Both the position numbers and the translations under genes were made by a program. Shown here in pieces: positions 1 through 64,000 of a stretch of 64,000 bases of DNA (the first letter of the stretch is position 1; each line of letters starts with the position of its first letter). The notes under the pieces were generated by a model that saw nothing but the letters and a program-made list of their open reading frames with translations, was not told the DNA's origin and ran no database searches. The stretch comes from Paraglaciecola marina (GTDB lineage Bacteria; Pseudomonadota; Gammaproteobacteria; Enterobacterales; Alteromonadaceae). The stretch is from the NCBI RefSeq assembly GCF_004360155.1, contig NZ_SAIS01000001.1:186001-250000 (forward strand), read 5' to 3'.

Positions 1-1836
1 AATGTAAAAGCTGGTGAGCCTTTAGTGGCAGCTGAGCAGTCTCTTATAGAAACACTTACTAGGTTAAGTAAGCCCGAATCTGAAGATGAGGTGGCCACGG
101 TTGAAGAAGTGGTTGAAGAAGTAGTAGAGCAAATTCCTGAAGAGGCCCCAGAGCCAACGAGCACGGCATCAGCAGATTCTGATGATTTCAGTGAAGATGA
201 ATTTGAAGCACTTTTAGATGAACTACATGGAAATGGTGCTCCAGTGTCGAAAGAAGACGCGCCCCCTGCAGGTAATGCAACGGATACTGGTAGTGATGAA
301 GATATCAGTGATGATGAGTTTGAAGCTTTATTGGATCAGTTGCATGGCAAAGGCCAATTCAAAGCCGAAGAAAAAACAGAAGCAGCATCATCTGATAGTA
401 ATTCTGCACCTACGAACGCTTCAGGTGATGATATTACTGATGATGAATTTGAAGCACTACTAGATGAATTACACGGCAAAGGCAAAGGGCCTGTTGACGA
501 GAAAAATGTCGCCAAGCCTGAAAATAAAGCTGTAAAAGAAGTTAAGAAAGCTGCAACACCAGCTAAAGATTCTGAAGCTAAAGTTAGTCAGGCAAAAGCG
601 CCTGCTAAAGCTGCAAGTAAACCAGTAGCTAAAAAAGAAGAGAAAAAGCCTGCCGCACCAGTACAAGGTGAAACAACAGTTCGTGTTGATACTAAGCGTT
701 TAGATCAAATTATGAATATGGTGGGAGAGCTAGTTTTAGTGAGAAACAGGTTGCTAAGTCTAGGAGTTAACGTCAATGATGAAAGTATGTCAAAGGCTAT
801 AGCTAACCTAGATGTTGTTACTGGTGACTTGCAAGGCGCTGTAATGAAAACCAGAATGCAGCCAATTAAGAAGGTATTTGGGCGGTTCCCCAGAGTTGTA
901 CGTGACCTTGCTAGAACTTTGAAAAAAGAAATCACCTTAGAATTAGAAGGTGAAGAAACAGATTTAGATAAAAATCTAGTTGAAGCATTAGCAGACCCTT
1001 TAGTGCATTTGGTCCGAAACTCTGTTGACCATGGTATTGAAATGCCAGATGAGCGTAAGGCCGCAGGAAAGCCAACTTTGGGTACTGTTAAATTATCGGC
1101 ATCACAAGAAGGAGATCATATTCTTCTAAGTATTGTTGATGACGGTAAGGGCATGGATCCAGATAAACTAAAAGAAATTGCAATTTCTAGAGGTGTATTG
1201 GATGCAGATGCCGCTGCTAGAATGACAGATGTTGAAGCGTTTAACCTAATTTTTGCTCCAGGCTTTTCGACTAAAACTGAAATATCAGAAGTGTCAGGAC
1301 GTGGCGTTGGCATGGACGTGGTAAAAACCAAGATTAATCAATTGAATGGTACGGTAAGTATTGATTCTCAAATGGGGGTTGGAACAACTTTAGAAATAAA
1401 AGTCCCATTAACTCTAGCTATTCTACCTACTTTGATGATTGTCATTGGAGAGCAAACATTTGCTCTGCCATTAGGCTCAGTAAATGAAATTATTAATATG
1501 GATGTTGAAAAGACAAATACAGTGGATGGTCAATTAACCATGATCGTTCGTTCTAAAGCTATCCCGCTGTTTTATTTGGGGGAGTGGCTTAATAGAAGTA
1601 ACGCTGGGTTTGATAAATCTAAAGGTCATGTAGTGGTAGTGCAGATTGGTACCCAGCAACTTGGCTTTGTAGTTGATGCTTTGATTGGTCAAGAGGAAGT
1701 AGTAATAAAACCTTTGGATGAATTGTTACAGGGCACACCCGGTATGGCGGGAGCTACTATTACAAGCGATGGTGGCATTGCCCTTATTTTAGATATCCCT
1801 GGGTTACTTAAAAGATATGCGGCTAAGAAAACATAA
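1..1836 (+). CDS. cheA: chemotaxis histidine kinase CheA, 5' end outside window
   Basis: Chemotaxis sensor kinase that autophosphorylates and passes phosphate to CheY and CheB at receptor arrays. The reading frame is open to base 1 with no stop, so the gene continues upstream; the GTG at 25 is not a credible start and the phosphotransfer (P1) domain lies outside. Visible in order: an acidic, Ala/Pro/Lys-rich linker to about base 680 with three near-identical copies of an EFEALLDxLHG motif (181-237, 301-354, 427-483); the dimerisation helix around 684-745 (MVGELVLVRN); the ATPase domain with its N box (NSVDHG, about 1020) and GRGVGMDVV around 1300; a CheW-like regulatory domain from about 1400 to the stop. 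It is followed 71 bases later by cheB in one operon. Confidence 0.97.
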   Translation, partial: NVKAGEPLVAAEQSLIETLTRLSKPESEDEVATVEEVVEEVVEQIPEEAPEPTSTASADSDDFSEDEFEALLDELHGNGAPVSKEDAPPAGNATDTGSDEDISDDEFEALLDQLHGKGQFKAEEKTEAASSDSNSAPTNASGDDITDDEFEALLDELHGKGKGPVDEKNVAKPENKAVKEVKKAATPAKDSEAKVSQAKAPAKAASKPVAKKEEKKPAAPVQGETTVRVDTKRLDQIMNMVGELVLVRNRLLSLGVNVNDESMSKAIANLDVVTGDLQGAVMKTRMQPIKKVFGRFPRVVRDLARTLKKEITLELEGEETDLDKNLVEALADPLVHLVRNSVDHGIEMPDERKAAGKPTLGTVKLSASQEGDHILLSIVDDGKGMDPDKLKEIAISRGVLDADAAARMTDVEAFNLIFAPGFSTKTEISEVSGRGVGMDVVKTKINQLNGTVSIDSQMGVGTTLEIKVPLTLAILPTLMIVIGEQTFALPLGSVNEIINMDVEKTNTVDGQLTMIVRSKAIPLFYLGEWLNRSNAGFDKSKGHVVVVQIGTQQLGFVVDALIGQEEVVIKPLDELLQGTPGMAGATITSDGGIALILDIPGLLKRYAAKKT

Positions 1837-1907
1837 GCAGTGAAGTTCAGATATGCCATCTAAAACCTCATGTAAAGTAAAGTTTTAAACAAGGTAAGTA
1901 GGCGAAA

Positions 1908-3017
1908 ATGGCTTATAGGATTCTAATTGTTGATGATTCAACTTTTTTTCGTCGTAGAATCACCCAAATACTAGAGCAAGATAATGAACTTGAAGTAGTT
2001 GGTGAAGCGAAAGATGGTCTAGAGGCTCTAGCTGAAGTTAAACGGTTAAAGCCAGATGTAGTAACTATGGATGTTGAAATGCCAGTTTTAGATGGTATTT
2101 CAGCAGTAAAAAATATAATGGCGATGGCTCCTGTTCCCATTATTATGTTTTCATCATTAACGAGTGAAGGCGCTAAGGCTACGTTAGATGCTTTAGACGC
2201 TGGAGCTTTAGACTTCCTACCTAAGAAATTTGAAGACATCGCTTTAAATCGCCAAGAAGCCGTGCGTTTATTGCAAAGCCGTGTGAAAGCGCTATGCCTC
2301 AAGAAAAGTGCTTTGGGGAAGTCTAACACTAGTATTTCTAGACCGGCAAATAATGAATTTCTTCTAAGTCGACCACCCCCTAAGGTGGTTACACACACTA
2401 GCCAAAATAGTCGCAAAGAGGCTAGCCAAATTACTCACAATTATGGGTGCTTGGCTATTGGGGCTTCAACAGGGGGGCCTGTTGCTCTTCAAAAATTATT
2501 GACTGCTTTGCCGGCAAGTTTTAAGACCCCTATTATAGTGGTACAACATATGCCAGGGACGTTTACCAAAGCATTTGCTAAACGTTTGAATGATTTATGC
2601 AAAATACAAGTTAAAGAAGGTGAGCAAGGAGATACACTGCTGTCAGGTGTTTGTTATATTGCACCTGGTGGCAAGCAAATGAGTGTTCAAGGACGTGCGA
2701 ACTCTGCTAGGTTAATTGTTTCTGAGGCAGAAAAATTCCCCGAATGCGTTTATAAACCAAGTGTAGATGTAACTTTTGATTCTATATGTGATGTTTACGG
2801 TGGTAATGTTTTAGCTGTGATCTTGACTGGTATGGGGGCTGATGGCAAAGAAGGGTGTCGTAAACTAAAACATAGAGGCGCTACTATATGGGCCCAAGAC
2901 GAGAAAAGTAGTGTTGTTTATGGTATGCCGCAGGCTGTTACGATAGCAAAAATAGCACAGCATAATTATGACATAGAACAAATGGCCGGACGCATTAAAG
3001 CCGAAATGCTAAAGTAA
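1908..3017 (+). CDS. cheB: chemotaxis response regulator / protein-glutamate methylesterase CheB
   Basis: Removes methyl groups from (and deamidates) chemoreceptors as the adaptation arm opposing CheR. The 369-residue protein is full length. The receiver domain spans residues 1-125, with acidic pair D9/D10 and phospho-acceptor D55 (TMDVEMP). A linker of about 50 residues leads to the methylesterase domain from about 180, with catalytic S187 (GASTGG), H214 (VVQHMP) and D312 (GMGADG). It lies between cheA and the parC-parP pair, the order seen in polarly flagellated Vibrio and Shewanella chemotaxis operons. Confidence 0.97.
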   Translation: MAYRILIVDDSTFFRRRITQILEQDNELEVVGEAKDGLEALAEVKRLKPDVVTMDVEMPVLDGISAVKNIMAMAPVPIIMFSSLTSEGAKATLDALDAGALDFLPKKFEDIALNRQEAVRLLQSRVKALCLKKSALGKSNTSISRPANNEFLLSRPPPKVVTHTSQNSRKEASQITHNYGCLAIGASTGGPVALQKLLTALPASFKTPIIVVQHMPGTFTKAFAKRLNDLCKIQVKEGEQGDTLLSGVCYIAPGGKQMSVQGRANSARLIVSEAEKFPECVYKPSVDVTFDSICDVYGGNVLAVILTGMGADGKEGCRKLKHRGATIWAQDEKSSVVYGMPQAVTIAKIAQHNYDIEQMAGRIKAEMLK

Positions 3018-3115
3018 AATTGAAGGTGCATATTTGTGTTTTTAAAAATGAATAGAATTACCCAATTTAACGTTAAGTTTATATTTTTGGTTAATGATTG
3101 GGTCAAGGCTTAAAT

Positions 3116-3895
3116 TTGATTACTTGGACTGTTGCTAATCAAAAAGGTGGAGTAGGTAAAACCACTACAACCGTTACTCTCGGTGGTCTACTTGCGCAAG
3201 CTGGAAAAAAGGTTCTTTTAGTAGATACTGATCCTCAAGCGTCTTTAAGTTACTATTTTGGTGTTGAATCGGAGCAGCTTTCGTCCAGCTTGTATAATGT
3301 ATTCACTGCAGGGCAAGCTCTAACTAAAGATAATGTTCTAGACTGTTTGTGCTCAACTAAACTGGACTCACTTTTTATTCTGCCAGCGACTATGGCTTTG
3401 GCTACACTTGATAGAAAGCTAGGTTCTCAAAGTGGTATGGGATTAATTTTACGTCAAGCTTTAGACTTGGTTGCCGATGAGTTTGATTATGCGTTAGTGG
3501 ATTGTCCTCCTGTATTGGGGGTTTTGATGATTAATGCTCTAGCTGCGTGTGATAGAGTTATTGTACCTGTGCAAACTGAGTTCTTAGCATTAAAAGGGTT
3601 AGAGAGAATGATGCACTCTATGGAAGTTATGCAAAAATCTCTATTAAAGCGCTTTGTTTATACGATTGTGCCTACAATGTATGATAAGCGTGTCAAAGCT
3701 GCGACTGGTTCATACAGTACTTTAACTCGTACCTATAAAGATAAAGTATGGATTGGGCTAATTCCTATTGATACCAAGTTTAGAGATGCTAGTGAAGCGC
3801 AGAGCCCGCCCTCAGTATATTGTCCTAAGTCTAGAGGGGTGTTTGCTTATACTAAGCTTCTAACTTATCTAGAGAAACTGGAAAATGAAAAATGA
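3116..3895 (+). CDS. parC: ParA-like polar chemotaxis ATPase ParC
   Basis: A MinD/ParA-type ATPase that in Vibrio places chemotaxis arrays at the old pole and ensures their inheritance. The protein begins MITWTVANQKGGVGKTT, giving a deviant Walker A right at the N-terminus, followed by the VDTDPQ and VDCPP motifs typical of ParA proteins. The chosen start is TTG at 3116, eight bases after an AAGG; a TTG at 3098 would add six residues without a better ribosome site. The stop overlaps the parP start by four bases (ATGA), which indicates translational coupling. This parC is unrelated to topoisomerase IV ParC; the symbol follows Vibrio chemotaxis usage. Confidence 0.88.
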   Translation: MITWTVANQKGGVGKTTTTVTLGGLLAQAGKKVLLVDTDPQASLSYYFGVESEQLSSSLYNVFTAGQALTKDNVLDCLCSTKLDSLFILPATMALATLDRKLGSQSGMGLILRQALDLVADEFDYALVDCPPVLGVLMINALAACDRVIVPVQTEFLALKGLERMMHSMEVMQKSLLKRFVYTIVPTMYDKRVKAATGSYSTLTRTYKDKVWIGLIPIDTKFRDASEAQSPPSVYCPKSRGVFAYTKLLTYLEKLENEK

Positions 3896-4638
3896 GTAGT
3901 AGGTCTTTTGCCGAAGAAGAGGTGATGGAAGATTACATGTCTGCACTTTTGACCGAAGGGCCATCATTAGAAGTGTCGCAGACTCAAGCTGTAGAGCAGC
4001 TATTAAAGTCAATACCGGCGCCAAGAAGTGAGCCTTTTGAAGTTTCAAAAGAAAAATCTGTAGAAACAGAGCCTGTTGTAGCTAAAGTTGTCAAGCCACA
4101 GGTCGAAAAGAAGATAGCAGCTGTTATAAAACCAGTTAATGAGTTAGTACAGGTTTTACCAACTGAGAATTTTCAGGTATTGATCTTTGAAGTTGCAGGG
4201 ATGACTTTAGCGGTGCCCTTGACTGAGTTAGGTGGAATACATGAGTTTGAAAGTGTAAATCAACTTTTTGGAAAACCTGCTTGGTTTGAAGGTGTGATGT
4301 TACTTAGAGATGAAAAGTATAATGTAGTGAATACCATTAAATGGTTAATGCCAGAAAATGTTGTAGAAAAAGTGGCAGAATCTACAAAATATCAATATCT
4401 TATAGTACTAGGGGAAAGTAATTGGGGGCTAAGTTGTGAAAGCGTAGTCAACAATGTAACTTTGTCACCAGATGATGTGAAATGGCGTAACCTACAAGGT
4501 AGCCGTCCATGGGTATCTGGTATGATTAAAAAGAAAATGTGTGCTTTGGTTAATGTTAAACAATTAGTTAGTATGTTAGACCAAGGCTTAAGCAGTAACG
4601 ATTTGCCTGATTCAGGCCGGAGCAATTTGAATGAGTGA
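3892..4638 (+). CDS. parP: CheW-like array-localisation protein ParP
   Basis: Partner of ParC that links the polar ATPase to CheA-containing arrays. The N-terminal 95 residues are acidic and charged with Glu, Pro and Lys, without recognisable fold; residues from about 100 to 230 form a CheW-like domain (FQVLIFEVAGMTLAVPL...). It overlaps parC by four bases and cheW by eight, so the three are co-translated. A second CheW with a variable N-terminal arm directly after a ParA homologue is the ParP arrangement of Vibrio. The name rests on context plus the CheW-like domain, since the N-terminal arm diverges quickly. Confidence 0.85.
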   Translation: MSSRSFAEEEVMEDYMSALLTEGPSLEVSQTQAVEQLLKSIPAPRSEPFEVSKEKSVETEPVVAKVVKPQVEKKIAAVIKPVNELVQVLPTENFQVLIFEVAGMTLAVPLTELGGIHEFESVNQLFGKPAWFEGVMLLRDEKYNVVNTIKWLMPENVVEKVAESTKYQYLIVLGESNWGLSCESVVNNVTLSPDDVKWRNLQGSRPWVSGMIKKKMCALVNVKQLVSMLDQGLSSNDLPDSGRSNLNE

Positions 4639-5125
4639 CGAAAGAAGTGCAAGCAATACGGTAGCCGCTAATGGTGATGAAGTTTTGCAGTGGGTGACTT
4701 ATAAACTAGGTGAAGAAACTTACGGAATTAATGTAATGCAGGTACAAGAAGTACTGCGTTACACTGAAATAGCGCCAGTCCCTGGGGCCCCTGAATACGT
4801 TTTAGGTATTATCAACCTGAGAGGAAACGTAGTGACGGTTATTGATACCCGATCGCGTTTTGGTTTGCCGCCTTCAGAAATGACAGATAATACACGTATC
4901 GTGATTATAGAGTCAGACGACCAGGTAGTGGGTATCTTAGTTGATAGTGTTGCAGAAGTTGTTTATTTAAGGTCTTCTGAAATAGACAGCGCACCTAACG
5001 TTGGTACCGAAGAAAGCGCTAAATTTATTCAAGGTGTGAGTAATCGAGATGGTCAGCTACTTATCCTTGTTGATTTAGATAAACTACTAAACGATGAAGA
5101 GTGGAACGAAATTACAAATATCTAA
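4631..5125 (+). CDS. cheW: chemotaxis coupling protein CheW
   Basis: Adaptor joining chemoreceptors to CheA. The 164 residues are almost entirely one CheW domain (EETYGINVMQVQEVLRY, PGAPEYVLGIINLRG, VVGILVDSV), the usual length. The start overlaps the 3' end of parP by eight bases. It is the last classical chemotaxis gene of the operon. Confidence 0.97.
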   Translation: MSDERSASNTVAANGDEVLQWVTYKLGEETYGINVMQVQEVLRYTEIAPVPGAPEYVLGIINLRGNVVTVIDTRSRFGLPPSEMTDNTRIVIIESDDQVVGILVDSVAEVVYLRSSEIDSAPNVGTEESAKFIQGVSNRDGQLLILVDLDKLLNDEEWNEITNI

Positions 5126-5210
5126 TTACTACCACGAGGTTTGGATTAACTAAGACAAGGTTAGACGTTTTAGATTGTAATTGAGAGTACATTACGAAAT
5201 AGAGAAGTTT

Positions 5211-5621
5211 ATGAGTCTTTCATTATTATTGGGCGTAGTAGCTTTGTCTATAGCGATGTTTTGCTTAGGTTTGTTTTTTAAGGTTTATAAACAAAGCAAG
5301 AGTGCTGAGGCTAGCACTCATATTCAATCAGATTTAATATCTGAGTTAACAAGGGAGGTTGATCAATTGCGGGAAGAAATCCACGAAGTCCGCAGTGGTA
5401 ACTTTGGAATAAACAAACGGGTTAAGGACCTAATGCAAGAAATCGCAGCACTGCAATCCGCCCAGCAATTCTTAGCAGAACAAGATCCACAAAGTCGCTT
5501 CTACAATAAAGCAGCTAAACTGATTAATGAAGGTGCAAGCTTGTCTGATATCATTCAAGAGTGTGATATGCCAAAAGCTGAAGCAGAGCTTCTTTTTAAT
5601 TTGCATCGAGATAAGAGCTAA
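5211..5621 (+). CDS. DUF2802 single-span membrane protein
   Basis: A 136-residue protein of the DUF2802 family, found after cheW in Alteromonadales, Vibrio and Shewanella chemotaxis/flagellar operons; its function is not known to me. ATG 5211 was chosen because an AGAGAAG lies just upstream; an upstream TTG at 5181 would only add ten polar residues before the membrane segment. Residues 2-25 are hydrophobic (one inner-membrane span), followed by a coiled-coil-like stretch (about 35-85) and a C-terminal part (AAKLINEGASLSDIIQECDMPKAEAELL) that resembles a small helical DNA-binding or tether module. Confidence 0.8.
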   Translation: MSLSLLLGVVALSIAMFCLGLFFKVYKQSKSAEASTHIQSDLISELTREVDQLREEIHEVRSGNFGINKRVKDLMQEIAALQSAQQFLAEQDPQSRFYNKAAKLINEGASLSDIIQECDMPKAEAELLFNLHRDKS

Positions 5622-5800
5622 CTTCAGCTGCAACCTTAATTACATCCCCATAAGCGTTTTATAAGTCCCTCTAGGCCATTCATTTCGTTCCTTTGATTAA
5701 ATACAAACATCGCTATTTTATTGAATATTGATGGCGGTTTGTTAATAAATAACCTTTAGTTCTACTCTCTACCGAGTATTTTTTGCTATTGGCTATACCT

Positions 5801-5824
5801 TTTCGTTTAGACGTCTAGACGTAA
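5801..5824 (+). promoter_or_regulatory. MetJ operator (tandem met boxes) upstream of metA
   Basis: MetJ binds arrays of the 8-bp met box AGACGTCT. Here one perfect box (5809-5816) is followed directly, in register, by AGACGTAA (5817-5824, six of eight) and preceded by a weak TTTCGTTT (5801-5808). The array lies 65 bases before the metA start, just downstream of a TATACC that could act as a -10 element. It predicts methionine repression of metA. No met array is seen before metH. Confidence 0.85.
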
Positions 5825-5889
5825 AGATGTTGACTTTTGCACGGTATTTGGCAAGATTGAATTTCAATATCATTAGCAGTGGAGCCATT

Positions 5890-6810
5890 ATGCCTATTAG
5901 AATTCCAGGTAATTTACCCGCACAAAATGTCTTAAATAAAGAGAATATCTTTGTAATGGATACTCAGCGCGCTGCTCAGCAAGATATAAGGCCAATGGAA
6001 GTAGGTATCTTAAACTTGATGCCCAATAAATTGGAAACAGAAGAGCAGTTTTTACGGTTACTTTCAAATACGCCATTGCAAGTTAATATAGATTTGATCC
6101 GTATAGATAATCAAGCTCCAAAGAATACTCCTGCAGCCCATATGGACAATTTCTACGTTGAGTTCGATGCAATTTCACATAAGCAATATGATGGGTTAAT
6201 TGTTACTGGAGCGCCATTAGCTCACTTAGCCTATAGTGATGTGAAATACTGGGATAAAATGACAATAATCATGGATTGGGCTCGTCGTAATGTTCAGTCA
6301 ACTTTGTTTTCATGTTGGGCTGCTCATGCCGCTATCTTTCACTATTTTGGCATTAACCGTCGCATACGCGAACAAAAGTTAAGTGGGGTTTATCGACATT
6401 TCGTACAAAGCGATCATGAAGAACTATTAAGAGGGTTTGATCATACCTTTAATGCCCCGCAGTCACGTTATGGGGAAATTAGTATTGAAGAGTACAACTC
6501 GGTACCTGAGTTGAATGTATTAGCTAGCTCAAAAGAAGGTGGTGCCTACATAGTCGCTTCTGAGGATAAAAGGTTGGTTTTTGTGACAGGGCACCCTGAA
6601 TACGATCAAGATTCTATAAAGTTAGAATACCAAAGAGATCTATTAATTAATAGAGATGTGCAAATCCCTGTAAACTACTTCACTGATAATGATCCTAGTA
6701 AAGAGCCTATTTTAAGTTGGCGAGCACATGGCAGTTTATTGTTTACCAATTGGTTAAACTACTATGTTTATCAAAATACACCGTATGATTTAGCAAAACT
6801 TTCTGAATAA
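5890..6810 (+). CDS. metA: homoserine O-succinyltransferase MetA
   Basis: First committed step of methionine synthesis, acylating homoserine (succinyl-CoA in gamma-proteobacteria; the acyl donor cannot be proved here). The start at ATG 5890 gives MPIRIPGNLPA, matching the family N-terminus, with TGGAG upstream; an upstream ATG at 5827 lies inside the met-box leader. The 306 residues include the catalytic triad at the same numbers as in the E. coli enzyme: C142 (FSCWAAH), H235 and E237 (TGHPEYD). It is followed 40 bases later by the split methionine synthase. Confidence 0.96.
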   Translation: MPIRIPGNLPAQNVLNKENIFVMDTQRAAQQDIRPMEVGILNLMPNKLETEEQFLRLLSNTPLQVNIDLIRIDNQAPKNTPAAHMDNFYVEFDAISHKQYDGLIVTGAPLAHLAYSDVKYWDKMTIIMDWARRNVQSTLFSCWAAHAAIFHYFGINRRIREQKLSGVYRHFVQSDHEELLRGFDHTFNAPQSRYGEISIEEYNSVPELNVLASSKEGGAYIVASEDKRLVFVTGHPEYDQDSIKLEYQRDLLINRDVQIPVNYFTDNDPSKEPILSWRAHGSLLFTNWLNYYVYQNTPYDLAKLSE

Positions 6811-6850
6811 TAGAAAATTGTTAATAGAAGAGTAATAGAGAGGGTTAACT

Positions 6851-7909
6851 TTGAGTCACCGTATACCACAGCAGCAATTGATAGAAGCTGCACAGCAAAG
6901 AATATTAATACTCGATGGTGCTATGGGTACTATGATCCAAGAGCATAAATTGGAAGAGGCTGACTATCGAGGTGAGCGCTTTGCTGATTGGAAGTCTGAT
7001 GTAAAAGGTAATAATGACTTATTGGTACTGACGCAGCCTAAATTAATCTATGACATTCATTGCGCTTATTTTGAAGCCGGAGCAGATATTATTGAAACTA
7101 ATACCTTCAATGCAACTGCAATTTCAATGGCTGATTATCATATGCAAGAGTTAGCTAAAGAAATTAATATTGAAGCTACTAAGTTAGCAAGAAAAGCAGC
7201 AGACAAATTCACCGCTAAAACTCCAGATAAGCCCAGGTTTGTGGCGGGTGTTCTAGGGCCAACTAGTCGTACCGCTTCTATTTCTCCAGATGTAAACGAT
7301 CCTGGGAAACGTAATGTCACTTTTGATGAGCTAGTTGAAATCTATGTAGAGGCTACCCATGGATTAATAGAAGGTGGTGCTGATCTTATTATGGTAGAAA
7401 CTATTTTTGATACCTTAAATGCTAAAGCTGCAGTGTTTGCTGTGCAAACTGTGTTTGATGAGTTAGCTGTGACCTTGCCTGTAATGATATCAGGAACCAT
7501 TACCGATGCTTCTGGAAGAACCTTATCAGGGCAAACAGCGGAAGCTTTTTATTATTCAATGAATCATGTGGACCCTTTTTCGTTTGGGCTTAATTGTGCA
7601 TTAGGGCCTGACCTGTTGCGCCAGTATGTAGATGAAGTGTCTCAAATTGCTGAGTGCTTTGTTACCGCTCACCCTAATGCCGGACTTCCTAATGAATTTG
7701 GTGAATACGATATGGAAGCTGTGGAAATGGCTGAGCACATTGAAGAGTGGGCTGCTTCTGGGTTACTAAATATTGTAGGTGGATGCTGTGGTAGTACCCC
7801 TAACCATATAAAAGCTATTGCAGATGTCGTTAAAAAATATGCACCTAGAAAAATTGTCAAGCGAGAAGTTAAAATGCGTTTGTCTGGCTTAGAACCTTTT
7901 GTATTGTAG
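6851..7909 (+). CDS. metH: methionine synthase MetH, N-terminal homocysteine-binding half as separate protein
   Basis: Homocysteine S-methyltransferase domain of cobalamin-dependent methionine synthase. Translation must begin at TTG 6851: an in-frame stop (TAG, 6836) sits just before it and a GAGAGGG is well placed. The 352 residues cover [10 protein letters not shown] near the N-terminus and the zinc/homocysteine cysteines C249 (FGLNC), C312 and C313 (GGCCGSTP). The frame ends after LSGLEPFVL, exactly the linker before the folate domain of one-piece MetH. The remaining domains are encoded by the next gene, whose start is only 6-9 bases away, so the two chains presumably associate. Confidence 0.93.
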
Positions 7910-7918
7910 GCGGTTGTG

Positions 7919-10567
7919 ATGAGTAAAAATGAAGTAGAAGTTGAACAACCTTCTCAAGCATCGGCGAATTTTGTCAATGTTGGTGAGCGAACAAATGTCA
8001 CCGGCTCAGCAATGTTCAAACGTTTAATCCTTGAAGATGATTATGAGAAAGCGTTAGATGTTGCCAGGCAGCAAGTAGAGAATGGCGCGCAGATTATTGA
8101 TATAAACATGGATGAAGCCATGTTGGACTCAGAAGCTGCAATGACTAGATTTTTAAACTTAATAGCCTCTGAACCCGATATCTCAAGGGTACCTATCATG
8201 ATTGACTCTTCTAAATGGTCAGTCATTGAAGCCGGTTTGAAGTGTGTGCAAGGTAAGGCAATTGTTAACTCTATTAGTCTAAAAGAGGGGGAAGAAAATT
8301 TTCTCCATCAAGCTAAATTGCTTAAGCGATACGGTGCTGCAACTGTCGTTATGGCTTTTGATGAAGTAGGCCAAGCAGATACAGAAGACCGTAAGTTTGA
8401 AATCTGTGAGCGTAGTTATAAATTACTTACTGAAAAAATTAATTTCCCTCCACAAGATATTATATTTGACCCAAATATTTTTGCTGTGGCAACGGGCATA
8501 GAAGAGCACAACAATTATGCTGTCGATTTTATAAATGCCACCCGCAGAATTAGGCAGCATTTGCCCCATGCTCATATTTCTGGTGGGTTATCAAATGTGT
8601 CATTTTCATTTCGTGGTAATAACCCCGTTCGAGAAGCGATGCATTCAGTGTTTCTATTCCATGCAATTAAAGCTGGTATGGATATGGGGATAGTCAATGC
8701 TGGGCAGTTAGAGGTTTATGACCAAATTCCCGCAGAGTTAAAAAAAGCAGTAGAAGACGTTATTTTAAATCGTCATGATCAGGCAACAGATAATCTTCTA
8801 GAGCTTGCTCCAAAATATCAAGGTGGCGGTAAGGTTCAGGTAAAAGATAATTTAGAGTGGCGTCAATTACCTGTAAATAAACGTCTAGAGCATGCTTTAA
8901 TCCGCGGGATCATGGATTTTATAGAAGAAGATACAGAAGCAGCCCGTTTAGAGGCAGATAAACCATTACATGTTATTGAAGGTCCGCTAATGGATGGCAT
9001 GAACGTAGTGGGTGATTTGTTTGGTGAGGGTAAAATGTTTTTGCCTCAGGTGGTTAAATCAGCTCGAGTAATGAAAAAAGCGGTCGCTTATTTGAATCCG
9101 TTTATCAAACTTGAAAAAGACCAAGGAAGTAGTAACGGTAAAATCCTTCTTGCGACCGTGAAAGGGGATGTTCATGATATCGGCAAAAATATCGTGGGCG
9201 TAGTTTTACAGTGTAATAACTTTGAAATTATAGACTTAGGCGTGATGGTACCCTGTGCGAAACTACTTCAAGTGGCAAAAGATGAAAATGTAGACATGAT
9301 AGGATTGTCTGGTTTGATTACCCCTTCCCTAGATGAAATGGTTCATGTTGCAAAAGAAATGCAGCGTTTAGATTTTGATTTACCCTTATTAATTGGAGGG
9401 GCGACGACATCAAAAGCACATACGGCAGTAAAAATTGAGCAAAATTATCAGCATCCTGTTGTTTACGTGCCCAACGCAAGTCGCGCGGTAGGTGTATGTC
9501 AAAAACTTATCACTCCTGAAAACCGAGCTGCTTATGCGCAAGAGTTATCTGCAGACTACGAGAAGGTTCGGGTGCAACATGCTAAGAAACAACCACGTAC
9601 AAAACCTATAACGTTAGAACAAGCTCGTGCTAATGGTTTCCAGTACGATTGGCAAAACTATGAACCGCCTGTACCGAATAAGTTAGGGGTGACCAATGTC
9701 TCTTTAGGGTTAGCTGAACTAGTTGATTACATTGATTGGACGCCATTTTTCTTAACTTGGTCATTGGCTGGGAGATATCCGCGCATCCTACAAGATGAGG
9801 TCGTTGGTAAAGAAGCTCAAAACCTTTTTGATGACGCTCAAGCAATGTTAAAGACACTATGTGATAACCCTAAGCTTAAAGCTTCGGGTGTAATGGGGAT
9901 CTTTCCTGCGAATCGAGTACAAGATGATATCGAGATTTATATCAATGAAAGCCGTGAACAAGTCGCCTATATTGCTCACCATTTACGACAACAGACAGAA
10001 AAACCTAAAGGGCCTAATAATTGTTTAAGTGACTTTGTTGCACCCAAAACATCAGGAAAAGCAGATTATCTCGGTGCGTTTGCAGTAACGTCAGGAACAT
10101 GGGAGGACGAATTAGCAAAAGCGTATGAAGATGACGGAGATGACTACAATTCTATAATGGTTAAAGCATTGGCTGATCGCTTTGCTGAGGCGTTTGCAGA
10201 ATATTTACATGAAAAAGTACGTAAAGAAATTTGGGGATATGTACCAGATGAAGCACTTTCTAACGAAGAGCTTATTCGTGAGAAATATCAAGGTATTAGA
10301 CCTGCCCCAGGCTATGCTGCTTGTCCAGAACATACTGAAAAGCAACTAATATGGGATCTGCTTGATGTAGAGAAGAATACGGGGATGAAACTCACTGAGA
10401 GTTATGCAATGTGGCCAGGAGCCGCCGTTTCTGGATTTTACTTTTCTCATCCAGAATGTAGATACTTTGCAGTCGCTAAAATTCAGGAAGACCAAATGCT
10501 TGATTACGCTGCTCGTAAGGGCTGGGACAAAGTAGAAGCCGAAAAATGGTTAGGACCAAATTTATAA
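7919..10567 (+). CDS. metH: methionine synthase MetH, folate-, B12- and AdoMet-binding half
   Basis: Carries the rest of cobalamin-dependent methionine synthase: the pterin-binding domain ([18 protein letters not shown] from about residue 18; [12 protein letters not shown]), the cap and cobalamin domains with the B12-ligating H419 (DVHDIGKNI), and the C-terminal reactivation domain ([15 protein letters not shown]). Start is ATG 7919 (a GTG at 7916 is directly upstream) behind TAGGCGG overlapping the stop of the first half. The 882 residues plus the 352 of the preceding gene add up to a normal MetH of about 1230. No key residue is lost, so this is a clean domain split rather than decay. Confidence 0.95.
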
Positions 10568-11157
10568 TGACATTAATAGATAAGCCATTCAGTCAGTCTT
10601 GTGAAAATAATAAGCAAGTTATCCTTAATGTATTAGAGCTGGTTTTAAAAGACAGCTCTAATTTGCTAGAAATAGGCTCTGGAACAGGGCAGCATGCGGT
10701 ATATTTTGGTGAACACCTCAGCCATTTAAAGTGGCAAACGAGTGATATGAAACAGAATCATAAGGGAATACTCGCTTGGTTAGCTGAAAGTGCAGCCAAT
10801 AATATATCTGCTCCTGTTGAGTTTACACTTGGCAAAAGTGATTGGCCACAAGGTGAGTTTGATGCAGTCTTTACTGCGAATACTACTCATATTATGCAAC
10901 CTTCAGAAGCTAAGATAATGATGCAGATGGTGGCTCAAAACTTATCTGACGGTGGTATATTTTGTCAGTACGGACCATTTAATATTGACGGCCAATATAC
11001 AAACGAATCAAATAAAAGGTTTGATCAACATTTACAAGCTGAAGGCTGTGGAGGTATCAGAGATATTGCAGAGTTAGTGGGTTGGGCTAAAGGGGTGACT
11101 CTTGTAGAGAAAGTCATAATGCCAGCCAATAACTTTCTGCTGATTTGGCGTAAGTAG
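10567..11157 (+). CDS. DUF938 SAM-dependent methyltransferase-like protein
   Basis: A 196-residue Rossmann-fold protein of the DUF938 family; substrate unknown to me. The start ATG 10567 shares its A with the metH stop codon (TAATG), giving KPFSQSCENNKQVIL, the family N-terminus; an ATG at 10546 would lie inside metH. The SAM-binding loop is LLEIGSGTGQHAVYF, followed by a conserved Ser-Asp (WQTSD) and the NTTHIMQP segment. Its one-base overlap with metH indicates translational coupling and suggests a link to the methyl cycle, though this is only positional. Confidence 0.85.
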   Translation: MTLIDKPFSQSCENNKQVILNVLELVLKDSSNLLEIGSGTGQHAVYFGEHLSHLKWQTSDMKQNHKGILAWLAESAANNISAPVEFTLGKSDWPQGEFDAVFTANTTHIMQPSEAKIMMQMVAQNLSDGGIFCQYGPFNIDGQYTNESNKRFDQHLQAEGCGGIRDIAELVGWAKGVTLVEKVIMPANNFLLIWRK

Positions 11158-11161
11158 GTAG

Positions 11162-12334
11162 TTATTCTTTACTTGGTATTTGTCTGTAGGGCAAGAGTAA
11201 TTCTGCCTGTGCCTTATATTGTTGTAAGCCTTCAGTCTCTTTATCAATGAATTTTGCTACTGCATCATGAAAAGCTAACTCAGCTAAAAAATGGTTGGAA
11301 TAACAATAAATGGGTTCGAACCCCCTTAATATTTTATGTTCTCCTTGGGTGCCAGGGTTAAATGTATCGATATTGTTTTCTATACAAAACTCGATGCCTT
11401 GATAATAGCAACATTCAAAATGTAAATTTGAAATATCTTCTAAAGCGCCCCAGTAACGTCCACAAAGTTGATGGTTATCATAGATAAATAACGCACTTGC
11501 TATTGGTTTCTCCGTTTTATAAGCGACTACTAGCATGAGATTTTCTAGCATGTTTATATATAATTGTTCAAAAAATTGCTCTGTCAAATACCCCTCATGT
11601 CCACTTCTTTTTAAATAAGTTTGTTTGTAACAATGATAGAAAAATTTCATATCTTGTTTAGTTAACATATCACCATGGAGGCGTTTTACTTCAACCTCTT
11701 GCTCAACAACTTTTAGGCGCTCTTTTTTAACGCTTTTACGTTTTCTTGAATTGAAGGTGGTGAGGTAATCTTCAAAGGATTTATATTCTTTGTTAAACCA
11801 TTGAAATTGTACTGAATGACGCATTAGTTGTTTGTGTTTGCTTAAGTTTTCGCTTACTGACTTTTCGACAAATAACCAATGCATTGACGACATTGCTAAA
11901 TTTTTTAGTTGTTGTTCGATGGTCTCGCATAATGCTGTTAACAACACATTTTTGTCGAAACACTCTGCAGTCATCAATTTTGCTGCTGTTACAGGAGTAT
12001 ATGGAATGGCTGATACCAGTTTGGGATAATAGTTAATGCCATATTCTCTGTAGGTATTGGCCCAAGCAAAGTCGAATACGTACTCACCATAACTATGGGT
12101 TTTCTTATACAATGGCAATACGCCTATTGGCTCTGCGTCCTGATAGATGACTACATGCTGAGGATGCCAACCTGTTTGCCCACCAACACAACCAGTAGTC
12201 TCAAGATTATGTAAAAAATTATAATGACAAAATGGGCTCTGTTCTTTTGCGAAAGCATTCCAAGTGGTTTGGCCAATTTTTTCAATAGATGTGAAAAATT
12301 TGAATGTAAATAATAATGTGTTGTTAGATGACAA
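11162..12334 (-). CDS. DUF482 / GNAT-like acyltransferase family protein
   Basis: A 390-residue protein of the DUF482 family (annotated in places as peptidoglycan biosynthesis or GNAT-like), related in fold to FemAB-type aminoacyl/acyltransferases. Recognisable segments are the N-terminal SIEKIGQTTWNAF, WHPQHVVIY, EYVFDFAWANTYREYGINYYPKL, and the C-terminal LCGRYWGALEDISNLHFECCYYQGIEFCI followed by FNPGTQGEHKILRGFEP. A stop codon lies directly before TTG 12334, so that TTG, nine bases after GGAAG, is the likely start. It converges on the DUF938 gene with four bases between stops. The substrate is not known. Confidence 0.8.
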   Translation of the reverse strand: MSSNNTLLFTFKFFTSIEKIGQTTWNAFAKEQSPFCHYNFLHNLETTGCVGGQTGWHPQHVVIYQDAEPIGVLPLYKKTHSYGEYVFDFAWANTYREYGINYYPKLVSAIPYTPVTAAKLMTAECFDKNVLLTALCETIEQQLKNLAMSSMHWLFVEKSVSENLSKHKQLMRHSVQFQWFNKEYKSFEDYLTTFNSRKRKSVKKERLKVVEQEVEVKRLHGDMLTKQDMKFFYHCYKQTYLKRSGHEGYLTEQFFEQLYINMLENLMLVVAYKTEKPIASALFIYDNHQLCGRYWGALEDISNLHFECCYYQGIEFCIENNIDTFNPGTQGEHKILRGFEPIYCYSNHFLAELAFHDAVAKFIDKETEGLQQYKAQAELLLPYRQIPSKE

Positions 12335-12848
12335 TTATCAAATCTTCCAGAGTGATATTTTATCCTAAATATGACAGAGAAAGCCTAAAAAATCATTAAA
12401 TTTACACTAATTCGTTTATTAGCGCAGCGTAAGCATAGTAAACACGAGCCTCAATGTGATAGTCGCTTTGTAGATTAGTTAGTTTGAATATGTGTCAATA
12501 AAAGGATTGCAGAATAACGGATCAGCAAATGATTTCAATAAACATAAAATTTCGCAAGAATTGATAAATTATTTCCTTCAGGAATGCCCATTTGATTCGT
12601 TCGAGTTAGCACAAAAAGTATTCGGAAAAATTTTATAATGACTTTTCACTAAGGTTTTATTTTATAACAGGTAGGGTATACCTGATAATTGGCTAAAAAA
12701 TAGTCATTTGTTGTGGCTGATTGCTACTAGAGCTTTAGTGTTGTTAACAAGGGCTACTTAATCATGTTATCGTTGCAGGCCATGCGCTTTCCGATAAAGG
12801 CTTGCGCTAAATTGATTAGCCAGTAATTTTAGTTATTCAGGATTGTAA
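12335..12848. other. 514-bp intergenic region before alaS
   Basis: AT-rich region between the DUF482 gene and alaS that presumably holds both promoters. The only coding candidate is a 48-codon frame at 12492-12638 (listed separately). In many gamma-proteobacteria recA and recX precede alaS; neither is present here. No convincing terminator or structured RNA was seen. Confidence 0.6.
12492..12638 (+). CDS. possible small ORF upstream of alaS
   Basis: A 48-codon frame opening with GTG at 12492; the frame is closed by a TAG at 12480. The C-terminal half (SQELINYFLQECPFDSFELAQKVF) is amphipathic and protein-like rather than random. There is no good ribosome site and no ATG. It could be a real small protein, a remnant of a longer gene, or chance. 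I do not recognise it. Confidence 0.25.
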   Translation: MSIKGLQNNGSANDFNKHKISQELINYFLQECPFDSFELAQKVFGKIL

Positions 12849-15446
12849 ATGAGTAAGTCAACAGCCGATATTCGGCGCGCTTTTTTAGATTTTTTTGCAG
12901 CACGTGGCCACCAAAAGGTTTCTAGTTCTTCTTTGGTGCCAGGCAACGATCCCACGCTTTTATTCACCAATGCAGGCATGAATCAATTTAAGGACGTTTT
13001 CCTTGGTTCAGAGTCTCGTAGTTATAATAAGGCCGTTTCTTCTCAACGCTGTGTACGCGCGGGTGGGAAACATAATGACCTTGAAAATGTTGGTTATACC
13101 GCAAGACATCATACGTTTTTTGAAATGTTGGGAAATTTCAGCTTTGGAGACTATTTTAAAGCCGATGCTATTCAATATGCATGGACGTTTTTAACTGAAG
13201 AATTAGGCTTACCAAAAGAAAAGTTACTTGTAACGGTTTATCATGAAGATGATGAAGCCTTTGATTTATGGGCTAACACTATTGGTGTACCAGAAGAAAA
13301 AATAATCAGGATCAGTACCTCTGATAATTTCTGGTCTATGGGTGATACTGGGCCATGTGGTCCTTGTTCTGAAATTTTTTATGATCATGGTGAACATATA
13401 TGGGGCGGACCTCCAGGTTCACCGGAAGAAGACGGCGATAGATTTATCGAGATATGGAACTTAGTTTTCATGCAATACAATCGTCAAAGCAATGGAGATA
13501 TGCTGCCGCTTCCAAAGCCTTCTATCGATACAGGTATGGGGTTAGAGCGAATCTCAGCTATTTTGCAAGACGTTCATAGTAATTATGAAATAGATATTTT
13601 TGTTAATTTGATCGAAGCCGCAGCAAATATTACGAGAGCGTCTGATAAAAATGATAAGTCTCTTCGAGTTATCGCAGACCACATTCGTTCTTGTTGCTTC
13701 TTAATTTGTGATGGTGTTTTACCTTCAAATGAAGGTCGCGGTTATGTTTTAAGGCGTATTATCCGCAGAGCTGTACGCCACGGAAACAAACTTGGTGCAA
13801 ATGGTGTTTTCTTTTTCCGTTTGGTTGCAGCCCTAGAAGTTCAAATGGGGGAAGCTTACCCAGAGTTAGCAGCTAATCGAAAACTGCTTGAAAAGGTATT
13901 GAAAACCGAAGAAGAGCAATTTTCCCGCACATTGGAAAGAGGCTTGAATATTTTAAATGAGGCCTTAGCTAACTTGTCATCCAAGGTAGTGCCAGGAGAG
14001 CTTGTTTTTAGGTTATACGATACTTATGGTTTCCCTGCAGATTTAACCAATGATATTGCTCGTGAAAAAGAACTAACTATTGATGAGGTTGGATTTGAAG
14101 CTGCTATGGCTGAGCAACGAAAAAGAGCTCAACAAGCTAGCCAATTTGATACAGACTATAATGAGCAACTCAAATCAGATTTAGTTTCAGAATTCACTGG
14201 GTATCATTCTACAAGCGGAACGGCAACAGTAGTCGAGCTGTTTAAATCTGGTGAGTTAGTTCGAAATCTAAATGCAGGTGACGAAGGTATTGTTGTTTTA
14301 GACCAAACACCATTCTACGCAGAATCTGGTGGTCAAGCTGGAGATGTTGGTTTACTTGAAACACCAGCTGGAAATTTTATTGTTAAAGACACGGTCAAAT
14401 TGAATAGTGCCATAGCTCACAAAGGTATAGCTAAAACTACTATAAAGTTAGGAGATGTGGTTGAGGCTAAGTTTGATGTAGAAAATCGTCAATCAACAAA
14501 GATCAACCATAGTGCTACCCACTTGATGCATGAAGCTTTAAAAAGAGTGCTAGGTGACCACGTTAACCAAAAAGGATCGCTAGTAACAGCCGAAAGATTA
14601 CGTTTTGACTTTTCACATTTCGAAGCGGTAACAGCTGATGAAATACAGCTGGTAGAGAAATTAGTAAATGAACAAATAAGAGCTAACCATAGTCTTGAAA
14701 CTAAATTAATGAATTTAGATGATGCAAAGGCTGCAGGTGCAATGGCGCTATTTGGTGAAAAATACGAAGAAGATGTTCGAGTTGTATCTATGGGCGATTT
14801 TTCCTTGGAGCTCTGTGGTGGTACTCATGTCAGTCAAACAGGTGACATTGGATTATTTAAAATAGTTTCAGAAAGTGGTATCGCTTCAGGTGTTAGGAGA
14901 ATTGAAGCTGTAACGGCTGAGCAAGCACTACAGTTAACTCAGGATTACAGTGAGCAGCTAATTGAGATTGCTAGTTTGATTAAATCTGAACCAAATGCAA
15001 TTTGTGGCCGTATACAACAACTGATTGAGCATAATAAAGCTACAGAAAAAGAATTAGATAAACTAAAACAGCAGCTTGCATCGAACGCTGGGGCAGATTT
15101 GTTGTCACAAGTGTACGAAGTAAATGGTGTTAAAGTGCTGTCAGCTAATTTGAAAGGTGTTGAGCCTAAAGTTCTTAGAACTATGGTCGATGATTTTAAG
15201 AATCAACTTGGTAGTGTTGTAGTGGTATTAGGGTTAGGTCAGGATAATAAAGTTAGCCTGATTGCCGGTGTAACTAAAGATTTGGTATCAAAGGTAAAGG
15301 CTGGCGAACTAGTCAACTATATTGCTCAGCAAGTTGGTGGTAAAGGCGGTGGAAGACCTGATATGGCTCAAGCTGGTGGTAATCAACCTGATAATTTAGA
15401 AGCGGCGTTAGCTTCTGTGAAACCTTGGCTAGAAACCAAACTTTAA
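12849..15446 (+). CDS. alaS: alanyl-tRNA synthetase AlaS
   Basis: Charges tRNA-Ala in the cytoplasm and clears mischarged Ser/Gly-tRNA-Ala. The 865 residues are full length. The catalytic domain starts [22 protein letters not shown] with motif 2 ([15 protein letters not shown]) and [13 protein letters not shown]. The editing domain has [11 protein letters not shown] and ELCGGTHV zinc/editing residues, and the C-terminal domain ends with [15 protein letters not shown]. An AGGA lies upstream of the ATG. csrA follows, a pairing conserved across gamma-proteobacteria. Confidence 0.98.
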
Positions 15447-15586
15447 GTAAAGAATTTTTCGGTTGCTTTTTGTGGTGACAACAAAAATAGGGAAAAACCG
15501 ATTGTGTCGATAGCTAGTGAATCTAGGTATTATCACTAACTTTAGTAAGGGACTGATTTTTATATTAACGGAAAAGGAGCAAGAGA

Positions 15587-15802
15587 ATGCTTATTTTAAC
15601 TCGTCGTGTAGGAGAAACTCTAATGGTTGGTGATGATGTAACTGTCACTGTGTTAGGGGTTAAAGGAAATCAAGTAAGAATTGGTGTAAATGCACCTAAA
15701 GAAGTATCTGTGCATCGAGAAGAAATTTATATGCGTATCCAAGCAGAAAAAAATGTTCAACTTGCAGCCCATGAACAGGCTTCAGGTGTTGAACAGGATT
15801 AA
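15587..15802 (+). CDS. csrA: carbon storage regulator CsrA
   Basis: Small RNA-binding dimer that represses or activates mRNAs by binding GGA motifs in leaders. The protein opens [17 protein letters not shown] with the conserved R6/R7 region and contains [18 protein letters not shown] including the conserved R44-type arginine; 71 residues is typical, with a short extra tail. The leader carries AAAGGAG and further GGA-like sequence before the ATG, consistent with the autoregulation usual for this family. A clear terminator follows. Confidence 0.97.
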
Positions 15803-15817
15803 TTCTGTTTTCAAGTT

Positions 15818-15846
15818 AAAAAAAGCTGGTTATTCCAGCTTTTTTT
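15818..15846 (+). terminator. intrinsic terminator of csrA
   Basis: Perfect stem AAAAAAAGCTGG / CCAGCTTTTTT with a five-base loop (TTATT) and a T-tract, 16 bases after the csrA stop. The A-tract on the left would allow it to work in both directions. Confidence 0.9.
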
Positions 15847-15975
15847 ATGCGAGTAAGTTATCGCGCTAACAAGCTGTAAAATTATAAAAATTAGCGATAA
15901 TTAGTCAAATAATAAGCACTTAGATTATTATCGTTTAAAATCTCAGCAAGCAGACATTTAGTTCATAAAAAGTGT

Positions 15976-16003
15976 TTGACTTACGTATATGGTTCGGTAA
16001 ACT
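15976..16003 (+). promoter_or_regulatory. putative sigma-70 promoter of the tRNA cluster
   Basis: TTGACT (15976-15981) and TAAACT (15998-16003) separated by 16 bases, followed by a G/C-rich stretch, about 115 bases before the first tRNA. It is the best promoter-like pair in the csrA-tRNA gap; no mapping data are available. Confidence 0.4.
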
Positions 16004-16125
16004 TCGGCTCCACATTTAGGAGAGGTGGTTCAGATGTTTTAAGGGTCAAACCTTGATATCTCTGGGTAATTTTAAAGCTTTTAGATTACAAATTGCTTCT
16101 TAGATGTGTTGATAAATTGTGTTCC

Positions 16126-16216
<91 letters not shown>

Positions 16217-16237
16217 ATTTATCATGTTGATTTCAAC

Positions 16238-16314
16238 GCGTGTGTAGCTCAGCTGGATAGAGTACCTGGCTACGAACCAGGCGGTCGGAGGTTCGAATCC
16301 TTCCACACGCGCCA
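16238..16314 (+). tRNA. tRNA-Arg (anticodon ACG), copy 1
   Basis: A 77-base tRNA with acceptor GCGTGTG/CACACGC, D-arm AGCTCAGCTGGATAGAG, anticodon loop CTACGAA (ACG; the A is normally converted to inosine by TadA), T-loop TTCGAATC and encoded CCA. Identical to the copy 82 bases downstream. Confidence 0.97.
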
Positions 16315-16395
16315 TATTTTATCAATGCAAGATCTTGCTTCTTGCATTGTATACAAAAACTAATGAGCCTATCATTAGAATACAAGTGTTATTAC

Positions 16396-16472
16396 GCGTG
16401 TGTAGCTCAGCTGGATAGAGTACCTGGCTACGAACCAGGCGGTCGGAGGTTCGAATCCTTCCACACGCGCCA
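16396..16472 (+). tRNA. tRNA-Arg (anticodon ACG), copy 2
   Basis: The same 77 bases as the copy at 16238-16314, separated from it by an 81-base spacer that is not duplicated. The pair probably arose by local duplication and is kept identical. A strong terminator follows directly, closing the tRNA transcript. Confidence 0.97.
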
Positions 16473-16479
16473 TATCAAG

Positions 16480-16508
16480 AAACCTACTGTTTAGTAGGTT
16501 TTTTTTTT
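16480..16508 (+). terminator. terminator of the tRNA cluster
   Basis: Stem AAACCTACT / AGTAGGTTT with a GTTT loop, running into a tract of ten Ts, eight bases after the last tRNA. Confidence 0.9.
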
Positions 16509-16659
16509 GCTATAAATTTAGGTCGTGTGGGTAATTATTTAGAATTCGTGAATTTTTTCTTATTTTTTATGCACTTTTCCTCTTGCCTATTTGTTGTGTT
16601 TTTAAAGCTTGCATGTAACCATCGATTCACTAAATATTTTAATTTTGGGATTTGCTGTT

Positions 16660-16920
16660 ATGCAATTAGAAGTCGCCGATGCACTCCTTGAAGCTGCAAA
16701 CTTATTATTAGTTGGAATGGTCGTTGTATTTTTATTTTTGACCATGCTAATTGGGGCAATTAATTTGATTGCTTGGTTAAATAAAATTATTCCTGATCCC
16801 AGTTTAACCACGTCATTACAAGAGTTCAAAACTAAGACGCCAATTACGCCAGACCAGGATGGCGTTTCTCCCAAAGTAGTTGCCGCTATAAGTGCGGCTC
16901 TTCAGCTACATAGACGATAG
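16660..16920 (+). CDS. oadG: oxaloacetate decarboxylase gamma chain OadG
   Basis: Small membrane subunit that holds the alpha and beta chains of the sodium-pumping oxaloacetate decarboxylase together. ATG 16660 gives 86 residues: a short N-terminus, one hydrophobic span (about 11-35, LLLVGMVVVFLFLTMLIGAINLIAWL) and a charged cytoplasmic tail, the usual OadG layout. A TTG at 16609 would add 17 residues. The sequence is little conserved, so the call depends on length, topology and its place before oadA. Confidence 0.88.
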   Translation: MQLEVADALLEAANLLLVGMVVVFLFLTMLIGAINLIAWLNKIIPDPSLTTSLQEFKTKTPITPDQDGVSPKVVAAISAALQLHRR

Positions 16921-16951
16921 AATTAGTATTAAATTTTGAGGATATACCCCA

Positions 16952-18733
16952 ATGAGTAAACCATTAGCGATTACTGACGTTGTACTCCGTGATGCACATC
17001 AATCATTATTAGCAACCAGAATGCGATTGGAAGATATGTTGCCAATAGCGAGCAAGTTGGATGAAATAGGCTATTGGTCATTAGAAACATGGGGGGGGGC
17101 TACATTCGACTCGTGTATTCGTTACCTAGGTGAAGATCCTTGGGATAGAATTCGCCAGCTGAAAAAAGCCATGCCAAAGACAAAGCAACAAATGTTGCTG
17201 CGTGGGCAAAATTTACTAGGTTATCGCCATTATGCTGATGACGTCGTTGAAAAGTTTGTTGAGAGAGCTCATGCCAATGGTGTAGATGTTTTCAGAATAT
17301 TTGACGCAATGAATGATATTCGTAACTTGCAGACTGCAATAAAGGCCACCCTTAAGCAAGGGGCTCATGCTCAAGGTACAATGTCTTATACTGTTTCTCC
17401 CGTACATACGCTGCAAACTTGGTTAGATATGGCTAATGAGCTACAGGACTTAGGCGTTCACTCAATTTGTATTAAAGACATGGCTGGTTTACTTAAGCCA
17501 TACGAATGTGAAGAGTTAGTTTCAAAGTTAAAAGAATCAATTGAAGTTCCAATAGCATTACATTGTCATGCAACCACAGGCTTAAGTATCGCTACAGCAC
17601 AAAAAGCAATAGATGCTGGAATCGATATTTTGGACACGTCAATTTCTTCAATGAGTATGACCTATGGACATTCTGCGACAGAAACAATAGTTTCGATTGT
17701 TGAAGGGACAGAGCGAGATACTGGGCTAGATTTAAATGCCTTTACGGATATTGCTGCATACTTTCGAGATGTACGTAAAAAGTATGCTCAGTTTGAAGGC
17801 AGCTTGAAGGGCGTCGACGCACGAATTTTAATTGCTCAGGTTCCTGGTGGCATGTTAACAAACATGGAAAGCCAGCTGAAAGAACAAGGTGCTGAAGATA
17901 AAATGGATGAGGTCTTAACCGAAATACCTAAGGTTAGAGAAGACTTAGGCTTTATTCCTCTTGTGACACCTACGTCACAAATAGTAGGTACTCAATCTGT
18001 AATTAATGTTCTTACTGGAGAGCGATACAAAAGTATCAGCAAAGAGACGGCTGGTGTATTAAAAGGTGAATACGGTGCAACAGCGGCTCCTGTAAATAAA
18101 GAACTACAAAAGAGGGTTCTTGAAGGTAAAGAAGCTATTACATGCCGTCCAGCTGATCTGATAGAAGATGAGTTGACTTCTTTGACTACAGAGTTATCTG
18201 AATTAGCTCAGAAAGAATCCTTCGAGACTTCTGATGATTTATTTGATGATGTGTTAACTTACGCGCTTTTCCCTCAAATCGGATTAAAATTTCTTAAAAA
18301 TAGAAATAATCCTGAAGCTTTCGAACCAGCCCCAAGCAAAATGTCAGAGACTACTACAAATGCACCATCATCACCCCAAGCTTCGACGCCTGCAAAATCA
18401 TCAGCATATTCTGTACGTGTTGATGGGCAGGTATTTTCTGTTGAAGTAGCTGAAAATGGTGTGTTAACAGAAGTCCAGCCTGTTGCAACTGCCACTAATG
18501 CTAAGCCTACAGCAGCTTCTGGAGAACCTTTACATTCCCCTCTTGCTGGTAATATTTTTAAGGTGTTAGTGAAAGAAGGAGATGTTGTGAACACGGGCGA
18601 TGTTGTTGTTATCATGGAAGCTATGAAAATGGAGACAGAAGTGCGGGCTGCGTCTTCTGGAGCCGTGTCAAATATTTCAATTAAAGAAGGGGATGCAGTG
18701 CAAGCTGGACAACCTTTATTCTTAATAGGTTAA
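16952..18733 (+). CDS. oadA: oxaloacetate decarboxylase alpha chain OadA (biotin protein)
   Basis: Carboxyltransferase subunit that moves CO2 from oxaloacetate to biotin, producing pyruvate. The 593 residues start [24 protein letters not shown], the carboxyltransferase barrel, with metal-binding LHCHATTG. A variable Pro/Ala/Thr-rich linker (about 450-480) leads to the biotinyl domain with biotin-accepting K559 (EAMKMETEV). A run of nine Gs at 17091-17099 encodes the conserved TWGGATF. A GAGGATATACCCC precedes the ATG. It sits between oadG and oadB. Confidence 0.97.
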
Positions 18734-18746
18734 GGGTAATCATTTA

Positions 18747-19877
18747 ATGGAAAAGTTAGAGATATTATGGCAAAGCACGGCGCTAGCTCATTTTGAGTTG
18801 GGTCAGGTTATCATGATGAGTGTTGGTACTCTGTTGTTATACTTAGCTATAGTCAAAAAATTTGAACCGCTTTTACTATTGCCTATCGGATTCGGGGCTA
18901 TATTGACAAACATACCACTTGCTGGGTTTAGTGAAGTCGGTGGCTTGTTGTATTACGTTTATCATGTGGGGATTGATACTGGTGTATTCCCGTTATTAAT
19001 TTTTATGGGGGTTGGGGCTATGACTGACTTTAGTGCTCTAATTGCAAACCCCAAAATGTTATTGCTTGGCGCCGCCGCTCAAGCTGGAATATTTGCGACA
19101 TTATTTGGTGCTATTGCATTGAATCTAGTACCCGGGTTTGAATTCACCTTAAAAGATGCTGCAGCGATTGCAATTATCGGTGGGGCTGATGGACCTACGG
19201 CGATCTTTTTGGCTTCTAAGTTAGCTCCAGATTTACTGGGTGCTATTGCTGTAGCGGCTTATTCTTATATGGCTTTGGTTCCCCTAATTCAGCCCCCTAT
19301 CATGCGTTTGTTTACCACAGAAGCTGAGCGAAAGATTGAAATGCCTCAACTTAGACTCGTATCTAAGAGAGAAAAGGTAATTTTTCCGTTAGCTGTATTA
19401 CTACTTACCATTTTATTTTTGCCGACAGCGACCCCTTTAGTTGGGATGTTTTGCTTAGGAAATTTAATGAAAGAGTCTGGTGTGGTAGATAGGCTTAGCA
19501 ATAGTGCTCAAAATGAGTTGATAAACGTAGTGACAATTTTCCTTGGTTTGGCAGTTGGTTCTAAATTGTCGGCCGACAAATTCCTAACGGTCGAGACTTT
19601 GGGAATTTTAGCTCTCGGGGCAATTGCGTTTTCGATTGGTACTGCAGCTGGTATTTTAATGGCTAAAGTCATGAGTAAGTTTAGCAAATCTAAAATTAAC
19701 CCTTTACTGGGAGCTGCTGGTGTATCCGCAGTGCCTATGGCTGCAAGAGTCGTGAATAAGGTTGGTCTTGAAGCCAATCATCATAACTTCTTACTCATGC
19801 ATGCTATGGGACCCAATGTAGCCGGCGTATTAGGATCAGCCGTGGCGGCTGGTATTCTTTTATCTTTGGTGGGGTAA
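18747..19877 (+). CDS. oadB: oxaloacetate decarboxylase beta chain OadB (sodium pump)
   Basis: Integral membrane subunit that decarboxylates carboxybiotin and exports sodium. The 376 residues show about nine to eleven hydrophobic spans, and the sodium-site signatures [35 protein letters not shown] and [18 protein letters not shown] with conserved Asp in GGADGPT. It follows oadA by 13 bases as the last gene of the oadGAB operon. Confidence 0.97.
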
Positions 19878-19886
19878 TACAGTACC

Positions 19887-19927
19887 ACTTAACAGTCGGG
19901 TTCTAGGGTACTACCTAGCTGTTAAGT
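19887..19927. terminator. probable bidirectional terminator between oadB and sapF
   Basis: Outer inverted repeat ACTTAACAG (19887-19895) / CTGTTAAGT (19919-19927) enclosing an inner CTAGG-GTACTA-CCTAG hairpin, between two convergent genes. The flanking T-tract is weak, so termination strength is uncertain. Confidence 0.5.
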
Positions 19928-19935
19928 TTATTATT

Positions 19936-20721
19936 TTAAGAGCCTTGTCGGTTAACTAATGCTTGGTGAGCATCTACTAATTTTTTAGTGTATTCGGCTT
20001 TTGGCCAAGTGAATATAACTTCAGTTTTTCCTGATTCAATGACTTTTCCATCTTGCATCACAATAACTTTATCTGAAATATGTCTTACTATTCCTAAATT
20101 GTGAGATATAAAAATAAAGCCAATCCCCAAATCCTTTTGTAATTGCATCAACAAATTAACAGCTTGAGAGCGTACAGACGGATCTAGGGCTGCAAAAGGT
20201 TCATCTGCTACAACAACTTTAGGGTTTAGAATTAACGCTCTTGCTAAGGCTACACGTTGTCGTTGTCCATCTGATAACATGTGACGGTAAAAAAATTGAT
20301 GATCAGACATCAATCCAACTTTTCTTAAGGTTTTTACTACAAGGTTATTGCGTTGTTGGGTATCAAGCTTTGTATTCAATCTCAAAGGTTCTTCTAAAAT
20401 AGCCCCTAAGGTTAATCCTGGGTTTAAAGATTCGTTACTATTCTGAAAAATCATTCTGATGTCATGGCAGCTTGAAGTAAGATCGGCATTATTTATTTCT
20501 ACACCGTTCATAAGGATCCTGCCACTATTAGGCCTTTCCAAGCCAACTAATAATTTTGCTAATAGTGACTTACCTGAGCTGTTTCCTCCAATTATGGCTA
20601 GTGTTTCACCTGCTTTAAGGTTAAAGCTAACTGGACCTAACTCATAGGTAGCGGGAGTATTTGACCAAAAATTTTGTTTTTGGTTATTGAATATTAAGTC
20701 TTCTACTTTAAATAATTCCAC
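19936..20721 (-). CDS. sapF: peptide ABC transporter ATP-binding protein SapF
   Basis: One of two ATPases of the Sap transporter, which in enteric bacteria handles antimicrobial peptides and supports potassium uptake. The 261 residues have a Walker A (GGNSSGKSLLAKLL), a signature-like LSDGQRQRVALARAL, Walker B (VVADEP) and an H-loop (FISHNLG). The signature has LSDGQ in place of the common LSGGQ. It starts with GTG overlapping the sapD stop. Last gene of the pspF-sapABCDF transcript. Confidence 0.92.
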   Translation of the reverse strand: MELFKVEDLIFNNQKQNFWSNTPATYELGPVSFNLKAGETLAIIGGNSSGKSLLAKLLVGLERPNSGRILMNGVEINNADLTSSCHDIRMIFQNSNESLNPGLTLGAILEEPLRLNTKLDTQQRNNLVVKTLRKVGLMSDHQFFYRHMLSDGQRQRVALARALILNPKVVVADEPFAALDPSVRSQAVNLLMQLQKDLGIGFIFISHNLGIVRHISDKVIVMQDGKVIESGKTEVIFTWPKAEYTKKLVDAHQALVNRQGS

Positions 20722-21716
20722 TATTTAGTATCCCTATGGATGGGAAAGTGGCAGCTATAATAATGATTATGTACTCTTCTAGATACAGGCATAATAACAC
20801 ATTCCCGTCTAGCTCTTGGGCATCTTGGCCCTAACCTGCAGCCTGTGGGTAAATGATGTAGGGTAGGGATTGTGCCTTCTAAAGATGTTAACGCTGACTT
20901 CGCTGGAAGGTCTTTTCTGAAACTAGGGGCGCTATCAAGTAGTGCTTTTGTATAAGGGTGGAAAGCTCGCTTTCTTAGCAACCGTAAGTCACCACTTTCA
21001 ACGGTTTGTCCGCAATATAATACTGTCATATATGAAGCCATACTCGATATTGCTAAAAGATCATGGCTAACGAATAATATACTCATATCACGAACTTGAT
21101 TAATTCGGCTCAATAAATTTAGTATCTGTGTTTTGGTTGTGACCTCCATACCTTTTGTAGGATTATCAGCAATGATCAATTTGGGCTCTGACGCTACTGC
21201 CATTGCAATCATAAATTTTTGAATGACATTACTTGCTATTTGATGAGGGTAACTCTTTAAACATAGTTCATGGTTTTTAATGCCTACTTTGTGCAGCAAA
21301 CTAATTGCTATGTCTTGCTTTTGTTTATTTCGCTCCCAAAACCAACCCTTAGTTAGGTTTGTTTTTGGGATCATTTCTTTTAATTGATCTCCTAGTGTTA
21401 ATAAGGGATCGAGGGAGTCGATAGGGTTCTGAAAAATCACTGAAATGTCGTTACGTATCAGCTGCCGACGTTTTTTTAAAGACATGGTTAATAGGTTTTG
21501 CCCACGCCATGTCATTCTATCTGCAGTAATCCTCCAATGACTTGGCAAAGCACCTACGATTGCTTTTACTATAATACTCTTTCCCGAACCAGACTCCCCA
21601 ACAAGCGCGTGAATTTGCCCTTCGTTTATGACTAGGTTTACCTTGTCCAGCGCTTTTATCCAGTCTCCAGCAATATCCATTTCTAGGGTAAGGTTTTTTA
21701 CATCCAATAATATCAT
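20721..21716 (-). CDS. sapD: peptide ABC transporter ATP-binding protein SapD
   Basis: Second ATPase of the Sap transporter, of the oligopeptide/dipeptide (OppD/DppD) type. Walker A is GESGSGKSIIVKAI. The usual LSGGQ signature is replaced by a degenerate PHQIASNVIQKFMIAMAVASEP, as in known SapD proteins. Walker B is LIIADNP with Asn instead of the catalytic Glu, suggesting that hydrolysis is asymmetric and carried by SapF. The C-terminal cysteines (CRLGPRCPRARRECV) match the OppD/DppD iron-sulfur-like extension. It overlaps sapC and sapF by one base each. Confidence 0.92.
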   Translation of the reverse strand: MILLDVKNLTLEMDIAGDWIKALDKVNLVINEGQIHALVGESGSGKSIIVKAIVGALPSHWRITADRMTWRGQNLLTMSLKKRRQLIRNDISVIFQNPIDSLDPLLTLGDQLKEMIPKTNLTKGWFWERNKQKQDIAISLLHKVGIKNHELCLKSYPHQIASNVIQKFMIAMAVASEPKLIIADNPTKGMEVTTKTQILNLLSRINQVRDMSILFVSHDLLAISSMASYMTVLYCGQTVESGDLRLLRKRAFHPYTKALLDSAPSFRKDLPAKSALTSLEGTIPTLHHLPTGCRLGPRCPRARRECVIMPVSRRVHNHYYSCHFPIHRDTK

Positions 21717-22609
21717 TAGTGAAGTAGTCTATTTTTTAATGCAGAGCGTAAACCATCTCCAACAATATTCACAGACACTACCATAAGAAAAAGTGCGCCT
21801 CCAGGTAAGGCAATATTCCATGGGGCGATATAGGCAACTTCAATTCCTTGCGATAATAATGCACCAAGTTCAGAAGAAGGCGCTTGTGCCCCTAGGTTTA
21901 AAAAACCTAAAGCGCTAATGTCTAGTATAGAAATTGATAGTGCGAGTGTTGCTTGCATGACTAAGGTTTCACCCATATTCGGCAGGATAGAGCGAGCAAA
22001 TAGTTGTATTTTACTTGCACCATCTAGTCGCGCTGCCATGACATATTCCTTGGAAAGTTCACTTCGAACAAAATCACGAGTTTGGTGCACAAACTGTGGG
22101 ATAAGTGCTAATACGATTGCCCACATGCTGTTTACTAAGCCTGTCCCTAATATTGCTATGATTATGATAGCGATCAATATTGTGGGAATAGCTTGGATTG
22201 AGTCTAAGGTATGATTTAAAAAACTAGATCTAAATCCTTTGCTCATTCCTGCTATTGCACCTAAACCCACACCAACTAAAAGTGCAAAAACCACCAATAA
22301 AATGCTGATACCAAAGGTCATTCTACATCCATACAAGACCCTAGAAAGTATATCTCTTCCTAGTCCATCAGTACCAAATATGTGAGTTATACCGCCGTTA
22401 GCGTCCCATGAGGGGGGAACTAAAATGTTTCCTGTTTTCTGTAAGTTTGGGTCAAATGGTGCAAGCAGTGGACAAAAAACAGTGATCAAAATAAATAATA
22501 CTAAACAGACTAAGCCACCCATGGCGATATGGTTCTTTTGAAACTCTAACCACGTATACTGGAGCGGTGAAGGGTGCTGCTCTTCTTGGTATAAATTAAA
22601 TCGTGCCAC
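21716..22609 (-). CDS. sapC: peptide ABC transporter permease SapC
   Basis: Membrane permease of the DppC/OppC type. The N-terminal cytoplasmic arm is followed by a first span (GGLVCLVLFILITVFCPLLAPF), the periplasmic loop with GTDGLGRDILSRVLYG, and the EAA loop (EYVMAARLDGASKIQLFARSILPN). Of two possible starts, GTG 22609 lies six bases after an AAGAAGG, whereas TTG 22615 abuts it, so GTG is preferred (297 residues). The start lies inside the 3' end of sapB. Confidence 0.92.
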   Translation of the reverse strand: MARFNLYQEEQHPSPLQYTWLEFQKNHIAMGGLVCLVLFILITVFCPLLAPFDPNLQKTGNILVPPSWDANGGITHIFGTDGLGRDILSRVLYGCRMTFGISILLVVFALLVGVGLGAIAGMSKGFRSSFLNHTLDSIQAIPTILIAIIIIAILGTGLVNSMWAIVLALIPQFVHQTRDFVRSELSKEYVMAARLDGASKIQLFARSILPNMGETLVMQATLALSISILDISALGFLNLGAQAPSSELGALLSQGIEVAYIAPWNIALPGGALFLMVVSVNIVGDGLRSALKNRLLH

Positions 22610-23633
22610 GTTCAACCTTCTTACGTTTTGGATCTGTTAACCGCAGTAACATATCAATTGACATGGTAAACAAGACAACAAATACAGAAACCGCTAGCAT
22701 TCCAGCTTGAATAGCGGAGTAATCTTGTTGATAAATTGCCTGAATTAACCAGCTACCAATACCAGGCCAAGAAAATATAGTTTCTACAATCATGGCGTTA
22801 GTGAGTAGGGTAGGAAACTGCATCGCCAATAGTGGTAAAATTGGAATTAATGCATTGCGGATACCGTGTCGTACTAATACTTGACGTGTTGTTAACCCTC
22901 TAGCGTATGCTGCTTGTATAAACTCACTATTAAGAGTTTCAATAACCGAGCGCCTTGTTATTCTTAATATTAAAGTGGTTGTAACGATAGCAATGGAAAG
23001 AGTTGGCAATATTAAATGTCTTAATGCATCAAGCAGTACTGCATGCTTATTGTCTATATCTGACATTAAAATATCGATTAGTATAAACCCAGTTTTATTT
23101 GGAACATCAAATATTAAACTGAGCCTTCCAGAAAGAGGTAACCAACCAAAATGCAAAGAGAATACTAAAATTAAAATAAGTGCTAACCAAAATACAGGTA
23201 TGGAATACCCCACTACGCTAAAGGACAATAAAGTGTAATCAGGTAACTTATGGTGCCTCAATGCTGCTATAAAACCTAACGGCAGCCCTAAAATCAAAGA
23301 AATAGTAAGAGCATAGGCACTCAGTTCGATACTCGCGGGCAAAGACTGCATAATTTCTTCATATAAGGGTTGGCCTGAATTAAAACTGACCCCCCAATTA
23401 CCTGAAAATAGTTCAGACATATAATGTCCATACTGAGAAAGTACTCCGCCTTCTGGATCATAGCCTATATTGACACTTTGGTTTTGTAGCTTTTGTAACT
23501 CTTCAAGCTTTAACCCAGTCATTATTTCAATTGGGTCACCGGGAAAAAGATAGGCAAGGGCGAATGATAATAAACTAAGAATAAATAAAGTTATTATAAT
23601 CAAATTCGTATAACGCAATAGAATATTTAACAT
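22596..23633 (-). CDS. sapB: peptide ABC transporter permease SapB
   Basis: Membrane permease of the DppB/OppB type, partner of SapC. The 345 residues have an N-terminal span (LIIITLFILSLLSFALAYLFPGDP), a periplasmic loop and an EAA motif (EFIQAAYARGLTTRQVLVRHGIRNALIP), with about six spans. It starts at ATG within TGATG at the sapA stop and overlaps sapC at the 3' end. Confidence 0.93.
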   Translation of the reverse strand: MLNILLRYTNLIIITLFILSLLSFALAYLFPGDPIEIMTGLKLEELQKLQNQSVNIGYDPEGGVLSQYGHYMSELFSGNWGVSFNSGQPLYEEIMQSLPASIELSAYALTISLILGLPLGFIAALRHHKLPDYTLLSFSVVGYSIPVFWLALILILVFSLHFGWLPLSGRLSLIFDVPNKTGFILIDILMSDIDNKHAVLLDALRHLILPTLSIAIVTTTLILRITRRSVIETLNSEFIQAAYARGLTTRQVLVRHGIRNALIPILPLLAMQFPTLLTNAMIVETIFSWPGIGSWLIQAIYQQDYSAIQAGMLAVSVFVVLFTMSIDMLLRLTDPKRKKVERGTI

Positions 23634-25270
23634 CAGTGCTTAGTTACTCCGCCAAATCTTATTCCGCCATAAGGATTGATAAGCAACCCGTTTAACTCTT
23701 TTCGGTGGGCTTGGTATTTAGACGCGTGGGCTATGGGTAACAGTGGCAATTGTTCAGCTAAAAGCTCATTTGCTTGTCCATAAAAGTATGCTCTTTCTTG
23801 AGTATCTGAATAATCTAATGCTTCGTTGATTATTTGATCGTATTTTTCAAAGCACCACATGGCTCTATTTGTACCTGATTCAATCGCTGCGCATGATAAA
23901 AGTGGGCGATAAAAATTGTCTGGGTCGCCATTGTCGGCTGACCATCCAATCAAAACTGAGTCATGAAGGCCTAGTGAAAGTTTCTCTCTAAAGATGGACC
24001 ATTTATAACTGATTATATTTACCTGAATGCCAACATCCTGTAAATAACCTTTAATGAGTTCTGCCATTTTCATTGCGTTTGGATTGTAAGAGCGTTTTAC
24101 TGGCATTGCCCATACCGTCATGCTGAAACCATCTTCAATACCATTTTCACGCAACATTTTTTTAGCCGCTGTAGGGTTGAAATTTACCTTTTTAACATCA
24201 GGTTGAAAGGCCCAAGATGTGGGCGGCACAATATTTTGAGCTGCTATAGCGCTGTCAAAGTAAATAGCTTCTAGCAAGGCATTCCGATCAACAGCCATAG
24301 ATAAAGCACGGCGTATTGCGGGGTTATCAAAAGGGGGTCTGGATGTATTAAAAGCCCAAAACCCAACGTTTTGGCCTGGCTCTTCATCTAGTACCAAATT
24401 ATCTTGTTGCCTTACAACTTCAAGTTCACTATGTGCGGGTAATGCAATGGCATCACATTCGCCTGTTATTAATTTCGCCAAACGTAGAGAGCTTGATGGG
24501 GTGATATCAAATATAAGTTTGTCGGTCAGCTTGTCACTACGCCAATATTCTGGATGTTTACTGTATTTTATATATTGGTCTTGTCTAAAGTCACTTAATT
24601 TATAAGGGCCTGTTCCCACTGGTACAGAGTCAATGAGTTGCTTTTGATTACGGGCGGTTAACGTCTTAGCATATTCGGCTGATAAAATAATAGCGAAATC
24701 AGTCGCAAGGTTCGCTAGAAATGAACTCTCTCGCTTTTGAAGAGTAATTTCGACTCTATATCCATTTAATCGTTTAACACTTTTGATGAGTTTATTCAGA
24801 TTGAGGCTATCCGTATACGGATATCGACCACCTGATACTTGATGGTATGGATGAGTCGATAACCGCCACCTATTAAAGCTAAATAATACGTCGTCAGCAT
24901 TAAAATATCGCGAAGGCGTAAATGTTGAAATATTATGAAATGCTACTTTTTTTCGTAGTTGAAAAGTGTAGGTCTTTCCATCCGGACTGATAATCCAACT
25001 AGTGGCAAGGGCGGGAACTATTTCACCAGACGTTTGATCAAAATCTAATAATCTGTCATACAGTTGATGGGAGGATGCATCAACCGTTGTGCCAAATGTA
25101 TCTAACTGTGGATTAAAACTAGATGGACTGCCTTCAGAACAATATACAATTCCATTAGGATCGGTTTTTGAAGTAATCAATGCATCACATGCATGTAAGG
25201 TCATACTAAAAACAAATACAATTAAGGTTTTAGTTGAATAGGATATGTGGTGTCTCTTTATTATATTCAC
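23633..25270 (-). CDS. sapA: peptide-binding protein SapA (SBP family 5), probable lipoprotein
   Basis: Periplasmic solute-binding protein of the DppA/OppA family feeding SapBCDF. The N-terminus has a basic and hydrophobic segment ending LHAC, a lipobox-like site with Asp at +2 (inner-membrane retention in E. coli rules), so it may be a lipoprotein rather than a soluble SBP. The body has YDRLLDFDQTSGEIVPALATSW, GTGPYKL and RRALSMAVDRNALL, typical of family 5. The GTG start has no strong ribosome site; it lies nine bases after the pspF stop, so translation may be coupled. Confidence 0.92.
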   Translation of the reverse strand: MNIIKRHHISYSTKTLIVFVFSMTLHACDALITSKTDPNGIVYCSEGSPSSFNPQLDTFGTTVDASSHQLYDRLLDFDQTSGEIVPALATSWIISPDGKTYTFQLRKKVAFHNISTFTPSRYFNADDVLFSFNRWRLSTHPYHQVSGGRYPYTDSLNLNKLIKSVKRLNGYRVEITLQKRESSFLANLATDFAIILSAEYAKTLTARNQKQLIDSVPVGTGPYKLSDFRQDQYIKYSKHPEYWRSDKLTDKLIFDITPSSSLRLAKLITGECDAIALPAHSELEVVRQQDNLVLDEEPGQNVGFWAFNTSRPPFDNPAIRRALSMAVDRNALLEAIYFDSAIAAQNIVPPTSWAFQPDVKKVNFNPTAAKKMLRENGIEDGFSMTVWAMPVKRSYNPNAMKMAELIKGYLQDVGIQVNIISYKWSIFREKLSLGLHDSVLIGWSADNGDPDNFYRPLLSCAAIESGTNRAMWCFEKYDQIINEALDYSDTQERAYFYGQANELLAEQLPLLPIAHASKYQAHRKELNGLLINPYGGIRFGGVTKH

Positions 25271-25279
25271 TGGTTTAAC

Positions 25280-26380
25280 TTAACCCATATCCTCATTTGC
25301 TTGTTCTAACAAATTGTATTTTTTTAGGTAACCTCTTAATTGATGGTAAGTTAAGCCTAGTTTTTCTGCCGTTTTCTTCTGGTTAAACTGACTATCTGTC
25401 AGTGCTTGGTTAATAAGATTTATCTCAAAATTCTGGGATAATTCCTTTAACTCTACGGGAAATTCAAACTGTGAGGCTTCTTCTGCCGTTATTGTAGACT
25501 CTTCTTTTTGAATGATTGTTGTACTTTCAACTGGAGATTCTTTTTTATGGGGCGTTTGGGTTACTCTATCACTGGTTTTAATTCGGTTTTTGGGACGATA
25601 TTCAGATTCAAATGGATCTAATATTATTTGGTGGACAGGAATATGTGGGTTGTTACTTCGATATACTGCTCGTTCAACAACGTTTTTAAGCTCTCTGATA
25701 TTTCCGGGCCAATGATAATCAAGAAGAGTTCGTTTGGCTTTTTCAGTAAAACCACTAAATAACTCCATTTCTAGCTCTCTAGCCATATTGATAGCAAAGT
25801 TTTCGGCTAACATCATAATATCTTCTTTACGCTCTCTGAGAGGGGGCAGAGTAATAACGTCAAAGGCTAGCCTATCTAACAAATCAGCTCTGAATTCACC
25901 CGATTCAGCAAGCGCAGGCAAATCTTCATTCGTCGCAGCGACGAGCCGCACATCTACTTTAACACTGCGCGAACCACCCACCCTTTCAAATTCACCATAT
26001 TCAATTACTCTAAGTAATTTTTCTTGGATCATTCCAGAAGTATTTGCCAATTCATCTAAAAATAGGGTGCCATTGTGTGCTGTTTCAAATCGACCTTCTC
26101 TACGTTTAGATGCTCCAGTAAATGCCCCTGCCTCATATCCAAATAATTCACTTTCTAATAAGCTCTCATTTAAAGCCGCGCAATTTAACTTTAAATATGT
26201 TTGATCCCAGCGTTTAGACAAAAAGTGTAATCTAGCTGCAACAAGCTCTTTACCAGTACCTCGTTCACCAATAATGAGCACTGGTTTATTTAATGGAGCT
26301 ATTTGTGATATTTGCTCTAATACTTCTAAAAAATTATTAGATTGACCTAGTAGATTATCTTGTTGGCGAAAACGGCTCAT
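25280..26380 (-). CDS. pspF: psp operon transcriptional activator PspF
   Basis: Sigma-54 enhancer-binding protein that activates pspABC and is held off by PspA. The 366 residues start at ATG 26380 after AAGGATATTG. There is no receiver domain. The AAA+ domain has Walker A GERGTGKE, the sigma-54 contact loop GAFTGA and Walker B GTLFLDELAN. The C-terminal FIS-type helix-turn-helix is NQKKTAEKLGLTYHQLRGYLKKYNL. It has a long low-complexity linker (about 275-310) before the HTH. It is divergent from pspA and sits upstream of sapA. Confidence 0.95.
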   Translation of the reverse strand: MSRFRQQDNLLGQSNNFLEVLEQISQIAPLNKPVLIIGERGTGKELVAARLHFLSKRWDQTYLKLNCAALNESLLESELFGYEAGAFTGASKRREGRFETAHNGTLFLDELANTSGMIQEKLLRVIEYGEFERVGGSRSVKVDVRLVAATNEDLPALAESGEFRADLLDRLAFDVITLPPLRERKEDIMMLAENFAINMARELEMELFSGFTEKAKRTLLDYHWPGNIRELKNVVERAVYRSNNPHIPVHQIILDPFESEYRPKNRIKTSDRVTQTPHKKESPVESTTIIQKEESTITAEEASQFEFPVELKELSQNFEINLINQALTDSQFNQKKTAEKLGLTYHQLRGYLKKYNLLEQANEDMG

Positions 26381-26505
26381 CAATATCCTTAAAAATTGGT
26401 CTAAACGACTAAGTAATAGTGTACTTACTAATTACGCCAGATCCCAGTATTTATGATTTTATTTATTAATTAAATAAATTCAATAGCTTATAAGTTTTTA
26501 TAGGT

Positions 26506-26520
26506 TGGCCCGGTAATTGA
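26506..26520 (+). promoter_or_regulatory. sigma-54 promoter of pspA
   Basis: TGGCCCGGTAATTGA matches the -24/-12 consensus TGGCAC-N5-TTGC except for C at the fifth position and A at the last, with correct GG/TTG spacing. It lies 72 bases before the pspA ATG, in the divergent pspF-pspA region. The AT-rich DNA at 26450-26490 could hold the bend (IHF) and PspF sites, but I did not resolve those. Confidence 0.82.
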
Positions 26521-26591
26521 ATAACCAGTACTTGTAATAATCAGGTTAAGTAATACCATTTAACTAACATTAGATAATAGAGGTAAATAAT

Positions 26592-27269
26592 ATGGGTATC
26601 TTCTCTCGTTTCACTGACATAGTGAACTCAAATATTAATGCCATTTTAGATAAGGCTGAAGATCCAGAGAAAATGGTGCGTTTAATCATACAAGAAATGG
26701 AAGACACTTTAGTTGAAGTGCGTTCTGCTTCAGCTAAAACGATAGCGAGTAAAAAAGAAATTTCGGCTTCAATTAATAAAATTCAATCTGAATCAAAAGA
26801 TTGGAAGTCAAAAGCTGAGCTTGCTATTAGTAAAGAGCGTGAAGATTTAGCTCGAGCCGCTCTTCAGGAAAAGAAGAAGTGTGATGAGCAAGTGCAAATA
26901 TTAACAACTGAGCTAAGCGTTGTAGATGAACAGATTACCAAACTTCAGAATGAAGTAGGACAGTTACAGGATAAGTTGGCTGATGCCAAAGCACGCCAGA
27001 AAGCCATTATTCTGCGTCAAAAAACAGTAAGCTCAAGGTTAGAAGTTAAGAAAAGTCTAGATAGCGGTAAAGTAGATGCAGCTATGGGGCGGTTTGAACA
27101 ATACGAACGTAAAATTGATGACTTGGAGTCACAAGTTGATGCGTATGACTTAGGCAAGAAAACATTGGCAGACGAATTTGCTGAGCTTGAGTCTGACGAT
27201 GATATAGATAATGAATTGGCAGCGTTAAAGAAAACAATGCAAAGTAAATCAGCAGATTCGAATAAATAA
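26592..27269 (+). CDS. pspA: phage shock protein PspA
   Basis: Peripheral inner-membrane protein of the ESCRT-III/Vipp1 superfamily that protects membrane integrity and the proton motive force, and inhibits PspF. The 225 residues begin MGIFSRFTDIVNSNINAILDKAEDPEKMVRLIIQEMEDTLVEVRS, the family signature with the amphipathic N-terminal helix, followed by long coiled coil. GAGGTAAATAAT precedes the ATG. Confidence 0.97.
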   Translation: MGIFSRFTDIVNSNINAILDKAEDPEKMVRLIIQEMEDTLVEVRSASAKTIASKKEISASINKIQSESKDWKSKAELAISKEREDLARAALQEKKKCDEQVQILTTELSVVDEQITKLQNEVGQLQDKLADAKARQKAIILRQKTVSSRLEVKKSLDSGKVDAAMGRFEQYERKIDDLESQVDAYDLGKKTLADEFAELESDDDIDNELAALKKTMQSKSADSNK

Positions 27270-27290
27270 GTAGTAGTAAGGGGAGTCATT

Positions 27291-27527
27291 GTGGAAGGAA
27301 TTATTGGGATTATAGTAACGCCAATCATTTTGTTTATGATTTTTGTCGCACCAATTTGGCTTATTTTACATTACCGCAGTAAGAAACAAATAAGCCAAGG
27401 GCTGTCAGAAGATGAATATGGAAATTTACAAGAGTTGGCTGACAGGGCAGAGAAAATGGCTGATCGCATTCATACCTTGGAGTCAATTTTGGATGCTGAA
27501 GCGCCTCAGTGGAGAAACAAAGTATGA
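27291..27527 (+). CDS. pspB: phage shock protein PspB
   Basis: Small inner-membrane protein that, with PspC, senses envelope stress and draws PspA away from PspF. The 78 residues have one N-terminal span (about 4-27, IIVTPIILFMIFVAPIWLILHY) and a C-terminal leucine-rich coiled coil (ELADRAEKMADRIHTLESIL). The GTG start lies after AAGGGGAG. The stop overlaps the pspC start (ATGA). Confidence 0.94.
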   Translation: MEGIIGIIVTPIILFMIFVAPIWLILHYRSKKQISQGLSEDEYGNLQELADRAEKMADRIHTLESILDAEAPQWRNKV

Positions 27528-27985
27528 ATAATCGAGGAACCTTATATCGGGACCCAGGTAAAGCAAGAATTGCCGGCGTGTGCGCTGGCATAGCTGAATA
27601 TTTTGGGCTTGAGCTATGGCTGGTTCGTATTCTTACCTTAACAGGGTTCTTTTTACTGGCCCCTCCATTTTTCTTTATTGGTTATATTGCTGGTTGGTTT
27701 ATTTTAGAGAAAAAACCAATAAATATGGGGAGTAAAAAAGAGCACAATCAATTTACTGAGGCAAAGAGTACCAAACAAACAGGTAAAGGTTGGCATAACA
27801 CAAATACAGATGAGCCAGAAAAAGTGGTTGTGAAATCAAAAATCTGGCAAGCAGGTGAGCCACCTCAACAAGCTTTTATCGATATTAAACAGCAGTTTGA
27901 GAACAATGAAAAAAGACTTAGAAAAGTAGAAAAATATGTAACTTCTTCTGAATTTCAACTCAATAGAGAGATAAACAACTTATAA
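27524..27985 (+). CDS. pspC: phage shock protein PspC
   Basis: Inner-membrane stress sensor. ATG 27524 overlaps the pspB stop by four bases. The protein (153 residues) has the PspC domain LYRDPGKARIAGVCAGIAEYFGLELWLVRIL, a membrane span (about 42-65), and a long polar C-terminal region with a terminal coiled coil. It is longer than the 119-residue E. coli protein. No pspD follows; ycjX is next. Confidence 0.95.
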   Translation: MNNRGTLYRDPGKARIAGVCAGIAEYFGLELWLVRILTLTGFFLLAPPFFFIGYIAGWFILEKKPINMGSKKEHNQFTEAKSTKQTGKGWHNTNTDEPEKVVVKSKIWQAGEPPQQAFIDIKQQFENNEKRLRKVEKYVTSSEFQLNREINNL

Positions 27986-28047
27986 GTTTCTACTAATTAG
28001 TTTTAGATATCATTTTTGTTACATTGATAAGGTTAATTTTGATTTAG

Positions 28048-29478
28048 ATGGATAGCTCAATTTTACAACATCGGAATATTCAGCGAACAAAGCAAAAGTT
28101 AAAAATGACGGCCTCTAGATTAGTAGACCATCATGTTAACTTAGCGGTAACTGGTTTAAGTGGCAGCGGTAAAACAGCTTTCATTACTTCGTTAGTTAAC
28201 CAACTGCTTGAAGCCAATGAGGAAGCAAACTTGCCTTTTTTTAATGTGGTTCGTGAAGCTCGATTAGTCGGTGTTAAAAGAGATGTGCAGCCTAATCTAA
28301 CATTTAGACGGTTCGCATATGAAGATGCAATGATATCGCTGACAAACTTAGAGCCTGTATGGCCATTATCGACAAAAGGTATTTCACAGGTAAGACTGAA
28401 AATTAAGTATAAAAAGAGTAGTGGTGTCAGTAAATATCTGACGAAAGATGCGACGCTAACCTTGGATATTACTGATTACCCTGGCGAGTGGTTACTTGAT
28501 TTACCTTTACTCGATATGAGCTATGAGCAATGGATTGAACATTGTAGTTCTGAACTAGAAGATCCATTAAGAGCAAAATTAGCAAAGCCATTTATTGATG
28601 CTATATCTAAGTTAAAGTTAGAAGAGTCAGGTGATGAGCTGGCGTTAAAAAATATTGCGGACCTTTATGCGCAATATTTAGCTAGCTGTCAAGAAAATGG
28701 GTTTCAACTACTACAACCAGGGCGTTTTATCTTACCTGGAGAATTAAATGGGGCGCCTGCGTTACATTTCTTCCCACTTATTTTTACTGATAACTCAGAA
28801 TTAAAGCTCAATTTAAAGCATGTTAAAAAGGGCAGTAATGTAGATTTATTGATTAGTCGTTTTGAACATTATAAAGCTCGTGTGGTTCAGCCTTTCTTTC
28901 AAGAGCATTTTAGAAAATTTGATAGGCAAGTCATATTGGTTGACTGCTTAAGTGCTCTAAATAACGGATATAATTGTTATCAGGACTTACAGAAAGCGAT
29001 TGACTGGATTTTGGGAAGCTTTCAATACGGCTCTTCAAGTATTTTAAATCGGTTATTCCACCCTCAGATTGATAAGTTAGTTTTTGCTGCTAGCAAAGCT
29101 GACCATATAACTCCAGACCAACAGGGAAACCTAGTCAAGTTATTGGAAAGCATGCTGCGCAATGCTAGAAAAAAAATTCAATTTAAAGGTGTGCAAACAG
29201 AGTCTACTGCTATTGCTTCTATTAGAGCTTCAAAGTCAGGAAGCAGTGAACTGGATGGCGCTAATATTCAAGTTTTACAAGGGCAGGATGAAAATGGAAA
29301 TACTATAACTTTGTTTCCTGGAGAGGTACCCCAATGTTGTCCTCCCCCAAATTTTTGGATATCACAGAAATTTGAATTTCCAAAATTTTCGCCACCTCAA
29401 TTAGGGGCAAGTTACTCGCTTCCACATATACGTATGGATCAGGTGTTAGATTTTCTATTGGCTGATAAATTAGCATGA
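28048..29478 (+). CDS. ycjX: YcjX family P-loop protein (DUF463), stress-linked
   Basis: A P-loop NTPase-like protein of the DUF463/YcjX family, part of the Psp regulon neighbourhood. The Walker A is GLSGSGKTAFITSLVNQLL around residues 37-55; DITDYPGEWLLDLPLL resembles a G3-type motif. The 476 residues match the family length. It overlaps ycjF by four bases (ATGA). The exact function is unknown; induction with psp genes suggests an envelope-stress role. Confidence 0.92.
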   Translation: MDSSILQHRNIQRTKQKLKMTASRLVDHHVNLAVTGLSGSGKTAFITSLVNQLLEANEEANLPFFNVVREARLVGVKRDVQPNLTFRRFAYEDAMISLTNLEPVWPLSTKGISQVRLKIKYKKSSGVSKYLTKDATLTLDITDYPGEWLLDLPLLDMSYEQWIEHCSSELEDPLRAKLAKPFIDAISKLKLEESGDELALKNIADLYAQYLASCQENGFQLLQPGRFILPGELNGAPALHFFPLIFTDNSELKLNLKHVKKGSNVDLLISRFEHYKARVVQPFFQEHFRKFDRQVILVDCLSALNNGYNCYQDLQKAIDWILGSFQYGSSSILNRLFHPQIDKLVFAASKADHITPDQQGNLVKLLESMLRNARKKIQFKGVQTESTAIASIRASKSGSSELDGANIQVLQGQDENGNTITLFPGEVPQCCPPPNFWISQKFEFPKFSPPQLGASYSLPHIRMDQVLDFLLADKLA

Positions 29479-30515
29479 AAAATAATGACTCAAAAAATGC
29501 TGATAACAAAATTAAAAGTGCTAAAGTAGTTAATAATTCAACCATTACAGAACCTCAACATAAGGATATTAAGCCAGCGAAAATACTAAATGAAATGGTG
29601 TCAACAGACATAATGGCTGAAAGTGTTTTTGAGGAGGAACAATTAGAATATAAGCCTCAAACTAAGGTTAAAACATCTCGTAAAAGATGGTTTATATTTC
29701 TTACATTAGCTGTAATTGTTGCGAGCATTGTTGAGCTTGTTATGTTTGTGATTGAAATTACTCGTAATTCAGATTGGTTAGGTGCAATTTGGTTGGGTAT
29801 ATTTGGTGTCGCTTTGATATTTTTTATAACCATGCTTTTGTCAGAATTGAGAGGTTTACAAGAACTAAGGAGGCAAAATGAGCTTAGGGAAACTTCTGAT
29901 AAAATTACTAATAGCCCTACCATAGGGCTTGCTGAATCTCATTGCTTAAACTTAGCTTCTAGGCTACCGCAAAGTTATCAATTTTTAGTGACTAACTGGC
30001 AGGATAGTTTGGATGATATTCATAATGATCATGAAATTATGTGTTTGTTTGAACATAATGTCTTGACCCCTATTGACAAAATAGCGATTAAACAAGTTAC
30101 AAATAATGCCTCAGCAGCGGGAGTTATGATCGCTGTCAGCCCCTTTGCCATGTTAGATATGTTTATCGTGTTATGGCGAAACATCAGGTTGATGAATCAA
30201 TTAAGTGAAATATATGGATTACATTTAGGGTATTGGGGAAGGGTAAAACTTATTCGTAATATTTTTAATAATATGGTGTATGCAGGTGCTGCAGAAATTC
30301 TATCAGATGCAGGTAACTACGCATTAGGGGCTGGTATTACGGGGAAATTATCCACTAGAGTCGCACAAGGGTTAGGGGCTGGAGTTTTAACATCTCGTAT
30401 CGGAATAAAAGCGATGGAACAATGCAGGCCGTTAAGTTGGAGCGCAGAAAACAAGCCAGGTATTGCCAATATTAGTAAGCAATTATTGACGGAACTAAAT
30501 AGTAAAATAAACTAA
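29475..30515 (+). CDS. ycjF: YcjF family membrane protein (DUF697 / TIGR01620)
   Basis: Inner-membrane protein always paired with ycjX. The N-terminal 75 residues are polar; two spans lie at about 75-95 and 103-120 (FLTLAVIVASIVELVMFVIEI, AIWLGIFGVALIFFITMLL). The C-terminal DUF697 domain has ASAAGVMIAVSPFAMLDMFIVLWRNIRLMNQLSEIYG and AGAGVLTSRIGIKAMEQCRPL. Start ATG overlaps the ycjX stop. Function unknown. Confidence 0.92.
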   Translation: MKNNDSKNADNKIKSAKVVNNSTITEPQHKDIKPAKILNEMVSTDIMAESVFEEEQLEYKPQTKVKTSRKRWFIFLTLAVIVASIVELVMFVIEITRNSDWLGAIWLGIFGVALIFFITMLLSELRGLQELRRQNELRETSDKITNSPTIGLAESHCLNLASRLPQSYQFLVTNWQDSLDDIHNDHEIMCLFEHNVLTPIDKIAIKQVTNNASAAGVMIAVSPFAMLDMFIVLWRNIRLMNQLSEIYGLHLGYWGRVKLIRNIFNNMVYAGAAEILSDAGNYALGAGITGKLSTRVAQGLGAGVLTSRIGIKAMEQCRPLSWSAENKPGIANISKQLLTELNSKIN

Positions 30516-30655
30516 TTTTTATTAGAAATAGTCTCAACCAAAAATAACCAATTTAAACCTACCATATATCAATATGATAACTTTACAGTTCCGTTTTTAG
30601 TAATCGTCTTAGTACGCATGTACTTTTTGGGACCGCGCTAATTTCCTTTATCTTT

Positions 30656-30673
30656 TGTAATAATATCTTTACA
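30656..30673 (+). promoter_or_regulatory. TyrR box upstream of tyrR
   Basis: TGTAAT-AATATC-TTTACA matches the TyrR box TGTAAA-N6-TTTACA at eleven of twelve specified positions and is centred about 60 bases before the tyrR start. It suggests autorepression, as known in E. coli. Confidence 0.75.
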
Positions 30674-30724
30674 GTTTAGCTTTTCTGTCATCATTTAATT
30701 AACCTTTTTTATTTGGAGAGCTCA

Positions 30725-32263
30725 ATGCGTTTAGAAATTAATTGTCAGGATAGATTGGGTATAGCTCAAGATATACTAGATATATTAGTTGAGCATGAAA
30801 TTAATTTGCGGGGTATCGAAATTGATGAAATGGGTAAGATATTTCTTAATTTCCCTAATATGGAGTTTTCAGAACTTCAACATTTAATGCCGAAAATCCG
30901 CAAGATTGATGGAATAAAAGACGTTAAAACCGCCCCTTTTATGCCAATAGAGCGAGAGCAGCATCAACTACAAACACTGTTGAAAACACTTCCAGATCCA
31001 GTGTTTTCGGTTAATACAAAAGGTAGGATCATTTTAATAAATGATGCAGTTTTGACCCAGCTATCATTACCACAAGAAATGGTTGTAAATCTTCCCATTG
31101 GTGACTTGTTGAAAGGTTTTAATGTTTCACGATGGCTAGAGAGTGAAAACCCCCAAGCACAAGTTCAAAAAATACGTTTTTTGGAACAAGATTATTTAGT
31201 TGATATGTTACCTGTAATGGTGCCGGATATAGGGGGGCAATCTATTATGGCTGGGGCTGTATTTTTACTTAAGTCAGAATATAGGTTAGGGCAACAGCTT
31301 ACCGTATTTAATCAAGGAACGGCTGACAACTTTGTTTCAATCCAAGCAGATAGTAAAGCTATGAAAAACGTTATAAAAGACGCTAAACGTATGGCTGAAT
31401 TAGACGAGCCAATAATGATGTTTGGTGAAACAGGGACAGGTAAGCAGCTTTTGGCTAAAGCATGCCATGAAGGAAGTAGTAATAAAGATGGCAAGTTCAT
31501 TGTTGTAGATTGTCGAATACTAGCTGGAAAAGAGGCAAGTATAGAGTTTTTTGGTGAAAACGATGAAAAGTTGGGGCTATTAGATTTAGCAAATAGAGGA
31601 ACATTGTTTTTGGATGAAGTCGCTGACTTACCTTCAGACATTCAAACTAAGTTTCTTAAAATATTGCAAAGTGGTTATTATCAGAGAGTTGGAGAATCAG
31701 GTAGTAGGCCTCTAGAAGTACGCATAATTAGTACTACTCAAAAAGATTTAGGCGCTTTGGTTCAAAGAGGTAGTTTTAGTGAAGATTTGTTTTATCGATT
31801 GAATGTTTTGAGTCTATTTTTACCTCCCTTGAGGGAGAGAAAGTCGGACATTATTGCTCTGACAGAGCGATTTATAAAGCAACATAGTATGAAATTAGGG
31901 CGTCAAACACCAAGATTGACTAAAGCTTGCACGGATTACCTGCAAACTTACCCTTGGCCTGGGAATATTCGGCAACTAGAAAATGCTCTTTATCGCACCG
32001 TTTCTTTATTGGAAGGTAATGAAATAGATAAGTTCCATATTCAGCTACCTTCATGCTCAGCAACAAGTAGTATTGTCTCTCAAGAATTCAACGGTAGTTT
32101 AGAAGATGAAGTTAAACGATTTGAAAAAGAAATTTTAATGCGCTTGTACCCTAGCTTTCCCAGTTCAAGACAATTAGCCAAAAGGCTAGGGTTAAGTCAT
32201 ACCGCTGTGGCTAATAAATTGAGAGACTATGGAATAAACAAAAAAACTGTAAAAATTATTTGA
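30725..32263 (+). CDS. tyrR: aromatic amino acid regulator TyrR
   Basis: Regulator of aromatic amino acid synthesis and transport genes. ATG 30725 gives MRLEINCQDRLGIAQDILDIL, matching the family N-terminus; a TTG at 30713 is in frame but not needed. Domains: ACT (1-75), PAS (about 78-190), AAA+ (about 205-430; GETGTGKQLLAKACHE), C-terminal FIS-like HTH (SSRQLAKRLGLSHTAVANKLRDYGI). The GAFTGA loop is absent, as in known TyrR, which acts on sigma-70 promoters. 512 residues. Confidence 0.96.
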   Translation: MRLEINCQDRLGIAQDILDILVEHEINLRGIEIDEMGKIFLNFPNMEFSELQHLMPKIRKIDGIKDVKTAPFMPIEREQHQLQTLLKTLPDPVFSVNTKGRIILINDAVLTQLSLPQEMVVNLPIGDLLKGFNVSRWLESENPQAQVQKIRFLEQDYLVDMLPVMVPDIGGQSIMAGAVFLLKSEYRLGQQLTVFNQGTADNFVSIQADSKAMKNVIKDAKRMAELDEPIMMFGETGTGKQLLAKACHEGSSNKDGKFIVVDCRILAGKEASIEFFGENDEKLGLLDLANRGTLFLDEVADLPSDIQTKFLKILQSGYYQRVGESGSRPLEVRIISTTQKDLGALVQRGSFSEDLFYRLNVLSLFLPPLRERKSDIIALTERFIKQHSMKLGRQTPRLTKACTDYLQTYPWPGNIRQLENALYRTVSLLEGNEIDKFHIQLPSCSATSSIVSQEFNGSLEDEVKRFEKEILMRLYPSFPSSRQLAKRLGLSHTAVANKLRDYGINKKTVKII

Positions 32264-32399
32264 TGAAGAATACCAAACTATTTTTACTCTGCTACCGCCC
32301 TACTATTTAGTCATTTATGAACTTTCTTCATTACACCCTAAGCTCTATAAGTTGTTGATTAATTCTAATCAAACCTAAGTTAAACGTCTAAAATATACA

Positions 32400-32867
32400 C
32401 TACAAATTTTTGATTGGCAGTTCAGTAGTATTTTTAACTTGTTTTAGGGCAAAAGTAGAACTCAAGTGATCGACTAATGGTAGATTAGTGAGTTTGGTTT
32501 TTAGTAAGTGTTCATACTCTTCTATGCTTTCAACTATAACTTTCAATAAGTAGTCTTTGTCGCCACTGGTAGTGTGGCACTCTACTATTGCTTCAATATT
32601 TTGAACTGCTTTCTCAAAATCGTTCAATGACTCACCATCATGGTTTTTCAGGGTCACATATATGAAAACAGATACACCTAAATTTAACTTTTTATTGTCT
32701 AAAAGAGTTACTTTTTGAAGTATTATTTTTTCAGCAACAAGACGTTTTACTCTTCTCCAGCATGGAGTATGGGATAGTCCAACTTTCTGGCTAAGGTCTG
32801 CCATAGACACAGTGGCATCTTTTTGCATTACACGCAAAATTTCACGATCAAACTTGTCAAGTTTCAT
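32400..32867 (-). CDS. Lrp/AsnC family transcriptional regulator
   Basis: A 155-residue feast/famine regulator. The N-terminal winged HTH is LDKFDREILRVMQKDATVSMADLSQKVGLSHTPCWRRVKRL. The C-terminal RAM (ligand/oligomerisation) domain includes VECHTTSGDKDYLLKVIVESIEEYEHLL. It diverges from leucine dehydrogenase with a 214-base shared promoter region, so it most likely controls that gene in response to branched-chain amino acids. A small symmetric element TAGGA-N6-TCCTA (32946-32961) lies between them. Confidence 0.93.
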   Translation of the reverse strand: MKLDKFDREILRVMQKDATVSMADLSQKVGLSHTPCWRRVKRLVAEKIILQKVTLLDNKKLNLGVSVFIYVTLKNHDGESLNDFEKAVQNIEAIVECHTTSGDKDYLLKVIVESIEEYEHLLKTKLTNLPLVDHLSSTFALKQVKNTTELPIKNL

Positions 32868-33081
32868 TACAAGGGCTCGACTAAATTAGGGTTTATAATT
32901 TGGATTGTAGCATGCTGAAAAAAGTACGTTTATTCAAGAATTAATTAGGATATTTGTCCTAGCATTGGTAGCACAGCCATGAAGAGATTTTAAAGGAAAT
33001 TGACACTTAGCTGAAGTTGCAAAAGTTATCCTCCCAAATATCACTAGAATGCAGTCGCTAAATTAAAGGAGGTTGTGTTAA

Positions 33082-34131
33082 ATGTCGATATTTGAACATA
33101 GTGAATTTGATAATCACGAACATGTAGCATTTTGTCGAGATAAGCGCTCTGGTTTATCTGCCATTATTGCTATTCATAATACTGGGTTGGGAGTAAGTTT
33201 GGGTGGTTGCCGTATGTGGCCATATAAATCAAGTGAGGATGCGTTACATGATGTTCTAAGGTTATCAAAAGGCATGACTTATAAAGCTGCTATGGCTGGG
33301 TTAAAACAAGGAGGGGGAAAAGCAGTAATTATTGGGGACCCAAGTACAGAAAAAACACCTGAAATGATGGCCGCTATGGGGAAGTTTATAGATAGTTTAT
33401 CTGGAAATTATATTAGCGCTGAAGACTCTGGGATGACAGTGATTGATCTGAAGTTGATTGAAAAAACAACATCTTATGTTGCAGGTACACATGCTAAATA
33501 TCACCTTGATAACAACTCAACCGATGGTAACCCCGCACCATCCACAGCATATGGTGTATTTGTAGGCTTAAAAGCCAGTGTTGATTATGCCCTCGGTCAA
33601 GAATTAAAAGATACCAGTATATTGATAGAAGGACTCGGTCAAGTAGGAATGCGCTTGGCCGCACATTTGTACAAGAGTGGGGCCAAACTATACGTTACTG
33701 ACATAAATCAAGTGAATATAGAAAAGGCAGTTCAAGCCTATGATGCCGTGGCCGTTACCATCGAAGAGGCACATAGTTTAAATGTCGATGTTTATGCACC
33801 ATGCGCATTAGGAGCTACTTTAAATGAAAACACAATTAATGAATTAAAAGTTAGGGTAGTGGCTGGGGCTGCGAATAATCAATTAGAAAAAGAGGAGTTT
33901 GGCGAAATATTAATGACAAAAGGTATTATATATGCGCCGGACTATGTCATTAATGCTGGTGGCGTGATTGATATTTATCATCAAAGTATCGTGAGTTCAA
34001 AACAAAAGCTTAAGGAACATATTGAGGCAATTGAACAAACGCTAATTGAAATTTATCGACGTTCAAAAGCTGAATCTAAGGCCACTAACCTTATTGCAAA
34101 TAAGATTGCTGAAGAACGTTTTGGCAAATAA
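33082..34131 (+). CDS. ldh: leucine dehydrogenase
   Basis: NAD-dependent oxidative deamination of leucine, valine and isoleucine to 2-oxo acids, the entry to branched-chain amino acid degradation and branched fatty acid precursors. The 349 residues carry the Glu/Leu/Phe/Val dehydrogenase pattern with the lysines K68 (MTYKAA) and K80 (GGGKAVI) at the positions known for leucine dehydrogenase, SAEDSGMT, and the dinucleotide site EGLGQVGMRLA. An AAAGGAGG lies upstream of the ATG. Closely related phenylalanine or valine dehydrogenases cannot be fully excluded. Confidence 0.92.
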   Translation: MSIFEHSEFDNHEHVAFCRDKRSGLSAIIAIHNTGLGVSLGGCRMWPYKSSEDALHDVLRLSKGMTYKAAMAGLKQGGGKAVIIGDPSTEKTPEMMAAMGKFIDSLSGNYISAEDSGMTVIDLKLIEKTTSYVAGTHAKYHLDNNSTDGNPAPSTAYGVFVGLKASVDYALGQELKDTSILIEGLGQVGMRLAAHLYKSGAKLYVTDINQVNIEKAVQAYDAVAVTIEEAHSLNVDVYAPCALGATLNENTINELKVRVVAGAANNQLEKEEFGEILMTKGIIYAPDYVINAGGVIDIYHQSIVSSKQKLKEHIEAIEQTLIEIYRRSKAESKATNLIANKIAEERFGK

Positions 34132-34233
34132 ATAGCCAATTAGTCAATGTATTTAAAAATGATGTTGCATAACATTATTGCTTTGTTCATAATGCGCCGC
34201 CTTAGTGCTTATACACGCGTTAAGATTTTCAAT

Positions 34234-34344
34234 GGTGGCCTTTTGGTCCCCTCGCAATGATACTTTGTGAACCCGGTCAGGCCTGGAAGGGAGCAGCCGC
34301 AGCGAACTACTCATGTGCCGAGGTGTGGCTGAGAGGACACCACC
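34234..34344 (+). ncRNA. ffs: signal recognition particle 4.5S RNA
   Basis: A 111-base RNA whose ends pair (GGTGG / CCACC). The conserved tip is GGTCAGGCCTGGAAGGGAGCAGCC, with the GGAA tetraloop and the asymmetric internal loop that binds Ffh, followed by TGTGCCGAGGTGTGGCTG. Size and layout match the bacterial short SRP RNA. It targets nascent membrane proteins with Ffh. A TAAGAT at 34221-34226 could be the -10 box. Confidence 0.95.
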
Positions 34345-34351
34345 AATATTT

Positions 34352-34636
34352 CTATTTCTGCTTTGATGTTACTTCCTTGGTGTTTACATCTAAATACTCA
34401 ACTGCCTGTTTAATGGCATTCACAGCATTCATTTGCATTTGTTGCCTTTCACTTTGAGGTAAGTAAAAAGACATATCCACTTCAAACCTAATATACCTTG
34501 GCGGGATTTGATTTAGTGCTAGGCAACACAAATCTGCCAAGTAGTCTTCACTTTTTACTTTGTGTAGGCCCAAAGCTTCTATTCTTTCTAAAACTAGATG
34601 TTCGTAATAATTGTGGATATCGTCGTCTAACTTCAT
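34352..34636 (-). CDS. ComFB family protein
   Basis: A 94-residue protein with the ComFB (late competence protein) fold signature: DDIHNYYEHLVLERIEAL followed by YLADLCCLALNQIPPRYIRFEVDMSFYL. ComFB-domain proteins have been described as cyclic di-nucleotide receptors in cyanobacteria and Bacillus; the ligand here is unknown. It is a stand-alone gene converging on the SRP RNA. Confidence 0.85.
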   Translation of the reverse strand: MKLDDDIHNYYEHLVLERIEALGLHKVKSEDYLADLCCLALNQIPPRYIRFEVDMSFYLPQSERQQMQMNAVNAIKQAVEYLDVNTKEVTSKQK

Positions 34637-34877
34637 ATTTGGTTACCTCAATAAAGTAATAGTCAGATTTTAACTATATATGTATTTTTTAAAATATGAG
34701 AATTGTTTTTGATTAGATTAGAGTCAAGTTTGTTTATTGGTTGATATTCATACAAAGTGAACGATATATATTAGATTCATTGATAATAAGTTCGAATCTA
34801 TTGAGGTTAGTCAGTTGACCAAGTGTATGCGTTATGTATATTATCGTATGTGAGGTTCACTACCTTTCAATATTAAA

Positions 34878-34895
34878 AAGTCGTTTTAACGACTT
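34878..34895. promoter_or_regulatory. 18-bp palindrome in the leader of the TonB receptor gene
   Basis: AAGTCGTT-TT-AACGACTT is a perfect inverted repeat 35 bases before the receptor ATG, not followed by a T-tract. It could be an operator or an mRNA hairpin controlling receptor expression. Confidence 0.5.
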
Positions 34896-34929
34896 AACAC
34901 ACTAAAAATTGTGGTCCAGGGAGACATAC

Positions 34930-37587
34930 ATGTTTACAAATTCAAAATTGACGAAGTCGATTCGTTTAGCTATTGCTGCGGGTGCAGCTTCTACAGTTAT
35001 GACTTTACCTAGTTTGGCTGTTGCTCAAGAAGCTGTTGACGAAGTAGAGAAAATTTCAATAACGGGTTCTCGAATTCAGAGAACAGACTTAGAAGGGTCT
35101 TCACCAGTTATTTCTATTACGGCCGCAGATATCAAACTTGAAGGTGATTTTACTGTAGCTGACGCTTTGCGTAGCAGTTCATTGAACTCGTTTGGTTCAT
35201 TCTCTGAACGTTCAGGTAGTTCAGCTCAATCTCAAGCGACAATTAACTTAAGAGGGGCGGGCTCTCGACGTACTTTAGTTCTATTGAACGGCCGTCGTTT
35301 CCCAGGTTCTCCTACGCTAGGTGGTGCATCTGCTAACTTAAATGCGATTCCATTTGCTGCTGTTGAACGTATTGACATCATGACGGAAGGCGCCTCAGCT
35401 GTATATGGTTCAGATGCCATGGCTGGTGTTGTAAACGTTATACTAAAAGAAAACTTCGAAGGCTTAACTATTAGTGGAGGTGTTGGGCATCGTACAAACG
35501 ATGAAGGCACTACATCAAAAGAGTTCTCTATTGTTGGCGGTTTATCAAACGACAAAGGCAACATTACCTTCGCTTTCGATCATCAGGAGCGTAAAGGTAT
35601 TTCAGATGGCGCACGTGATTACACAAAAGCTAAAGCATCTGACCTAAATGGTGACGGTGTTATTCAGTATGAAGAAACAAGCGGTTATTCTTTCTACGGT
35701 GCAAATATAGTTACACCTGATGGAGACTTATTAGCATCTCCTCTTTGTGGAGATTTAATTTCCGAATATGGCGATGCCTTTATTGAAGCAAATGCTGATA
35801 ATGCATGGGGCCCAGGTTCAACTGGTTGTTTCTATGGTTACGCTAACGTTTCATATAATACAGCCTCAATCGACCGTAATACTCTATACGTAAACTCTAA
35901 CTATGAGATAACTGACGATATCGAATGGTTTGGTCAAGCAATGTTTGTTCAAAACTCTTCATTCGGTCGTTACGCTCCGCCTGCCGCTCCATGGTATGCC
36001 GTTCCTGTTTCTAGTGATCATAACCCTTTTGATGAAGAAGTATTTGGTTATTTCCGTTGGGTTGATATTGGTACACGTGATGGTAATACAGATGATTACA
36101 ACCAAGATTATACCACTGGTTTTAGAGGTAACCTTGATTGGAATGATGCGTCTTGGGAAGTGTATTTCCACAACAACGTAGCAGATAATAAGCAAGTGGG
36201 TGAGTATTACCTAAGTTATGGTGGTTTAGCATATAACGAAGCTAACGGTATCGATTTAGGTAGTGAAGAAGGTGTTGCCAACATGAGTGCAACTACTTTA
36301 ACTAGTTCGAAGTCTACCTTTAATCAGTTGTATGCTGGTATAGGTTTTGACATGTTCGAGTTAAATGGCGGAATTGTGCAGCATTATTTTGGTGCTGAAT
36401 TTATGGAACAAACCTATGCTGATATTTATGATGCACAATCAGCTGCTGGCCTAATTGGTGGTTCGGCTGGTAACAGTGCAGCCGGTGAACGTGATATATC
36501 TTCTTTGTTCTTTGAATCAGTATTACCTGTAACAGATGACGTAGAAGTTAACATTGCTGTTCGTTACGATGACTACTCTGATTTTGGTTCAAACGTTTCT
36601 CCTTCTGCAAAAGTTAGATGGGAAGTGATGGAAGGCGTAGTATTAAGAGCGTCTTACTCTGAATCTTTCCGTGCACCTGGTCTTGATGAGTTAAATGCCG
36701 CAACTACCTTTAGTGCTGAAAGTGCTACAGATTACCAACAGTGTGCTGAAAATGGTATTGAGCCTGTAGACTGTACATCAGCTCAGTATGATACTTATTA
36801 TCAATCTAATCCTGACTTAGGCGCAGAAACTTCTGACTATGTTAATTTAGGTGCAGTTTGGGATGTCACAGATGAGTTTGGTATTAAGTTAGATTACTTT
36901 AAGCTTTCTATAGACAACGTAATCCAAACTAAATCAGTGAACTCTTTACTACTAGATGAAGCTGCTGGTAAAATCACTGCATTTGATGCTGATGCTGACA
37001 TATCTGAAGAAACGTTTTATTTAAAACGTTTAAATGGTGCTGATGGTGGTCGTTTAGTAGAAGCCGGTACTGGTTACTTTAACGGCGAAGGTTTCGAAAT
37101 TGAAGGTATCGATCTAACCTTTACTGGTATGGTTGAAACTGAGTTTGGTGACTTCCGCTTCAACAACGTTAACAGTATTATCTTATCTTACGACCAAGAA
37201 CTTGGTGGTGTTGTAGTCGATACTGCTGGTTGGTCTGGACAGCCAGAATTTAAGTCTGTTGCGACTTTAGCTTGGTCATTAGGCGATCACTCTGTAGCTT
37301 GGAACCTGACTTATACTGATAGTACTACGGAAGCCGAAGTATTAACTGACCCTGATGATAATGCATTGACTGATGGTGTTTGGGAAACTTCAGGTAAGTT
37401 AGATAGCTGGTTGATTCATAACCTTACTTATTCTTATAATGCAGGTGAGTACGGTACTGTATCATTTACAGTGAATAACTTAACTGATGAAGATCCTGTA
37501 TTGTCTTCATCTGGAACTTGGGATAATGCTGACCTTTATAATAACTTTGGTCGAGATATCCGAGTTAACTATCAAATTAGTTTCTAA
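34930..37587 (+). CDS. TonB-dependent outer-membrane receptor (Oar-like)
   Basis: A TonB-gated outer-membrane transporter of 885 residues, ligand unknown. ATG 34930 follows AGGGAGA. The signal peptide is residues 1-33 (LAIAAGAASTVMTLPSLAVAQ). A TonB-box-like segment (VEKISITGSRI) precedes the plug domain (about 45-165: INLRGAGSRRTLVLLNGRRFPG, GASAVYGSDAMAGVVNVIL). The 22-strand-type barrel ends NYQISF, with terminal Phe as needed for BAM. Residues 238-249 form an EF-hand-like calcium loop (DLNGDGVIQYEE), and two cysteine pairs suggest disulfide-bonded loops. Genes for a methyltransferase, a sulfotransferase and a hydroxylase follow on the same strand after a terminator. Confidence 0.93.
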   Translation: MFTNSKLTKSIRLAIAAGAASTVMTLPSLAVAQEAVDEVEKISITGSRIQRTDLEGSSPVISITAADIKLEGDFTVADALRSSSLNSFGSFSERSGSSAQSQATINLRGAGSRRTLVLLNGRRFPGSPTLGGASANLNAIPFAAVERIDIMTEGASAVYGSDAMAGVVNVILKENFEGLTISGGVGHRTNDEGTTSKEFSIVGGLSNDKGNITFAFDHQERKGISDGARDYTKAKASDLNGDGVIQYEETSGYSFYGANIVTPDGDLLASPLCGDLISEYGDAFIEANADNAWGPGSTGCFYGYANVSYNTASIDRNTLYVNSNYEITDDIEWFGQAMFVQNSSFGRYAPPAAPWYAVPVSSDHNPFDEEVFGYFRWVDIGTRDGNTDDYNQDYTTGFRGNLDWNDASWEVYFHNNVADNKQVGEYYLSYGGLAYNEANGIDLGSEEGVANMSATTLTSSKSTFNQLYAGIGFDMFELNGGIVQHYFGAEFMEQTYADIYDAQSAAGLIGGSAGNSAAGERDISSLFFESVLPVTDDVEVNIAVRYDDYSDFGSNVSPSAKVRWEVMEGVVLRASYSESFRAPGLDELNAATTFSAESATDYQQCAENGIEPVDCTSAQYDTYYQSNPDLGAETSDYVNLGAVWDVTDEFGIKLDYFKLSIDNVIQTKSVNSLLLDEAAGKITAFDADADISEETFYLKRLNGADGGRLVEAGTGYFNGEGFEIEGIDLTFTGMVETEFGDFRFNNVNSIILSYDQELGGVVVDTAGWSGQPEFKSVATLAWSLGDHSVAWNLTYTDSTTEAEVLTDPDDNALTDGVWETSGKLDSWLIHNLTYSYNAGEYGTVSFTVNNLTDEDPVLSSSGTWDNADLYNNFGRDIRVNYQISF

Positions 37588-37616
37588 TCTTTACGATTAA
37601 TTACTAACTTAATAGT

Positions 37617-37648
37617 AAAAAGTCCGATTTACATCGGACTTTTTTTTG
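37617..37648 (+). terminator. terminator after the TonB receptor gene
   Basis: Stem AAAAAGTCCGAT / ATCGGACTTTTT with a TTAC loop and an eight-T tract, 30 bases after the stop. The methyltransferase starts 27 bases further on, so its expression may come from read-through or from its own promoter. Confidence 0.9.
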
Positions 37649-37674
37649 TCTTCTATTTGAGTGGATTAGATTGG

Positions 37675-38580
37675 ATGAGTGATTATTGGAGTCAATACTG
37701 GAAACAAGGCCATTTAACCTCCTTTGGAGAAGAGATTAAGGGAAACTATCAGGGCTTATTAGCTGATACTTGGAAGGCCTTTTTTAAAAATAATGATGAT
37801 ACTGCAAGTATTCTGGATATTGGCACGGGCAACGGAGCTTTATTAGCGCTGGCTAGAGAGGCCAATAAGAATACCAACTTATTTGGGATTGATAGTGCAA
37901 CTCTGAGTATTACACAGGAGCTTGCTGTTGATCCTCAAATGAAATTTTTTTCAAATATACAAGCAGAAAGTCTACCTTTTAATGATGCTAAATTCGATGT
38001 AGGCGTTAGTCAATTTGGTATTGAGTATTCAAATCTTACTTTAGCCATACCAGAGCTAAGCAGAGTGTTGAAGTCTGGAGCAAAATTTCAGTTTGTTTTA
38101 CACGATAGCCAGTCGAGTATTGTAAAGCCTAATAATCTAATTTTGAAAGCTGCTCATGAATTAAATGCTCAGGAAGGGGCGTTAACAACAATGAAACGTA
38201 TGATTCAGCAAATCGGTTCGCATGGAGATAGTTCCAAAGGAGCTGACGTTGAAAGAGTTAAGTTGAATCAATTGATTGGAGAGCTAGTGGCTAAAAATAG
38301 ACAGGGTATTTGGGGGACTAATTTCCCATCATTCTTAAAGTATGTAATGTCTAAAAATTGGGGAGTAGAGAAACGTCTTGAAATGCTAAGTCTATTCAAA
38401 AAAGAATTACTTGGGCAAGTTGAGCGTTTAACTGATTTAATTGATGCTTCATTAAATGAAAAAAAATACCAGCTACTTACAGATCTATGTGCAGACAGCT
38501 CACTTGAGGTTTCTGAGTTTGCTTTGTTAAACGAACATGGGAATATAATTGCAAGGAAAGTTAATGGCTTCAAAAGGTAG
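37675..38580 (+). CDS. class I SAM-dependent methyltransferase
   Basis: A cytoplasmic methyltransferase of 301 residues, substrate unknown. The SAM-binding loop is ILDIGTGNGALLALA near residue 50, followed by FGIDSA and the post-I acidic pattern; AESLPFNDAKFDVGVSQFGIEY matches motifs II-III of the UbiE/type-11 group. ATG 37675 (MSDYWSQYWKQGHLTSFG) is preferred over TTG 37657; the ribosome site is poor either way. The C-terminal 110 residues are an all-helical extension not typical of the minimal domain. Its 3' end overlaps the sulfotransferase start by 17 bases. Confidence 0.85.
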   Translation: MSDYWSQYWKQGHLTSFGEEIKGNYQGLLADTWKAFFKNNDDTASILDIGTGNGALLALAREANKNTNLFGIDSATLSITQELAVDPQMKFFSNIQAESLPFNDAKFDVGVSQFGIEYSNLTLAIPELSRVLKSGAKFQFVLHDSQSSIVKPNNLILKAAHELNAQEGALTTMKRMIQQIGSHGDSSKGADVERVKLNQLIGELVAKNRQGIWGTNFPSFLKYVMSKNWGVEKRLEMLSLFKKELLGQVERLTDLIDASLNEKKYQLLTDLCADSSLEVSEFALLNEHGNIIARKVNGFKR

Positions 38581-39583
38581 GTCTTTAATCGATAGGCCTT
38601 TAATTATTCTATCTGCACCGAGGGCAGGTAGTACACTTTTGTTTGAAGCTTTAGCGAAGCACCCCAATTTATGGAGTATTGGTGGTGAAAGTCACGCGTT
38701 GATTGAGCATATTCCAGAGTTATCTACATTGAAACGAGGGTATGTGTCGAATAGGTTAGAAAAAATTGATGCTAAAAGTGAAGTCATCAGTGTTTTACAC
38801 AATAAATTTTTACATCAAAGTATTAACCATAATGGTGATAAATATACTTTAGAAAATGGAGTTATTAGGTTACTCGAAAAAACCCCTAAAAACGCATTGA
38901 GGGTTAATTTTTTAAATGAAGTTTTTCCAGATGCCAAGTTTGTTTATTTGGCACGTGATCCTCTAGAAAATATTAGTAGTATTTTGGATGCCTGGCGTTC
39001 TAGACGGTTTGTTACCTATCCCGATTTACCTATGTGGCCGAAAAATCAATGGTCGTTATTATTGAGTGATAACTGGAAAGATCATATAGGTAGTTCATTA
39101 GTTGAGATTGCAACACATCAATGGAGCAATGCTAATAAAAGTATTATAGATTCTTTAGAAAAAATAGACTTAAATAGAGTGACTACTGTTTGCTACCAAG
39201 ATCTCGTAAATACACCTAATTCCACTTTAAATAAAATTTATGAGTTTGCTGATTTAGAGTTAATGTCAGATAACACTAGTATGACGAGTACACTTCCCTT
39301 GTCACGATATACTCTTACTACTCCCCAAGCAGATAAGTGGCTTAAAAATATAACTGATCTTAGTAAGGTTAAATCACAGATTGAGAATGGCTTAAAACCG
39401 GTTAATAAATGGTTGAGTGAAAATGGTTTAGAACCATTTTTAAGTGATATTTCCACACGTTTTTCGGCTGAAAAATTGAGTAGTATTGATAGTGGTTCGG
39501 TAGAATCTAGACAGTCAAGAAATGAAATTTGTGCATGTGGCTCCGGAAAAAAGTTTAAATATTGCCATGGTAGATTAAGTTAA
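38564..39583 (+). CDS. sulfotransferase with C-terminal SEC-C zinc motif
   Basis: A 339-residue PAPS-dependent sulfotransferase-like protein. The 5'-phosphosulfate loop is LSAPRAGSTLLFEAL (residues 16-30) and the 3'-phosphate segment is FVYLARDPLENISSILDAWRSRR. The last residues form a SEC-C motif with C323, C325, C334 and H335 (CACGSGKKFKYCHG), the zinc module found at the end of SecA. Start ATG 38564 lies after AAGGAAAG within the methyltransferase 3' end. The next gene, 15 bases on, carries the same C-terminal motif. Acceptor unknown; protein tyrosine is one possibility. Confidence 0.87.
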   Translation: MASKGRSLIDRPLIILSAPRAGSTLLFEALAKHPNLWSIGGESHALIEHIPELSTLKRGYVSNRLEKIDAKSEVISVLHNKFLHQSINHNGDKYTLENGVIRLLEKTPKNALRVNFLNEVFPDAKFVYLARDPLENISSILDAWRSRRFVTYPDLPMWPKNQWSLLLSDNWKDHIGSSLVEIATHQWSNANKSIIDSLEKIDLNRVTTVCYQDLVNTPNSTLNKIYEFADLELMSDNTSMTSTLPLSRYTLTTPQADKWLKNITDLSKVKSQIENGLKPVNKWLSENGLEPFLSDISTRFSAEKLSSIDSGSVESRQSRNEICACGSGKKFKYCHGRLS

Positions 39584-39598
39584 AAAAAGGAGTAGGTA

Positions 39599-40678
39599 AT
39601 GAAGTTAGCGCAGGAATTTATCCAGCTTCCTATTTTGTTTGATGCAGAAAAGCTCAAAGCAGAGGTAAACGCTATTCCCAGAAGTCATTGGATTGCTCAT
39701 CATGAAGGGTTTAAAGGTAACTTCTCTATACCACTAGTATCAGTTGGCGGTGGTAATAACAACGAATTTAAAGGTGAAATGGCCTGCACTCAGGTTTTAA
39801 AAGCTAGCCCATACTTAATGCAGGTTATTGGTAGTTTTAATGAGGTTATTGGTCGCTCTAGGTTAATGGGGTTGGAGCCTGGGTGTGAAGTGCCATTGCA
39901 CTCAGATATAAATTATCATTGGTATAAAAGAGTACGTATTCATGTACCTATAATTACTAACCCAAAAGTCATATTTCACTGTGGTGATCAGCAAGTAAAT
40001 ATGCAAAGTGGTGAAGCTTGGATTTTTGATTCTTGGAAATATCACACAGTTAAAAATGATAGCGATGTTTTTAGGGTACACTTGGTTATTGATATTACAG
40101 GGTCTTCTAAATTTTGGGATGTTGTTAAACAAGGTCGAGTACCTTGGGACCTAGAGTATAACAAAAACTTTGGCGTGACTCATTTTGAAGGTGGAACGAA
40201 GCAGCAAGTCATGACAGAAGTGTATAATTCTCCACTTGTCATGTCCCCCGGTGAAGTGGATTATTTAGCTAATGAGTTAATACAAGAAATTCAAATTGAT
40301 GATGTAGGCAAAGAATCCGATGCAGCTCAAATGATTGAGAAAATAACTCGGTTTTGTCAGGATTGGCGCTGCTTGTGGAGCCAGTACGGATTAAATCGTA
40401 AAGGTTGGCCACACTATCATGCACTTCGTCAAGCGGCTTATGAGGGGGTTATGAAATATGACTCAACAGTACTTTTGTCTAATGGAACACCTGCTCCTCG
40501 CATGTTTTTGCATTGCATCATCGACTCGGTGCTGAATGTCGAGGTTGAGTCGAGCTTTAATGTAAACCAAGATATAGAAATACCAAATAGCAAAGTTGAT
40601 AAACCCATTTCTAGAAATGCTTTGTGTCCATGTGGCTCAGGTAAAAAATATAAATATTGTCATGGACATATTAGTTGA
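39599..40678 (+). CDS. aspartyl/asparaginyl beta-hydroxylase-like enzyme with C-terminal SEC-C motif
   Basis: An Fe(II)/2-oxoglutarate dioxygenase of the AspH family (359 residues). The N-terminal 170 residues form the cupin: PGCEVPLHSDINYHWYKRVRIHVPI supplies H101 (and D103), FDSWKYHTV supplies H149, and R159 (FRVHLVID) would bind 2-oxoglutarate. A middle region of about 150 residues is unassigned. The C-terminus is a SEC-C motif: C343, C345, C354, H355. A strong AAAAAGGAG precedes the ATG. It is co-transcribed with the SEC-C sulfotransferase and converges on the TPR-sulfotransferase. Confidence 0.87.
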   Translation: MKLAQEFIQLPILFDAEKLKAEVNAIPRSHWIAHHEGFKGNFSIPLVSVGGGNNNEFKGEMACTQVLKASPYLMQVIGSFNEVIGRSRLMGLEPGCEVPLHSDINYHWYKRVRIHVPIITNPKVIFHCGDQQVNMQSGEAWIFDSWKYHTVKNDSDVFRVHLVIDITGSSKFWDVVKQGRVPWDLEYNKNFGVTHFEGGTKQQVMTEVYNSPLVMSPGEVDYLANELIQEIQIDDVGKESDAAQMIEKITRFCQDWRCLWSQYGLNRKGWPHYHALRQAAYEGVMKYDSTVLLSNGTPAPRMFLHCIIDSVLNVEVESSFNVNQDIEIPNSKVDKPISRNALCPCGSGKKYKYCHGHIS

Positions 40679-40689
40679 TAGCTCCCTCC

Positions 40690-42252
40690 TTAAGTAATTT
40701 TTAGATTGGATATAATGGATGCATAAGGCTCCATTAACTCCCGATATGGTTCACTAGTATTAATTGATTTTGTAGACATTGGTTGTCTTACTTGGCTTGA
40801 ACTAGGGGTTAATACTGGCCTTTTAGACTTGTGGAAATTCAAGCAAGACTCTTGAAAATCTAACTCACAATAGTTCAGAAGGTCTCTTATGTTTTTTTCT
40901 GGTTGTGTTACTAGCTCTTCATAACTTTGATGATATATTTTTTCTCCAAAACATGATGTCCAGTGATTCATTAAGTTGTAGTAACCTTGCATATAACAAC
41001 TGATATCTTCAATTTTGTAACTAAAGTCATTTCCAGAACTAAAGTGTTGTTTAAAAACGCTAAAAGCGTTATCCAAAGGGGTTCGAATTAGGTTTATAAT
41101 TTTAGCTTTAGGAAATAATTTAAGAATTAAACCCAGGTGTAAGAAGTTTGTTGGGTTTTTATCTATAAAAAAGGTACATGGACGATCAATATAGTTAGAT
41201 GCTTGTTTTATATAATTCGATGCTAATTGTTGTCTAATTGTTTCCGGCATATTGGTGAGGTTATTGGCATAATTTCCGTTAAGAGATAAGGGGATTGCTG
41301 TTCTTTCTATAAAAGGGAGTTCGTCCGTTGCTATAACCTGATTATGGCTAGATAAAATCTGCTCCACAAGTGTTGTTCCTGAGCGAGGCATGCCAATTAC
41401 AAAAATTGGATTAACTACTTCTTCATTTGTACATATATCTGTATATGTAGCCATGGTTTTTAGTATATCTTCTACAAGTTTAGTAAATGCTAATTTACTA
41501 AATTTTCGGTTTAAACCTATATTAGAGTTGCCTTCTTTTATCAACTCGAAGGCGAGTTTGAAGTTTTGCTGCTTATCATAATTGTTACCCATAGCTAATT
41601 GGGTTAAACCGTAATTTTTAGTGTCTTTTTGACAGTCACTACTCTTAAGTTTATTTTGTATTTCTAATACTTGGGTTGTTGTAAATTTGTAATTCTTTAA
41701 ATCTGCAAGGCTCCAATAACCATAGCCAGATTGAGCTTGGGTTCTGTTTATAAATGTGTTGTAACATTGAGCTGCTTTCGTAAAGTTACCTTTAGCTTTA
41801 TATGCGTGTCCTAAGTTTAGAAAAGCAAATTCATCTTCAAACTCTTGTTCTATACAAGCTTCTAATTCAGATATTGATTCTGCAATATGACCTATTCTAA
41901 GTAATGATAATGCATAGCGGTAATGTAGATTTAAATCATCTTGTTTCAATGTTTTTAATTTGACTAAAACCTCAATTATTTTAAAGTATAGCTCTTGTTT
42001 TTCGAATAGGATTAGTAATTTATCTAATATAGAATACTCGTTAGGCGCATGCTCAAGTGCTAGGCATAGGGTTTCATTTGCTTGAAAAAATTTGAGTTCA
42101 GCAAATTCTAGTTGGGACTTAACAATTAATGCGTCCGGTAATAGAGGACTTTTTTTTATTACTTTTCTGAGTGCTAAATGAGCGGAGCTAAGTTTACCAT
42201 CTCGTATATACTGTTCAGCTTCTGTTAACAGACGTTTAAATCTTTCGTTCAA
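40690..42252 (-). CDS. TPR-repeat sulfotransferase family protein
   Basis: A 520-residue two-domain protein. Residues 1-250 are helical TPR-type repeats (for example AFLNLGHAYKAKGNFTKAAQCYNTFI). Residues 280-520 are a sulfotransferase domain with the PAPS loop FVIGMPRSGTTLVEQILSSH (P-loop 286-294) and the 3'-phosphate segment IINLIRTPLDNAFSVFKQHF. Proteins of this build are common beside TonB receptors in Alteromonadales and Xanthomonadales, but their acceptor is not established to my knowledge. It shares a 110-base divergent promoter region with the TPR-2OG oxygenase and ends 11 bases from the hydroxylase. Confidence 0.88.
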   Translation of the reverse strand: MNERFKRLLTEAEQYIRDGKLSSAHLALRKVIKKSPLLPDALIVKSQLEFAELKFFQANETLCLALEHAPNEYSILDKLLILFEKQELYFKIIEVLVKLKTLKQDDLNLHYRYALSLLRIGHIAESISELEACIEQEFEDEFAFLNLGHAYKAKGNFTKAAQCYNTFINRTQAQSGYGYWSLADLKNYKFTTTQVLEIQNKLKSSDCQKDTKNYGLTQLAMGNNYDKQQNFKLAFELIKEGNSNIGLNRKFSKLAFTKLVEDILKTMATYTDICTNEEVVNPIFVIGMPRSGTTLVEQILSSHNQVIATDELPFIERTAIPLSLNGNYANNLTNMPETIRQQLASNYIKQASNYIDRPCTFFIDKNPTNFLHLGLILKLFPKAKIINLIRTPLDNAFSVFKQHFSSGNDFSYKIEDISCYMQGYYNLMNHWTSCFGEKIYHQSYEELVTQPEKNIRDLLNYCELDFQESCLNFHKSKRPVLTPSSSQVRQPMSTKSINTSEPYRELMEPYASIISNLKIT

Positions 42253-42362
42253 GAGGTTGCCTCAAAAAAGGTTAGTTAATTATTTTAATTAAATAGCCTA
42301 TTGTATGTCATCAATATTAAGTTCTAAATAAAATTATAGAGAGATTTTCTTAAAGTTATTTC

Positions 42363-44174
42363 ATGTTAACTAATCAAGCATCATTACAAAGTAAGTTAAA
42401 TTTAGCGATGCAAAAAATGCATCAAGGTCAATATCAACAAGCTTTGGTAGTGTTTTCACAACTTGAAGAATCAGGTATGAAAGATTTTCGTCTATTTCTT
42501 ACTATAGGTTCTGCATACCAAAGACTAAAGCAAGATATTAAAGCTCTAGAATATTTTAAAAAGTCACTATCTTTAAATGGCGAACAAGCAGAACTACAAT
42601 TCATTGTGGGTAAAATGTTTAAAAAAATAGGAGAACTTAAACAAGGGATTGCTCATCTAGAGGTGGCTACCAAATTAGAATCAAGTAATGTTAATTATCT
42701 CCAAGAGCTAGGATTTATAAGGTTGATGAATAAGGACTTTCAAATTGCATTATCAATTTTTTTGCAAACTGTAAAATCAAACTCACATAAAACTTTAGCT
42801 CTACTAGGAATTGCTCGTGCTTACGCTGGATTAGGAAATGAAATTGAAAGAATTAAATATATAGGGTTAGCAGAACTGTCAGACCCTAATCATCCAATGG
42901 TAATAAATGATAAGGCTAGGTTGTTAAGTGAGCAGGGCGAATATGTTGAGTCTAAAGGTTACTTTAAGAAATATTTAGAGCAGAGACCCTCCAATGATGA
43001 GGGCTATGAAAATTTGGCTTTGATTGAGCTACAATTGAAAAATCCACAGGGAGCTCTTGATATTATTGATGCAGGGCTGAGTCGATTACCAAATAGTAGG
43101 TTGTTGCATAAATTTAAATCCTCTTTATCTTTTGAAATGGGTCAAGAAAATTATTTAGGCAATTATCAGCAAATTACAAGAAATAAAATGCCAATCAATC
43201 TTCACACAGATTTTATACAAGCTTTAGTGAAGTCTGGTAACTTTACAGCTGCAGAAGCTGAATTTGACTGGTTGGTTAAAAAGGCTCCCCCTAGTATAAA
43301 TTTGCATGCTCTTTGGATGAGTATTCAAGAAAAACAACAGAATTACGAAGTAATATTAGACTTTTATCAAAAGCTAGGTACTGAGTTAAAAAGGCTACCA
43401 AACTCCGTATTAGAGATTTTGACAAGAACCTATTTTGCTCTAGGAAGCTTTAAGTTAAGTATAGATACTGTATCAGAGCTAGTGCTAAGAGAACCTAATA
43501 ATCAATATTTTTGGGCGTTATATACTACGTCATTACGTTTATTAAGAGATGAACGTTATCATGAGCTATGTAATTTTAGTAAGTATGTTCAGTCTAGAGA
43601 GTTAATCTTGCCAAATAGGTTTACATGTATTGAAGATTTTAACTCAGAATTAAAGGTAGCATTACAAACATTACACGTAACTAAGGAGCATCCTTTAGAG
43701 CAATCTTTAATATCAGGTACTCAAACACCAGGGGAGTTACTTAATAGGCCTATTCCTATTATCAAAGAACTTAATAAAGCTTTGAGACTGACCGCAGAAC
43801 AAGTGTTTTCTAATTTACCTAAGAACTTACCTAAGCCTTTGCTGCAGATGAAAAAAGAGTTTGAATTTTCTGCTTCTTGGTCTGTAAATTTGAAGAGTAG
43901 TGGCTACCATAAATCCCATGTTCATAGTAAGGGGTATTTTAGTAGTGCCTATTACGTGTCGGTCCCTAAAGACCTAAATCATAGTAAGCGCGCAGGGTGG
44001 TTATATCTCGGTAAGCCTGAAGTTGTTTCAACTGTTGAATTGAAAGCCGAAAAGTGGGTAAAACCAGAACCTGGAAAACTAGTTTTATTCCCTTCATTCA
44101 TGTGGCATGGAACTGAGCCATTCAAAAGTATTGATAACAGGCTGACAGTAGCTTTTGATATTTTACCTAAATGA
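42363..44174 (+). CDS. TPR protein with C-terminal 2OG-Fe(II) oxygenase domain
   Basis: A 603-residue protein. About 480 residues of TPR repeats (for example LLALGIARAYAGLGNEIERIKYI) precede a 2OG-FeII_Oxy_5-type (TIGR02466-like) dioxygenase domain. There SHVHSKGYFSSAYYVSVP supplies H519 and H521, FMWHGTEPF supplies H582 and NRLTVAFDI supplies R593. The putative iron and 2-oxoglutarate ligands are therefore intact. The TPR part presumably recruits a protein substrate. It is divergent from the TPR-sulfotransferase and lies 240 bases before the ttpC/exbB operon. Substrate unknown. Confidence 0.86.
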   Translation: MLTNQASLQSKLNLAMQKMHQGQYQQALVVFSQLEESGMKDFRLFLTIGSAYQRLKQDIKALEYFKKSLSLNGEQAELQFIVGKMFKKIGELKQGIAHLEVATKLESSNVNYLQELGFIRLMNKDFQIALSIFLQTVKSNSHKTLALLGIARAYAGLGNEIERIKYIGLAELSDPNHPMVINDKARLLSEQGEYVESKGYFKKYLEQRPSNDEGYENLALIELQLKNPQGALDIIDAGLSRLPNSRLLHKFKSSLSFEMGQENYLGNYQQITRNKMPINLHTDFIQALVKSGNFTAAEAEFDWLVKKAPPSINLHALWMSIQEKQQNYEVILDFYQKLGTELKRLPNSVLEILTRTYFALGSFKLSIDTVSELVLREPNNQYFWALYTTSLRLLRDERYHELCNFSKYVQSRELILPNRFTCIEDFNSELKVALQTLHVTKEHPLEQSLISGTQTPGELLNRPIPIIKELNKALRLTAEQVFSNLPKNLPKPLLQMKKEFEFSASWSVNLKSSGYHKSHVHSKGYFSSAYYVSVPKDLNHSKRAGWLYLGKPEVVSTVELKAEKWVKPEPGKLVLFPSFMWHGTEPFKSIDNRLTVAFDILPK

Positions 44175-44258
44175 TTACTATTTATCCCAAATAACCTTGC
44201 AAAAAAAATTGCAATAAAAAAAATAAGATAAATGTGAAGTTTAACCCGTAGTACATCC

Positions 44259-44288
44259 TTGACAGTTTGCCAACATCCGTGTGAATAT
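44259..44288 (+). promoter_or_regulatory. putative promoter of the DUF3450-ttpC-exbBD-tonB operon
   Basis: A perfect -35 box TTGACA (44259-44264) is followed after 18 bases by GAATAT (44283-44288, three of six matches to the -10 consensus). It lies about 125 bases before the DUF3450 start. Confidence 0.4.
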
Positions 44289-44411
44289 TCGTACGTCTTA
44301 GTTTTCTATTTATAGAATGCTAAGCCCCTTAAATTATAGAGCTTAAAAGCCCCTTATCCACAAATTTCAAAGTGTGAAAAGGATTCAAAAAAAGAAAATT
44401 GGTTGGGAATT

Positions 44412-45185
44412 ATGTCCAAAATGAGCAAGAGAAACCTTATTGCTTCTGCCGTCGTTGGTGCTATTGCACTCGGTAGCAGCGCTGTTGTCTCTGCAGATCC
44501 GTTAAATGATCTTCATAAAGAAGAAGCAAAAATTCATACGGCTGCAGCGAAATCCCAAGAGAAAATCAACAACCTGTACGAGCAGTCACAGGAATTATTT
44601 GTTGAATATCGTGGAATTGTAGACGAAACAGAAAACTTGAAAGTATATAACGATTACGTTGCAACCTTAGTTGCGGATCAACAACGTGGAATCGATTCTC
44701 TTCAAACTCAGATTGATGGTATCGATGGCATTAAGCGCGGTATCGTACCTTTGATGTTCAGAATGATTGATAGTCTAGAGCAGTTTATTGATCTAGATGT
44801 TCCAATCAACCTAGAAGAGCGTAAAGAACGTGTTGAACGTTTACGTGATGTTATGGCTAACTCAAACGTTACTACATCAGAGCAATTCAGACAGGTAATA
44901 GAATCCTATCAAATTGAAAATGCTTACGGTAAAAAAATAACGTCATATCAAGGGACATTTGATTATCAAGGCACTGAAGTGACAGTTGATTTCTTCAACT
45001 TAGGTAGAACTGCATTAATGGCTTTGTCTCTTGATCAGAAATCAGCTTGGATCTGGGATAACGATGCCAGAGCATGGGAAGTACTTGATGATTCATATGT
45101 TAGTTCAGTTGTATACGCTGTGCGTATGGCTAACGCACTAGTACCACCAGACCTTCTTGAACTACCAATTAAAGCAGCGGAGTAA
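44412..45185 (+). CDS. DUF3450 periplasmic protein of the TonB2-type operon
   Basis: A 257-residue exported protein. The signal peptide is residues 1-30 (NLIASAVVGAIALGSSAVVSA), followed by a long coiled coil (about 30-100) and a conserved C-terminal domain (DYQGTEVTVDFFNLGRTALMALSLDQKSAWIWD). DUF3450 genes open the Vibrio tonB2 locus in the same order. It is thought to be a periplasmic partner of the ExbB-like complex. ATG 44412 was chosen; TTG 44403 is less likely. Confidence 0.9.
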   Translation: MSKMSKRNLIASAVVGAIALGSSAVVSADPLNDLHKEEAKIHTAAAKSQEKINNLYEQSQELFVEYRGIVDETENLKVYNDYVATLVADQQRGIDSLQTQIDGIDGIKRGIVPLMFRMIDSLEQFIDLDVPINLEERKERVERLRDVMANSNVTTSEQFRQVIESYQIENAYGKKITSYQGTFDYQGTEVTVDFFNLGRTALMALSLDQKSAWIWDNDARAWEVLDDSYVSSVVYAVRMANALVPPDLLELPIKAAE

Positions 45186-45190
45186 TATTG

Positions 45191-46543
45191 ATGAAAACTG
45201 TATTTAAATCTATATTTGCTGCTGCATCTATTTCTCTTTTAGCAACTTCTGCACAAGCAGCTAGTACTCTTGAAGAGTTATTAGAAGATGTTAAGAAAAA
45301 TCGTGTTTCTGAAGCACAAATCAATAAACAAAGAGAAGCTGAATTTCAATCTGAGCGTGCTGATAAGCAAGCATTAGTAAGAAAAGCGCAAGCTGACCTT
45401 AAAGCAGAAAAAGCTCGTGGTGATGCTTTAGCTAAGCAATTTTCAGATAATGAAGTTGCTCTCGCTGAAAAAGAGGCTGAGCTTGTTCAAGCAACAGGTA
45501 CTTTAGGTGAAATGTTTGGTGTTGTTCGTCAAGCATCTGCTGAAGCTTACGGTCAAATTTCAACTTCTATTGTAAGTGCAGAGTTCCCAGGACGTGGTGA
45601 GTTTTTAAAGCGTATGTCTGAGGAATCTAAAGGTCTACCTAATATTAAAGAGTTAGAAGACCTTTGGTTTGCATTGCAAACAGAAATGACTGAGTCTGGT
45701 CAAGTTTCTAAATTTACTACTGAAGTTGTTAACTTAGATGGTGGTTCTCAACAGCAAGAAGTTTTACGTGTTGGTACGTTTAACTTAGTTGGTGAACAAG
45801 GCTATTTAGTTTATGACGACCAGAATAAAATGGTTCAACCTCTTGGTCGCCAACCTGATGGTTACCTAGTTAGTTCTGCTTTAGAATTATTAAACGCTAG
45901 TTCAGGTTTAGTTCCTTTCTATGCAGATCCATCTAGCGGTGCAATACTTGGCTTATTGAAAGAAAAAGCGACTATGATGGAGCGTTACCATGCTGGTGGA
46001 TACGTAGGTTATGTAATTACTTTTATGCTAGCGATTGGTTTACTAATTGGTTTGTACAAAATAGTTACATTAACAATCATTGGTGGCAAAATCCGTTCGC
46101 AAGCTAAAAACGTTGCAAGTCCTTCTACTGGAAACCCTCTTGGTCGTATTCTTCAGGTTTATCAAGATAATAAATCTCAAGATGTTGAAACGTTAGAGTT
46201 AAAACTAGATGAAGCTATCATGCGCGAATTACCAAAAATCGATAGCGGAATAAACGTTATTAAGATCTTTGCTGCAATCGCACCTCTGTTAGGTCTTTTA
46301 GGTACTGTATTAGGTATGATTTTGACCTTCCAACAAATTACTTTGTTCGGTACAGGTGACCCTAAACTAATGGCTGGTAGTATTTCGATGGCATTGGTAA
46401 CAACCGCTCAAGGTATTATCGCTGCATTACCTCTGTTGTTAACTCACAGTATCGTAGCTGGACGTAGTAAATCTATTACGCACATCTTAGATGAGCAAGC
46501 TGCAGGCATAGTAGCTGCGCACGCTGAGTCGGAGAAAGCTTAA
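45191..46543 (+). CDS. ttpC: TtpC-like MotA/TolQ/ExbB proton channel protein
   Basis: A 450-residue inner-membrane protein needed with ExbB-ExbD in Vibrio TonB2 systems. It has a signal peptide (1-24), a periplasmic coiled coil (about 30-100), a domain with EFPGRGEFLKRM, then three spans of the MotA/TolQ/ExbB domain (about 275-300, 355-385, 400-425) with IAPLLGLLGTVLGMILTF and MAGSISMALVTTAQGIIAALP. ATG 45191 follows a DUF3450 stop by three bases. It is followed by a second ExbB with one base between. Confidence 0.92.
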   Translation: MKTVFKSIFAAASISLLATSAQAASTLEELLEDVKKNRVSEAQINKQREAEFQSERADKQALVRKAQADLKAEKARGDALAKQFSDNEVALAEKEAELVQATGTLGEMFGVVRQASAEAYGQISTSIVSAEFPGRGEFLKRMSEESKGLPNIKELEDLWFALQTEMTESGQVSKFTTEVVNLDGGSQQQEVLRVGTFNLVGEQGYLVYDDQNKMVQPLGRQPDGYLVSSALELLNASSGLVPFYADPSSGAILGLLKEKATMMERYHAGGYVGYVITFMLAIGLLIGLYKIVTLTIIGGKIRSQAKNVASPSTGNPLGRILQVYQDNKSQDVETLELKLDEAIMRELPKIDSGINVIKIFAAIAPLLGLLGTVLGMILTFQQITLFGTGDPKLMAGSISMALVTTAQGIIAALPLLLTHSIVAGRSKSITHILDEQAAGIVAAHAESEKA

Positions 46544-46544
46544 G

Positions 46545-47069
46545 ATGTTATACCTGATAGAACTATGGGAGTCTGTCAGGGACTTTATCGCTGCCGGCGG
46601 TGACGTTCTTTACGTTGTCGCCTTAACGCTCTTTCTTATGTGGGTTTTAATGATTGAGCGTTATTGGTATTTAGCTTCTGTGTATCCAAAAATTAGAGAT
46701 GAAATTATTTCTAATTGGGATGCACGTAGTGATACTACTTCATGGTATGCGCATAGAATCCGTGACACATGGATTTCACAAGCATCCGATGGCTTAAGCG
46801 CAAGAATGATGTTAATTAAAATTCTTGTTGCTATGTGCCCTTTAATTGGCCTTTTAGGAACAGTTACTGGCATGATCGGTGTGTTTGAAACTATGGCGAC
46901 TCAGGGGACAAGTAACCCTCGTCTAATGGCCGGAGGTATTTCTATGGCAACTATTCCAACTATGGCTGGAATGGTAGCGGCATTGTCTGGTGTATTCTTT
47001 AGTTCTCGATTAGAAGCTAAAGTTAAAATTGCCAGAGCTAAGCTGATAGACAGCCTGCCCCATCATTAA
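46545..47069 (+). CDS. exbB: biopolymer transporter ExbB
   Basis: Proton channel subunit energising TonB. The 174 residues have three spans and the signature CPLIGLLGTVTGMIGVFETMATQGTSNPRLMAGGISMATIPTMAGMVAALSG. It is short, as ExbB2 of Vibrio is. It follows ttpC immediately. Confidence 0.95.
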   Translation: MLYLIELWESVRDFIAAGGDVLYVVALTLFLMWVLMIERYWYLASVYPKIRDEIISNWDARSDTTSWYAHRIRDTWISQASDGLSARMMLIKILVAMCPLIGLLGTVTGMIGVFETMATQGTSNPRLMAGGISMATIPTMAGMVAALSGVFFSSRLEAKVKIARAKLIDSLPHH

Positions 47070-47081
47070 AGAGAGGATCTT

Positions 47082-47483
47082 ATGGGTCGAAAAATTAGAG
47101 TAGAAGACGAAGATGCAGAAATTGATATGACACCAATGCTTGACATAGTGTTTATCATGCTGATTTTCTTCATCGTAACTACCGTTTTTGTAAAAGAAGC
47201 GGGTATTGATGTAAACAAGCCAAACGGTACTCAATCTATCATGCCTAAAAACGCAAACATTTTTATCGCAGTAACAGCTGATGAAAAAGTGTGGATTGAT
47301 AAGCGTGAAGTAGATATTGATAGCGTTCGAGCTAACTTAGAACGTTTGATGGCAGAGCAGCCTTCTGATGTAATTATAATTCAAGCTGACAAAGAAGCCG
47401 AGCACGGTGTAGTTGTCGAAGTGATGGATCAAATTAAATCAGCTGGTATTGATCGAATCTCAATAGCAACGGCAGGTAGTTAA
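47082..47483 (+). CDS. exbD: biopolymer transporter ExbD
   Basis: Single-span partner of ExbB. The 133 residues include the membrane segment with the protonatable Asp (IDMTPMLDIVFIMLIFFIVTTVFV) and the periplasmic domain ending DQIKSAGIDRISIAT. An AGAGAGGA ribosome site precedes the ATG. Confidence 0.95.
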   Translation: MGRKIRVEDEDAEIDMTPMLDIVFIMLIFFIVTTVFVKEAGIDVNKPNGTQSIMPKNANIFIAVTADEKVWIDKREVDIDSVRANLERLMAEQPSDVIIIQADKEAEHGVVVEVMDQIKSAGIDRISIATAGS

Positions 47484-47484
47484 T

Positions 47485-48096
47485 ATGGGTCGATTAATAG
47501 TTTCTATATTAGTAGGGGCCGCGATAGCGTTTGGGCTTTTTGTATTGATGGCTAAACTCATATCTAATACATCTATGCCACCCAAAAAACAGACTGATTC
47601 GCCAATTATCGATATTGTTATGGCAACACCTGACGATGCGACGCAGTTGAGACAGCGAGTTCCGCCGCCTCCGCCGCCGCCGCCGAAGCAACCACCTAAA
47701 ATTGAACCGGTTGAACCTGATGTAGCTGACGTTAATACTGATGGACTTGGTTTTAGTATGCCGAGTGTAGATGTTGGTGGAGCCTCAGTGAATATTGGAG
47801 GTGTTGGAGCAATGCGTGATGGTGAAGCGACACCAATCGTCCGTATTGAACCTAAATATCCTGTACAGGCTGCTCGTGATGGTAAAGAAGGCTGGGTAAA
47901 ACTGTCTTTTACTATTAATGAAGTCGGTGGGGTTGAAGATGTTAAGGTTATTGAAGCCGACCCTAAACGTGTTTTCGACAGAGAAGCGCGTAGGGCCTTA
48001 GGTAAGTGGAAATACAAGCCTAAGATTGAAGACGGTAAACCAATGAAGCAATTCGGCCTAACTGTGCAATTAGACTTTAAGTTGGATCAATCATAA
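47485..48096 (+). CDS. tonB: energy transducer TonB
   Basis: Transmits the proton gradient to outer-membrane receptors. The 203 residues have an N-terminal span (about 4-25), a periplasmic proline stretch (RVPPPPPPPPKQPPKIEP, encoded by a CCG-rich run at 47663-47690), a glycine-rich linker and the C-terminal TonB domain (PIVRIEPKYPVQAARDGKEGWVKLSFTIN... ARRALGKWKYKP). It is short, like TonB2. The stop shares an A with the start of the TPR gene. Confidence 0.95.
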   Translation: MGRLIVSILVGAAIAFGLFVLMAKLISNTSMPPKKQTDSPIIDIVMATPDDATQLRQRVPPPPPPPPKQPPKIEPVEPDVADVNTDGLGFSMPSVDVGGASVNIGGVGAMRDGEATPIVRIEPKYPVQAARDGKEGWVKLSFTINEVGGVEDVKVIEADPKRVFDREARRALGKWKYKPKIEDGKPMKQFGLTVQLDFKLDQS

Positions 48097-49370
48097 TGAA
48101 GAAATATTTAAAACATTTGTGTGCGGTTTCAGCTCTAACTGTGGCTGTGGTTTCTCCTAGTGTTGTTTACGCGCAAGCTAAAGCAAAGCCGGTTGGACCA
48201 ATAGCTTGTCCAGACTATAAGCGAGGGCCTACTAATATACCTAGCCAAAAGGTAGGTAAAAAAGTAGGTCAAGCTTTAGAGTTTTATAATAACGATCAAG
48301 TAACTGAAGCATTAGACGTTTTATATGAAATTGAAACGTCTGATGGATTTGACCGAGCGTTTACTGATAGATTTATAGGTAACTTACTTGCCACGCAAAA
48401 TGGTCAAGGTAAGAAGTCTATAGAGTTTTTATCAAAAGCAGTGGCGTCAAATGAGTTAAATGACTCCGATCAAGTGGGGACTATTAAGTTAATTGCAGAC
48501 TTGAGTCTTCAAGAAGAAGAGTATGACGACGCTATTAAATGGTATAACCAGTGGATGGACGTTACTTGTAAAGAAGATTTTGATGCTTATTTCAGAATAT
48601 CTAACGCTTATTATCAAACTGGAAAGTTTGCTGAGATTATTGAGCCTATCAACAAAGCTATTAGCTTAGCTGATAAGCCAAATAAAACAGCCTATGCCCT
48701 GAAGATGACTTCTTATTACAATCGTAAAATGTATAAAGAAACTATCGCAGTTCAAGAAGATATTGTTAGGTTGTTCGCTGAAGATAAAGCGCAGTGGACG
48801 CAATTAGGATTCTTTTATTTATTAGTAGAAGACAATAAGAAAGCTTTATCTACTTTCGAAGTTGCTTATGGGCAAGGTTACTTGACTAAGGCAGCTGAGA
48901 TTAAAGCTTTAAGTCAACTATATACAATGAATGATATTCCAATCAAAGCCGCCAAGATACTTGAAGAGCATATTGAGTCTGGGCTAATTGAAAAAGATGC
49001 AAAAATGCTAACAAGCATAGCTACGTCTTATCAACAAGCTAAAGAATTTAAAGAAGCTGCTAGTTATTATGAACAGTCAGCTCTTTTATCTTCTGACCCT
49101 GATATGTATCAGAAACAAGGAGTTATGCTTTATATTGCTGAAAGATATAACGAATCTTTAGTTGCCTTACAGAAAGCCTTAGATGGTGGTTCTGATAAGG
49201 TTGGGCGTATCCATTTGACTATGATGGAAGCGAACTTTTATAAAGGTAGTTTCAAAACAGCTTATAAACATGTGTTAGAGGCTAAAAAGGATAAATCAAC
49301 GGCTCGTAGTGCGAGAAGTTGGGAACCTTATATAAAAGAAAAAGCCAAAAACCGTGGTATAACACTTTAG
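48096..49370 (+). CDS. TPR protein of the TonB2-type operon
   Basis: A 424-residue exported protein with signal peptide 1-28 (VSALTVAVVSPSVVYAQA) and TPR repeats through the rest. A TPR protein directly after tonB2 is the conserved final gene of the Vibrio locus. It probably acts in the periplasm as a scaffold for the energy-transducing complex. A terminator follows the stop. Confidence 0.9.
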   Translation: MKKYLKHLCAVSALTVAVVSPSVVYAQAKAKPVGPIACPDYKRGPTNIPSQKVGKKVGQALEFYNNDQVTEALDVLYEIETSDGFDRAFTDRFIGNLLATQNGQGKKSIEFLSKAVASNELNDSDQVGTIKLIADLSLQEEEYDDAIKWYNQWMDVTCKEDFDAYFRISNAYYQTGKFAEIIEPINKAISLADKPNKTAYALKMTSYYNRKMYKETIAVQEDIVRLFAEDKAQWTQLGFFYLLVEDNKKALSTFEVAYGQGYLTKAAEIKALSQLYTMNDIPIKAAKILEEHIESGLIEKDAKMLTSIATSYQQAKEFKEAASYYEQSALLSSDPDMYQKQGVMLYIAERYNESLVALQKALDGGSDKVGRIHLTMMEANFYKGSFKTAYKHVLEAKKDKSTARSARSWEPYIKEKAKNRGITL

Positions 49371-49373
49371 TTT

Positions 49374-49399
49374 AAAAAGCTCCTTAGGGAGCTTTTTTT
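49374..49399. terminator. terminator between the TonB operon and tmcA
   Basis: Stem AAAAAGCTCC / GGAGCTTTTT with a TTAG loop and a seven-T tract, between convergent genes. The A-tract on the left makes it suitable for both strands. Confidence 0.9.
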
Positions 49400-49432
49400 A
49401 TAGCCATTATAAGCTTTGTATCAAAACAAAGA

Positions 49433-51526
49433 TCAAAGTAGTTTTTTAATACTTTGCCTTAGCATTACCTCAATCTGCTTTTTCCCTGTTAAATTAAACT
49501 CAGCGGCTAATTGTTCATACGTTTTAGATTGGAATATCATAGCGGTTAAAAATAGTGCTTCTGTAGTGCCTATGATGCTTTCGTAGTTTAGATTCGAGGA
49601 TACAGTCAGATAGACATCCCTAAGGCAAGTAGATAATTGCCTGTTACCTCTTAAGAATTGGTCTAGCTTTCCTTCATTATAAGTATGTTTTTTAGCCTTC
49701 AAACTAAGAATTAAAGCTAGTGCAATATCAGTTGGTAGGCTCTTTAATGTTTTATTAAGGTTAAACCTAAGTTCATCAGAAAACTCTAAAGTTAATTTTG
49801 GGGTTAGATTTGTACTAAGGCTTTTTAAGGTTTTTATACAGATACAGTTATATTCCCCGCTAGAAATTTCAGGCTTTTGTCCTAAGTGAACTAAATCAAA
49901 GTTAGCTTTTTTCCAAAAAGTTATCATTTCAGAATTTGCACCAAAAGCTGCGCTTAGAAAGCCAATATCTCTTTTTAGAGCATATTGTTCTAAATAGGTT
50001 AATAGCGCTAGTCCTAACCCCCTACGTTGATACTTTGCATCGATAGCAATGCGGCTGATCCGCCATTGTTTTATGGTACTTAATTCAGGAATATTATATT
50101 GGGCAGTAAGTTGTTGGCTCACTAAATGCCCTTTAACACGCCTATAACAGCTAGCAATTTCATTTTTAATGGGTGCTAAATTTTCGCCACCTTCTTCGAT
50201 AACCTGAACAACACCAATAATATTATCGGCTGTCATTAATACAAAACATGTTTGATCAGGAGAGTCTAATAATCGTTGGAGGTCATCAGGGCTAGTTTGG
50301 TAGTGGGCATTAAGTAACAACTGAAATATTTGCTCCAGTGTTTCATTATTTTTTAACAATTCCGACTTTGATAATTTTCTAAAATGGAAGTTTTTATTAT
50401 CATTTGGTTTATGCGTTTTAGCTTTATAGTCATAAAACATAGTATTAAACCAAAAGCTTTCTAGCACATCTTCGTTATACCATCGAATTGGTTGTTTTAA
50501 ATGAACTCTTTTATAGTTAGGCTTTAGTTTTTTTAACTGCTGAGTAAACTTTATCTCAAAGCCACGTCCACTGCCTTCATAACCGTGACTAGTTGAGCTA
50601 AAAATGATTCTTGGAAATTTTTGCAAGAGCTTTGTAAGAATATGTATTGGAATTGCGGCCGCTTCATCTACAAAGATAACGTTAGGTAATTCATCAGCTA
50701 ACAATAGTTGGTCTATAGGTTTGAAAATAAGTGTGCTGTTATCTAATTTCAATGAGTACTTACTGTGTTCAATATTGCTTGGTAGAGATTTTTTTGCGTG
50801 TTTAAAAACTTGTTCGATATTGACAGCAAGCGGAGCACTAACCCATATAGTTATGGGTGCCATTTGCATTAATTTTGCTGCGGCGAGCCCTAGAGCAGAT
50901 GATTTACCTCTTCCACGGTCAGCAGTTAGTAGAAGTGGTCTATTGGCACGGCCGTGGGCGTGTTTACATACTAATTGAACGGCATTTTCCTGTTCTAATA
51001 GTTGATTTCTTATATGTTCATCTTTGCTTATACATATTGGGGAGCGAAATAATTGTTCAGTTAACATAGCAACTGACGGATCATTTAAAAAAGCACTACT
51101 TAAATAATCATAAAACAGGTTTTCAACAGTGATCTGCTTAAGGCCGTAGGATATTCGATTAATATTCTCTGGATCTGCAAAGGTTTTCCATTCTTCGAAA
51201 TCAGGACAAAGAATTATCATTAGGCCGCCAGCTTTTATGGTGCCGCTCAAGGCCATGGCGGCATTGGCTCTAAAGCCTTCGAAGCAATCTAGAATTAAAT
51301 AATTATGCTCTTGTCCTAGTCTGCTTCGGTAATCCTTAATATTGATATGTTTGATATTTAACTGAGGGCTTCCTACCCATAAGGTTTCTTCATTAGCTAA
51401 TTGAATGATTGGACTAAGGTTTTTGGATACCCAGTCTCTATTGCCACTTATAACTAATAATTGTCTATGACATTTTTCTTCATTTCGTTTTTGAAGCCAA
51501 ATACTTAATTGACTAGCTGAATTCAC
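49433..51526 (-). CDS. tmcA: tRNA(Met) cytidine acetyltransferase TmcA
   Basis: Makes N4-acetylcytidine at the wobble base of elongator tRNA-Met. The 697 residues have an N-terminal DUF1726 domain, a helicase-like module (Walker A LLTADRGRGKSSALGLAAA, Walker B VIFVDEAAAIP), and a GNAT domain (ISRIAIDAKYQRRGLGLALLTYLE, FLSAAFGANSEMITFWKKANF). The start is GTG 51526. Confidence 0.95.
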   Translation of the reverse strand: MNSASQLSIWLQKRNEEKCHRQLLVISGNRDWVSKNLSPIIQLANEETLWVGSPQLNIKHINIKDYRSRLGQEHNYLILDCFEGFRANAAMALSGTIKAGGLMIILCPDFEEWKTFADPENINRISYGLKQITVENLFYDYLSSAFLNDPSVAMLTEQLFRSPICISKDEHIRNQLLEQENAVQLVCKHAHGRANRPLLLTADRGRGKSSALGLAAAKLMQMAPITIWVSAPLAVNIEQVFKHAKKSLPSNIEHSKYSLKLDNSTLIFKPIDQLLLADELPNVIFVDEAAAIPIHILTKLLQKFPRIIFSSTSHGYEGSGRGFEIKFTQQLKKLKPNYKRVHLKQPIRWYNEDVLESFWFNTMFYDYKAKTHKPNDNKNFHFRKLSKSELLKNNETLEQIFQLLLNAHYQTSPDDLQRLLDSPDQTCFVLMTADNIIGVVQVIEEGGENLAPIKNEIASCYRRVKGHLVSQQLTAQYNIPELSTIKQWRISRIAIDAKYQRRGLGLALLTYLEQYALKRDIGFLSAAFGANSEMITFWKKANFDLVHLGQKPEISSGEYNCICIKTLKSLSTNLTPKLTLEFSDELRFNLNKTLKSLPTDIALALILSLKAKKHTYNEGKLDQFLRGNRQLSTCLRDVYLTVSSNLNYESIIGTTEALFLTAMIFQSKTYEQLAAEFNLTGKKQIEVMLRQSIKKLL

Positions 51527-51589
51527 TTATTTAGGATCCATTGTCCGCACCAATGTGTGTAGTGTATGCAAAGTTACTAAGGAATACGA

Positions 51590-51967
51590 ATGCGCTTTTT
51601 ATCTAGAAGGTTAGTCATGCCCAATGACTTAAATTATGCAAACTCTTTATTTGGAGGAAGGGCGTTAGAATGGATTGATGAAGAAGCTGCTATCTATGCT
51701 ATTTGCCAATTAGATACCAATGTACTAGTAACAAAACATATTGGGGAGATTAGTTTTGAGTCTCCGGCAATGCAAGGAGATGTTGTTGAATTTGGACTTG
51801 AGACAAAAAAGGTTGGGCGAACCTCAATTACTATTACATGTTTGGTGAGAAATAAAATTACTAAAAAGACAATCTGTGTAGCAGATGATATTGTCTTCGT
51901 GAGTCTAGATGCTGAAACTAGGCAACCTAAACCCCATGGGAAGACAAATTCACTATTAGAGCAGTAA
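51590..51967 (+). CDS. hotdog-fold acyl-CoA thioesterase
   Basis: A 125-residue thioesterase of the YciA/BFIT type: RRLVMPNDLNYANSLFGGRALEWIDEEAAI with the catalytic Asn/Asp region, and the C-terminal strand SITITCLVRNK. The ATG follows AAGGAATACGA. It hydrolyses acyl-CoA; chain-length preference cannot be read from sequence. It is divergent from tmcA. Confidence 0.9.
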   Translation: MRFLSRRLVMPNDLNYANSLFGGRALEWIDEEAAIYAICQLDTNVLVTKHIGEISFESPAMQGDVVEFGLETKKVGRTSITITCLVRNKITKKTICVADDIVFVSLDAETRQPKPHGKTNSLLEQ

Positions 51968-52033
51968 TTTTAACTATAAGTTTAATCTAGTCTACCTGCG
52001 CTCTTGCTAAAGTGATTTAACGGATGAATACAA

Positions 52034-52885
52034 TTGAAATTGTTTTATAGAATATTTCTACCCCTGTTTTTTAATATAGTCATTGTAGAAATGATATTTG
52101 CTACAGAAAATCCTGATTACACCTTTTTGGAAGAGTATATGCTGCCAGCAGAGCTAAAAGAAACATCGGCTCTGTTCTGTTCTAAAAATGAGACTGCCTT
52201 TACCTTGAATGACTCTGGAAATAAGCCAGTAATCTATGAAATAGATAGCAAAGCAAACATAGTTAATGAACGTTTGTTTAAAGTGAAGAACAGGGATTGG
52301 GAAGCGATAACAGGAGATGGTACTCACTTATACATTGGTGACATTGGTAACAATAGTGGGAATAGAAAGACCTTAAAAATACAAGAAATCTTAGAAAATG
52401 GAGCGGCACACAAACCCAACACAGTTCGTTTTACTTATCAAAATAATCCATTAAAAGAAAATAAGTATCTAAATCACGATTATGATGCTGAGGCGCTGGT
52501 AAATGTAAACGAGTTTTTGTATCTATTTTCAAAAAGTTGGGATACGGGGACATTATTTGTTTATCGCTTAGACAAAGTTAACCCCAATCAAGGCATTAAA
52601 TCAATAGCAAAAGTTAATGGGCTACCTGGTGTAATCACGGGTGGAGACTATGATCACAAGAATAAGCGCTTTATCTTAGTTGGCTATAAAATGTGGTTAT
52701 GGGGTTTCTTTTCACCTTTTATTACAATTTTGGACGAACAACTAAATGTAGTTAAATTTTTTGATTTGGAAGGGTATGGCCAAGTTGAAGGAGTTTGCGT
52801 TGCGAAAAAAGGAGAAGTTTGGTTTACGCAAGAAAGCTCATTTTTTTCCAAAAATAAACTTGTAAAAATTAAAGTGACTGAGTAA
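52034..52885 (+). CDS. exported beta-propeller-like protein of unknown function
   Basis: A 283-residue protein with a signal peptide (about 1-23). The body shows repeated blade-like segments (TLNDSGNKPVIYEIDSKANIVNE, RDWEAITGDGTHLYIGDIGNN, VITGGDYDHKNKRFILVGY, GQVEGVCVAKKGEVWFTQE), as in six-bladed propellers of the SdiA-regulated or phytase-like type. The start must be TTG 52034, as no ATG is in frame before the signal peptide. I cannot assign a function. Confidence 0.7.
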   Translation: MKLFYRIFLPLFFNIVIVEMIFATENPDYTFLEEYMLPAELKETSALFCSKNETAFTLNDSGNKPVIYEIDSKANIVNERLFKVKNRDWEAITGDGTHLYIGDIGNNSGNRKTLKIQEILENGAAHKPNTVRFTYQNNPLKENKYLNHDYDAEALVNVNEFLYLFSKSWDTGTLFVYRLDKVNPNQGIKSIAKVNGLPGVITGGDYDHKNKRFILVGYKMWLWGFFSPFITILDEQLNVVKFFDLEGYGQVEGVCVAKKGEVWFTQESSFFSKNKLVKIKVTE

Positions 52886-52996
52886 ATATCATTTAGCTCT
52901 TTCACATGCATATACTGCTATTGCTAATCAGTTTGGCACTGTTAGACTATGCAAGCTGAGAACATTTGCTATGAAAGTATATTGATTGTTCTTTTC

Positions 52997-53082
52997 ACCA
53001 GGGGGTGCCTTACTGGCTGAGAATTGAGCTTTGACTCATAAACCCTTACACCTGATCCGGATAATGCCGGCGTAGGAATGGT
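52997..53082 (+). promoter_or_regulatory. TPP riboswitch (THI element)
   Basis: Contains the conserved core in order: GGGGTGCC, GGCTGAGA, AACCCTT, ACCTGATCCGGATAATGCCGGCGTAGGAA, closed by an ACCA/TGGT stem. It binds thiamine pyrophosphate. The downstream sequence (53117-53148) forms a hairpin over the ribosome site of the receptor gene, so control is probably at translation. Confidence 0.96.
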
Positions 53083-53116
53083 CAGAGTTAGTTATCCCCA
53101 TTTACCTGCCGTAAAG

Positions 53117-53148
53117 CCGGATCTTTTCAAAACACACTGAAGAGATCC
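53117..53148 (+). promoter_or_regulatory. riboswitch expression platform: Shine-Dalgarno sequestering hairpin
   Basis: GGATCTTTTC (53119-53128) pairs with GAAGAGATCC (53139-53148) with one G-U, covering the AAGAG ribosome site before ATG 53156. CCGGATC (53117-53123) is also a perfect complement of GATCCGG (53054-53060) inside the aptamer. Without TPP that pairing would open the hairpin. Confidence 0.7.
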
Positions 53149-53155
53149 TCTTATA

Positions 53156-55258
53156 ATGATATTTAGTAAAAAGCCTTTGGCTAGTTTAATTAGTTGTTTG
53201 TTAGTTAACACCTATGTTAACGCTCAAACCAGTCAAGACCAAACACCAGAAGAAAATATTGAAGTTATAACCGTTCAAGGCGCATTGACCGCTACGCCAC
53301 TATCTAAAATGGCAACCAGCATTTCTGTTTTAGATGAAACGACGATTGCACAGAGACAAGCGCAACACCTTGAAGAAATTTTAAACCGTGCAGCTAACGT
53401 AAATTTTGCTAGTGGCGCGAGTCGTGGTCGTTTCATTCAAATTCGAGGCATAGGCGAACGTAGCCAATTCACCGACCCAGTTAACCCTTCTGTTGGCTAT
53501 TTAGTTGATGGGATAAATTATTCTGGATTATTAGCTGGTGCTAGTACTTTTGATATAGGTCAAGTAGAAATATTCAAAGGCCCAAATAGTGCGCGTTTTG
53601 GTGCTGACGGCTTAGCTGGAATGATCAATGTAATTAGTAATGAAGCGAGTGACGAAACTAGCTTTGATGCACAGTTTGGGGCGGCTAATTACGGTAGTTG
53701 GAATATAGGCGCTGCAGTTGGGGGAGCAATTATTGATTCATTAGACTATCGCTTGTCGGTACATCAAAATACTAGTGATGGTTTTATTGAAAATATCTGG
53801 TTAGGTCGTGACGATACTAATAATGTTGATGAGTTGACCGCGAGAGGCAAGCTTAGTTGGCAGGTAACGGATGACTTATCCATCAATACAGTTGTTCATT
53901 TAATTGATGTTAATAATGGATACGATGCTTTTTCTCTAAATAGAGACAGAACCACCTTATCTGATGAGCCTGGTTTCGATACACAAGAGAGTGAAGCGGT
54001 TGCTGTTACCCTTGATTACGAAGGTTTAGAATCTGCTGACCTTAAGGTACAAACTAGTTTTATGCAAGCTGACTTAGGTTATGGATACGACGAAGATTGG
54101 AGCTACGTAGGTATCGCTCCAGGATGGGAATACTCATCAACAGATTATTACTTTAGAGATCGTGAAGATTCAAGCTTTGAAGCCAAACTAAGTAGTAAGA
54201 TTAGCGAAGCTAACGCCTGGGTTGTTGGCTTGTATTTTGCTGATGAAACAGAAGACTTAACGCGAGAATATACCTGGCTAGCTAACCCTTTTGAAAGTCA
54301 GGTTGACCGTGTTGATTTTGCGTTATTTGGAGAATATAAATTCAGTTTATCTGACACTCAATGGTTAACTACAAGTTTGCGCTTAGCTTCACAGACACTT
54401 GATTATGTTGACTCCAATTTAATTGATGAAAAAATCGACCATACAGATTGGGGAGCGGAAGTAAGCTATCACCAAAATGTAGGTGACACCAGTATGCTTT
54501 ATCTTAGTTTATTACGTAGCTATAAGATGGGCGGCGTTAATGGCCAATCTCTTAGTAAAGTAGATGATGAAGATGTTGCAGAGTTTAGACAAACCATCTT
54601 AGATAATGCCATTTTTGATGCTGAATCTCTTATTGGAATTGAATTCGGAATAAAAGGTGCTAACCAAGATGGCACTTTGACGTTAGATTTCAGTACCTTT
54701 TATCAAAAACGCGATGATGTGCAATATAAAAACTCTATAGTTAACGGCCAGTCCTTTGTTGATTTTTATGAGAACTCTACCGATGGTAAAAACTATGGTA
54801 TTGAAGCAAGTCTAAACTATATGTTATCTGAGAGCCTAAATACCTTCGCTAATATTGGTTATTTGAGAACTGAGATCAGTAATATTACCCGTCAAGATGG
54901 TTCAAATATTGATGGGCGTGATCAAGCTCATGCGCCTACATACCATGTAAATGCTGGCGTAAATTGGCAGCTCTCAGATAGTGTAAATTGGTTGATTGAA
55001 TTTGATGCTAAAGATGAATTCTATTATTCATTCAGTCATGACAACAAATCAGATTCAATGCTACTTGTCCATACTAGCTTAGACCTTGAGCTATTCAATT
55101 GGCGAGTTAGCTTGTACGCCCGAAATTTATTTGATGAAGAGTATGCTAATCGCGGGTTTTATTTTCCTAACGATCCCCGTGACGAATACTTACCCCATGT
55201 ATGGGAGCAGTTTGGTGAGCCCCGTCGTGTAGGTGTTAATTTTAAATACCAATACTAA
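53156..55258 (+). CDS. TonB-dependent receptor, probable thiamine outer-membrane transporter
   Basis: A 700-residue outer-membrane receptor. The signal peptide is residues 1-23. A TonB-box-like IEVITVQG precedes the plug domain (about 45-155; RGIGERSQFTDPVNPSVGYLVDG, NSARFGADGLAGMINVIS). The barrel ends VNFKYQY, with terminal Tyr. A TPP riboswitch directly upstream and thiamine genes downstream identify thiamine, or a thiamine precursor or phosphate, as the ligand. It likely depends on the TonB system at 44-49 kb. Confidence 0.93.
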   Translation: MIFSKKPLASLISCLLVNTYVNAQTSQDQTPEENIEVITVQGALTATPLSKMATSISVLDETTIAQRQAQHLEEILNRAANVNFASGASRGRFIQIRGIGERSQFTDPVNPSVGYLVDGINYSGLLAGASTFDIGQVEIFKGPNSARFGADGLAGMINVISNEASDETSFDAQFGAANYGSWNIGAAVGGAIIDSLDYRLSVHQNTSDGFIENIWLGRDDTNNVDELTARGKLSWQVTDDLSINTVVHLIDVNNGYDAFSLNRDRTTLSDEPGFDTQESEAVAVTLDYEGLESADLKVQTSFMQADLGYGYDEDWSYVGIAPGWEYSSTDYYFRDREDSSFEAKLSSKISEANAWVVGLYFADETEDLTREYTWLANPFESQVDRVDFALFGEYKFSLSDTQWLTTSLRLASQTLDYVDSNLIDEKIDHTDWGAEVSYHQNVGDTSMLYLSLLRSYKMGGVNGQSLSKVDDEDVAEFRQTILDNAIFDAESLIGIEFGIKGANQDGTLTLDFSTFYQKRDDVQYKNSIVNGQSFVDFYENSTDGKNYGIEASLNYMLSESLNTFANIGYLRTEISNITRQDGSNIDGRDQAHAPTYHVNAGVNWQLSDSVNWLIEFDAKDEFYYSFSHDNKSDSMLLVHTSLDLELFNWRVSLYARNLFDEEYANRGFYFPNDPRDEYLPHVWEQFGEPRRVGVNFKYQY

Positions 55259-55269
55259 GTAACCTTTAT

Positions 55270-55299
55270 AAGCCGAGCTGAGAATTAGCTCGGCTTTTC
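55270..55299 (+). terminator. internal hairpin terminator in the thiamine operon
   Basis: Stem AAGCCGAGCT / AGCTCGGCTT with a seven-base loop, followed by TTCT, 11 bases after the receptor stop. It separates the receptor from the next genes and could reduce their expression relative to it. Confidence 0.65.
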
Positions 55300-55313
55300 T
55301 ATCTGGAGTTAAG

Positions 55314-55571
55314 ATGAAATTAGTCGCTGAATTATCTATGTATCCTTTAAAAGAGCAGTATATTGCTCCCATTCAAGATTTTATCGATCGTTTAAATAGT
55401 TATGACGATATAAAAGTTAGCACTAGTGCAACGAGCACAATTGTAAGTGGTGACTACTTACCTACTATGAAATTGTTAGCCGAAGAAATGCAACGAAGTC
55501 ACAAAGAGGTGGGCCAGGCTATTTTTGTGTGCAAGTTTCTTAATGGTAACAAAATGAGCACTGAGGTGTGA
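55314..55571 (+). CDS. thiamine-binding YkoF/MTH1187-family protein
   Basis: An 85-residue protein with LVAELSMYPLKEQYIAPIQDFIDRLN and STSATSTIVSGDY, the pattern of small thiamine/hydroxymethylpyrimidine-binding proteins. Its genes usually accompany thiamine transporters under TPP control. The ATG follows CTGGAGTTAAG. The stop overlaps the pnuT GTG by four bases. Confidence 0.82.
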   Translation: MKLVAELSMYPLKEQYIAPIQDFIDRLNSYDDIKVSTSATSTIVSGDYLPTMKLLAEEMQRSHKEVGQAIFVCKFLNGNKMSTEV

Positions 55572-56176
55572 TTGAAAGCTTTTTAGTTCAGTTTCAGAGT
55601 ACCTCTTGGCAGGAATGGATTGCGGTTATACTGGCGCTAGCCTATGTATACTTTGCAGCTAAACAGAATATTTGGTGTTGGCCCAGTGCACTAATAAGTA
55701 CGGCTATTTACACTTGGCTTTTCTGGAGTGTATCTTTACCGTTTCATACAGTTTTGAATGCCTACTATTTGATAATGGCGGTGTATGGTTGGCGTAAATG
55801 GAAAAATAGTTATAGTGAAACGCTCGCTGTTAAAGTTTGGCCATTGCGCTATCACCTTACTAGTATTGTTTTACTATCCTGTACTGCTTGGGCTTTAAGT
55901 TATTTTGCTAGCTCTGTATTAGATGCAGACTATTTATATTTGGACGCCTTTGTTACTGTTTTTAGTGTATTCACTACCTTTTTAGTAACCCATAAAGTCA
56001 GAGAAAACTGGTTATATTGGATCGCCATTAACGTTTTTGGTGCCTATCTGTATTTTGCCAAAGGCCTTGCTTTGACTGGTGTTTTATATCTCTTTTATGC
56101 TGGGTTTGCTATTTATGGATTTATTCAATGGCGTATTCAGCCTGATGCAGCTAAAGATACCAAAGTTGCCACATGA
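55568..56176 (+). CDS. pnuT: PnuC-family vitamin transporter, probable thiamine transporter PnuT
   Basis: An inner-membrane facilitator of 202 residues with about seven spans. It carries the PnuC signature WEWIAVILALAYVYFAAKQNIWCWPSALIST-like segment (WQEWIAVILALAYVY, QNIWCWPSALIST) and YYLIMAVYGWRKW. PnuC homologues carry nicotinamide riboside, riboflavin or thiamine; the operon context selects thiamine. Retention would come from the kinase that follows, whose start overlaps by four bases. Confidence 0.9.
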   Translation: MIESFLVQFQSTSWQEWIAVILALAYVYFAAKQNIWCWPSALISTAIYTWLFWSVSLPFHTVLNAYYLIMAVYGWRKWKNSYSETLAVKVWPLRYHLTSIVLLSCTAWALSYFASSVLDADYLYLDAFVTVFSVFTTFLVTHKVRENWLYWIAINVFGAYLYFAKGLALTGVLYLFYAGFAIYGFIQWRIQPDAAKDTKVAT

Positions 56177-56964
56177 AAGATTTAAGAGACAGAATGGAGC
56201 AAGAGTTAAGAGAGTTATCTTTTATTGATCCTGACTTTAACCTTATCCCTTTAAATGCCGGCGCATTGAACAGGAGTTATAGATTAGAAACCGCCGAGCA
56301 GTGTTACTTTATTAAAACATTTGAGTCTGATGAAATCGCTGGTTTAGATAGACAAGTCTTATTTGATATTCAGAAGCAGCTTTATGATCATAACTTATCG
56401 GTCAGGCCAATCTATTTATCGAAATCTAATCATTTTCAAATTGATAGCTGGTCAAAAAGACAAACATTGGAACACTCAAAATTATCGGTTAATGAGACTA
56501 CGTCTTTTTTAGCCTCAGCTCTAGCCACAATACACAAAACAACAATTCACGCTCCAACTTTAGACATGCCAAAGCAGTGGCAGCATTACATTGATTTGTT
56601 GGGCTCTAATATCTCTGAGAATGATTTATTCCCATTAGATACTTATACAAAAACCTGGTATCAGGAATGCTCTAAAGGGCTAGTGTTTTGTCACAATGAT
56701 TTGGCTTTGTCCCACGTTACTTGTCACGAACCGATAAAAATTTTTGATTGGGAGTATTGCGCAAATTCATCCCCTTATTTTGATTTGGCGTCATGTATTG
56801 CTATCAATAGTCTAAATCATAACGCTGAGGAAGCTCTGTGTGTGTGTTATGCCGAACTTATGGAGCAACGAGTATCTGATGTTGTATCGCGGGTAAAAGT
56901 AATGAAACCTCTAGTAGAGTTTACAAATCGGTTATGGTACTTGGCTGCAAAATTAACCGTTTAG
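56173..56964 (+). CDS. thiamine kinase-like phosphotransferase
   Basis: A 263-residue aminoglycoside/choline-kinase-fold enzyme. The catalytic loop is LVFCHNDLALSHVTC (HND) and the metal-binding site is IKIFDWEYC (DWE). The N-terminus has LNAGALNRSYRLE as the nucleotide loop. In this operon it most likely phosphorylates incoming thiamine, trapping it inside. It overlaps pnuT by four bases. Confidence 0.85.
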   Translation: MKDLRDRMEQELRELSFIDPDFNLIPLNAGALNRSYRLETAEQCYFIKTFESDEIAGLDRQVLFDIQKQLYDHNLSVRPIYLSKSNHFQIDSWSKRQTLEHSKLSVNETTSFLASALATIHKTTIHAPTLDMPKQWQHYIDLLGSNISENDLFPLDTYTKTWYQECSKGLVFCHNDLALSHVTCHEPIKIFDWEYCANSSPYFDLASCIAINSLNHNAEEALCVCYAELMEQRVSDVVSRVKVMKPLVEFTNRLWYLAAKLTV

Positions 56965-57078
56965 TTTAAGATAGGGCTAAAATAGTGTATTAATTGTGCG
57001 GTTGATTACCAGATCATAAAGCTTAGGGTAAAATCACTTTACCTTTTACTTTGGGTCAGTATAATTCAGCCCGTCAGC

Positions 57079-57155
57079 AGGAGTGTAGTTCCAATTGGTA
57101 GAACAGCGGTCTCCAAAACCGATGGTTGGGGGTTCGAATCCCTCCACTCCTGCCA
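57079..57155 (+). tRNA. tRNA-Trp (anticodon CCA)
   Basis: A 77-base tRNA with acceptor AGGAGTG/CACTCCT, anticodon loop CTCCAAA (CCA), T-loop TTCGAATC and encoded CCA. The D-loop has one base more than the E. coli tRNA. Confidence 0.96.
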
Positions 57156-57211
57156 ACTTAAACTCGTCAATATAGTGACAATCAAACCTCTATTCATGAT
57201 ATTGTTTTACG

Positions 57212-57715
57212 ATGACAAGCTCTATCCAACCATCTATAAGCCCATACCAAAATGCGATTTTAACAGAAATGGAAATCTCAAATTGGGCACTATCTGTTTC
57301 TAATAAAACTGAAGCTCCTACTGTGAATGAACCCAAAGAGCTAGAGCCATTAACCTCTGAGCTTAAGTCATCGATTTCAAAAGTAGATGCATTAGCAAAG
57401 TTAAAGCAGTTAAAAAGTAGTTCATCTCAATTAAAAGAAACAACCGCAGTTTTAACTACTTTTAGCCAAGATGAAACTTCTAGTCCTTTATTTATCGATG
57501 TATTGCGTGCGCTAGAGATAACAATTGATAAAGTTCAGCACATTGAATCGGGGCAACAAAATGAATTTAGAGGCTATCCTATTGCTTTGCTTAAAGGCGA
57601 AGAGGTAAGTTTCAAAAACAAGCAATTATTAATACCAAGTTTAGATTTATTAGATAATCCAAACCTGAAGAAACACCTTTGGAGTATACTCCAAGTTACC
57701 AAAGACAATTCCTAA
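57212..57715 (+). CDS. holD: DNA polymerase III psi subunit HolD
   Basis: Clamp-loader accessory subunit that binds SSB through chi. The 167 residues show weak but ordered resemblance to E. coli HolD: an N-terminal AILTEMEISNWAL, PLFIDVLRALEITIDKV, and LLIPSLDLLDNPNLKKHLWSIL near the end. A Ser/Thr/Lys-rich insert (about 33-85) makes it longer than the 137-residue E. coli protein. rimI follows directly, as in E. coli. Confidence 0.8.
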   Translation: MTSSIQPSISPYQNAILTEMEISNWALSVSNKTEAPTVNEPKELEPLTSELKSSISKVDALAKLKQLKSSSSQLKETTAVLTTFSQDETSSPLFIDVLRALEITIDKVQHIESGQQNEFRGYPIALLKGEEVSFKNKQLLIPSLDLLDNPNLKKHLWSILQVTKDNS

Positions 57716-57732
57716 TCACTTATCACAATTCT

Positions 57733-58185
57733 ATGGATCTCACTTTTAACTCTGTCATTCCTCATTTTAATCAAGAGTGTTTTGACTTACACCAACTAGG
57801 TCAGTTTAGCCCTTGGTCTAAACGAATATTTGAAGATTGTCTAACTCATCCTTATTTTGCAAATTGTTTATTAGCTAATAATGAATTAGTTGGATACTAC
57901 ATCGGCATGTCAGTGTTAGATGAAGTAACTCTTATGGATATAGTAATCAACAAGGAATTTCAAGGAGAAGGCTATGGTAAAAAGCTACTTGAGCATTTTA
58001 TTGATGAATGTAATGACAAAAAAGCCGTGCAGCTTTGGTTAGAGGTAAGAGAGTCTAATGAGGTTGCTATTCATTTATATGAACAACAAGGATTTGTACT
58101 TATAGAGCAGCGTAAAAACTATTACCCTACAGCCAATGGTAAAGAAGACGCATTAATTATGGGGTTATATATAGGTGGTTTTTAA
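57733..58185 (+). CDS. rimI: ribosomal protein S18 alanine N-acetyltransferase RimI
   Basis: GNAT enzyme acetylating the N-terminus of S18. ATG 57733 gives a 150-residue protein of family length; longer in-frame starts lie inside holD. The acetyl-CoA loop is INKEFQGEGYGKKLLEHFIDEC, followed by WLEVRESNEVAIHLYEQQGF and NYYPTANGKEDALIM, nearly the RimI signature. It lies 17 bases after holD. Confidence 0.94.
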   Translation: MDLTFNSVIPHFNQECFDLHQLGQFSPWSKRIFEDCLTHPYFANCLLANNELVGYYIGMSVLDEVTLMDIVINKEFQGEGYGKKLLEHFIDECNDKKAVQLWLEVRESNEVAIHLYEQQGFVLIEQRKNYYPTANGKEDALIMGLYIGGF

Positions 58186-58191
58186 AGGGAA

Positions 58192-58205
58192 GGGGCTAAA
58201 GCCCC
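58192..58205. terminator. weak convergent terminator hairpin after rimI
   Basis: GGGGCT-AA-AGCCCC, six bases after the rimI stop, followed by GTTCTCTTTATTT. The T-tract is interrupted, so it may be weak. It lies between convergent rimI and the HTH gene. Confidence 0.5.
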
Positions 58206-58212
58206 GTTCTCT

Positions 58213-58467
58213 TTATTTACGTGCGGCTGTCACATTTAGGCTATCCGTTTGGCCTTCACTTTCAATTGCCATTTTCACAAATTTTGAAGAGTTGTAATTA
58301 CAGCCAACACACATAGCGATAAATTGATTCATGCTAGGTGCGCCAATGTTTTTTTCCCAATTTTCGTAAGTTTTACGCGTCTTGACTTTAGCAAGCTCAG
58401 CCATTTTTACAGTTGTTAAGCCAGCGTCTTGACGCATTGCTCTAAGATCTGCACCGTTAATATACAT
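58213..58467 (-). CDS. small helix-turn-helix protein
   Basis: An 84-residue putative DNA-binding protein. ATG 58467 follows GGAGAAATTAAAT. The N-terminal half (INGADLRAMRQDAGLTTVKMAELAKVKTRKTYENWEKNIGAPSMNQFI) has Xre/phage-regulator style helices, though degenerate. The C-terminal part has CVGCNYN. A TGTGGA-N6-TCCACA palindrome lies about 100 bases upstream. It resembles small regulators of mobile elements, but no phage or transposon genes are nearby. Confidence 0.7.
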   Translation of the reverse strand: MYINGADLRAMRQDAGLTTVKMAELAKVKTRKTYENWEKNIGAPSMNQFIAMCVGCNYNSSKFVKMAIESEGQTDSLNVTAARK

Positions 58468-58562
58468 ATTTAATTTCTCCAATTTTATGAAACTACAGCA
58501 ATGCTATTGTTGAAGTAAATGAGCCTTGCTTTCTCTGTCGCTTGGAAGTGTATAAAAAGAAA

Positions 58563-58580
58563 TGTGGATTTGGTTCCACA
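58563..58580. promoter_or_regulatory. operator-like palindrome upstream of the HTH gene
   Basis: TGTGGA-TTTGGT-TCCACA, a perfect 6-bp inverted repeat with a 6-base centre, 96 bases before the minus-strand HTH start. Its geometry suits a dimeric HTH regulator, perhaps the product of that gene. Confidence 0.45.
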
Positions 58581-58738
58581 AGGTGAAATAATTGCACTTT
58601 TTTAGGTAAGTTTATGATTCGTTGAGTATTCTTATGAAAAATAAAGGTTCGCCCTAATATGGGCGAAAACCATTATGATTTATTTTGAAGCTTGTTCCTC
58701 TAATTGCCTATGCCATGTAAGTAGACAATGGAACTTCA

Positions 58739-59097
58739 CGGCTTGATTAGGCTAACATTGGCGGAATCTGGCGGCTTGATTGGGCTAGCATTGGCGGGAT
58801 CTGACGGCTTGATTGGGCTATCATTGGCGGGATCTGGCGGCTTGATTGGGCCAGCATTGGCGGGATCTGGCGGCTTGATTGGGCTAACATTGGTGGAATC
58901 TGACGGCTAGATTGGGCTAGCATTGGCGGGATCTGACGGCTTGATTGGGCTAACATTGGCGGGATCTGACGGCTTGATTGGGCTAGCATTGGCGGGATCT
59001 GACGGCTTGATTGGGCTATCATTGGCGGGATCTGGCGGCTTGATTGGGCTAGCATTGGCGGGATCTGACGGCTTGATTGGGCCAACATTGGCGGCAT
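58739..59097. repeat. 33-bp tandem repeat array (about 10.5 units)
   Basis: Head-to-tail 33-bp units beginning CGGCTTGATTGGGCTAGC on the plus strand, differing by one to three bases per unit. The unit length keeps the minus-strand frame open, encoding the 11-residue peptide PPM(L/I)AQSSRQI. High unit identity points to recent expansion. Confidence 0.97.
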
Positions 59098-59226
59098 CTG
59101 ACTGTCTGATTGAGTGGGAATTAGTGACGTTGTTTGGCTTGTTTTAATAGAATTAGTACTCGCAAGAGCCAAACCAACTATAGTTGTGCTAATTAAAGTA
59201 GAAATTAAAAGGTTTTTTAAATCCAT
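58747..59226 (-). CDS. exported protein of perfect 11-residue repeats
   Basis: A 159-residue protein with a signal peptide (MDLKNLLISTLISTTIVGLALA, cleavage after ALA), a short Ser/Thr spacer, then ten copies of SSRQIPP alternating with eleven M(L/I)AQ segments. The only variation is Leu/Ile at one position. ATG 59226 is eight bases after a GAGG; an ATG at 59232 is too close to it. The stop at 58747-58749 is TAA where every other repeat has CAA (Gln). Beyond it the frame runs on for twelve codons to a TAG at 58708. I do not recognise the protein; one Arg per repeat could allow release of identical 11-mers. Confidence 0.6.
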   Translation of the reverse strand: MDLKNLLISTLISTTIVGLALASTNSIKTSQTTSLIPTQSDSQMPPMLAQSSRQIPPMLAQSSRQIPPMIAQSSRQIPPMLAQSSRQIPPMLAQSSRQIPPMLAQSSRQIPPMLAQSSRQIPPMLAQSSRQIPPMIAQSSRQIPPMLAQSSRQIPPMLA

Positions 59227-59232
59227 GATCAT

Positions 59233-59282
59233 ATCCTCATATGTTTAATTTATTATGTAGCGAAAACTACATACATGAGGAT
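59233..59282 (-). promoter_or_regulatory. leader inverted repeats covering the ribosome site of the repeat-protein gene
   Basis: Two nested inverted repeats: ATCCTCAT (59233-59240) with ATGAGGAT (59275-59282), and ATGTAG (59255-59260) with CTACAT (59267-59272). On the minus-strand RNA the outer arm contains the GAGG ribosome site of the gene starting at 59226, so the fold would block translation. Confidence 0.55.
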
Positions 59283-59311
59283 TATGCTTGTTTTAAATCA
59301 AAAGGTCAGTC

Positions 59312-60037
59312 CTAAGCCTTGAGCATTTTAGGAATAATTAATTTATAGCTTTCGTGAAATATTATAAATATCGAATATGTAGAGATAGCTTGCATTAAAT
59401 AAGGGTATAAATTGTAAACAAATAAGATGTCATTGAGACCAAAAAACTTGCGTAAAAAATATTCACATACATTTGCCGTCTGAACAAACACAGCTAATGC
59501 ATTCAATTTATATATTTGCCAATCTAGGTTTATTGATTTAGCTTTATTAGGATAGTAAATACCCGTATAACTGACTCTAAGAAAAATTAAATGCCTAGTT
59601 AGTAAATTAATCGTCAATACAACTAAGTACCAATGCAGTGCGGCAATACTTCCGGTTTTAATAAAAAGGTAAGCCTCTGTTGCAACAGTGAAAAGTAAAC
59701 TAACAATAAGAAATTTAGATATGTTGTCATGTCTAAATTTGAAACAAGCGAAAATGATTATTGAATAAAAAAATATTGCTGCGGTTAATGGTGATAAAAG
59801 GTCACCGTTATTAAACGTAAACCAAGCTGTCTCAGATAGTATCTGATGGATTGCTATTATTGAAATGACGCCCAGAACATTAATGTTTTTTCTACAAACG
59901 ATGGATGTGAATACTAGTATTCCAAAATATAGCAAGTCAAATATTTTAGCATCACCAAAAGTCAATATTCCAAGGGCGACAAAAAGCCCTCCGAAGAGTG
60001 CTGTGATTATTTTGGGGAGGTAGGCGCGTATTAACAT
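59312..60037 (-). CDS. polytopic membrane protein of unknown function
   Basis: A 241-residue integral membrane protein with six to seven hydrophobic spans (for example IITALFGGLFVALGILTF, LLYFGILVFTSIV, FLIVSLLFTVATEAYLFI, WYLVVLTINLL, AISTYSIFIIF) and a polar loop at about 155-175. No family motif is recognised. It starts 20 bases after the upstream Xre gene on the same strand, so the two are probably co-transcribed. Confidence 0.7.
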   Translation of the reverse strand: MLIRAYLPKIITALFGGLFVALGILTFGDAKIFDLLYFGILVFTSIVCRKNINVLGVISIIAIHQILSETAWFTFNNGDLLSPLTAAIFFYSIIIFACFKFRHDNISKFLIVSLLFTVATEAYLFIKTGSIAALHWYLVVLTINLLTRHLIFLRVSYTGIYYPNKAKSINLDWQIYKLNALAVFVQTANVCEYFLRKFFGLNDILFVYNLYPYLMQAISTYSIFIIFHESYKLIIPKMLKA

Positions 60038-60057
60038 TGGCCTAGGTTAAGATAAGT

Positions 60058-60324
60058 TTAGCTTAAGTTAAAGCCGAAATAATCCATAACGGTAGAGAAA
60101 AAAGATTCACGAGTTTGTTCTGAAGCTGTTTGACGACAAGTAGACCACCATTTACTGATAACACTTACGCCAATACTTTCCATAGTCTCAGGCTTTTCAT
60201 TCTCAATTGCAGACACTGTTTCTCGGCTAATGCCAATGCGACTTGCTAATTCCTCTTGAGTGAACCCTGCTTCTTTTCGCAAAGACTTCAATTGAGCACC
60301 GCTAAACATTTTTCTACGGGACAT
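60058..60324 (-). CDS. Xre-family transcriptional regulator
   Basis: An 88-residue regulator with a classical Cro/CI helix-turn-helix: AQLKSLRKEAGFTQEELASRIGISRETVSAIENEKPETM (residues 10-48). The short C-terminal tail is unassigned. It is the first gene of the minus-strand island between rimI and prfC and is divergent from prfC. Confidence 0.85.
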   Translation of the reverse strand: MSRRKMFSGAQLKSLRKEAGFTQEELASRIGISRETVSAIENEKPETMESIGVSVISKWWSTCRQTASEQTRESFFSTVMDYFGFNLS

Positions 60325-60559
60325 GTCGTTAAATTTCCTAAAAAGTGATTTGGCAAAAAACTTACCTAGACGACTATAAAGTAAACTTTAGTATGAGTAA
60401 ATTAAAAATTTATAACAAATATCTCGCGATACTATGGTTGTTAGATATAAATATCTTTAGATACTGTGAAAGTTATCGCTGGATCAGGACTTTTTACCTT
60501 AAGTCATATACAATGCGCGGCCAAAATCATTAGTCATTCGTTTAGCAAAGAGTATTTTC

Positions 60560-62137
60560 ATGTCTTTTCAACAAGAAGTTGATAAACGCCGCACATTCGC
60601 GATTATCTCTCACCCAGATGCCGGTAAAACCACCATTACAGAAAAAGTTCTTTTGTTCGGTAATGCCTTACAAAAAGCAGGGACCGTAAAAGGTAAAAAA
60701 TCAGGCCAGCATGCCAAATCTGACTGGATGGAAATGGAAAAAGAGCGTGGAATTTCTGTTACCACCTCGGTAATGCAGTTTCCATATCAAGACCATCTCG
60801 TTAATTTACTTGATACACCTGGCCATGAGGATTTCTCAGAAGATACTTACCGTACCTTAACGGCAGTTGATTCATGCTTGATGGTAATTGATGCAGCGAA
60901 AGGGGTTGAAGCTCGTACTATAAAATTAATGGACGTGACTCGTTTGCGAGATACGCCAATTATTACGTTTATGAACAAGCTTGATAGGGATACTCGAGAC
61001 CCTATTGACTTATTAGACGAAGTAGAAAATGTACTTAATATCAAGTGTTCACCTATTACTTGGCCTATCGGAATGGGGAAAGAGTTTAAAGGTGTTTATC
61101 ATTTATTAAGAGATGAAACTATTCTGTATCAAACCGGAATGGGCCATACCATTCAAGATGTGCGAATTGTTAAAGGGTTAGACAACCCAGAGCTAGACGA
61201 AGCTATTGGCAGTTATGCCGAAGAATTGCGAGAAATGTTAGAGCTTGTTCAAGGCGCTTCACATGAATTTAATCATGAAGAGTTTTTAGCTGGAGAGTTA
61301 ACACCTGTTTTTTTTGGAACCGCAATGGGGAACTTCGGTGTAGACCACATGTTAGATGGCTTGATTCAGTGGGCGCCTTTGCCTCAAGGTCGCGAAACTA
61401 ACGAACGTAAAGTCGAATCTAACGAAAAGAAATTTAGCGGTTTTGTATTTAAAATTCAAGCCAACATGGATCCTAAGCATAGAGATAGAATCGCATTTTG
61501 TCGTATTGTGTCAGGCAAATATGAGAAAGGCATGAAAATGCACCATAGCCGCATTGGTAAAGATGTACGTATTTCAGATGCTTTGACATTTTTAGCAGGT
61601 GATAGGGAGTTACTCGAAGAAGCCTATGCGGGTGATATTATTGGTTTGCATAATCATGGTTCAATTCAGATTGGTGATACCTTTACCGCGGGTGAAAAAT
61701 TTCGTTTCGCAGGCATTCCTAATTTCGCACCAGAACTATTTAAGCGTATCAGGTTAAGAGATCCTTTAAAGCAAAAACAACTTCAAAAAGGCCTGATTCA
61801 ATTGTCTGAAGAGGGGGCTGTTCAGGTATTTAGGCCTCTACAAAACAATGATCTTATTGTTGGTGCAGTTGGGGTGTTGCAGTTTGATGTTGTAGTTGCA
61901 CGTTTGAAAGGTGAATATAACGTTGATGCCATGTATGAGCATGTAAATGTTTATACCGCGCAATGGGTTACCGCACCAGATGCCAGAACTTTAGATGAGT
62001 TTAGACGTAAAGCTGAAGCTAATTTAGCCTTAGATGGCGGTGATAACTTGACTTATATCGCCCCCACCAGAGTCAACTTGTCATTGGCCCAAGAAAGGTA
62101 CCCCGACATTAAATTCCACACGACCAGAGAGCACTAG
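60560..62137 (+). CDS. prfC: peptide chain release factor 3
   Basis: GTPase that removes RF1/RF2 from the ribosome after termination. The 525 residues have G1 ([18 protein letters not shown]), switch I ([11 protein letters not shown]), G3 ([16 protein letters not shown]) and G4 (NKLDRD), then the translation-factor beta barrel and C-terminal domain ending [10 protein letters not shown]. It is full length and closely followed by argS. Confidence 0.97.
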
Positions 62138-62165
62138 GCCTCGAGTTTTTGAGAAAAAATTTAAA

Positions 62166-63902
62166 ATGAATTTACATACTTTTTTATTAGAAAAATTTAA
62201 AACCGCACTTACTGCTATTGGTGCGCCAGAGGGGACTGCTGCTCCATTGAGTCGAAGTACCCGTGCTGGTTTTGGTCATTATCAATTTAATGGTGCAATG
62301 GGTTTGTCTAAGGTTTTAAAGCAAAACCCTCGTGAAATTGCACAAAAAATTGTTGAAGCCGTTGATTTAGAAGCAGAAGTTGAAAAACTGGAGATTGCAG
62401 GACCTGGGTTTATTAATATTCATCTAAAGCCACTGTGGTTAGCTAAGCAGTTACAAGCTGCAAATGCAGATTCGCGCTTGGGTATTGAAACAGAGCAGCC
62501 TCAAAGTATCGTAGTAGATTATTCTGCCCCAAACCTTGCAAAAGAAATGCATGTTGGCCATTTACGCAGCACTATTATTGGTGATGCCGTCGCTAAAACG
62601 TTAGAGTTTCTAGGTCACAAAGTGATTCGCCAAAACCATATGGGTGATTGGGGAACACAGTTTGGTATGTTACTCGCCCATCTAAACGACAAGTTAGCGG
62701 CCAACGAAGTAGCAGAAACCGCATTATCCGATTTAGAAGATTTTTATCGTGCGGCTAAGGTGCGCTTTGATAATGAAGATGGCTTTGCTGACCGAGCTCG
62801 CGACTATGTCGTTAAGCTACAAGGTGGCGACCCGCAATGCATGCAGCTGTGGCAAAACTTTATTGATGTATCTATTGCTCATAGTGAAGAAGTTTACGAC
62901 AAGCTAAATGTTACCCTGAGCCGCGCTGATGTAATGGGTGAAAGCGCCTATAACGACGACCTTGCAGCCACAGTTGCAGAGTTAAAGTCCACAGGAATAG
63001 TCGTTGAAGACCAAGGTGCACAAGTTGCCTTTTTAGAAGAAATGGCAGATAAAGAAGGTGATCCGGCTGTTTATATTGTACAAAAATCTGGTGGAGGCTA
63101 TCTGTATGCTACAACTGATTTAGCCGCAATTCGTTACCGTAATGGTAAATTAAATGCTGATCGCACCTTAATATTTACCGATGCTCGTCAGGCACTGCAC
63201 TTTAAACAAACTGAGATAGTTGCCCGTAAAGCAGGATTTATTAATCCAGATCAAAGTTACGAACATTGCCCATTTGGCATGATGCTAGGTAATGATGGTA
63301 AACCATTTAAAACCCGTACTGGCGGCACAGTCAAATTAGCTGAATTGTTAACCGAAGCTATCGAACGTGCAGAAGTTTTGATCAACCAACGTGAGTCAGA
63401 TTTAACTGCTGATGAACGTAAAATCATTGCTAATAAAGTAGGAATTGGTGCCGTCAAGTATGCTGATTTAAGTAAGAATCGTACTACAGATTATATTTTT
63501 AACTGGGATTCAATGCTCAGCTTTGAAGGTAATACCGCGCCTTACTTACAGTACGCTTACACACGTGTTCAAAGTATTTTTAGAAAAGCCCATGCTGATG
63601 ATATTAATTTACAAGCTGATATTGTTTTAACTAAAAATCAGGAACAATTACTCGCTGTGAAATTAATGCAATACGTTGAAGCCATTAAACAAGTTTCAGC
63701 CGAAGCGACACCCCACGTGTTATGTACCTATATTTACGAACTAGCTAGCTTGTTTATGAGTTTTTATGAAGCTTGCCCAATTCTTAAAGAAGGAATAGAC
63801 GAGGGCACTAAAAATAGTCGTTTAATGTTAGCGCAATTAACCGCTAAAACCTTGCAGTCAGGATTAGACTTGTTAGGTATTGAAACCATGGAAAAAATGT
63901 AA
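62166..63902 (+). CDS. argS: arginyl-tRNA synthetase
   Basis: Class I synthetase charging tRNA-Arg. The 578 residues have the ArgS N-terminal domain (1-110), the HIGH-type motif [20 protein letters not shown], the degenerate KMSK region ([18 protein letters not shown]), and the C-terminal anticodon-binding DALR domain. It starts 28 bases after prfC and is followed by a terminator. Confidence 0.97.
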
Positions 63903-63937
63903 ATACACTATTTAATATTTCATAATAAATTCAAACA

Positions 63938-63966
63938 AAACGCTTCATTTATGAAGCGTTTTTTTA
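63938..63966 (+). terminator. terminator of argS
   Basis: Stem AAAACGCTTCAT / ATGAAGCGTTTT with a two-base loop and a T-tract, 35 bases after the argS stop. Confidence 0.9.
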
Positions 63967-64000
63967 TGGGTAAACTAAACAAGTAATTTAAGCGGGCTTA

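Follow-up and report, generated by a model that had tools for sequence, protein, structure and literature searches.

Modification of an outer-membrane protein by the product of a neighbouring gene, before Sec export, is familiar from the autotransporter heptosyltransferases (Aah with AIDA-I, TibC with TibA) and from HMW1C, although the modification there is glycosylation and the enzymes are different. AspH and tyrosylprotein sulfotransferase of humans and other animals resemble the enzymes described below in fold (Z about 15 and about 17, respectively), but they belong to the eukaryotic secretory pathway; animal AspH, moreover, has a two-histidine iron site, in contrast to the HxD...H found here. 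For bacteria, the relevant sections of PMC6637879 give RaxST–RaxX of Xanthomonas as the only documented case of tyrosine sulfation as of 2019. There, too, a sulfotransferase gene lies beside that of an exported protein, on which the enzyme acts before secretion. On the other hand, RaxX is a small peptide that leaves by type I export, and the four-gene cluster, as set out in those sections, has no hydroxylase, SEC-C motif or receptor. SecA, YecA and YchJ, finally, all end in a CxCx8C(H/C) domain, which a flexible linker joins to the rest of the protein. The sections dealing with the SecA tail in two papers (eLife 48385; PMC8076867) describe its binding to SecB and to the ribosome; the former describes 1ozb as a complex of a SecA peptide with SecB, and the latter proposes that more proteins with SecA-like tails may be accessory Sec components. 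In the present case, by contrast, the tails are found on two catalytic enzymes rather than on a motor or chaperone, and any binding by them is putative.

The window (the whole stretch of 64,000 nucleotides of Paraglaciecola marina DNA that was analysed) contains two such enzyme genes side by side on the forward strand. The first (38564..39583), whose start overlaps the end of a methyltransferase gene, encodes a PAPS sulfotransferase (ST), recognized by Pfam (Sulfotransfer_3, PF13469, 4.8e-26), invariant residues, an AlphaFold model and structure matches. Its C-terminal SEC-C (SecA-like metal-binding) motif (39518..39574, forward strand; residues 319-337) scores 30.7 bits against the curated PF02810 cut-off of 20.4, and the metal motif, with the ligands, is CACGSGKKFKYCH (39530-39568). 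The second gene (39599..40678), with AGGAG just 5' of it, encodes an AspH-family Fe(II)/2OG oxygenase with a helical C-terminal region and a SEC-C tail, as indicated by Pfam (Asp_Arg_Hydrox, PF05118, 5.4e-16; 59.3 bits against a cut-off of 22.6), alignment and AlphaFold. Here the SEC-C motif (40613..40666, forward strand; residues 339-356) reaches 36.4 bits against the cut-off of 20.4, with the metal motif and its ligands in CPCGSGKKYKYCH (40625-40663).

Both tails thus exceed the Pfam cut-off and fit CxCx8C(H/C), and they are identical at 15 of their last 21 residues, which bears out the claim of an earlier note on this DNA that the two proteins end in SEC-C. Its further claim that the folds are unrelated also holds, the AlphaFold models matching PAPS sulfotransferases in one case and AspH-type 2OG oxygenases in the other. 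Since the genome (4.64 Mb) has just eight SEC-C places, one of them on a SecA-looking frame of 905 aa, it is very unlikely that two SEC-C genes became adjacent by chance (about 0.01 such pairs expected, by our own estimate). The motifs of ST and AspH end in CH, those at the other six places in CC. In both AlphaFold models a confident core is followed by a low-confidence linker and then by an ordered tail, and the best matches of the tails are SecA peptides, 1ozb included, with near-identical sequence. SecB and APS kinase are both found in the genome.

The catalytic residues are intact. In a set of relatives comprising 80 of 145 loci, the iron and 2OG ligands of AspH (His101, Asp103, His149 and Arg159) are invariant in 66 rows, made up of the window and 65 of the 80 loci (left out were L088, L090, L093, L094, L100, L103, L108, L124, L137, L138, L140, L142, L144, L147 and L149). 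P19, R20, G22, S23, T24, R131 and S139 of ST, which we take to be the 5' and 3' PAPS-binding motifs, are invariant in 41 rows. Because each model ties several enzymes, the folds do not settle whether the substrate is a protein or a small molecule: ST matches heparan N-sulfotransferase (Z 18.2) and tyrosylprotein sulfotransferase (Z 17.2), and AspH matches a nucleoside hydroxylase, proline hydroxylases and AspH itself. The PF05118 family also includes hydroxylases of lipids and free amino acids.

Upstream of the pair lies the proposed substrate, a TonB-dependent receptor (34930..37587, forward strand; Pfam Plug 9.5e-18, beta-barrel 2.1e-32), followed by a SAM methyltransferase (37657..38580, start probably 37675, forward strand; Methyltransf_11, 1.4e-10) that comes after the receptor in 20 of the 20 receptor-ortholog loci fetched. 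Convergent with the pair is a TPR-sulfotransferase (TPR-ST; 40690..42252, reverse strand; Sulfotransfer_3 2e-40 plus TPR), which adjoins AspH in 29 of 31 loci of the window's clade and is split over two frames in L108. Together, ST, AspH and TPR-ST make up one module. Next come a TPR protein with a C-terminal 2OG-Fe(II) oxygenase domain (42363..44174, forward strand; 2OG-FeII_Oxy_5, 9.6e-22), found in five of six Alteromonas-type loci, and the Ton system of the receptor locus (44403..49370, forward strand), which is conserved beside receptor orthologs. The latter comprises DUF3450 (6.6e-85), two ExbB-type proteins (MotA_ExbB 6.2e-28), ExbD, TonB and a Pfam-identified TPR protein, the second ExbB, ExbD and TonB frames being named by eye. 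Among the nine window proteins scanned with Pfam, from the receptor to the TPR gene (the ORF list started at 100 aa), there was no exporter like the type I exporter that accompanies the short precursor peptide in the RaxX–RaxST system.

How closely is the module tied to the receptor? All of the six Alteromonas/Aliiglaciecola loci show the gene order receptor–methyltransferase–ST–AspH–TPR-ST, and in Alteromonas-type genomes the module is embedded in a receptor–methyltransferase–Ton locus. In genomes of the Shewanella type the module is not linked to the receptor, but the same receptor ortholog is usually found elsewhere. A receptor occurs within 5 kb of 38 of the 80 loci, one of these (L095) being a different, siderophore-like receptor; among the 42 loci with none at that distance are some of the Shewanella and Lysobacter/Rhodanobacter types, and many are truncated by the end of a contig. 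The receptor ortholog is present in 22 of 25 pair-positive genomes (in two as two pieces of one frame) versus 4 of 25 pair-negative ones (Fisher p 5e-7), and in 15 of 16 versus 4 of 15 of the Shewanella-type subset (p 2e-4), both p values being too small since the genomes are related. The pair-positive set excludes the genomes of L072 and L074-L076, where the receptor is adjacent, and of L108; the pair-negative genomes, 15 of a Shewanella-type genus and 10 of the window's family, were hand-picked before their receptor state was known. The exceptions are three pair-positive genomes, two of which are MAGs, where no complete receptor ortholog occurs, and the four pair-negative genomes that have it. 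The tie to a TonB receptor put forward in the earlier note therefore stands as far as synteny and co-occurrence of unlinked genes are concerned, but not for two MAGs without a receptor ortholog. Loci with no such receptor near the pair, which that note had named as counter-evidence, do exist in Shewanella, Thalassotalea and Colwellia; most of these genomes, however, have the receptor elsewhere, and the interpretation as a whole is partly supported.

What would such a module do? The reading that we favour, tentatively and with somewhat less than even confidence, is that ST, AspH and TPR-ST form a receptor-dedicated protein-modification module, the SEC-C tails recruiting enzymes to precursors before export. 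In the cytoplasm, the TonB-dependent receptor, neighbouring or cognate, would be hydroxylated by AspH and sulfated by ST and TPR-ST while still an unfolded precursor, unless the substrate is an envelope protein closely tied to it; the modified precursor would then be exported by Sec and assembled. The tails, on flexible linkers as in SecA, would carry both enzymes to precursors held by SecB or bound to the ribosome; in other lineages the same recruitment may be achieved by enzyme fusion or by TPR domains. That the substrate is a protein, and the receptor in particular, that the modification precedes export and that the tails dock on SecB or the ribosome is what we infer. Searches of one open-licence library brought up no report linking a receptor with a sulfotransferase and AspH, or SEC-C with a sulfotransferase. 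The locus suggests an undescribed route of chemical receptor modification, probably before export. If so, many alpha- and gammaproteobacteria would have enzymes dedicated to modifying their TonB receptors, through which nutrients enter and to which phages and bacteriocins bind, and the sulfation of bacterial proteins would extend past the single case given for 2019 in the sections of PMC6637879 noted above. SecA-like tails on proteins of unknown function would gain a concrete role in bringing enzymes to outgoing proteins, and the cassettes, with their natural tail-less pairs and fusions, offer ready genetic tests.

Alternatively, the enzymes could decorate a small molecule or a polymer of the cell surface, for instance a siderophore-like ligand whose finished form the receptor imports. 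The nearest solved structures, which include CurM, an N-sulfotransferase, a proline hydroxylase and a nucleoside-antibiotic hydroxylase, agree with this, as does the methyltransferase adjoining the receptor. However, Pfam scans of nine window proteins, from the receptor to the TPR gene, found no NRPS, PKS or glycosyltransferase that would build a scaffold. TPR and SEC-C, both used repeatedly, are protein-binding parts, and elsewhere in the genome the plain sulfotransferases lie in polysaccharide-like clusters (by eye), the TPR type beside receptors, all of which makes this alternative rather unlikely.

The distribution of the tails in relatives bears on the recruitment that we favour. Among 28 loci with an intact adjacent ST/AspH pair, both proteins are tailed in 24, neither in four, and none is mixed; the window is one more tailed pair. 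Leaving aside the four tail-less loci, the full CxCx8C(H/C) is present in 25 of 25 aligned ST rows and 23 of 23 aligned AspH rows, after linkers of 26 to 71 residues. On a tree of 37 rows, built from the window together with 24 of these 28 loci and 12 of 25 fusions, the states of the two tails are identical, with at least three changes, two of them forced by well-supported branches. The tails have thus changed together at least twice, the state in Psychrosphaera/Colwellia being either a loss or an older lack, although significance is out of reach with just two independent contrasts. Most relatives have no SEC-C, which was flagged in none of the 49 loci outside the window's clade among the 80 kept. 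Since it is missing there and in four of the 28 intact pairs, SEC-C cannot be required for the chemistry, and we read it as a putative lineage-specific docking tail of a wider receptor-dedicated system.

In relatives without SEC-C, that system takes the form of receptor cassettes in which TPR-sulfotransferases are accompanied by several AspH proteins and by AspH–ST fusions. A TonB receptor adjoins, or lies one gene away from, 21 of 26 sampled TPR-sulfotransferases versus none of 10 other sulfotransferases, the two classes being split by score and frame length, with one of the others (L211) a marginal TPR match; the five exceptions are L184, L198, L199, L200 and L204, of which L198 and L200 have a receptor a few genes away (by eye). 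AspH–ST fusions occur in 25 of the 80 loci, none flagged with SEC-C, and argue for a common substrate of both enzymes. It could also be that the tails simply join ST and AspH, directly or on a scaffold outside Sec, coupling hydroxylation and sulfation as the split-gene counterpart of the fusions, as the all-or-none occurrence of the tails would also allow. This is doubtful, however: in four intact pairs the enzymes are neither tailed nor fused, a sulfotransferase–AspH fusion of reverse order (L054) is a further tailed enzyme, and two Thiohalobacter-like MAGs have an AspH–SEC-C protein, sister to the window's clade, with neither an ST nor a receptor ortholog, so that the tail of AspH did not depend on that ST as a partner. 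With the L054 fusion as query, relatives were found in six of 369 class genomes: in four of the regions (L222, L224-L226) genes for TPR-ST and AspH accompany a receptor, L223 has TPR-ST and AspH but no receptor, and L221 is known from broken matches only; SEC-C was flagged in none of these regions.

SEC-C could also be a mobile module, for metal binding or stability, that has no specific meaning here and is present on both genes by ancestry. This would agree with its occurrence on unrelated proteins, including six more in this genome, and with the small number of independent contrasts, but is improbable given the concerted changes and a full metal motif kept despite very different linker lengths. 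A particular form of the favoured reading, in which AspH hydroxylates a receptor side chain and ST then sulfates the hydroxyl so formed, leaving hydroxylated Asp/Asn (or Pro) with a sulfate ester, with both enzymes delivered by SecA-type tails, Sec targeting as the modification platform and the AspH–ST fusions as the one-chain form of the two-step reaction, is quite improbable.

Where might the receptor be modified? Seven columns separate the 22 pair-positive from the four pair-negative orthologs, and five of them lie in a D-x-N/D-G-D-G loop (residues 238-245 of the window receptor). Part of this loop is deleted in three close relatives among the pair-negative genomes (mutual identity 95-97%). 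As a candidate hydroxylation site the loop does not follow the pair cleanly, being kept in the fourth pair-negative receptor and missing in two Thalassotalea pair-positive ones, and it is only a lead. With L081, L095 and L201 left out, a looser form of the motif occurs in 23 of 41 AspH-linked and 7 of 26 TPR-ST-linked receptors, and the strict form in 6 of 41 and 3 of 26. An acidic-Tyr motif at the receptor C-terminus was dropped, since pair-negative orthologs have it too. A role in defence was likewise discarded, the PADLOC matches of ST and AspH covering the tail only (E2 models) and the enzyme cores having none, as was a phage origin: in PHROG, AspH matches nothing, ST has a single weak match whose function is unknown, and the TPR-oxygenase matches a 2OG entry.

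Between the receptor and the enzyme genes, a pattern scan found a terminator-like hairpin of 12 pairs (37617..37644, forward strand), which would hold expression of the enzymes under that of the receptor; the same kind of scan gave nine such sites in the region versus 5.8 (sd 2.8) in shuffles.

Each of two adjacent Paraglaciecola marina enzymes does carry the C-terminal SEC-C, a SecA-like metal-binding tail (CxCx8C(H/C)), that the earlier note had claimed for both. In the sulfotransferase (ST, 38564-39583) and the AspH-family 2OG oxygenase (AspH, 39599-40678), Pfam finds SEC-C over its curated cut-off behind Sulfotransfer_3 (4.8e-26) and Asp_Arg_Hydrox (5.4e-16), respectively; over their final 21 residues the two proteins share 15 identical positions. 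The metal motifs lie at 39530-39568 (ST) and 40625-40663 (AspH). There are eight SEC-C places in this genome; these two tails end in CH, the other six in CC. A 499-residue protein on contig C24 (L005:277-1776) has a C-terminal SEC-C as its sole Pfam match. PADLOC models for E2 proteins of ubiquitin-like conjugation match solely the two tails (39518-39574 and 40613-40666), so SEC-C-like tails seem to be terminal on another kind of protein-modifying enzyme.

The ST and AspH tails appear and vanish jointly. Scanning the genome collection for AspH relatives yielded 145, of which 80 were retained. Intact, adjacent ST and AspH genes are found in 28 of these loci, with tails on both proteins in 24, on neither in four (Alteromonas confluentis, Psychrosphaera, Colwellia and Litorilituus) and on one alone in none; the window provides an additional tailed pair. 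In another locus (L108) the ST gene is broken, with its tail codons still in frame, and in two Thiohalobacter-like metagenome-assembled genomes (MAGs; L097 and L098) AspH–SEC-C is present and ST was not seen. On a 37-row tree built without the tail columns, the states of the two tails are identical and need three changes, two of them forced by well-supported branches; the independent contrasts for joint change number only two. The tail-less state is clearly a loss in A. confluentis; in Psychrosphaera and Colwellia it may go back either to a loss or to an earlier absence. A tree of 66 AspH rows places both MAG rows as sister to the clade that includes the window, a position that favors an old AspH tail with later losses. 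The linker varies from 26 to 71 residues across relatives, and the metal motif is retained.

Both enzymes look active from their alignments: H101, D103, H149 and R159 of AspH are invariant across 66 rows, as are the residues of both PAPS motifs of ST across 41. In the AlphaFold models the cores are confident (mean pLDDT 93.3 for ST and 89.0 for AspH), the linker is weaker and the tail is ordered. The ST model matches PAPS sulfotransferases, an N-sulfotransferase (Z 18.2, rmsd 3.8, 245 aligned) being tied with a tyrosylprotein sulfotransferase (Z 17.2, rmsd 4.4, 247 aligned). The AspH model resembles three structures: a nucleoside hydroxylase (Z 16.4, rmsd 2.2, 152 aligned), a proline hydroxylase (Z 16.1, rmsd 2.9, 183 aligned), and an AspH (Z 15.1, rmsd 2.7, 161 aligned). 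Since these matches are nearly equal, the fold informs on chemistry, not on substrate.

What, then, is the substrate? The earlier note had pointed to the upstream TonB-dependent receptor (34930-37587). It precedes a methyltransferase gene whose 3' end overlaps the ST start, and a strong terminator-like hairpin (37617-37644) separates it from the enzyme genes. AspH is followed by a convergent TPR-sulfotransferase (TPR-ST), a TPR-2OG oxygenase and a DUF3450–ExbB–ExbB–ExbD–TonB–TPR set, in which the second ExbB, ExbD and TonB were identified by eye. The tie to the receptor stands in gene content and partly in position: the order receptor–methyltransferase–ST–AspH–TPR-ST, then Ton genes, is kept in all six Alteromonas/Aliiglaciecola loci, but in Shewanella, Thalassotalea, Psychrosphaera and Colwellia-type loci the ST–AspH–TPR-ST module is sited away from the receptor. 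When 50 genomes were searched with a six-row receptor alignment, a full ortholog (at least 1280 bits or, for two genomes, a single frame in two pieces) was found in 22 of the 25 genomes that carry the ST–AspH pair vs. 4 of 25 without it (Shewanella-type genomes: 15/16 vs. 4/15). At all 20 fetched orthologs the receptor is followed by the methyltransferase and then by Ton genes, even in the four pair-negative genomes; thus, receptor, methyltransferase and Ton genes form the core, and ST–AspH–TPR-ST is an add-on. Against the mechanism proposed below stand these four genomes, three with the pair but no full receptor ortholog (two MAGs and one Shewanella), the majority of cassettes, which lack SEC-C, and the L097 and L098 MAGs, perhaps partial, in which neither an ST ortholog (best match 38.7 bits) nor a receptor ortholog (58.9 bits) was found. 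The L097 and L098 MAGs do carry several other sulfotransferase-like genes, of which some lie near one another. Also on the negative side, looking for a receptor site whose state follows the presence of the pair yielded just a weak lead.

Most cassettes do without SEC-C, making the tail one of several solutions: it was flagged in none of the 49 other loci among the 80 retained, including the AspH–ST fusions (25 of 80). Even so, receptor linkage is frequent among these 49 loci. Alphaproteobacteria have receptor–Sulfotransfer_2–AspH–TPR-ST–AspH; Steroidobacter and similar gammaproteobacteria have receptor–TPR-ST–2OG oxygenase–TPR-AspH–AspH/ST fusion–ST-like–AspH. One example of each layout was annotated with Pfam, and the remaining loci were assigned by sequence match. 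In L054 the two enzymes are fused in the opposite order, sulfotransferase–AspH, and this fusion carries SEC-C and adjoins another receptor-like protein; its tail seems to have been acquired separately. Of the 80 loci, 38 have a receptor within 5 kb, and the misses include Shewanella-type, Lysobacter/Rhodanobacter-type and contig-end loci. All five other TPR-sulfotransferases of P. marina directly adjoin a Plug-domain receptor, in a genome with 55 Plug domains per 4.64 Mb; in 12 other genomes of the family, a receptor is adjacent or one gene off for 21 of 26 TPR-sulfotransferases vs. 0 of 10 other sulfotransferases.

The most economical reading is that ST, AspH and TPR-ST modify a protein, either the receptor or an envelope protein tied to it. 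The fusions and the synteny argue for one common substrate, and TPR and SEC-C, being protein-binding parts, favor a protein; the receptor is favored because most genomes with the pair also have it, whatever the pair's location. The SEC-C tails would deliver both enzymes to precursors. This is suggested by analogy to SecA, whose tail, a linker followed by a metal-binding domain, binds both SecB and the ribosome (eLife 48385), by the match of the tails to the SecA peptide of 1ozb (E 1.9e-7 for AspH, 1.1e-6 for ST), and by the SecB gene of P. marina, which also encodes APS kinase. PMC8076867 proposes other proteins with a SecA-like tail as accessory Sec components. A bolder reading has two steps: AspH would hydroxylate a side chain of the receptor precursor, and ST would then sulfate the new hydroxyl.

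Autotransporters glycosylated before export are a parallel case. RaxST sulfates RaxX before export, a reaction that PMC6637879 termed in 2019 the sole documented bacterial tyrosine sulfation. The receptor–ST–AspH system would be a new form of such neighbor-encoded, pre-export protein modification; no report of this link, or of SEC-C on sulfotransferases, was found in the open-licence papers searched.

At two loci (L198 and L200), TPR-sulfotransferases cluster with a TonB receptor, a SapC-like protein and proteins whose GGGTAGW motif by eye resembles that of flavin-dependent tryptophan halogenases, possibly further tailoring enzymes next to receptors. A sulfotransferase at L211:4055-5878, whose gene comes just after that of an exported protein ending in a PEP-CTERM-like sequence, has by eye an N-terminal SEC-C-like CxxC...CC motif, where Pfam reports no SEC-C. 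Other AspH-like genes (L056, L058-L060) have in their vicinity one to three small proteins resembling, by eye, tail-collar/microcystin-dependent proteins.
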